Virus record (IMG/VR): IMGVR_UViG_3300032291_003110 | Location: 1-28,356 of that record | Source of the DNA: a virus | Length of the DNA stretch: 28,356 nucleotides | Reading direction: 5' to 3' (one strand) | Part shown: piece by piece, positions 1-28,356 of the stretch | Layout of the letters: the number at the start of each line of letters is the position of its first letter | How positions within the stretch are numbered: position 1 is the first letter of the stretch | The notes under the pieces: model-generated | What the model was told of the DNA's origin: nothing | The model's input: only the letters and a program-made list of their open reading frames with translations | Databases searched by the model: none | Translations under genes and position numbers: made by a program

Positions 1-368
1 CATGACTCCAACAACACTTTTACAGCTTTTATATACGCAAGGTCTCTGATTAAATTTCCCCGCTCAGTGAATTCTCGTCTTGTGTATTCTGGATTGTATA
101 ATCTATTGTGATAGACATTACCAAATGTAAGCCATTTCCATTGATATCTGTCTTCTCTGTTGAAGTCTGTCCAACACACTACCACTGTGTCATTGGCACC
201 AAATTTATAACGCTGATCGGCCTCCATTACAGAATTGAATATGAAATGGTTGCCGCCACCGCTTTGCCCCCAATTGTAAAATTCATCAAATTCTGGGGCA
301 AGACAGTCGGCCCAGGTACTCCAACGATAGTTGGTAAAACTGCATCCAAATGTAAAAAGTCTTGACAT
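1..368 (-). CDS. SGNH/GDSL hydrolase-like protein, N-terminal part (cut by window edge)
   Basis: Reading the minus strand from an ATG at 368 gives 122 open codons that run off the left edge, so the C-terminus is missing. The protein begins MSRLFTFGCSFTNYRW. The GCSFT segment (residues 8-12) fits the nucleophile block I of SGNH/GDSL hydrolases. It is followed by NWGQSGGGNH, resembling the glycine block II, and by VVVCWTDFNRED, resembling the block III strand (usually GxND). The family hydrolyses esters or acyl groups; many phage copies have no assigned substrate. It starts 2 bases after the stop of the radical-SAM gene upstream, so it belongs to the same run. The catalytic Asp-His block would lie outside the window. 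Fold assignment is fairly secure, activity is not. Confidence 0.75.
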   Translation of the reverse strand, partial: MSRLFTFGCSFTNYRWSTWADCLAPEFDEFYNWGQSGGGNHFIFNSVMEADQRYKFGANDTVVVCWTDFNREDRYQWKWLTFGNVYHNRLYNPEYTRREFTERGNLIRDLAYIKAVKVLLES

Positions 369-370
369 TG

Positions 371-2392
371 TTATGACCCCAGGTGCTGTTTTTTTATAGA
401 AAAAGCACCTTGTGCTTTGGCAGCGCCGGCACCGCGACGTGTGCCTTTGGCATTTTCAATGCCAATGCGATCCACTGTGGCCTTGCCAAAGTTTCGTCGT
501 CTTGCAAAGTAAAACAGTTCAAGGAATCGATTCAAACTCATGGTCTTGTCTTCGGGAAAATCCAAGCGATAAGTTGTGGCAGTTTTTTCCAAGGGCTGGT
601 TGAAACTGAGATAATCCCAGATGTTGTAATCTACGTCAAGATTCATGGGATATTGATTTCTATCCGTGTACTTGATGTAGTAGTTTCTTTGCAGTTTTAT
701 CAAACTGGCCAACAAGTCTTCGGGCCAGTTGTAACGTTGTAAAAACTTTTCCAGGAAATCGTATAATTCGTCCACACGATCTTCTTGATGCATGTTCATA
801 CTTGTTCTGTGAATGATGTTCCAGCCGTGTATTTCTACACCAATCTTGGGATGATTTATCTTGCCAGTATTCATCCAGTTGGCAAAGTATTGCCTGGTTT
901 CGGCTTCTTCTTTGATCAGCCACTCATTGGTCATGAAGTACTCAAACAAGTCTTCATAGTAGTCGTTGTAACTGATGCCCATGTACTTGTTGACGAAACG
1001 TGCAACCAGGGTGGCAAAGCCATTGATGTGGAATGTGGTCTGGAACCATGAGAAAATCTGCGCATCCAACATGGTGGGAGTGGGCATGTCCTTGGTGCCT
1101 GTTATGACATCAATGCTTTCTTCAATGTGTTCCACACTGTAACTGCCAGCAAAGTAATCCGTAACAGGCTGACTGGTAATCTTGAACAGTTTCTTTTGCA
1201 ACAGGTTCATTTCGGCATTTTCCAACAACTGTGCCTGGAACACAGTGATGCCTGTGTGCTGATTCAAGTCATACAGGGCATAGAAGTTCTTCTTCCATGT
1301 TTCCAAAGTTTCACCAGGCAATCCCAAGATTAATTCTGTGTATGCAGGAATGTTGCGTTGATCGCACAGTTCAAACACTTCGTTCAGCTTGTTCATTTCC
1401 ATGTTTTTTCTGCGAATGTTCTCCAACACATCATGGTCCAAACTCTGCACACTCAGTGTAAGCCCTTGATTGAAGCCACGTGCATCCAGCAGTTTCTTCA
1501 CAATGTCTATGACTTCTTTCTTTTGGTTCTTGGCCCAGGCCACACTGAATGTTCTTGGTGAGCCATACTTTTCTTGCATCTCAATGATTTTGTCTGCAAT
1601 CATGCCATCACGTTCGGGAAACATGCCAAAGTTAGCATCGGTGATTGAGATCCAGTCAAAGTTGCGCTTGGCCATCCATTCCAGTTCATCAAACACACGT
1701 TCCAATTCAAACTTCTTGACCTTGTTGTATGTTAGGCTTCCCCAGTCACAGAATGTACAAGCAAACGGGCAACCGCGATTGGTCTCCAGTGTGCCTTGCC
1801 ATGTGACTTCGGGATGGTCAGCAATCATTTGATCAAAGATACCCGACAAATAAGGACTGGCCACTTCATCCAATGACTCAATGCGTTCAGCGTCTTGTGT
1901 TTTTACTGCTTCACCATTTCTGTTGATCAGCAGGCCAGGTACTGTTTCCCAGTCTCGAGTTTCAAAATGCTCTAACACACGTTTGAAAGTTATCTCACCT
2001 TCATAACAAATCACAAGATCTATGAATGATTCTTTGCGGAACAAATCAGGATCAGTTATGGCAACTTCTGGTCCACCAAATATGGTCAGCACTGCAGGAT
2101 TGATTTCTTTGATACGTCGAGCCAGGGCATAGTTATAACGATGGTTCCACACATACGTGCTGAACGTTACAATTTCATTTTTGGCTAGTCGTTGCGCCAA
2201 AGGCTCCACAGCATCTCTACGCCATATCCAATCAGTAACTTCAAATCTTTCACGTATCCAGGGGTCTTGCAGTGAATAACTCCATACCACACCTGCCGAA
2301 TATGGCAAGTAATATGCATTGAATTCTTTGGGTCCTTGTTGGAAATTGGGTTGAACCCAGGCTAATTTGTATGTCATCCTGTATTTAATCAC
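371..2392 (-). CDS. B12-binding radical SAM protein
   Basis: A 673-residue protein with the architecture of cobalamin-dependent radical SAM enzymes. An N-terminal Rossmann-like B12-binding region (about residues 10-160, with IFGGPEVA at 104-111) is followed by a radical SAM core with CPFACTFC, giving cluster ligands C208, C212 and C215. A long C-terminal extension (about 430-673) matches no domain I can name. Such enzymes perform methylations or ring rearrangements on unactivated carbons; the substrate here is unknown. The GTG start at 2392 overlaps the stop of the preceding glycosyltransferase by 4 bases (GTGA). An ATG at 2377 (residue 6) is an alternative start but has poor ribosome-binding spacing. 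It lies in one run with QueD and glycosyltransferase genes. Confidence 0.88.
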   Translation of the reverse strand: MIKYRMTYKLAWVQPNFQQGPKEFNAYYLPYSAGVVWSYSLQDPWIRERFEVTDWIWRRDAVEPLAQRLAKNEIVTFSTYVWNHRYNYALARRIKEINPAVLTIFGGPEVAITDPDLFRKESFIDLVICYEGEITFKRVLEHFETRDWETVPGLLINRNGEAVKTQDAERIESLDEVASPYLSGIFDQMIADHPEVTWQGTLETNRGCPFACTFCDWGSLTYNKVKKFELERVFDELEWMAKRNFDWISITDANFGMFPERDGMIADKIIEMQEKYGSPRTFSVAWAKNQKKEVIDIVKKLLDARGFNQGLTLSVQSLDHDVLENIRRKNMEMNKLNEVFELCDQRNIPAYTELILGLPGETLETWKKNFYALYDLNQHTGITVFQAQLLENAEMNLLQKKLFKITSQPVTDYFAGSYSVEHIEESIDVITGTKDMPTPTMLDAQIFSWFQTTFHINGFATLVARFVNKYMGISYNDYYEDLFEYFMTNEWLIKEEAETRQYFANWMNTGKINHPKIGVEIHGWNIIHRTSMNMHQEDRVDELYDFLEKFLQRYNWPEDLLASLIKLQRNYYIKYTDRNQYPMNLDVDYNIWDYLSFNQPLEKTATTYRLDFPEDKTMSLNRFLELFYFARRRNFGKATVDRIGIENAKGTRRGAGAAKAQGAFSIKKQHLGS

Positions 2393-3222
2393 TTGGCAAA
2401 GTGCCGATGCGGATTGTCAAATTGCACCATTTGCTTGTTAACGTCATTCTGGGCCAATTTTTCCCAGGGGTCTTGTGTGCCTTTCCAAATGTTTTGAAAG
2501 AATTCAACACTGAGTCCTTGGCTGTGCATGTATGTGGCTAACTTGGCACAATCTTGATGACGTAGTTCAATCTGTGTCACGCTGTGGAAATCTGCCTCAT
2601 CCATGGGGCGACCCTCCAAGGCAGCACGTTCACGGAATGTGGCATCATTGTTGTTGCCGGTAATATCGGCACGGTCATGCAACACCCAAACAGGTATGCG
2701 TTCCCAGATGTCCAACATATAGGCCTGTTGACTGAGCCAGCCATCTTGTACTGAGTGCGGAGAGATATAGCCCAATAGTTCATACCATTTGCGTGGTAAT
2801 ATAGGGAAGATACTGTAGGGATGATCCAAGTGAGTATGAAATGCCAGCAGTTTGAACTCACCTTCATGCCGCATGATTTCTGTGTCCCAACCTTGGGTTT
2901 CCATCACAGCATCATCATTCCAAATCATCAACCAACGAGCATCAGTGTGTTCGGCCAATTTGTTGTTGTAGATGTGCAGTCTATGATAGCCTTGACGTTC
3001 AAACTGCATGGCAGTGTAATTGAGATTGCGTTCGTCCAACCAAGGTTGTAATTCCGTCTTGAAGTATTCAGTACCTGCCACATCATCATTGTCAAACGCA
3101 AACATCAACTGTAGTTGTTCGGGATGATCAGCAAGATCAATCAGGCTGCGAACACTACGGCCCAGGCTGTCAGTGCGGCCTCTTGTGGCCAGCAACATTG
3201 CAATATCATACTCAGGTGCCAT
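2389..3222 (-). CDS. GT-A type glycosyltransferase-like protein
   Basis: The protein starts MAPEYDIAMLLATRGR, typical of the first strand of family 2-like GT-A glycosyltransferases. FAFDNDD and, further on, MIWNDDAVM provide candidate acidic metal and nucleotide-sugar binding motifs. The chosen ATG at 3222 has GAGGA about 8 bases upstream and gives 277 residues. The open frame extends to 3303, but those extra 27 residues lie inside the preceding QueD-like gene and look unnatural. It overlaps that gene by 11 bases and is followed by the B12 radical SAM gene with a 4-base overlap. Sugar donor and acceptor cannot be told; phage surface glycans, host lipopolysaccharide or modified DNA are all possible acceptors. 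Confidence 0.75.
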   Translation of the reverse strand: MAPEYDIAMLLATRGRTDSLGRSVRSLIDLADHPEQLQLMFAFDNDDVAGTEYFKTELQPWLDERNLNYTAMQFERQGYHRLHIYNNKLAEHTDARWLMIWNDDAVMETQGWDTEIMRHEGEFKLLAFHTHLDHPYSIFPILPRKWYELLGYISPHSVQDGWLSQQAYMLDIWERIPVWVLHDRADITGNNNDATFRERAALEGRPMDEADFHSVTQIELRHQDCAKLATYMHSQGLSVEFFQNIWKGTQDPWEKLAQNDVNKQMVQFDNPHRHFAK

Positions 3223-3697
3223 ACAACAAGTCCTCGTTCCAATCGCTATTACCTTCGTAGATGGCGCTGTTGGCACCGTGTTCAGCGCACTCAACTCGGA
3301 CACAATAGCAACGATCGTTGGTCTTTTGTCGAATCAATTCATCAGCAAAGTTAAAAGCATGTTCGGCAAATTTCTCTGCACCCACACCATCAAAAATTCT
3401 AATCTCAGCTAGATCCAATGCTTCCAGTTCTTGGAACTTGGCCAAGTGTGGATCAGTTTTATCCAAGGCCAACTTGTGATCAAAATGATCTTCCAGCCAG
3501 GCCTTGAGTGGTTTGAGTCCGCCAAAGTCCACGGCCCAGTTTTTGTTGTCTAATGAGTCGCATCCAAATGTGAATGTAAACGCTAGACTGTAGCCATGTA
3601 GCAAATGACAATGTGAATGATCTGCGTTGGGTTGGCGGAATACCGCTGACAGACCAATGTTGTGTCCGTAATGTTTTGTTGAGTAATATTTTGCCAT
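3212..3697 (-). CDS. queD: QueD / 6-pyruvoyl-tetrahydropterin synthase family protein
   Basis: This 161-residue T-fold protein belongs to the 6-carboxytetrahydropterin synthase family, which acts after GTP cyclohydrolase I in 7-deazaguanine (preQ0) synthesis. SHCHLLHGYS (28-37) contains the likely catalytic Cys30 and His34. VDFGGLK is at 56-62, FDHKLAL at 72-78 and a glutamate-bearing VECAEHGANSAIY strand lies near the C-terminus. The usual zinc triad looks altered: HGH reads HGY (Tyr36), and the histidine of FSAAHRL appears replaced in GLSAVFRQ (Phe20). The start at 3697 has AGGAG 8 bases upstream and sits directly behind the duplicated promoter element. Family membership is clear; whether it makes the canonical product is uncertain. 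Confidence 0.88.
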   Translation of the reverse strand: MAKYYSTKHYGHNIGLSAVFRQPNADHSHCHLLHGYSLAFTFTFGCDSLDNKNWAVDFGGLKPLKAWLEDHFDHKLALDKTDPHLAKFQELEALDLAEIRIFDGVGAEKFAEHAFNFADELIRQKTNDRCYCVRVECAEHGANSAIYEGNSDWNEDLLYGT

Positions 3698-3704
3698 TGT
3701 AATT

Positions 3705-3770
3705 CTCCTATGTTAAATTATAGCATAGACTGGCAGAGTTTGTATAGCGGGATGAAGCCAAAGACCGCTT
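3705..3770 (-). repeat. 66-bp intergenic repeat, copy 1 (promoter/leader element)
   Basis: Nearly identical to 4495-4560 apart from one single-base gap and a few changes. On the minus strand it carries, in order, an inverted repeat AGCGG-N14-CCGCT, an extended -10 TGCTATAAT, and AGGAG ahead of the QueD-like gene. The -10 lies between CTATG and CATAG, which are complementary. No T-run follows the GC stem, so it does not look like a classic terminator. Confidence 0.9.
3717..3726 (-). promoter_or_regulatory. Extended -10 promoter for queD-like gene
   Basis: The minus strand reads TGCTATAAT, a consensus extended -10 (TGnTATAAT), with TACAAA 16 bases further upstream as a weak -35. The AGGAG Shine-Dalgarno (3705-3709) and ATG (3697) follow at normal spacing. 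The same arrangement precedes the neighbouring methyltransferase gene. Confidence 0.65.
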
Positions 3771-3780
3771 AAAAAAATAG

Positions 3781-4488
3781 TTATTTTTCAAATACTAATC
3801 TAATATTTCCGTCTAGGTACTCGTCGTAGATCTCTGCAATTAAATTATCAATGATTAAAAATTTTAAAGGCAGTGTTTTAATTTTTTGATTTACATAATC
3901 TGACAGTTTTCCAGTATCAGGCGCATCAGTGTCAAACAACTCTTTTAAGATTTTTTTATCTGTGTTGTCAACCATTCGGGCCACGTTCATTGAAAGATAT
4001 CCTCTGCCCCCCGGTTTTATAATTTTTGTAAAATCCATAACTCTTTCATAAAAACTTGTAATTGGAATATAATGCAGTGCATTGATGGAAAATGCACACT
4101 GGAAAAAATTTGTATGTTTGGTAATAAAATTGTCATCAAAATATTCATTGACATCTCTCTCTTCGCCACTGCCGTCGAATCCTATGATTCCAGGTATTAT
4201 ATCTTTGAAAAAATTCATTCCACATCCAATGTCTGCAATTTTTGATGGTTGTATTTCCAATAACTTAGTTAGATAATAAAAAGATGCACAGGGGATAATT
4301 CCAGTTAATGTTTGACATCTAGGGCTGACCATACGATTACTCGACTGCAAATTGTCAGTCTGATGAAATTTGTAGAAATCATTTAGTGTAAACCGTCCAT
4401 ATTTGTTCTTAATTTCTTCTTTAAAAAATTCAACAATTTTTTTACATATTTCTTCGTTGTATGGATCAAGTTGTAATTGATTTGCCAT
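3781..4488 (-). CDS. Class I SAM-dependent methyltransferase-like protein
   Basis: A 235-residue protein with IADIGCG (84-90), the motif I SAM-binding loop of class I methyltransferases. IIGFDGSGEERDV supplies a plausible motif II acidic strand, INALHYIP resembles motif IV, and IIKPGGRGYLSMN matches the post-motif strand. The substrate is unknown. The gene is clearly AT-richer than most neighbours and is bracketed by two copies of a 66-bp promoter-like repeat, suggesting acquisition as a cassette. The start has a strong AGGAGG 5 bases upstream. The downstream end lies only about 10 bases from repeat copy 1. Confidence 0.82.
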   Translation of the reverse strand: MANQLQLDPYNEEICKKIVEFFKEEIKNKYGRFTLNDFYKFHQTDNLQSSNRMVSPRCQTLTGIIPCASFYYLTKLLEIQPSKIADIGCGMNFFKDIIPGIIGFDGSGEERDVNEYFDDNFITKHTNFFQCAFSINALHYIPITSFYERVMDFTKIIKPGGRGYLSMNVARMVDNTDKKILKELFDTDAPDTGKLSDYVNQKIKTLPLKFLIIDNLIAEIYDEYLDGNIRLVFEK

Positions 4489-4494
4489 GTCATC

Positions 4495-4560
4495 CTCCTA
4501 TGTTAATTATAGCATAGACTGGCAGAGTTTGTAAAGCGGGATGAACGTCAAAGGCCGCTG
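4495..4560 (-). repeat. 66-bp intergenic repeat, copy 2 (promoter/leader element)
   Basis: Second copy of the element at 3705-3770, upstream of the methyltransferase gene. It keeps the AGCGG/CCGCT inverted repeat (loop one base longer), the extended -10 TGCTATAAT, the CTATG/CATAG pair around it and the Shine-Dalgarno sequence. Differences concentrate in the loop of the GC stem. Confidence 0.9.
4506..4515 (-). promoter_or_regulatory. Extended -10 promoter for methyltransferase gene
   Basis: Minus-strand TGCTATAAT with TTTACA 18 bases upstream as a possible -35. It is followed by AGGAGG (4494-4499) and the ATG at 4488. Identical in layout to the promoter ahead of the QueD-like gene. Confidence 0.65.
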
Positions 4561-4570
4561 TTTATATGAA

Positions 4571-5377
4571 CTATAGATGGTATTGATCAATTATATCCAA
4601 GGTATTAACAAAATAATTGTTTCTTAGCAGTGGATCTATGTTGTAATTTTCTACTAACCAATTATCTATCCATGCTTCTTGCAAAAAGTTGGTATTTGAT
4701 ATGTGCATTGATTTTTTATTTTTAATTGAATCAATAATCAACTCAGGATATACATCAACATACTTATATCTATTTCGCGCATAAAAATTGTCCAATAGAG
4801 GCAGTATGTTTTTTGATGGTGTAATATCAAATGTATTGGTAATGTCATGACATTTTTGTATCAACAGTGTTGGATTGTAAAACCATTCAAAGTTAAACGT
4901 GTAGTCGGAATCTTTGATTAATGAACGTTTCATAATTTGAGTTATAGAACTACCTTGGCAGGCAAAAAAACATAATCTTGCCCATTCTCTGAGATATTGA
5001 AAATCAACATCTCCGCCTGATTGCCCCGAGATGGTAGACAATGAAGGAATAAAATAGTTTAAAACAACATGATTTTTTAATTTATCAAACGTATTTTTAT
5101 TGAAGTCTTCGATAGAAAAATCATATCCTGCTGTTCGGGACAAACACATAACAATGTATTTTAAATACGATTTGTTATCTACCACAATATTAATTCTTCC
5201 ACGCACATGTGGGCTATTTAATATTTTACGTTTGGTTGTAAACTTAATCTCTGAATGATATGTAACGCGGTCATAAATCGACTCATTATTGTGTTCACAG
5301 TTTACACCACTCAGTGAGTTTAGCAAGAAAGTTAAAAAATGTCCGTGTGAACCACTAGGAAACACAATTTCAATCAT
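4571..5377 (-). CDS. Uncharacterised AT-rich phage protein, possibly sulfotransferase-like
   Basis: A 268-residue protein beginning MIEIVFPSGSHGHFLTFLLN. The PSGSHGHFL segment resembles the P-loop-like PAPS-binding turn at the start of sulfotransferases, but I see no convincing second PAPS motif, so this is only a suggestion. The rest is rich in Asn, Lys, Ile and Tyr and matches no family I recognise. Base composition is noticeably AT-rich, like the methyltransferase gene next to it, hinting that the two arrived together. No good Shine-Dalgarno precedes the ATG at 5377; a CATAAATA box lies 9 bases upstream. Confidence 0.6.
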   Translation of the reverse strand: MIEIVFPSGSHGHFLTFLLNSLSGVNCEHNNESIYDRVTYHSEIKFTTKRKILNSPHVRGRINIVVDNKSYLKYIVMCLSRTAGYDFSIEDFNKNTFDKLKNHVVLNYFIPSLSTISGQSGGDVDFQYLREWARLCFFACQGSSITQIMKRSLIKDSDYTFNFEWFYNPTLLIQKCHDITNTFDITPSKNILPLLDNFYARNRYKYVDVYPELIIDSIKNKKSMHISNTNFLQEAWIDNWLVENYNIDPLLRNNYFVNTLDIIDQYHL

Positions 5378-5386
5378 ATAGAAAAA

Positions 5387-5394
5387 TATTTATG
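5387..5394 (-). promoter_or_regulatory. T4-late-promoter-like box CATAAATA
   Basis: The minus strand reads CATAAATA, matching the NATAAATA form of T4-like late promoters, 9 bases before the ATG at 5377 and overlapping the HIT gene stop. Position fits a promoter, although a transcript would have almost no leader. The same 8-mer occurs once by chance inside a gene on the opposite strand, so it is tentative. Confidence 0.35.
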
Positions 5395-5794
5395 CTGGCT
5401 GTTGATAGCCGGCTGCTCGATAGTTGGCTTGCCCTGAGATAACTCCACGTACACCGCCCACAGGGTCAGCACAATCACCCAGCCGTCTAGGAATGAGATG
5501 CACATGCGGATACATCACTGTTTGGCCAGCAGCAGTACCACAGTTGATGCCTATGTTGAATGCATCACACTCTCCGTCCGCAACCATTCGTCGACCCTCT
5601 CGCATGGCTGTTTCAAAACAATCGAATATGACTCGATCTGTATTGTATTGCGGCACAAACAACATGTGTCCTGGTGTCACAGGATAGCGGTCTTCAAACA
5701 CAGCCACATGAAAGTCTGTGAGTCGTTCAACCATTAAGTCCCAGGGTGCCACTCCTGCGGCTTGTGCTTCTGCTAATGTTTCGTACTTGATCAT
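5390..5794 (-). CDS. HIT-family nucleotide hydrolase/transferase-like protein
   Basis: A 134-residue histidine-triad protein. The family signature appears as GQTVMYPHVHLIPRR (90-104), where His97 and His99 correspond to the catalytic and last histidines. The first histidine of the HxHxH triad is replaced by Tyr95. Upstream ERYPVTPGHMLFVP-like strands (DRYPVTPGHML, 35-45) and the closing DPVGGVRGVI (110-119) are also typical. HIT proteins cleave phosphoramidate or phosphoanhydride bonds of nucleotides. The ATG overlaps the stop of the membrane protein gene upstream by 4 bases. Its cellular role in the phage cannot be read from sequence. Confidence 0.88.
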   Translation of the reverse strand: MIKYETLAEAQAAGVAPWDLMVERLTDFHVAVFEDRYPVTPGHMLFVPQYNTDRVIFDCFETAMREGRRMVADGECDAFNIGINCGTAAGQTVMYPHVHLIPRRLGDCADPVGGVRGVISGQANYRAAGYQQPA

Positions 5795-6489
5795 TCTTTT
5801 CTACCGCCAAACAACTGCAACAAATTCAAGAACAAGTTGATAAAGTCCATGTACAATGTCAATGCACCACGTACTTCTGCCGCATCGCTAGTTTCCACAC
5901 TGAGTTCTTCACGAATCTTTTGTGTGTCGTAGGCAGTGAGTCCCAGAAAGATTATGATAGCCAGGGCACTGATAACCATTTGCATCACGGTTGATCCAAT
6001 GAAGATGTTCACAAGGCTGGCAATCACAATGGCAATCAAGCCCACAAACAAGAACTTGCCCAGGCTATCCAAACTTTGTTTGGTAAAGTAGCCATAGCCA
6101 CTCATTACCCCAAACAAGATGGCAGCGCCCATGAATGCACTCACAATCGATCCCATGGTAAACACAGCAAAGATCATTGCAAAGCTCAGGCCCATCAAGG
6201 CCGCGAATCCATGTAGACACAACTGTGCCACTTGCTTTGACGGGTCATTGGCCAACACGTAACTCACACCAAATATGGCTGCTAGTGGTGCAAAAATCAC
6301 AATCCATTTCAACACCCCGGTAAAAAAGAATTGCAAAAGTTCTGGTGTGGTACCAATCCAGTAGCTGACCAACATGCTGACCAGTACTGCCAGGCTCATG
6401 TGCCCATACACACGACCCATGGCCGAATTAATTTCTTCTGCTGATCGATAATTTAAAACGTCTTGACTGTTGTAGTTTGTATCAAACAT
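5791..6489 (-). CDS. Bax inhibitor-1/YccA-family membrane protein
   Basis: A 232-residue protein with about seven hydrophobic segments (roughly 31-46, 56-80, 87-110, 112-133, 146-165, 170-186, 209-227) after a soluble N-terminus. This is the pattern of the Bax inhibitor-1 (TMBIM) family. The C-terminal signatures GLTAYDTQKI (183-192) and LYMDFINLFLNLL (212-224) are present. Asp188 and Asp215 match the pair that forms the pH-sensitive site in the bacterial calcium-leak homologue YetJ. Bacterial relatives include YccA, a modulator of the FtsH protease. AAAGGA lies 7 bases before the ATG. In a phage it could act on host membrane physiology or proteolysis; this is inference. Confidence 0.92.
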   Translation of the reverse strand: MFDTNYNSQDVLNYRSAEEINSAMGRVYGHMSLAVLVSMLVSYWIGTTPELLQFFFTGVLKWIVIFAPLAAIFGVSYVLANDPSKQVAQLCLHGFAALMGLSFAMIFAVFTMGSIVSAFMGAAILFGVMSGYGYFTKQSLDSLGKFLFVGLIAIVIASLVNIFIGSTVMQMVISALAIIIFLGLTAYDTQKIREELSVETSDAAEVRGALTLYMDFINLFLNLLQLFGGRKE

Positions 6490-6499
6490 AATTTTTCCT

Positions 6500-6616
6500 T
6501 TAAGTTAATTCTACCACTCTATATTGAGATGCAGGATAGTGTTCCTGCAACCACTCCAAAAGTCCTGGTTCCCAGTGAAATTGAATTTCGCCTGTGATAT
6601 TTGTAATTATGATCAT
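6500..6616 (-). CDS. Small 38-residue ORF downstream of folE
   Basis: A short minus-strand ORF from ATG 6616 to TAA 6500 fills the gap between folE and the membrane protein gene. It overlaps the folE stop by 4 bases in the ATGA arrangement used throughout this genome, and GGAG lies 11 bases upstream. The product starts MIIITNITGEIQFHWEPG and continues into a hydrophilic segment with LLEWLQEHYP. No family is recognised. The coupling and gap-filling position support it being translated; the short length keeps confidence moderate. Confidence 0.55.
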   Translation of the reverse strand: MIIITNITGEIQFHWEPGLLEWLQEHYPASQYRVVELT

Positions 6617-7359
6617 CTTGGTGCAAACTCCTGTTGCAGTTTGATATTGTCCATGAACTCTTTTTTCACACTGTCGTCTGTTTTAAAAGCACCACGCAAC
6701 ACAGTGGTCTGTGTCAAACTTGAGTGTGCCATGATGCCGCGATTCTCACAGCAACCGTGTACTGCTTGAATGTACACACCCACATCTTTTGAGTTGGTCG
6801 CTGCCATGATCTCATTGGCAATGTCTATGCACAGCTCTTCCTGTAAGGTACCGCGACGAGCACACCACTGAGCAATACGAGTGTACTTGCTAAGACCGAT
6901 AAGTTTTTGTGCGGCGATGATACCAATGTAAGCGACACCACTAACGGGCTGATGATGATGACTGCACATAGAGCGCAACTCGCTACGTACCACCAACATA
7001 CCTTCGTAACGGTCCGCTGTATCGTTTGGAAATGCTGTTGCGTCTGGTGGGGGTTCATATCGTCCTGCCATTATTTCATTGAAATACATCTTGGCCAGTC
7101 TACGTGCTGTGCCTTTACTATTAGGGTCGTTTTCTCTATCAATTAGCAATCGATCAAGTACTGTTTCAAATGCTTCTGTTGCTTCGGTAATCAAATGTTC
7201 TTTATCACTATCGTGCAAATATTCACTGATGTTGTCTCCGGCCCAAAAGCGTTTTCCTTCACGCTTCATTTTAAAGCGAAGTACATCTGATAGATATGCT
7301 TCTTTGTATCCGCCGTCTCCGGCCATTGCGTCCAGTGCTGTTTGTTCTTTATCTGTCAT
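6613..7359 (-). CDS. folE: GTP cyclohydrolase I
   Basis: A 248-residue protein of the FolE family, converting GTP to 7,8-dihydroneopterin triphosphate, the first step of both folate and 7-deazaguanine synthesis. Zinc and active-site motifs are visible: SMCSHHHQPVSG (130-141) with Cys132, His134 and His135, LIGLSKYTRI (153-162), and HGCCENRG (201-208) with Cys203/Cys204. GTARRLAKMYFNE (83-95) matches the helical region with the TPxRvAkmy pattern. The N-terminal 50 residues are longer than in minimal FolE. With two QueD-family proteins and a DpdA-like transglycosylase in the same run, a role in DNA base modification is more likely than folate supply. Confidence 0.95.
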   Translation of the reverse strand: MTDKEQTALDAMAGDGGYKEAYLSDVLRFKMKREGKRFWAGDNISEYLHDSDKEHLITEATEAFETVLDRLLIDRENDPNSKGTARRLAKMYFNEIMAGRYEPPPDATAFPNDTADRYEGMLVVRSELRSMCSHHHQPVSGVAYIGIIAAQKLIGLSKYTRIAQWCARRGTLQEELCIDIANEIMAATNSKDVGVYIQAVHGCCENRGIMAHSSLTQTTVLRGAFKTDDSVKKEFMDNIKLQQEFAPR

Positions 7360-7360
7360 G

Positions 7361-7963
7361 CTAGTCCTTGATAGTGATTGTTCTTAAATCTGGATAGTTA
7401 ACTTGTCGAGGTAGTGAGCAGTGTTCTTTAAGTCCTTCCAGCAGTGCTATACCTTGTACAGCTTCTTCTGGTGTGGGCTTGTAGTGATAGCCAACTCTGA
7501 ACTCTTGTTGTTCGATCCAGGGTTTGATATTTAGATCACGACCATCATACCTCATACAAATAATTGTGTCATAGGCCTGCTGGTCATCTAGTATTATAGC
7601 ACCACCACGGCCTATATGTAAAGGCTTGTCATGCCCAAAACTCAGACATTGCATAGCACCTTTTCGGTACATGTTTGGTTCCAATCTGCGAGCCGAGTCC
7701 CATATGCGGGTGCCATGGAATTGGTATTCGCCGGTCCACTCCTCTTCTCGGTAGTAGTATTTGATACCTAGCTTGTGCATGGTCATGGGAATACTCAAAT
7801 ATGTGTAAGGAGTCATTACGACTTCTTTCACACGGTCATACCTTAGACACAGCTCGATAGCGTGTGTACAACAATCAGTCATGATCACATAAGGTGCGCC
7901 AGTGAACTCTGCCAGTGCTGTTTCAAATTCCAATATCTTATCGAACATACCAGTTCCAGGCAT
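7361..7963 (-). CDS. Short DegT/DnrJ/EryC1-type aminotransferase-like protein
   Basis: The 200-residue product covers the PLP-binding large domain of DegT-family sugar aminotransferases. TDCCTHAIELCL (29-40) replaces the usual SGTAAL, EVVMTPYTYLSI (47-58) matches the EVI-P-TF strand, WDSARRL (88-94) carries the PLP-pyridine Asp89, and LSFGHDKPLHIGRGGAII (107-124) carries the Schiff-base Lys113. Family members are usually 360-400 residues, so the C-terminal small domain is absent. No frameshifted remainder is seen downstream, where folE begins 1 base later. The start at 7963 overlaps galE by 26 bases; ATG 7948 is an alternative with a weak GGAA. Likely a nucleotide-sugar enzyme or a PLP-binding derivative. 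Confidence 0.75.
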   Translation of the reverse strand: MPGTGMFDKILEFETALAEFTGAPYVIMTDCCTHAIELCLRYDRVKEVVMTPYTYLSIPMTMHKLGIKYYYREEEWTGEYQFHGTRIWDSARRLEPNMYRKGAMQCLSFGHDKPLHIGRGGAIILDDQQAYDTIICMRYDGRDLNIKPWIEQQEFRVGYHYKPTPEEAVQGIALLEGLKEHCSLPRQVNYPDLRTITIKD

Positions 7964-8888
7964 GTTGTATCATGTCATCTAATGTGTGATGCCGCCACTC
8001 GCCCGCAACCATACCAAATTTGGCAGCACTTGCGGTGAGCATGGGAGGATCGCCCGGCCTAGCCTCTCCCAGTACCACTTTTAATTTTTTTCCAGTTATA
8101 CGCTCAGCTGCGGCAATAATTTCCCGGTTACTGGTTCCTTGGTTGGAGCCTAGATTGTATACACCTGATGGAACATCATGATAGATGGCCAGACTGTGTG
8201 CTCGAGCTATGTCATTCACGTGAACATAATCACGAATGCAAGTGCCGTCAGCGGTGGCAAAGTCTACACCATTCAATGTGAATTCTTGGTCATCTCTTGT
8301 GCTTTCTAACACTCTAGAAATAAGATGTGTGCCATTGGGTGCTTGACCATGTCGACCTTGAGGATCAGCACCACAAGCATTGAAATAACGAAAACTCACA
8401 TAGTCAAGACCATATGCACGATGATATGATTGCAACATCATGTCTACCATGAGTTTGCTTTGACCATACGGTGACACAGGCTCAGCTGGATCAACTTCGT
8501 GTACGGGTAGCATGATTGGTTCGCCATAGGTGGCAGCACTGCTACTGAACACAAACTTAATTCTTGGCATGGCTTTACAAACAATATCCAATAACCGCAG
8601 TGTTTTGACCACATTGTTGTTGTAGTATTCTGAAGGATCTGTCATTGATGGTCCCACAAGACTGGTCCCAGCACAGTGAACAATGGCATTGGGTTGTTTG
8701 GTAATAATCCAACTCAATGCCACATCTGACACAAAGTCTTCAACCAAAAACTTATTATAGATGCCTTGCAAATGACTTGGTGGTTGTCGACGATCAATGC
8801 CATACACTTCGTGCCCTGCGTCTTTTAACAACAGAGCTGTTTGGCCGCCAATGTAGCCAGCTGCCCCAGTAACTACAACTGTGCTCAT
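7938..8888 (-). CDS. galE: UDP-glucose 4-epimerase-like NAD-dependent sugar epimerase
   Basis: A 316-residue extended short-chain dehydrogenase of the GalE type. TGAAGYIGGQ (7-16) is the NAD-binding glycine loop, SSSAATYG (115-122) supplies the catalytic Ser/Thr region, and YGQSK (141-145) the Tyr-x3-Lys pair. RYFNACGADPQG follows, as in GalE. CIRDYVHVNDIARAH and GVYNLGSNQGTSNREI are further GalE signatures. It would interconvert UDP-glucose and UDP-galactose or a related sugar. Its ATG overlaps the glycosyltransferase stop by 4 bases, which points to supply of an activated sugar to that enzyme. Exact substrate not determined. Confidence 0.92.
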   Translation of the reverse strand: MSTVVVTGAAGYIGGQTALLLKDAGHEVYGIDRRQPPSHLQGIYNKFLVEDFVSDVALSWIITKQPNAIVHCAGTSLVGPSMTDPSEYYNNNVVKTLRLLDIVCKAMPRIKFVFSSSAATYGEPIMLPVHEVDPAEPVSPYGQSKLMVDMMLQSYHRAYGLDYVSFRYFNACGADPQGRHGQAPNGTHLISRVLESTRDDQEFTLNGVDFATADGTCIRDYVHVNDIARAHSLAIYHDVPSGVYNLGSNQGTSNREIIAAAERITGKKLKVVLGEARPGDPPMLTASAAKFGMVAGEWRHHTLDDMIQHAWNWYVR

Positions 8889-10099
8889 GATTCGACCTTT
8901 ACTACATGATATTTGGCTTCAGCCACGTGGTCACGGTATTTCGCACCTGCCCGATTCCAGTGCTCACCCAAACCAATAAGAATATCAACAACACGGTCGA
9001 CAGTGCCATTGTTCCAGTCAGATATGAGACCCATGTTGTGATGTGGTTCTCGCAGTAAATTTTGCATCTTGTGATATGCATCATCAATGCTCCACGGCGT
9101 GTACAATCTGTTGGGATCATTGGCAAAGGTTTCGGGGAATGACCGGTATGCCGGATATAACACATTGCACCCAAGAGTATCAGCTTCACTGACTGTATTG
9201 CTGACCCAATCTTGGAGAGCACAGTTGAACAAAACTCTAGTGTTGTTGAGATGATCATAGTATTCATTTTTGCTTATGTTATCATAGATACGGAGTTTGC
9301 CCTCTGTCTCCATGCGGCGGGCACGAGCAACATATTCAGGATTGTTTGATCTAAGTTCTCCACCTGAGTACACACAGAACTCCACTCCCGCTGGACCTTG
9401 TTCGTGAACCATTTCAATCAAGTCCATGAAGAAACCAGGTTGCTTCTCTTGATCCCAACGTGCAGCAAAGCCCACACGGTGTGGACGGTCTTCAAATGGT
9501 CGAATGTTGCCAACACCGCCAATGCGTTCTAGCACTTCCTCTTTGCCAAATGCCAGACCTGAGATGTTGTAGATAGGACAATCCCAACCTGCCACTCGCA
9601 TGTGCATGACCATTTCTTCGTTGGTGGCAAGCACAGCGCCACCTGAATCACGCACTAGTTCACACACCATTTTCTCATACAGGCCCATCCATTTCTGCAT
9701 GCCCCAGACATGAACAAAATCATCAGGGTCAATGCTCTGAGCAAGACAACGAACATAAATCCTGGGCCGCAAAGATTCTGGAACCTGATTGAGTATGTAC
9801 GGAAGGCTTTCAATGCCTGGTTGAAACATGTCTTCAAAGTAGATCACATCTTCATTGGTTACTTCTCCTTGTTGCATTAGTCGCACAAGGTTCATGAGTT
9901 GGCTCATACCAAAATAACTACGGCCATGTGCATCCAGCACCTGTCCCACAACAATCTTCTGACTGTTGTCTAAGGTCAAGCCCGGCACATACACCACATT
10001 CAGTCCGCGACGTTCAAACACACGTCGATTCCATTCAGTTAGTTGTAGAGTGTATCTTGCTTCATACGACTCCAGTCCCATGTAGTACAGTTTTCTCAT
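8885..10099 (-). CDS. GT-B fold glycosyltransferase
   Basis: A 404-residue protein with the layout of GT-B (family 4-like) glycosyltransferases. A C-terminal Rossmann domain begins around VGFAARWDQEKQPGFFMDLI (209-228), the counterpart of the grl..eKg motif. NTVSEADTLGCNVLYPAYRSFPE (about 300-322) holds the glutamates and glycine that bind the nucleotide sugar. The N-terminal domain has LATNEEMVMHM near its end, typical of the acceptor-side domain. It is coupled by 4-base overlaps to the 74-residue protein upstream and to galE downstream. The acceptor may be a surface glycan or modified phage DNA; the sequence does not decide. Confidence 0.82.
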   Translation of the reverse strand: MRKLYYMGLESYEARYTLQLTEWNRRVFERRGLNVVYVPGLTLDNSQKIVVGQVLDAHGRSYFGMSQLMNLVRLMQQGEVTNEDVIYFEDMFQPGIESLPYILNQVPESLRPRIYVRCLAQSIDPDDFVHVWGMQKWMGLYEKMVCELVRDSGGAVLATNEEMVMHMRVAGWDCPIYNISGLAFGKEEVLERIGGVGNIRPFEDRPHRVGFAARWDQEKQPGFFMDLIEMVHEQGPAGVEFCVYSGGELRSNNPEYVARARRMETEGKLRIYDNISKNEYYDHLNNTRVLFNCALQDWVSNTVSEADTLGCNVLYPAYRSFPETFANDPNRLYTPWSIDDAYHKMQNLLREPHHNMGLISDWNNGTVDRVVDILIGLGEHWNRAGAKYRDHVAEAKYHVVKVES

Positions 10100-10320
10100 G
10101 AGCGATATCCTGCCAGGCGACGAGTGTCCTCATCCCACATGTTTTTGGCATACTTGCCAGCATGCCACTTGCTGAACTGCTGCCAGGCATAGGTTTTAAA
10201 ATTGTAGAGATCGCCTTCGTTGTAGCGATATCCATAGTCCTGACAGAACTCTTGGAATACTTCCAAGTCGTCAAAAATCTCTGTGACTCGGGGGTTGGGT
10301 TTGAATGAGGGTCTTGCCAT
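10096..10320 (-). CDS. Small conserved phage protein of unknown function
   Basis: A 74-residue basic and aromatic protein starting MARPSFKPNPRVTEIFDDLE. It resembles short hypothetical proteins I recall from T4-like cyanophages with the same NPRV-EIFDDLE / FC-DYGYR pattern, but no function is known to me. AAGGAG lies 6 bases before the ATG at 10320 and partly overlaps the stop of the upstream gene. The open frame extends 7 codons further, but the ribosome-binding site supports the shorter form. The stop overlaps the glycosyltransferase start by 4 bases. Confidence 0.72.
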   Translation of the reverse strand: MARPSFKPNPRVTEIFDDLEVFQEFCQDYGYRYNEGDLYNFKTYAWQQFSKWHAGKYAKNMWDEDTRRLAGYRS

Positions 10321-10330
10321 GTTGTACTCC

Positions 10331-10774
10331 TTAAATGACAATGTTGTTATAGGGTTGGGTTAATTCGTATTTGATCAAGGCACCGTTTTCGCCATCTTCG
10401 GAGACTTCAATCCACACTGCTCGGTTGGGATAGCGATTGGCTATTTGTATATATAGGTCGTCTGCCATCATCTCGCAACTTTTGTAGTCTAGTTGTAGAG
10501 TATTATCTCGGTAGAGATTTTCAAGCCAGCGTTTGAATTGAATGAATTCAATGTCTCTATCATTGTGTACAACATCAATCCACACCCGGAAATGAAAAAT
10601 GTGACGATGAGGATGTGCAAGAAACGAAACATCGTATTCATCACCTGTGGCCAGTTCAGGATTTGTGGCAGCCGCAGGATATCTGTGCATGCCTTCCTTT
10701 TGAAATGTGACCCATATTTTTTTCTGTGCATGGTGCATCACTCGGTCTATTACTGCTCGTTGTTCTTGGTTCAT
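10331..10774 (-). CDS. QueD-like T-fold protein (second 6-pyruvoyl-tetrahydropterin synthase homologue)
   Basis: A 147-residue protein whose motifs align with QueD/PTPS T-fold enzymes. EGMHRYP (27-33) matches the FsAAHRLP strand with zinc ligand His30, and PHRHIFHF (55-62) matches LHGHsFhf with His56 and His58. DRDIEFIQFKRWLENLY (72-88) corresponds to the VxDF..lk helix, and IEVSEDGENGA (122-132) to the C-terminal substrate-binding glutamate strand. The family's catalytic cysteine, four residues before the HxH, is absent (Leu52). It therefore complements the other homologue at 3212-3697, which keeps the cysteine but has lost zinc histidines. It is coupled by 4-base overlap to the nuclease-like gene upstream. 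Confidence 0.7.
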   Translation of the reverse strand: MNQEQRAVIDRVMHHAQKKIWVTFQKEGMHRYPAAATNPELATGDEYDVSFLAHPHRHIFHFRVWIDVVHNDRDIEFIQFKRWLENLYRDNTLQLDYKSCEMMADDLYIQIANRYPNRAVWIEVSEDGENGALIKYELTQPYNNIVI

Positions 10775-11322
10775 TCGAATAAGTCCTTGAAAGTTGAAGT
10801 TGACATGTTTTCCAGTTTGGTCATTGCACCATCAGTCAATCTAAAGTCATAAGACCTAGACGTCTTGGGACTGGTGCGTTCAAAAATTCCATATGGTCCA
10901 CCATATATGTAATTGCTGTCATCGCCTGCAATAATTTTTGCTCTGGCTGCCTCATATGATTCTTCAATTTTTTGTTGTATGAAAGGATTGGTAAAGTCAT
11001 ACATGTCGGCACTGACAATGACCTGATTCTGAGTTTTTACTCTGAGTTGTTGTTGTATCTTATCATGAATAGGAGATTCTGAGTATGGTGTGACTTTGAT
11101 GTCCTCAGGCAACATCTTGCCTATGTTTTGAGCCGATGTTGAATCCACATCTCTGCTTTTTACTTCAAATCCGTATGCAGGAACATCAACCCCCGGACCA
11201 TGACGATGCATGGGCCAGCCATGTGCTGCCATTATGTTTTCTACTTCTCGTCCGGCTGCACCGTTGGTCTTTGGTGGCACTGTCCGTCCTACCAAATGTT
11301 TGACTTGTTTGATTTTTGTCAT
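10771..11322 (-). CDS. Uncharacterised protein, possible PD-(D/E)XK nuclease fold
   Basis: A 183-residue protein. Glu26 in AAGREVENIM, then GVDVPAYGFEVKSRD (44-58), give an E...D46...E53-x-K55 arrangement that resembles the PD-(D/E)XK nuclease core, where GVDV is the metal-binding strand and FEVKSR the catalytic strand. The D to ExK spacing (6 residues) is short but seen in some members. The remainder has no clear motif. If correct it could be a DNA endonuclease acting beside a DNA-modification pathway, but this rests on a short motif only. It lies 1 base after the 99-residue gene and overlaps the QueD-like gene by 4 bases. Confidence 0.5.
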   Translation of the reverse strand: MTKIKQVKHLVGRTVPPKTNGAAGREVENIMAAHGWPMHRHGPGVDVPAYGFEVKSRDVDSTSAQNIGKMLPEDIKVTPYSESPIHDKIQQQLRVKTQNQVIVSADMYDFTNPFIQQKIEESYEAARAKIIAGDDSNYIYGGPYGIFERTSPKTSRSYDFRLTDGAMTKLENMSTSTFKDLFE

Positions 11323-11323
11323 G

Positions 11324-11623
11324 TTAAGACTTCAAACTTTCAAATGTTACAATCTTGCCCAGAGCCTCACCAAGATTTTCATCTGGATGTACAATGTGTA
11401 ACTCACAGTGGTGTTGGTCCTTGCGTTCATCGTAACGATTGACCTCTACCAGCACACCGCCATTGGCACGATACACAATAAAGTTCATTCTATGCCGACT
11501 GCTGCCAATGTCCGCCGTGTCTCTTGAGATGCTGTTTGATAATCTATCTACCTCACAGGCTGTGTTTTCACGGTTTCTGATGCGCTTGGCACGCCGTAAT
11601 ATCCAGTTGTCAAGCCATTTCAT
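11324..11623 (-). CDS. Small protein of unknown function
   Basis: A 99-residue protein with a highly basic N-terminus (MKWLDNWILRRAKRIRNRE). A beta-rich second half contains MNFIVYRANGGVLVEVNRY and HCELHIVHPDENLGEALGKI. I recognise the general look of a conserved phage hypothetical but no named family. The ATG overlaps the stop of the 165-residue DpdA-adjacent gene by 4 bases, so it is translated from the same run. Confidence 0.6.
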   Translation of the reverse strand: MKWLDNWILRRAKRIRNRENTACEVDRLSNSISRDTADIGSSRHRMNFIVYRANGGVLVEVNRYDERKDQHHCELHIVHPDENLGEALGKIVTFESLKS

Positions 11624-12117
11624 AATTCTCTATCACCTTTGTAATCATCCCAACTGGTAAATGTTTCACGGCTCATTAAGCTGTGTAGACTGTGGCACCA
11701 GACGCCGGGATTGGTAGCGTCAAAGTCCTTGTCATCTATTTTTAACATTGTATTATAATTCCATAGTTTTGTATACGGCACACTTACTCGAATCTGTGGA
11801 ATAAAGTTGCGATAATCACACAAGCCGCCATCATTGAATTCTTCTACATGTGTGACGGGAATGTCCAGGCTGCACAAATAGCCCAGGGCCAAAAAGTGTG
11901 AGACCATGCGTTCCCACTGAGCCCATTCTTCAACTTTCTGCGGAGCAAAACTGTGGTTGGCACCAAAGAATATGTGCTCACAACCTGCCATTTTGGCTGC
12001 AATATCAGCAATGGGTTGTAGCCCCACCACAAACAATGTGCGTTTGCCAAACGCAGGTGTGCGTTCTACTTCGATCCCAATAAAGAAATCAACGTTTGCA
12101 TGTCCTTCACGCTTCAT
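11620..12117 (-). CDS. Uncharacterised protein coupled to the DpdA-like transglycosylase
   Basis: A 165-residue protein starting MKREGHANVDFFIGIEVERT, with GKRTLFVVGLQPIADIA and CEHIFFGANHSF further on. The strand-helix alternation and conserved-looking charged turns suggest an alpha/beta enzyme or barrel fragment. There is no CxxxCxxC cluster, so it is not the radical SAM enzyme QueE. Its ATG overlaps the stop of the transglycosylase gene by 4 bases, so a job in the same modification step or as a partner subunit is a reasonable guess. No function can be assigned from sequence alone. Confidence 0.6.
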   Translation of the reverse strand: MKREGHANVDFFIGIEVERTPAFGKRTLFVVGLQPIADIAAKMAGCEHIFFGANHSFAPQKVEEWAQWERMVSHFLALGYLCSLDIPVTHVEEFNDGGLCDYRNFIPQIRVSVPYTKLWNYNTMLKIDDKDFDATNPGVWCHSLHSLMSRETFTSWDDYKGDREL

Positions 12118-13799
12118 ACTGTAGTCTCCAAGTTGTCAAGTTTGCCGGAATCAAAATCTTCTTGTTCAGTTTGCTCATATTCAAACAGCGCATTAAATTG
12201 GCTATGAGAGTTGGTGGTGTTTTTGCCCTTGAATCCACGTGTGCCAACAATTTGATTCCAGTAACCAGTCTTGCCTGTGTAAGCAGGCCGTTCAATCACA
12301 GCCATAGCACTGGCTCTGTCTGGTGCTGAAAAAATTTCTTCTACAATGTTTTCAAAATACTCGTAATCACCGCCGTCACGTTGCATCATGGCAGGGTGTT
12401 CTCCTGCATCAAAACGTCTGTTGGCTTCCTGCACAGCAGTCAAGTGCATCCAAACATTGTGACCCATGAGCAGTGCATAACTAAAACTGTCCCACGATGT
12501 TTTGCCTTCTTTGCCATTTTTATTTAGATCACCTGGTCCGTAGATGCAAATATCTTTCATCTTGAGCATGTCACTGATGGGACTGTCTTGCCAGTTTTTA
12601 ATATTACTTGTGCTTGGCAGATCAGCTAACAATCCCACACTCCACTTGCGAGTATCCTGTGCATACTTTTTGTCATCCAACACAGGTGCCATGCGATATG
12701 ACCATTTTGAATCATGTTCGAACACATTCTCATAATACACCTGACCATTGGCTGTGGCGAGGAATGGGCTGGCACAATCAAAGGATATAGTAAAACTCGG
12801 ATTAACGTATTTTCTAACAGCCCTTTGAATCACGGTGAGTAGCACAGCCCATTCCAACTTTGATGTTCCCAAGAAGTGCATCCAGTCATGTATGCCTTCT
12901 TGTAACAAATTGTCATAACGAAGTGCAACCAGTCGAGTCAGTATCAGTTGAACATCGCACATGTTTTGTCCGCCCATGGCCCAGCCGTCAAAGTGTGTGC
13001 TGGGATACACAGCAGGATCACAAAATTCTTTCATTTCCTGATACCAATCTTCAGCACTGGCATGACCATCGCCTTGCAACACATTCAAGAACCGGGCGCC
13101 GCCTTCTTTGGCACCTCGACGGTGAGCCATAAAATACAAGTTGTTGTATTTGGTTGCTGCAACAGCTTCATCCAGTGTTTTGATACCACAAGCATCACTG
13201 GCTTTTTTATCGTGTATGACCCAGGTAGGAATATCAAGAATCATTCCATAGTCCGCAATGCTGTCTAACCAACGCAACACTGCATCACGTTTTTTCTGAG
13301 CAGCATCCAACAACTTTTGATAGTCAGCGGCCGGGTCTTTTTTGATTTTTTTACCTTTGGCATTGATCACTTCAGTTGGACCTTGTGCAATCAATGCAGC
13401 CATTTTGTCTTGCACTGCTTGACTGGTTGGATCACGCCATTCACCTTCCCACAAGCCTTTGGCAATTTGGAATCCACCAGAGTCACCCAGCATGAACGTG
13501 CCTGGTTCGCGATTACGAACCATGTCCTCAGACCAATCTTGTTTGGTCAAATCCAAGTTGGCATGTCCTGCTGAATACAAACTCCATCGATATGGAAACA
13601 ATGCCTTCTGACTGTTGAGCCAGTTCATTTGTTCCATGTCTGTCAATCCCTGTGGAAACCTTGCAGGATCCACATACAGCTCGTTGCGTTGCTTGCCCAC
13701 AAATGTGGCATAGAAACCTGATATAGCAGGCAGAAATACAGCCCATTTACTAAGGCCATCTGTGCCGATCTGTGTCTCTGTTAAATTGTGTTCAGTCAT
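12114..13799 (-). CDS. dpdA: DpdA-like tRNA-guanine-transglycosylase-family protein
   Basis: A 561-residue protein carrying the ordered motifs of the TGT superfamily: MLGDSGGFQI (103-112) with base-binding Asp106, FLNVLQGDGH (237-246), GWAMGGQ (272-278), HFLGTSKLEW (308-317), and SFDCASPF (339-346) with the candidate nucleophile Asp341. I see no CxCxxC zinc site as in classical tRNA TGT. TGT homologues in phages (DpdA) exchange guanine for a 7-deazaguanine in DNA, which protects against restriction. Companion folE and QueD genes in the same run favour that over a tRNA role. The start overlaps the 2OG-oxygenase-like gene by 4 bases. DNA versus tRNA as substrate is inferred from context. Confidence 0.82.
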   Translation of the reverse strand: MTEHNLTETQIGTDGLSKWAVFLPAISGFYATFVGKQRNELYVDPARFPQGLTDMEQMNWLNSQKALFPYRWSLYSAGHANLDLTKQDWSEDMVRNREPGTFMLGDSGGFQIAKGLWEGEWRDPTSQAVQDKMAALIAQGPTEVINAKGKKIKKDPAADYQKLLDAAQKKRDAVLRWLDSIADYGMILDIPTWVIHDKKASDACGIKTLDEAVAATKYNNLYFMAHRRGAKEGGARFLNVLQGDGHASAEDWYQEMKEFCDPAVYPSTHFDGWAMGGQNMCDVQLILTRLVALRYDNLLQEGIHDWMHFLGTSKLEWAVLLTVIQRAVRKYVNPSFTISFDCASPFLATANGQVYYENVFEHDSKWSYRMAPVLDDKKYAQDTRKWSVGLLADLPSTSNIKNWQDSPISDMLKMKDICIYGPGDLNKNGKEGKTSWDSFSYALLMGHNVWMHLTAVQEANRRFDAGEHPAMMQRDGGDYEYFENIVEEIFSAPDRASAMAVIERPAYTGKTGYWNQIVGTRGFKGKNTTNSHSQFNALFEYEQTEQEDFDSGKLDNLETTV

Positions 13800-14377
13800 A
13801 TTGTTAAAAAACCTGTGATATTACATGTCCACTTGGCCGCTAAGCCTACATTTGCGGACAAATGATCAGTACCAGGATGCCATACTACAATATCGCCTTG
13901 TTTCCAGTGGGTCAGTATAGAATCTTTTACTTGCAGTACATGTCCTAATTTCCAGTCCTCCATAAATACAAGGAAACGCCAAATTGGTCTGGTATCGTTT
14001 GGGTGCTGTTGTTTTAAGAAAAAGAATCTATCCATGTGCCACGGTAGTATTTGTCCCGGATCTTGTCGTGTCAAGGTAGCCACTGCACAATCCAATGGCA
14101 ATTGTGCAATTATATGTTGTTCCCATGCAAATGTCAATTTGTCTGGACCATTGGTAGTTTTCCAAATTTTTGTATTATGAGCGGTGTAACCATACAAAGA
14201 ATATTGATTGGTAACTTGACTTAACTCTTTACTGACATGGTCATTATGTTCAATAATACTGGTTAATCTTGTTGTGTCAGTTAATATTGATTTTAAATCG
14301 GTTTGGACCATATCCCAGTCTAAATCAATTTTACCGCAGTAAATGTAATCGTTGTCAAAGTTCTTGTTGAAGTTCAT
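13796..14377 (-). CDS. 2OG-Fe(II) oxygenase-like (aspartyl-hydroxylase-type) protein
   Basis: A 193-residue double-stranded beta-helix candidate. PGQILPWHMDRF (107-118) contains an HxD pair (His114, Asp116), RFLVFMEDW (134-142) is the following strand, and GDIVVWHPGTDHLSANVG (161-178) supplies the distal histidine (His167 or His172). This matches the spacing of aspartyl/asparaginyl hydroxylase-like 2OG-dependent dioxygenases, which are common in T4-like marine phages. The gene is AT-rich, overlaps the PLP-fold gene upstream by 23 bases, and is coupled to the transglycosylase by ATGA. Hydroxylation of a protein or of the modified base are both possible. Confidence 0.72.
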   Translation of the reverse strand: MNFNKNFDNDYIYCGKIDLDWDMVQTDLKSILTDTTRLTSIIEHNDHVSKELSQVTNQYSLYGYTAHNTKIWKTTNGPDKLTFAWEQHIIAQLPLDCAVATLTRQDPGQILPWHMDRFFFLKQQHPNDTRPIWRFLVFMEDWKLGHVLQVKDSILTHWKQGDIVVWHPGTDHLSANVGLAAKWTCNITGFLTI

Positions 14378-15215
14378 TTGTTATACATATTCTGTAATAT
14401 CCATTGCGATAAAATTGTTTGTGTGTGCTGTTTCCTAATGCCAAAGTCAACGTTGGAGTAGGAGAAATTTGTAGTGTTTGACAAATATTTTTTTGTTTAT
14501 TCAAGTATTTAGACACAATATAATCATGTGGAAATTGTTTCATTAGCTCTACTGCAACTTTGCCTGCTATACGATTGTAAATTTTGATATCCGACTCACT
14601 TTGTACAACATCATCTACATGGTTTTTTGTAAGTCGCAAGCCCAATCGTAGTTGTGTTACAAATGGTTTACTGAGACTGAACACAACATCGGTTATACAC
14701 GGATGTGTAAGATCAAAACTAAGTCCTTGACTGATTCCAAAGTATGCAAGGTCTATTAAAACAGGAACTTCGAGAAGATTGCACTGTTGTATCATTGTAT
14801 CATAATACTGGTAAGTTCCCCCATTACCACAAAATGGAAAACTTATTACAACAGCATCATTTTTAGCAATATCATCCTTTTCTAAATGCAGATAATTAGC
14901 ACCTGTATGATTAGATACAATTTTACTAGCCACAAATTCAGCCTCGCTGAATCTAATACGACGTTTGGCGCAGTGTCTATGTATAAAAGACTGAATGCCT
15001 GCTGTAGTGCCTGCAGCATAGGCACGATAAGGAAAAGCGTTCAGACCTTGAACTTTATTATGACTACTAGAGTTGATCCAGTGAACAAAAGATTCTATGT
15101 ATGTTTCTGTTTGCCAATTAGCCAGAGATACCGTATCAGGATTGATTGCACGGATAAGTTCATAACTAGCTGACTCTATGTCTGGATCGTTCAATGGTAC
15201 ATGTGCTATATTCAT
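14355..15215 (-). CDS. PLP-dependent aminotransferase-fold (fold type I) protein
   Basis: The 286-residue product from ATG 15215 contains the core of class I/II aminotransferases. AAGTTAGIQSFI (67-78) is a candidate phosphate-binding turn. VLIDLAYFGISQ (152-163) carries Asp155 and Tyr158 that contact the cofactor ring. VFSLSKPF (178-185) holds the Schiff-base Lys183, followed by RLGLRLTK with candidate phosphate or carboxylate arginines. It is shorter than typical members (about 380-400). The frame is open to 15323, but that extension lies inside the clamp gene. No Shine-Dalgarno is obvious. Position directly before the oxygenase and transglycosylase genes suggests a linked role, which is inference. 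Confidence 0.68.
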   Translation of the reverse strand: MNIAHVPLNDPDIESASYELIRAINPDTVSLANWQTETYIESFVHWINSSSHNKVQGLNAFPYRAYAAGTTAGIQSFIHRHCAKRRIRFSEAEFVASKIVSNHTGANYLHLEKDDIAKNDAVVISFPFCGNGGTYQYYDTMIQQCNLLEVPVLIDLAYFGISQGLSFDLTHPCITDVVFSLSKPFVTQLRLGLRLTKNHVDDVVQSESDIKIYNRIAGKVAVELMKQFPHDYIVSKYLNKQKNICQTLQISPTPTLTLALGNSTHKQFYRNGYYRICITNELQQEL

Positions 15216-15243
15216 ATAACAGTACGTAAGTGTGTTTCTGCCA

Positions 15244-15966
15244 TCACTTGCTTTGTGCAGGTAAAATGTAGTTGTAAACTGCAACTCCAGAATCCACTGT
15301 GATTTTGGCAGCACCATCATCACTGATACGGATAGTTTTATCGCCAGTCAAGGCCATAATAGCCATGAACGGTACTACCGGCCAAGACCATGTGCGTTTG
15401 AGTTGACCATTCACACCTGCATGAAACACAAAGTTGCCTGCATGGGTAGAGTGGTCGCCAAAAAAGAACTTCAAGTCGCCGTTGTCAGTACGAGCCTGGA
15501 AGTTGGGCTCTTCGGCATTGGCCTGTGCCTGCATACGCAGTCGTTGTATGGCAGCCACTGTGGGCTCAAATTCAATGTGCCAGGTCACACCTTTGAACTT
15601 GGGAGTTTTGAGTTTGTCGTTTACAATTTCTGCTGCCATGAAACGATAGTTGTTACGGAAGTCTCCTGTGGCATTTTCAAACTCAATGCCGTCTGGTGCG
15701 CCAGTGGCTTTCTTGGTCAAGCCAAGTTTGGCATTTTCCTTGTACTCGGGCAAGTTCAACAAGATTTTTAACTTGTTCAAGTTGGGCATACCAAATGTGC
15801 CCATAAAGTCTGCGTGTGGATTTTTAAATTCTCCCTCCAGCACCACTGACAAATCTTCAGCTACGCCTACTATTGCAGTGTTTTTATCATCACCAGTGAT
15901 CTTGATCAAGTCAATACAGCCAAGATCCAATGTGTGTTCTACCAAGTCTTTAAGATAATCTCTCAT
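15244..15966 (-). CDS. 45: Sliding clamp, T4 gp45-like DNA polymerase processivity factor
   Basis: A 240-residue protein of the T4 gp45 type that encircles DNA and tethers the polymerase. The start MRDYLKDLVEHTLDLG, the MGTFGMPNLNKLKILLNLPEY segment split across residues about 55-75, and FRNNYRFMAAEIV match the family, as does the length (T4 gp45 is 228). The ATG at 15966 is chosen because AGGAG lies 5 bases upstream; the frame is open to 16017 but those codons contain the promoter. It is the first gene of the long downstream run and has its own sigma70-like promoter. Confidence 0.88.
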   Translation of the reverse strand: MRDYLKDLVEHTLDLGCIDLIKITGDDKNTAIVGVAEDLSVVLEGEFKNPHADFMGTFGMPNLNKLKILLNLPEYKENAKLGLTKKATGAPDGIEFENATGDFRNNYRFMAAEIVNDKLKTPKFKGVTWHIEFEPTVAAIQRLRMQAQANAEEPNFQARTDNGDLKFFFGDHSTHAGNFVFHAGVNGQLKRTWSWPVVPFMAIMALTGDKTIRISDDGAAKITVDSGVAVYNYILPAQSK

Positions 15967-15988
15967 GTTTACTCCTATGTTGTGTATG

Positions 15989-16017
15989 ATTATATAGATT
16001 TTTTTACTAAGTTGCAA
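15989..16017 (-). promoter_or_regulatory. Sigma70-like promoter for sliding clamp operon
   Basis: On the minus strand, TTGCAA (16012-16017) and TATAAT (15989-15994) are separated by 17 bases. It overlaps the 3' end of the methyltransferase gene and lies about 23 bases before the clamp start codon, with ACATAGGAG in between. The ACATAGGAG stretch is shared with the two leader repeats at 3705 and 4495. Confidence 0.7.
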
Positions 16018-16945
16018 TTATTTTGGCCAGGCTCTGACCTCCTCTAATGCTGGTAATTTCTCCGGGTTTTTGAATTTCCATCCAAAACAGATTGTCCAGA
16101 CCACGATATTCACCAATGATTTCAAACTTCAACTCATTGAGTAAACTGCGAATTTGGCGACCCGGCGTATAACACATGTATCCGCTTTCGGCCAAAGCTA
16201 CACCGTGTGCCCAATCACAATTGTTGTAGGTAAAGATCACAGAGCCACCGGGACGTAATAGTTCGTACAAGTCTGCAAAATACCTGGCCAACACCGGCTG
16301 GGGTCGATAGTTAAAAAAATTATAAACAAATATCAAACCAAATTGATTGCGGGGCAGTTGCCACAGAGGTTGTTGATTTTCATAGTCATTGATTTGATAT
16401 AATCGCAAACGTTGCTGGTATTCTTTTGTAAAATCCTGCACAGCTGGTTGCAAAAGATCTAGATTTATATCCACCAAATACAAAGGATCCAGTGGCACCA
16501 GATGTTCGATAAACTTTTCTTTACCAGGATGAATTATCATACCGGGCCATTGCCAATTTGCAAGTTGTCGTAATCTTCCAAGTATTTTCTGTTTAGAATC
16601 CTGGTCAATCGACAGTTGTCGGGTCAAAATATACTCTGTGGTATCTTGGCTCATTTCATCTTGATATACCTGCAGGCTGCGCTGGTACATTTGTTGTTCC
16701 ATGTCTGAGATCTGCAACAGCAACGCTGACCGCAATTTGTGCCAGGCACTCAAGGCATTGTCAAATGAACATTTGACGGCAGCAACATGATTTATATAAT
16801 TTGTGCTCCATGTTTCTATTTGCACATCATGATTTGCCACCACATGTTCAATGGTTGTCAGTTGGCGAGCAGCTTGATTATAGTTGAGCATCATGGGCTC
16901 ACTGTCCAACAAGTTCAAATATTCAACAAGTTTGCTGAGTTTCAT
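16007..16945 (-). CDS. Coiled-coil plus methyltransferase-like protein
   Basis: A 312-residue protein in two parts. Residues 1-130 are helical and Gln-rich, with likely coiled coil around 60-130. Residues 133-260 look like a divergent class I methyltransferase: PGMIIHPGKEKF (134-145) sits where the SAM loop is expected, LYLVDINLDLL (155-165) is the acidic motif II strand, FGLIFVYNFFNY motif IV, and LLRPGGSVIFTYNN (229-242) the post-motif strand. The glycine-rich loop is weak, so catalytic activity is uncertain. Its ATG overlaps the polymerase stop by 4 bases, which ties expression to replication genes. Confidence 0.7.
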   Translation of the reverse strand: MKLSKLVEYLNLLDSEPMMLNYNQAARQLTTIEHVVANHDVQIETWSTNYINHVAAVKCSFDNALSAWHKLRSALLLQISDMEQQMYQRSLQVYQDEMSQDTTEYILTRQLSIDQDSKQKILGRLRQLANWQWPGMIIHPGKEKFIEHLVPLDPLYLVDINLDLLQPAVQDFTKEYQQRLRLYQINDYENQQPLWQLPRNQFGLIFVYNFFNYRPQPVLARYFADLYELLRPGGSVIFTYNNCDWAHGVALAESGYMCYTPGRQIRSLLNELKFEIIGEYRGLDNLFWMEIQKPGEITSIRGGQSLAKIIAT

Positions 16946-19602
16946 TCAAAAGAAAATAATGATGTAAATGTGTTTTCGGTGTTGGTGGCTGCTGCCAAAT
17001 CCCAGTCCAACACACCCAACAAGTTGTCAATCTTTTGATCCACCACAGTGGCTTCCATTTCTGTGTCGTCAAAAGGCAAGTCCTTGAACCACTGCGGCAA
17101 GTGCATCTCGTCTGTGGGATATCCAATGCTGGTCCAACCCAAGGCATTGCTTCGCAGTTTGCACACAATGGTTTTCATACCATCGACCACCTGCATGCTG
17201 TAGTTGTCTGAATTCATTCGCCGCAAGTTATTCCAGTTCAAGGCCGCACGTACATGCCCGGGCATGTTGGCTTTGCCCAGTCGTTCTTCTTCCTTGCCAT
17301 ACTTGGTCAAGTTGTTCACACGTTTGGGCGAGCCTTTTTCCCAGCCTGGTCGCTCTTTGAATTCATACTTGAACTCACGCACACGTTCGATGATTTCATC
17401 ACGACCAGCACCAGCCAATACCTTATTTAGAATTTCCAACAAGAAGTCTTGAATAACTTTGGGTGTATCACTTCGCTTTAAATCCAAGCCAGTGGCCTTG
17501 GTTTTACCAATTGCACCGTTGACATCCAGTCGTTTGTTTTCAATGTCAATGGCATTCACAGCATAGCGTTTCTTGGTGATGAACAATCCGCGATCCGCCA
17601 CAGTCTCACGCCCGGCCTTGATCAACTCGCCCATGTCCCTGGGACAGTGAAAAGCACGTTCCATGAATGCCGGGAATGAATCGTTGACCTGGTCAGCGAT
17701 GCTGTCGTACAACTGGATACAAATTTCTTTTGACCATGCCATGCGACCTTCGGCTACTTCTTGTTTGAGCACAGGCCATGCCGAAAAATAACATGAATCT
17801 GTGTCACCATAGATCACTGCTTTTCCCACGTGATCATACTCACCTGTTATGCACTCATTCAAGTGCGCATCCATGTGCTTGGCAATGCTACGCCCAGTCA
17901 AGGTAGTTGATTGGCCAATTCGCTTGTCAAAGAATCTGCAACCAGGATTAAGAATAGCACCATACAAACTGTTCAAGTTAATCTTTTTAACCAACTGACG
18001 TTTGTCCCAGAAAGCAATCTCTTTGGCATCCTTGGTGTCTTTCTTCTTGGCCTGTAGCTCTTGACGTTCACGATACCAGCGTTCCAGCAGGCCAGGGATC
18101 ACGCCTTTCTTTTCGTAGGTGAATATGGTGCCATTGGCACTCAAAATCCAAGGTTGGTTGGAGTCAAACAACATGTACCAAATTTCAGCACCCGAATGTA
18201 CAGACTCTTCGCCACTTTGCCAATCTACAGTAATCTCTGTGCCACGTTGTTGTTCCATCACTGCTGTGTATTCCAACGAAGCAAACACACCTTCCCATGC
18301 CGCCGCAAAGGAGTCACCTTTGGCCATTTTGTCTCGGATATAACGGTCAGTCATTATGGGACGCAGTTGACCTATGATGGTTTCTGGACCCATGTTCAAC
18401 GCACGAATTGCCGAAGGATATAGACTGTTGATGTCCACAGATCCAATCCATTCATGCAGTCCTTTCTTAGGATACGCCACATAAGCACCTGCTGCCTGTG
18501 TGTCCTCGTCAGTGAGTCGCTGTTTTCGATTGGGTACAACCATGCCACGTTCATGTGCTTCGTTGATGATGGCCTGCTCAGTCACTGCCACTGCACCCAT
18601 GGTGGTGGCCAACAGCACTGTGTTGGCATGTGCCAGTTCGCTGGCCAGTTCCAAGAATCGCAGTTTTTTGTCCAGTTTGTCCAACAGCAAGGTATCTTGC
18701 CGGTTGTACACAATAAAGGTTCGGAAGTGTTGATTGTACAGTTGATCCAGTGTGCCTTCGAACTGTGTCTTGCGTTCACCCAGTTCGTACTCAGCAATGG
18801 CATCCAGGCTATAGCTATGTCGCTCTTCATAAGTGTACTTGCGATACAGTTGCATATAGTCCATATGCACACGGCCCACCAAGTCATAAGTTTCATTCTC
18901 AGCACCAAAGCGTTCAAACATACGCTTTTTGGGAAACTGTCCCCACAAACAAAAACGTCTGGTGTCGTCTTTGCTGAGCACTCGGGTGATACGATTCACT
19001 GTGTAGGGTATGTCATAGCCTTCTGAGTTCCAGCCACTCAAGATGTCTGCATCGTCGATAAGGTCCAAGAACATTTTCAACATTTCTGTTTCGGACTCAC
19101 ACAGCACAGTGTTCTCAAACTCCGCACAGATCTCACGAGCAGTCTCGGGACTCATGTGGCGTGGTGCCACCACCAGTGTGACCAGTTGCTCCAACCAATT
19201 TAGATATACCGATATGGCAGTGATGGGATTGAAAGGATCAGTCACCGGAGAGAATCCGCGCACTGGATCAAACGCAACTTCAATGTCGAAAAATGCTGTG
19301 TGCAGGGTGGGGGCGTCTTGGTCTTTGTAGTTTTCTTCAAAGCATCGGAATATGGGATTGATATCTGATTCGTAGATCTGTCGCCCGCTTTGTGCTCGAA
19401 CTTCCTTGCGAAACTCTTTGTTGTTGCGTGTTGAAAACCTTGACACAGGTGTGCCGTAGATGCTTTGAAACTTGCCTCGGGGGTCGTCGTAGTAGAACAC
19501 ATAATTGGCAGGATACTCTCGGTACTGCCGCTTGCCATCTCGGCGTTCTACAACATGAATGCGATCGTGCTCACGATCAAATAGTGCGTCAATATAACTC
19601 AT
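16942..19602 (-). CDS. 43: Family B DNA polymerase, T4 gp43-like
   Basis: An 886-residue replicative polymerase with 3'-5' proofreading. Exonuclease motifs are FFDIEVAFDP (Asp106, Glu108), LSGWNSEGYDIPY (Asn192, Asp197) and YNRQD (Tyr299, Asp303). Polymerase motif A is SVDINSLYPS (Asp390), motif B KINLNSLYG (Lys540 to Gly548) and motif C YGDTDS (598-603), so all catalytic residues are present. The C-terminus ends SLFSFE, similar to the clamp-binding tail of gp43. The ATG at 19602 has GGAG 4 bases upstream; the open frame runs to 19728 but that extension crosses the promoter and the preceding gene. Length is close to T4 gp43 (898). Confidence 0.97.
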   Translation of the reverse strand: MSYIDALFDREHDRIHVVERRDGKRQYREYPANYVFYYDDPRGKFQSIYGTPVSRFSTRNNKEFRKEVRAQSGRQIYESDINPIFRCFEENYKDQDAPTLHTAFFDIEVAFDPVRGFSPVTDPFNPITAISVYLNWLEQLVTLVVAPRHMSPETAREICAEFENTVLCESETEMLKMFLDLIDDADILSGWNSEGYDIPYTVNRITRVLSKDDTRRFCLWGQFPKKRMFERFGAENETYDLVGRVHMDYMQLYRKYTYEERHSYSLDAIAEYELGERKTQFEGTLDQLYNQHFRTFIVYNRQDTLLLDKLDKKLRFLELASELAHANTVLLATTMGAVAVTEQAIINEAHERGMVVPNRKQRLTDEDTQAAGAYVAYPKKGLHEWIGSVDINSLYPSAIRALNMGPETIIGQLRPIMTDRYIRDKMAKGDSFAAAWEGVFASLEYTAVMEQQRGTEITVDWQSGEESVHSGAEIWYMLFDSNQPWILSANGTIFTYEKKGVIPGLLERWYRERQELQAKKKDTKDAKEIAFWDKRQLVKKINLNSLYGAILNPGCRFFDKRIGQSTTLTGRSIAKHMDAHLNECITGEYDHVGKAVIYGDTDSCYFSAWPVLKQEVAEGRMAWSKEICIQLYDSIADQVNDSFPAFMERAFHCPRDMGELIKAGRETVADRGLFITKKRYAVNAIDIENKRLDVNGAIGKTKATGLDLKRSDTPKVIQDFLLEILNKVLAGAGRDEIIERVREFKYEFKERPGWEKGSPKRVNNLTKYGKEEERLGKANMPGHVRAALNWNNLRRMNSDNYSMQVVDGMKTIVCKLRSNALGWTSIGYPTDEMHLPQWFKDLPFDDTEMEATVVDQKIDNLLGVLDWDLAAATNTENTFTSLFSFE

Positions 19603-19663
19603 TGGTCTCCGTTTGTGGCCGGTATAGCCTTGATACATGCTCGTACTGTGAGCGACTCGTACA

Positions 19664-19671
19664 TATTTATG
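19664..19671 (-). promoter_or_regulatory. T4-late-like box CATAAATA upstream of DNA polymerase
   Basis: Minus-strand CATAAATA about 60 bases before the polymerase ATG and just downstream of a sigma70-like -10. DNA polymerase is normally expressed early, so a late box here may be a secondary promoter or chance. Confidence 0.25.
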
Positions 19672-20728
19672 TGTTGCTATTATACACTGATTCAAACCCA
19701 CCTGCCAACCATGTATGCGGCAAAGCACTAACTTGTTTGATCATTTCTTGTGCTTGTAAAAATTCAGGGTGATTGCGATCCAAAACATCCTGCATTGAAA
19801 AATTAGAACCATATGTTGCCCAATCAGTCAATCGAACAAATTCCACTCTGTCAGCATTGTGCTCTAAACTAAAATTATAAAATTCCAACATCTCTTGATA
19901 ATTTTGTTGTTGTACTACCATGCGGGTGTTGAATATCATACCAGTGTCACGTTTTTTATTTGACAAAAATTTCATGGCAGCCTCAAGTTCTTTCCAGGTG
20001 CCTCCACGCCGCAATATTTCGTAAGTTTTGGATCGAGCAGCATCAAAAGTTATAGTGATATTTTCAATTTTTGACTGTGCTGTTCCTAATTTGTGCCAAT
20101 TCTTCTCACACAACAGTCCATTGGTTTGCACTTTTAATGTTACATTGGGAAATTTGTCAAAATCAATCAATGAAACAAAATTCAACAACATAGTGCTAGC
20201 AAACAATTCGCCACTGGTGCTCAACGTTAAATTTATTTTTTGATCGGTTGGTGTGGTAAAAATATTTTGTGATAGAATTTTTCCAAGTTGTTGTTGTTTT
20301 TCAATTTGATCCGGTGACTGTTTTATTACACGAGTTCTGCAACTGGGACAACTGAGATTACAAGTCAAGTCACCAGCAATTACAATTTCATATGGTAAAA
20401 TAAATTCTTTTGAATCTTTCAATAAAGGTACAACATTGATTGGTACTGTGTCAATTGAATTAAGCTGATTGTTGTTTATAATCCCACAAGTTTTTTCGTT
20501 GCAGTATTCATACGAACCATCAATGATACTTTGTCTTATGTCTTGCGCCAGTGCGGATTGCAACAAGTCTTGCAATGTAGTTTGAAATAAATTTCCAATG
20601 GTGGTTGGCATCCACCCCAAGCAGCCACACAAAACCACATCGCCATTTATGTCAATGGCAATTGACATAAATGGACTTAAACAATATTTTCCGATGAAAT
20701 TTTTTGATTGAAATTTCTTTGGTTGCAC
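19667..20728 (-). CDS. Radical SAM protein with N-terminal SPASM-like cysteine region
   Basis: A 353-residue AT-rich gene. The radical SAM cluster motif is CNLSCPSC (Cys123, Cys127, Cys130), preceded by the strand YEIVIAGDLT. Unusually, the SPASM/twitch-like segment lies before it: YCLSPFMSIAIDINGDVVLCGC (Cys16, Cys34, Cys36) with IGNLFQTTLQDLL, then YCNEKTCG (Cys76, Cys81). In most family members this auxiliary-cluster domain is C-terminal. TLSTSGELFA and LKVQTNGLL are typical core strands. Start is GTG at 20728 with no clear Shine-Dalgarno. Substrate unknown; SPASM enzymes usually modify peptides or proteins. Confidence 0.82.
   Translation of the reverse strand: MQPKKFQSKNFIGKYCLSPFMSIAIDINGDVVLCGCLGWMPTTIGNLFQTTLQDLLQSALAQDIRQSIIDGSYEYCNEKTCGIINNNQLNSIDTVPINVVPLLKDSKEFILPYEIVIAGDLTCNLSCPSCRTRVIKQSPDQIEKQQQLGKILSQNIFTTPTDQKINLTLSTSGELFASTMLLNFVSLIDFDKFPNVTLKVQTNGLLCEKNWHKLGTAQSKIENITITFDAARSKTYEILRRGGTWKELEAAMKFLSNKKRDTGMIFNTRMVVQQQNYQEMLEFYNFSLEHNADRVEFVRLTDWATYGSNFSMQDVLDRNHPEFLQAQEMIKQVSALPHTWLAGGFESVYNSNT
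19679..19708 (-). promoter_or_regulatory. Sigma70-like promoter for DNA polymerase
   Basis: Minus-strand TTGGCA (19703-19708) and TATAAT (19679-19684) with an 18-base spacer, inside the 3' end of the permuted radical SAM gene and about 75 bases before the polymerase start. It leaves a leader of roughly 65-70 bases. Confidence 0.55.
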
Positions 20729-20733
20729 AATAA

Positions 20734-20994
20734 TTAAAGGGTCTTGCCCACGGTTTCAAGAATTGTTTCCAACAATTCATGATCTTGTTTGGCTTTGCCA
20801 AATTCGGCCTTGTGTGCTGTTTTGATAGCTTTTTTCAACACAGCAGGTTTGATTTCTAGCTCTTCTGCAATGGCCTTGATGGTATCGGTCAACCCACCTT
20901 GTAGTGTATCAATCTCATGCATGACAGCCATACCTTCATTGATGATTTGGGTAAGTTTGAGTTTTTGCTCGCCGTTGAAAGTTTTGGTTTCCAT
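20734..20994 (-). CDS. DsbA-like small dsDNA-binding/late transcription protein
   Basis: An 86-residue, largely helical protein beginning METKTFNGEQKLKLTQIINE. The second half (IKAIAEELEIKPAVLKKAIK and on to a DHELLETILETVG end) resembles the T4 DsbA double-stranded DNA-binding protein, which binds near late promoters. Length is close to the 89 residues of T4 DsbA. The match is by remembered pattern and could be only a general helix-turn-helix resemblance. It has its own near-consensus sigma70 promoter and an AGGAA ribosome-binding site, 6 bases from the ATG. Confidence 0.6.
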   Translation of the reverse strand: METKTFNGEQKLKLTQIINEGMAVMHEIDTLQGGLTDTIKAIAEELEIKPAVLKKAIKTAHKAEFGKAKQDHELLETILETVGKTL

Positions 20995-21013
20995 GTTGTG
21001 TTCCTAAAATTTA

Positions 21014-21041
21014 AGTATAACACAAAAAACAATATTGTCAA
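21014..21041 (-). promoter_or_regulatory. Near-consensus sigma70-like promoter for dsbA-like gene
   Basis: Minus-strand TTGACA (21036-21041), a 16-base spacer and TATACT (21014-21019), in an AT-rich stretch of the 135-base intergenic region. The start codon lies about 20 bases downstream. This is the best match to the bacterial consensus in the window. Confidence 0.75.
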
Positions 21042-21129
21042 TTAAAATTTGCTCACTTTGGATGTTCATCGTAGCGAATGATTACTGATCAGGGCAGCAG
21101 CCGCCCACTCGGTCCCAAGGCCAGAGTTC

Positions 21130-22404
21130 TTAGAATTGTTGTTTCATTTTACAGTACAGACTCAGTCCAGGATCAAAATCTTGACTCCATGACAGCGATT
21201 CTGCCATGGCCGGAGCATTTTTCATGATCTTGTCATAAGCAGGATCATTTGGCATGATCTTTTGTCCACCAATGATGATGGGTTCTTTTTTGGCTGCAGG
21301 TGCCGCTGGTACAGTTTTAGCAACCTGCACAGCTGGTTGGGCCATGGGTGGTGTCACAGTTGATGGTTGTTTGAACATGTTGTTCATGCCTTGTGCCAGG
21401 TTGGCCATGGCCGAAGTGTCTGGTTTAAATTTAGCAAACCTTGTTGGATGTGCGCCAAACCCGGCACGACCTTGAACATAAGGTGTTTGTGCAGCAATGT
21501 TGGGGTTTCCAGCTTTGGCTTTGTTTGTTCTATTGTCAGCAGGCATTCTAACAACAGGTTCCTTGACAGCAGGAGCAACAGGAGCAGCAATCTTGGTCTG
21601 CATGGGACTCATTGACATTGTGGTCTTGCCATAACCAGTTGGGCCTTTGCTGTAATCAGGAGTGACCTTGGGCGGCGCAGTGGCTGCCAATCTGCGTTGT
21701 TGCCGCAGTGCTCGATATGATTGTGCAGGGTCACTGCTAGCCTGTGCAGAATTATAAGCTCGCCCTAGACTGAATCTGGCAGCACCTTGCTGAGTTTGAT
21801 TTGCACTATTTGAAACAGCAGGAGCAGTTGCTGTGGCTTCATTTAGTCCTTGGATCACACGTTGTATTTGTCGCAGTCGCTGATAGTTTTGTTCAGCGTC
21901 ACGACCACGATAGTATGCATTACCTTCGGCATAATTATAATCGGGGTCGCGGCTTTTTTCAGCCTGAGACACCAGTTCGTCAATGTTGGGATATCTGGCA
22001 GTCAAGTCACGTTGCATCTTTTCAGCATCTTGTGGTGGTGGCGTGTATGGTTTGCCCCAGTTTTCGGGCTTTTGTACCTGTTGTCCGTTTTTGCTGATGT
22101 AAGCATTGGGGAATTTTTTCTGTGCCGCTGCGACCATGTCGTCGGCCATGTTTTCATTTACGCTTTTCATGTTGTCAACAGGTCTAATTTTATATCCTGG
22201 TCCAAATTGCTTTTCTAATTTCAAAAGAAATCGACGAGCTTTTTCTAAATTTTGTTTTATTGCCTTTACCTTGTCATTGGGGTCAAGTATAACATAATTA
22301 TTTTCATACGAGTTTCTTGAATTGCCTTCCGCCACGCCTTCTTTGACAAATTGAACTGCTGCCAACACAGGTGCATTGTTATTGTATAAATCATTGATGA
22401 CCAT
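21130..22404 (-). CDS. Ala/Pro/Gln-rich, mostly disordered phage protein
   Basis: A 424-residue protein of unknown function. The first 100 residues hold a possible helical domain (KAIKQNLEKARRFLLKLEKQ). From about 110 on it is low complexity, rich in Ala, Pro, Gln, Asn, Arg and Lys, with several short tyrosine-containing segments such as DPDYNYAEGNAYYRGR. A short ordered-looking tail contains IIIGGQKIMPNDPAYDKIM. No enzymatic motif, signal peptide or membrane segment is visible. The disordered basic make-up would suit a structural, scaffolding or DNA-associated role. It starts 2 bases after the stop of the 322-residue gene upstream. Confidence 0.72.
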   Translation of the reverse strand: MVINDLYNNNAPVLAAVQFVKEGVAEGNSRNSYENNYVILDPNDKVKAIKQNLEKARRFLLKLEKQFGPGYKIRPVDNMKSVNENMADDMVAAAQKKFPNAYISKNGQQVQKPENWGKPYTPPPQDAEKMQRDLTARYPNIDELVSQAEKSRDPDYNYAEGNAYYRGRDAEQNYQRLRQIQRVIQGLNEATATAPAVSNSANQTQQGAARFSLGRAYNSAQASSDPAQSYRALRQQRRLAATAPPKVTPDYSKGPTGYGKTTMSMSPMQTKIAAPVAPAVKEPVVRMPADNRTNKAKAGNPNIAAQTPYVQGRAGFGAHPTRFAKFKPDTSAMANLAQGMNNMFKQPSTVTPPMAQPAVQVAKTVPAAPAAKKEPIIIGGQKIMPNDPAYDKIMKNAPAMAESLSWSQDFDPGLSLYCKMKQQF

Positions 22405-22406
22405 GA

Positions 22407-23375
22407 TTATCGTTCTTCTATGTAATCTGCATCTGAGTTGCGTTGCTGTGCTCGTTGACGAGCTTGATACAACTTCACTGCCATGCCGGCATCGTCTAAA
22501 CTTTTAAATCTACTGGGCAGTTGCCTTTTGCCATGTCGAATTTCATAACCTTGATTGTCATTGCCATGACATTCAATACTGGTACCATCTGCCATTTCAA
22601 ATGTGGCAGCAGGTGCTTGTGGAGCCTGTGGTGCATTTAACTTGTCAGTTATGCTGGCTTCAATGTTGTGTGCTGTTTCGGTGTCTAGCGGATCTGAAGG
22701 ACCCTGCATGGCAGCAGGATCTGTATCTATTTCTTCATTCAAATCCAATTCACTGTGTGGGAAAGCCATGTAACTGTCGCCATTCTCATCACCAGCACGT
22801 ACTACAAATACACCTGCATCGTCATCACCAGACTCGTCTTGACCAATTTCCCAGCCCATTGCAGCCAAGGTGTTTTGCGCTCGGGCCATTTGTTGTTCTG
22901 TGCCATTCCACCATTGTGCGGCCAACTGACGCAGAATTTCTTCTTCATCGGGTTCGCGGTCGTCACCCCCTGGCGGTGCAAACTCATCAAGGTCTTCTTC
23001 GGCTTGACCTTTTTGTACAGCGTCTTGAGCTTTGTCTTTCAAGTCACGATCAATGCGAACTTTCTTTTCCAACCGGTCCAGGTATTGTGTCAGGTCTTTT
23101 TTGACCTTGCTCAACATGTCTTCTTCAACTTCTTGCATGGCTTCTTCAAGTGCAGTTTTCTTGGGCTGCACACTGTCTCCAACCATGTAGCCGTCCATGG
23201 GATGTGCTGGATCTGTTTTAGAGCCCAAGGCACGGATACTGCGTGGTTTAAACAACGCAGGCAGTTGTGGTACTGACTTTTGTTGAGGGTTAAGACCTTT
23301 TTTTACATCTGCAGGGGTCAGTCGGCCCTCTACTGTGGCCAATCGGTTTAAAATTGATCTAATATCATCACTCAT
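22407..23375 (-). CDS. Acidic conserved phage protein of unknown function
   Basis: A 322-residue acidic protein starting MSDDIRSILNRLATVEGRLT. A helical, possibly coiled-coil stretch lies around 75-125 (KKTALEEAMQEVEEDMLSKV and following). An Asp/Glu-rich linker (DEFAPPGGDDREPDEEE) leads into a segment around 150-210 with WEIGQDESGDDDAGVFVVRA. The C-terminal 70 residues (from about 258, TFEMADGTSIECHGND) look like a small beta-rich domain ending in a basic helix. No family known to me. The ATG overlaps the Dps-like gene stop by 4 bases. Confidence 0.7.
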   Translation of the reverse strand: MSDDIRSILNRLATVEGRLTPADVKKGLNPQQKSVPQLPALFKPRSIRALGSKTDPAHPMDGYMVGDSVQPKKTALEEAMQEVEEDMLSKVKKDLTQYLDRLEKKVRIDRDLKDKAQDAVQKGQAEEDLDEFAPPGGDDREPDEEEILRQLAAQWWNGTEQQMARAQNTLAAMGWEIGQDESGDDDAGVFVVRAGDENGDSYMAFPHSELDLNEEIDTDPAAMQGPSDPLDTETAHNIEASITDKLNAPQAPQAPAATFEMADGTSIECHGNDNQGYEIRHGKRQLPSRFKSLDDAGMAVKLYQARQRAQQRNSDADYIEER

Positions 23376-23812
23376 GCTCTAGTGTCTTTCAGATAACTGC
23401 GCAATTGCCAATGATATTTTCCATGTTGGCTCAGACGTCCGGCCACGAAGTCAGCAATGCCCTGTTGATTTTCCTGTTCTGCTGCTGCAAAACATTGATT
23501 CAACAGATCAATCATTTGTTGATTGTTGGCCAGCAATTCTTCAATCATGAGTCGAGCACGTGGTATCTTGGTCTGACCTGAAATTTGTGTAAGCTCGCCG
23601 AAACGTTCAAAACTTCCAGGTGCATACTCGTCAAGATATCTTATGTACTCTGCAACAGGATCTATAGCAGAATAAGCATCCTCATAGATGTTTTGAAAAA
23701 ACTCATGCAGTTCACCAAAGTCGGGACCTTCCACGTTCCAGTGAAACTGTTGTGCTTTGAGATAATAAGCAAAATTACTGGCCAATAGAGTTTTTAAATT
23801 GTCCGCGAGCAT
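23372..23812 (-). CDS. Dps-like ferritin-superfamily protein
   Basis: A 146-residue four-helix protein that matches Dps. FHWNVEGPDFGELHEFFQ (23-40) and AIDPVAEYIRYL (49-60) are the family signature. By alignment with E. coli Dps, His24, His36, Asp51 and Glu55 correspond to ferroxidase residues His51, His63, Asp78 and Glu82, while the Asp67 position is Gln40. Dps oxidises and stores iron and binds DNA under stress, forming a 12-subunit shell. The basic N-terminal DNA-binding tail of E. coli Dps is missing. AAGGA lies upstream of ATG 23812, and the gene overlaps the preceding one by 38 bases. Confidence 0.88.
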   Translation of the reverse strand: MLADNLKTLLASNFAYYLKAQQFHWNVEGPDFGELHEFFQNIYEDAYSAIDPVAEYIRYLDEYAPGSFERFGELTQISGQTKIPRARLMIEELLANNQQMIDLLNQCFAAAEQENQQGIADFVAGRLSQHGKYHWQLRSYLKDTRA

Positions 23813-23993
23813 TTTTATTCCTTTTGTATTCCTTGGGCGTGTTAGGCGTGGGGTCCGAACCTGTTGTATATTTACCTGTCAACAAAGAACCTCCAGATCT
23901 TGACAGCATGCCCAAGGCCGACTCTACAGGAGCAATGCCACCTGCGGCTGTGGCCCCTGCTGACGCTGATTCTACAATTTCATGAGCTCGCAT
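23775..23993 (-). CDS. Small Gly/Ala-rich phage protein
   Basis: A 72-residue protein. [20 protein letters not shown] is followed by a Gly/Ser region and a basic tail (TPKEYKRNKNARGQFKNSIG). I recall similar short proteins from marine T4-like phages, without known function. GGAGA lies 6 bases before the ATG. The 3' end overlaps the Dps-like gene by 38 bases in another frame, and the 5' end overlaps the upstream gene by 14 bases. Confidence 0.7.
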   Translation of the reverse strand: MRAHEIVESASAGATAAGGIAPVESALGMLSRSGGSLLTGKYTTGSDPTPNTPKEYKRNKNARGQFKNSIGQ

Positions 23994-24288
23994 CTGATAT
24001 CTCCAACGTTGGTTGACCTTGATAATCTATTATTCGTCCTGGCCCTGCAACCACTCTATGATTGCGAACTTTGATGCGTCCGTTGGATTCGTCCACAGTT
24101 TCAAAACGTATGGGATACACTCCAGGAACAGCTTGTATTTGAAATGATTCTTCAAGATAGCAGTTTTTGCCCCAAATCCAAGTGCGTTCGGCAAACAGTT
24201 CATTGTTTACATAAGAACGATAACGAAATGGCTGACCGTGTACCTTGGCTGTGACATCGCACTCAACTTGGACAAAATGTGTTTGCAT
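23980..24288 (-). CDS. Conserved beta-rich phage protein of unknown function
   Basis: A 102-residue protein starting [18 protein letters not shown]. Alternating strands ([40 protein letters not shown]) suggest a beta-sandwich. No catalytic motif is seen. The ATG at 24288 is preferred over an upstream ATG at 24303 because the latter lies within the short divergent promoter region. A TAAATA-containing sequence immediately upstream (minus strand ACTAAATACATT) could be a weak late promoter. It is the first gene of the minus-strand block and faces the plus-strand cassette. Confidence 0.7.
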
Positions 24289-24312
24289 AATGTATTTAGT
24301 CAAAAAGCAGCC

Positions 24313-24320
24313 TATAAATA
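24313..24320 (+). promoter_or_regulatory. T4-like late promoter box TATAAATA
   Basis: Exact TATAAATA in the 36-base region between divergent genes, 4 bases before the ATG of the plus-strand radical SAM gene. Normal T4 late spacing would place the transcription start at or near that ATG, so the message would be leaderless or a later start codon is used. The position between divergent genes supports it. Confidence 0.5.
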
Positions 24321-24324
24321 TGTC

Positions 24325-25374
24325 ATGTTGAAACTCAGTGAAGTACGCAGAGTGCAGGTTGAATTGACCACACGTTGCAATGCCAGATGTCCCATGTGTA
24401 TGAGAAACTACCGTGGTTTGGACTACAATTCAGGGTATCCCATCACCGAACTTGTCCTACAACAATTTAAACACATTTTTACTCCTGAGTTTTGTGTACA
24501 ACTCACAGGCGTTGAACCAATGGTCAATGGATTTCAAAAAAAATATTTTGGGCAAGCTGGAGTCAGTTTCAATGGCAATCTTGGTGATTTTGCATCAGCC
24601 AGGGATGCTGTGGAAATAGTTGAGTACTTGACACAACATCAAGTACCAGTGTATATCAATACCAATGGCAGCCTGCGCACGCCAGATTGGTGGCGCAGAC
24701 TGGCACTGCCCGGTGTCACAGTGGGATTTGCACTGGATGGTCTGGCCGACACACATCACCTGTACAGACAAGACACAGACTGGCACAAGATAATTGCCAA
24801 TGCTCAAGCATTTATTGGCGCCGGAGGAAGAGCTGTGTGGCGGTTCGTGCCTTTTGATCACAATCGCCACCAAGAACAGCAGTGCAAACAACTGGCAACG
24901 GACATGGGATTTGCAAAATTTGAAAACATCTATGATGGCAGAGACTCAGGACCTGTGTTCACTCGCACAGGCGAGTACAGTCACAGAATCGGCACAGACT
25001 CGGGCCCAGCAAATCAAATACCGCAGGTGAAAGATTTGTTGGCCAATCACATCACATGGTTTGATCATCGCACAGTGAAATCACACAAAGATCGGCCTGA
25101 ATTAAACATAGGTTGTCAGCACAAGATCAATCAAGAAATATACATAGCCGCAGATGGCTCGGTGTATCCTTGTTGTTATCTGGGGTTTTATCCTGCAACC
25201 ATGCACCACCCAGGCAATGCACAAACAAAACATTTGGTGCAGGAAAACAACGCACTCGAATATGATTTGGCACATTGCTTGAACTGGTTTGACAGTGTGG
25301 AACAGACCTGGACCCAAGACAGCATTGCTGCAGGCAGGCTGTATCAATGTGTCAACAGTTGCTCAATATCATGA
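24325..25374 (+). CDS. Radical SAM protein with C-terminal SPASM-like cysteine region
   Basis: A 349-residue protein from ATG 24325. The cluster motif CNARCPMC gives Cys18, Cys22 and Cys25, followed by [18 protein letters not shown] and [16 protein letters not shown], typical core strands. The C-terminal part has Cys264, the [16 protein letters not shown] segment (Cys283, Cys284) and CVNSC (Cys342, Cys346), as in SPASM-type auxiliary cluster domains. The frame is open upstream to 24238, but that overlaps the divergent gene. It heads a plus-strand cassette with a methyltransferase and two glycosyltransferase-like genes. Substrate unknown. Confidence 0.85.
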
Positions 25375-25970
25375 ATCCGACGCTACAAAAATTATTTCAA
25401 TCTTTTTACACTCCCTGTCAGACACAGACTGAGTATGACAGCATTAAAGATACTGCAAACCTAAGGCAACGAATAATTGAATTGTTTAAAAAACACAGCG
25501 TCACCAGCATGTTTGATGCAGGATGTAATGATTGCATATGGATGAGTGAATTGTTACGTAACATTGACATTAGTTACCAAGGTGGTGACATCAGCCCAGA
25601 CATGATTGAGTATGTGCATTTTGAGTTTCCTGAACGGGTGGTACAAGTGCATGATGCTACCACAGACGCATTTCCCAATGTAGACTTATTGTTTGTAAGA
25701 GACGTAGCAATACATTTAAACAACGCTGACAAACGTAAATTATGGAACAACTGGCTCGACAGCAACATACCCTGGATCTTGATAACACACAATCGAGAAA
25801 CCGAATGTAACAGCGACTTTGAATATACCAATGAATTTCCTTTTGCCAGTTGTAATTGGCACTTGGCCCCTTGGTGTTTTCCTGATCCCATTGACCAAGC
25901 CTGGGAGTACGGTGTTGGAGGCCGATGCCTGGCACTATGGAATCAAAATCAATTTAAAGGAAAAATATGA
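25371..25970 (+). CDS. Class I SAM-dependent methyltransferase-like protein
   Basis: A 199-residue protein from ATG 25371, which overlaps the radical SAM stop by 4 bases. [13 protein letters not shown] (46-58) is motif [14 protein letters not shown] motif II with an acidic residue, [14 protein letters not shown] motif IV, and WILITHNRE the next strand. It is small and lacks extra domains. The coupling to the radical SAM gene suggests they act on the same target, perhaps a glycan or small molecule. Methyl acceptor unknown. Confidence 0.8.
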
Positions 25971-26845
25971 CCTCAGCAAGAATTTTATACCTGGCACGAT
26001 ATCGTGTGCCACATGCCATAATGAGTCTGCAACCTGAGTTTGTGAACAATCTCATTGGCATAGATCGTACTTGTATTGCCTCACCTGTGCCACAAGAAGA
26101 ACTGTGGCCTGTGTTTGAAAAGTACGGCATTGACACCTCCAAACTGGACTATGCACCAGACAGTGAAATCTACAGACTGTATCCCGAAGTCAACAACTGG
26201 GTGTTCGAAGGCGACTATAGAACCTACTGGCTGCGTCAGCAGGCCATCAAGTTTGCTTTTCTGGACTATCTCAACTATGACTTGATGATCATGCACGACT
26301 GCGATTGCTTGTTGATCCGACCATACGAGCCCATGAAGAACGGTGTGTTGAATTTTCAAGTGCTGGAGAACGAACGTCACAGTTGGGGCTACTACGAAAG
26401 CATCAAGAATGCACTGGGTTTTGAACGATTGACACCACACTGTTTTATCAGCGAAAATGTGCCGGTGCTCAAGCAAGACTTCACGGACTTGGTCAAGTTT
26501 CTGGAAGAGCGGCATCAAAAGAAATGGCTGGATGCCATGATTGATTCATGCCCGCCCGAACCCACTGTGCCACCCTGGGGCAACGGTGAACTCATACGCT
26601 GGTTCTCAGAATATGAATTCATTGGCAACTGGATCATGAGCCGCAGACCCATTACCCAGGAGTTCCAACGCAGATACCACTATGATGACATGGAAAACAT
26701 AGGTGGCTTTGATCCTGACTATCACACTGCTGTGTGCGATGCTGTGCCTGACTTGAGTCGCAGTTTGCAAATGGACTGGGAACGAAAAGAAGTGATCAAC
26801 TTCAACTACTACATGGACAAGATACGTGAAACTCTCGGTCAATGA
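25967..26845 (+). CDS. DUF6492-like glycosyltransferase (GT-A type)
   Basis: A 292-residue protein. YRTYWLRQQAIKFAF (84-98) followed by DLMIMHDCDCLLIRPYEPM (105-123) gives a DxD motif (Asp111, Asp113). Later come PHCFISENVPVLK and PPWGNGELIRWFSEYEFIGN, a pattern I associate with DUF6492-type glycosyltransferases. DxD binds the metal and nucleotide sugar. AAAGGA precedes the ATG, which overlaps the methyltransferase stop by 4 bases. The acceptor is unknown; the cassette context suggests glycan synthesis. Confidence 0.75.
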   Translation: MTSARILYLARYRVPHAIMSLQPEFVNNLIGIDRTCIASPVPQEELWPVFEKYGIDTSKLDYAPDSEIYRLYPEVNNWVFEGDYRTYWLRQQAIKFAFLDYLNYDLMIMHDCDCLLIRPYEPMKNGVLNFQVLENERHSWGYYESIKNALGFERLTPHCFISENVPVLKQDFTDLVKFLEERHQKKWLDAMIDSCPPEPTVPPWGNGELIRWFSEYEFIGNWIMSRRPITQEFQRRYHYDDMENIGGFDPDYHTAVCDAVPDLSRSLQMDWERKEVINFNYYMDKIRETLGQ

Positions 26846-27914
26846 TTTATTGGTATACTCACCAGGCATGCAGGCCCGCGAATGGGGATTGGAATGTTCT
26901 CAAGTGGTGGACCTGGCCACAGCTCTTGATCAGCCCATAACTGTGGCTGTGTTGCCAGTTTACTATGACCGACCGGGGGAATTTTCCTATAGACCCGAAT
27001 TTGCAGACCTAGATGTACACCGGTTTGATCTAGTGCTTCTGACCGACATTGAATTTCGTCCACAACAAGAATTGGTCACCTGGATTGAAAGTCAAGGCCT
27101 GTCTTCGTGGTTGTTGTGTGTGGCTGGCCTAACTCACAATCAAGATCTTCAAGAAAGAGTGGTGTATCGACCAGCCTGGGCACTGAATTTTTTGCAATGG
27201 AATCAAGACCTGTCAAATTTTCCACTGGAAAGACCTTTTTTGTTTGATTGTCTCTGCGGCACACGCCGTGTGCATAGAGATTATGTCATGTTGAGTATGA
27301 TGCACAGCGGCTTGTTGGATCAGTCCATAGTGACCTATAGAGATATATTTCAAGGCGGAAATTGCACAGCCACTCCTGATTATGTACAACAACATTTCCC
27401 TGATCTTTCAGTGCCATGGCCCTATGTCAGTCCCAATCTTGATCCGGCCTGGGAAGTTGCACCCACTTTGGATTATTCAATCAGTGGGCTGGTACCTTGG
27501 CAGATCTACGACCAAACTTACTACAGCATTTTGGTAGAAACCCTGGGCACTGGCAACACATTTTTGGCAGCAGAAAAAGTTGGCAAGTGTTTGCATGCCC
27601 GCAGACTGTTTGTGCATTTTGGCGCTGCACATTTTTTGCAGCATTTGCGCAGTCTGGGTTTTGAAACATTTGACAGTGTGCTGGACGAAAGCTATGACAA
27701 AATGGCCAAAGATGATGTGAGAAGATGGCGCATGGCATTTGATCAGGTCAAATGGTTGAGTCAACAAAACCATTCAGCACTGTTGCAAAAAGTCAAACCT
27801 ATATTGGATCACAATCATGATAGACTGCAACGTCTCAATCAAGCCAAACGCCGAGAAATGCATGTGATGATTGATCATTATCTAAATGAAATCAAAGAGT
27901 GGAAAGGCCACTGA
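26826..27914 (+). CDS. Fucosyltransferase/GT10-like protein of unknown specificity
   Basis: A 362-residue protein with a possible GTG start at 26826 overlapping the preceding gene by 20 bases; ATG 26868 is an alternative. The C-terminal half has YYSILVETLGTGNTFLAAEK, KCLHARRLFVHFGAAHFLQH and LRSLGFETFDSVLDESYD, a pattern shared with GT10-like transferases often found in marine phages (EKT..K.....P.i.FGa..fL..Lr..GF.tF). FLFDCLCGTRRVHRDYVM marks the domain junction. It closes the plus-strand cassette and ends 9 bases from a convergent gene. Confidence 0.62.
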   Translation: MKLSVNDLLVYSPGMQAREWGLECSQVVDLATALDQPITVAVLPVYYDRPGEFSYRPEFADLDVHRFDLVLLTDIEFRPQQELVTWIESQGLSSWLLCVAGLTHNQDLQERVVYRPAWALNFLQWNQDLSNFPLERPFLFDCLCGTRRVHRDYVMLSMMHSGLLDQSIVTYRDIFQGGNCTATPDYVQQHFPDLSVPWPYVSPNLDPAWEVAPTLDYSISGLVPWQIYDQTYYSILVETLGTGNTFLAAEKVGKCLHARRLFVHFGAAHFLQHLRSLGFETFDSVLDESYDKMAKDDVRRWRMAFDQVKWLSQQNHSALLQKVKPILDHNHDRLQRLNQAKRREMHVMIDHYLNEIKEWKGH

Positions 27915-27923
27915 CATCCTGGT

Positions 27924-28356
27924 TCACACAATATCATGTGATTGAATGTAGTCTACCAGATATTCATTGAGCCGATGATAGTGCTGCGGATGCCGATGTC
28001 TGATCGGTTCGGGTGCCTGGTCACCGGTGCTGGGCACTCCTTGACTGTGCTGCCATACTATTGATCGCCAGGTGTAATCAATGATCCAGGGCTGTTTGCG
28101 AAACAGATCAAATCGCGGATGATCAAAAATTTCTAAATGCAAGTCGTCGGCCTGTTGAAACACCAACACACGGTGTCCACGACTCATAAGATCTTGCCCC
28201 ATGCTGACAATTCTATACATTAGATCTTCCGTTCTATCTGCCACACTCATCCACTCCCATTTGAGTTTGAGTTTGACGTAGAGGTCTGTGTCAGCTCGAG
28301 ACCACTGAGGTTGCCACTGAGATTCAAAGTCTTGATTTTGTGGATTGGTCCACATG
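27924..28356 (-). CDS. SGNH hydrolase-like protein, C-terminal part (cut by window edge)
   Basis: An open minus-strand frame of at least 143 residues that continues beyond the right edge. The ATG at 28355 is probably internal, because the nucleophile block expected at the N-terminus is missing. HRVLVFQQADD resembles a core strand, and RHRHPQHYHRLNEYLVDYI near the C-terminus fits the HP...H..la..i block V of SGNH proteins. It may be related to the gene cut at the left edge (1-368), but the two visible parts do not overlap enough to compare. Confidence 0.6.
   Translation of the reverse strand, partial: MWTNPQNQDFESQWQPQWSRADTDLYVKLKLKWEWMSVADRTEDLMYRIVSMGQDLMSRGHRVLVFQQADDLHLEIFDHPRFDLFRKQPWIIDYTWRSIVWQHSQGVPSTGDQAPEPIRHRHPQHYHRLNEYLVDYIQSHDIV

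Follow-up and report, generated by a model that had tools for sequence, protein, structure and literature searches.

The stretch of DNA analysed here (the window) is an IMG/VR virus record of 28,356 bases; reading its ORFs by eye showed a sliding-clamp-like gene and a DNA polymerase of family B. The genes considered in this work run in the order DpdA-like transglycosylase, gene 2, glycosyltransferase, FolE and QueD (gene 1), and their coordinates are collected in Table 1 together with those of other genes in the window. Gene 1 and gene 2 lie where an earlier note on this DNA had placed them, and both are complete and on the minus strand according to the ORF list.

Table 1. Genes of the cassette and other features in the window (positions are those of the window)
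Feature	Position	Strand	Remarks
Radical SAM gene	371-2392
Gene 1: QueD (6-carboxytetrahydropterin synthase), HC...HGY subfamily, 161 aa	3212..3697	-	Complete ORF
HIT-domain protein	5390-5794
FolE, GTP cyclohydrolase I	6613..7359	-	PF01227, 9.1e-40; same cassette in relatives
Aminotransferase-like	7361-7963
Sugar-epimerase-like	7938-8888
GT-B glycosyltransferase-like protein, 404 aa	8885..10099	-	Conserved beside gene 2; family profile against GT group 1 structures weak, E 0.0017
Small ORF between gene 2 and glycosyltransferase	10096..10341	-	Overlaps both by a few bases
Gene 2: T-fold protein, phrog_17812, 147 aa; proposed to act on 7-carboxy-7-deazaguanine (CDG), probably a decarboxylase	10331..10774	-	Complete ORF
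DpdA-like transglycosylase, 561 aa	12114..13799	-	TGT-type DSGGFQ motif at about residues 106-111
Radical SAM gene	19667-20728
Radical SAM gene	24238-25374

The transglycosylase-like protein shows 33% identity over 490 positions to gp168 of phage PA5oct, and Pfam gives no TGT-family match despite this homologue and the DSGGFQ motif. It was named DpdA-like because of the motif, its neighbours and the deazaguanine synthesis and incorporation system reported for the jumbo phage PA5oct (PMC7824862). PA5oct carries the same cassette as the window. Profile searches with the small ORF between gene 2 and the glycosyltransferase returned no family match. The window also contains three radical SAM genes within 28 kb, one of them B12-binding (KedN5-like C-methyltransferase, 4.3e-79) and two of the SPASM type, with no clear QueE among them. 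Near the cassette there are a HIT-domain protein and the aminotransferase-like and sugar-epimerase-like genes; the latter two could provide a sugar supply for the glycosyltransferase.

Gene 1 scores 52.6 bits against PF01242 (PTPS), above the cut-off of 22.4, and 33.3 bits against the NCBIfam equivalog TIGR03367, below the cut-off of 89.25, and for this reason it is placed in a variant subfamily, phrog_2389 'QueD-like', which it matches at 1.1e-40. Its predicted model (pLDDT 90.1) has a T-fold and matches the Wolinella protein 3jyg at Z 16.0 and E. coli QueD at Z 14.1-14.5. Among solved structures, the best sequence-profile match of the gene 1 family is QueD2 of Acinetobacter baumannii (7v0f), which keeps the HGH motif, whereas gene 1 does not. 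In the profile alignment with E. coli QueD (4ntk; COG0720, PF01242), Phe20 occupies the position of His16 and Tyr36 that of His33 of HGH, while Cys30, His34, Asp73-His74 and Glu139 correspond to Cys27, His31, Asp70-His71 and Glu110. The catalytic Cys, the Asp-His pair and the substrate Glu are thus all present, and the classical zinc ligands His16, His31 and His33 are represented by Phe20, His34 and Tyr36, an incomplete set. Gene 1 is therefore like the E. coli enzyme in fold (Z about 14), in the Cys, the first His of HGH, the Asp-His pair and the substrate Glu, and in its FolE/QueE context, and differs in having Phe for His16, Tyr for His33 and a conserved His (His29) just before the Cys.

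The replaced positions are conserved across viruses, alphaproteobacteria and archaea. Each of 104 viral relatives of gene 1 has Tyr36 and Asp73-His74; His29 is present in 103 of them and Cys30 in 102. When viral, bacterial and archaeal sequences are taken together, a His directly precedes the Cys in 232 of 238 HGY-type proteins and in none of the six of HGH type, a contrast among related sequences for which a p-value is descriptive only. Phe20, His29-Cys30, His34-Gly-Tyr36, Asp73-His74 and Glu139 are thus features of the family and not losses in this phage. The claim that gene 1 has lost two zinc ligands stands as far as the substitutions at the His16 and His33 positions and the retained Cys30 are concerned, but the word 'lost' misleads for what is a subfamily trait (Tyr36 in 104/104). 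The trait includes the extra conserved His29, a candidate metal ligand, given its co-conservation, that may serve as a replacement. A simple exchange of His16 for His29 was considered and dropped: the HGY-type copy of PA5oct has both residues, those of RHph_I1_18 and L101 have His16 without His29, and the copies of Xanthomonas phage X1 and Phenylobacterium have neither.

The distribution of the gene 1 type also bears on its function. In eight genomes of marine group II archaea the HGY type is the sole PF01242 match in every case, located in FolE-QueE-QueC-QueD clusters; QueC was found in all eight, TGT in seven and a homologue of gene 2 in one, the latter with in-frame stops within the reported stretch. 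These genomes are metagenome or single-cell assemblies, so that absence from them is not absolute, though all eight agree. QueD of the gene 1 type without gene 2 is present as well in phages Iggy, Pan1, BcepGomr, RHEph04 and Motura. Since the gene 1 type is the only PTPS in the eight archaeal genomes, seven of which are without gene 2, gene 1 needs no partner, and the best reading of its sequence is that of a complete QueD of the common HC...HGY subfamily that works on its own. It is predicted to make 6-carboxytetrahydropterin, for which the use of a sole copy beside FolE, QueE and QueC is indirect support. The same sole-copy use in archaea and the conservation of the replaced positions argue against gene 1 being degenerate, with a host QueD serving the phage; replacement of two of the three classical zinc ligands would fit such a situation, to which we give hardly any credence. 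QueD of phage 9g has been shown to complement E. coli (PMC6884629). Its sequence is of the HGH type, and its complementation therefore does not prove activity of the HGY type.

Several other arrangements of these proteins were observed. The two nearest relatives have a second QueD, about 39% identical, right after gene 1 (L002, 10395-11009; L003, 10456-11013), in which the catalytic Cys30 is replaced by Arg (HSHR) and which is absent from the window. PA5oct (L245, 169100-172000) has two PTPS proteins, one of HGH type and one of HGY type with His at both the His16 and His29 positions. In many alphaproteobacteria (L261-L331) the HGY QueD adjoins FolE with no QueE or QueC nearby. Aurantimonas and Microvirga have it as their one PTPS, although a full-length QueC was not found in them.

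Gene 2 matches phrog_17812 (5.8e-37), whose function is listed as unknown. Profile searches gave no match to PF01242 or to TIGR03367/NCBIfam QueD, nor to any NCBIfam family, QueF included, at E up to 1; no sequence-only search linked it to PTPS (hhalign against canonical QueD, probability 1%), and a viral scan with gene 2 of Cellulophaga phage phiST as query produced no usable matches. Its structure prediction, built from 56 window and viral sequences, has a mean pLDDT of 90.6 and the topology bbaabb. With Foldseek the highest-ranking solved structures were PTPS proteins, headed by E. coli QueD (E 8.4e-5, probability 1.00). In VIA-align the match to E. coli QueD covered 109 residues (Z 10.9, 2.7 A) and that to Pyrococcus PTPS 94 residues (Z 12.0), and dihydroneopterin aldolase, QueF-Like (Z 9.7) and urate oxidase were close behind. 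On the predicted model, the T-fold of gene 2 can be considered secure and its nearest family within the T-fold less so, the tie to QueD appearing by predicted fold only.

Strand 1 of the model ends at His30 and strand 2 starts with His56-x-His58, the positions of the zinc ligands in QueD. Leu52 lies at the position of Cys27 and the segment of Asp70-His71 is missing; this register has little statistical support, although it is consistent with the strands of the model. Thirteen diverse phage members share invariant His30, Leu52, His56, His58, Phe60, Val68, Arg73, Glu76, Phe77, Ser99, Cys100, Glu101 and Glu126, the last corresponding to the substrate-anchoring Glu on the third strand, and His70 and Asp127 are nearly invariant. 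The three-His site would bind a metal. Compared with E. coli QueD, gene 2 is alike in fold (Z 10.9) and in the three-His positions, and differs in lacking the Cys, the Asp-His pair and any sequence-level family match. The description of gene 2 in the earlier note, with its His30 and His56-x-His58 pattern and no Cys at the catalytic position, was accurate but incomplete, as the Asp-His pair and a QueD family match are missing too. Gene 2 has a distinct active site and belongs to a separate T-fold family; it is not a decayed QueD. What had been taken for two QueD homologues with complementary losses is instead a variant QueD plus a member of another family.

Gene 2 also occurs within longer ORFs. 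In Chryseobacterium phage MA9V-3 (L175, 6431-7312) it follows an HNH/endonuclease VII-like domain in one continuous reading frame, and in Vibrio phage Bakedbeans (L170, 6236-7387) it forms the C-terminal part of a 383-aa protein; fusions of this kind were seldom encountered in the loci read, and none pointed to a function. A gene-2-like domain is present in two longer viral proteins of BFVD, A0A6J5LEZ6 ('Alcohol dehydrogenase, N-terminal', 459 aa) and A0A8S5V119 ('AAA domain protein', 300 aa), which are possible fusions and could give hints about chemistry.

T-fold enzymes form oligomers and have their active sites where subunits meet. This general property, the T-fold of both proteins and the joint presence of gene 1 and gene 2 types in ten of 11 gene-2 phages would suit the mixed oligomer that had been suggested, with zinc ligands contributed by gene 2 and the cysteine for catalysis by gene 1. 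However, the gene 1 type acts as sole PTPS in archaeal genomes of which seven of eight are without gene 2, and phages such as Iggy, BcepGomr and RHEph04 have it without gene 2; gene 2 has invariant residues of its own that are not those of QueD, and in most loci the glycosyltransferase and FolE lie between the two genes. A mixed oligomer is unnecessary and, although unsupported rather than disproved, seems very improbable to us.

The gene order around gene 2 was analysed in 80 viral loci, in each of which the cassette genes that were detected share a strand. With few exceptions they run from DpdA-like through gene 2, glycosyltransferase, FolE and QueD to QueE, a series cut by the ends of the loci. 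A DpdA-like gene was detected in 76 loci, the glycosyltransferase in 77, FolE in 52, QueD in 36, QueE in 12 and QueC in none. QueE is absent from the 28 kb fragment. In the nearest large relative, of 342,865 bp, the cassette of the window is extended by QueE and another QueD copy, and a search for QueC gave no match at E 1e-3 or better.

The lack of QueC was evaluated in phage records. In the 11 records with gene 2, among them those of phiST and Acidovorax phage ACP17, PTPS is present in ten, QueE in all and a full-length QueC in none, whereas six of seven gene-2-free phages with QueD, a convenience sample, have a full-length QueC (Fisher p 0.0004, or 0.0025 if Vibrio phage D479 is counted as QueC-positive). 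D479 has gene 2 and a 268-aa partial QueC-like ORF, PTPS not being detected in it, and X1 shows a 16-bit QueC match. The clusters of phages 9g and CAjan for DNA modification with preQ0 or archaeosine share FolE, QueD, QueE and a DpdA-type transglycosylase with the window, but have QueC or Gat-QueC (PMC6884629); the window cassette has instead gene 2, a linked glycosyltransferase and a different DpdA type.

FolE, QueD and QueE make CDG from GTP, and QueC converts CDG to preQ0 (PMC6884629). The gene-2 phages stop at CDG and always carry the T-fold protein instead of QueC, which is the reason to propose that gene 2 acts on CDG. The explanation that we favour, and consider fairly probable as a whole, combines a complete QueD in gene 1 with a gene 2 acting on CDG, the window carrying part of a cassette, lacking QueC, by which the phage would modify its DNA with 7-deazaguanine. 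FolE would convert GTP to dihydroneopterin triphosphate, gene 1 alone, as a complete HC...HGY QueD, would form 6-carboxytetrahydropterin, and QueE, located outside the fragment and present in the nearest relative, would yield CDG. Gene 2, a separate T-fold enzyme with a putative metal site at His30, His56 and His58, Glu126 as predicted substrate anchor and its own candidate catalytic set (His70, Arg73, Glu76, Ser99-Cys100-Glu101), would replace QueC as the CDG-acting enzyme and most likely decarboxylate CDG to 7-deazaguanine. In a T-fold pocket the Glu would grip the pyrimidine ring and leave the far ring edge at the metal, where the C7 carboxylate of CDG would be placed; the metal would hold the carboxylate and C7 would be protonated, decarboxylation being the simplest outcome. 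The DpdA-like transglycosylase would then exchange 7-deazaguanine for guanine in DNA, so that the gene set probably replaces guanine in the phage DNA with a modified base.

With families, fold, conserved residues, gene order and lack of a full-length QueC obtained by computation, we infer the metal binding and the substrate of gene 2, the decarboxylation and DNA as the final target. A role of gene 2 in the deazaguanine cassette is very probable. For the reaction itself, deduced from the missing QueC and the fold, to which another CDG-using reaction would also be suited, we give decarboxylation slightly better than an even chance. The suggestion that one of the two proteins may do a different reaction is supported for gene 2 by its different active-site residues, its different family and its occurrence beside QueD but without full-length QueC. 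Cui et al. 2023 (NAR) reportedly described 2'-deoxy-7-deazaguanine in phages and are said to have predicted a CDG decarboxylase, DpdL. Gene 2 is found in the setting expected for DpdL, with FolE, QueD, QueE and DpdA and without QueC, D479 being the exception, and gene 2 may prove to be DpdL itself.

A second, diverged 6-carboxytetrahydropterin synthase, or another pterin-handling enzyme before QueE, would agree with QueD/PTPS as closest solved structures of gene 2 and with its usual proximity to FolE or QueE. Such an enzyme would have to operate without the catalytic Cys and the Asp-His relay, in phages nearly all of which already have a PTPS, and would leave the missing QueC without a reason; we regard it as improbable. 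More weight, although still clearly short of an even chance, is due to a gene 2 that acts on CDG or a CDG-derived base other than as a decarboxylase, for instance by adding a group used by the linked glycosyltransferase. The glycosyltransferase is as tightly linked as DpdA (77/80 versus 76/80) and has a homologue near gene 2 in five of the 11 gene-2 phages (Phosso, PA5oct, ACP17, BUCT-ZZ01 and X1), Cys100 and Glu101 are invariant, and some T-fold relatives modify deazaguanine at C7 (QueF-Like, Z 9.7). Against this, gene 2 shows no sign of a cofactor domain or an ATP site, and such a glycosyltransferase was not seen near the gene in several gene-2 phages. QueF and QueF-Like, which act on preQ0 and have C7-substituted deazaguanine substrates, share the T-fold with gene 2 (Z 9.7), but gene 2 has no QueF family match and its phages are without a full-length QueC to make preQ0.

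The conserved glycosyltransferase was not found in the QueC-type phage loci read, and possibly glycosylates the modified base. Plain 7-deazaguanine as end product would offer it no obvious acceptor; its target may lie elsewhere, or the product of gene 2 may differ. That gene 2 and the linked glycosyltransferase build from CDG, bypassing preQ0, a glycosylated or otherwise extended 7-deazaguanine in DNA, which would make gene 2 a new catalytic type of T-fold enzyme and the base an undescribed one, is an unlikely prospect.

The setting described here is already known from PA5oct (PMC7824862), and what is new is the role proposed for gene 2, provided that DpdL does not turn out to be the same family. 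With this role phrog_17812, a family of listed unknown function, gains a fold, an active site and a proposed place in a pathway, and the zinc ligands that seem to be missing from phage QueD are to be read as the mark of a functional subfamily, not of decay. Should the glycosyltransferase act on this base too, many aquatic phages would have a further DNA hypermodification.
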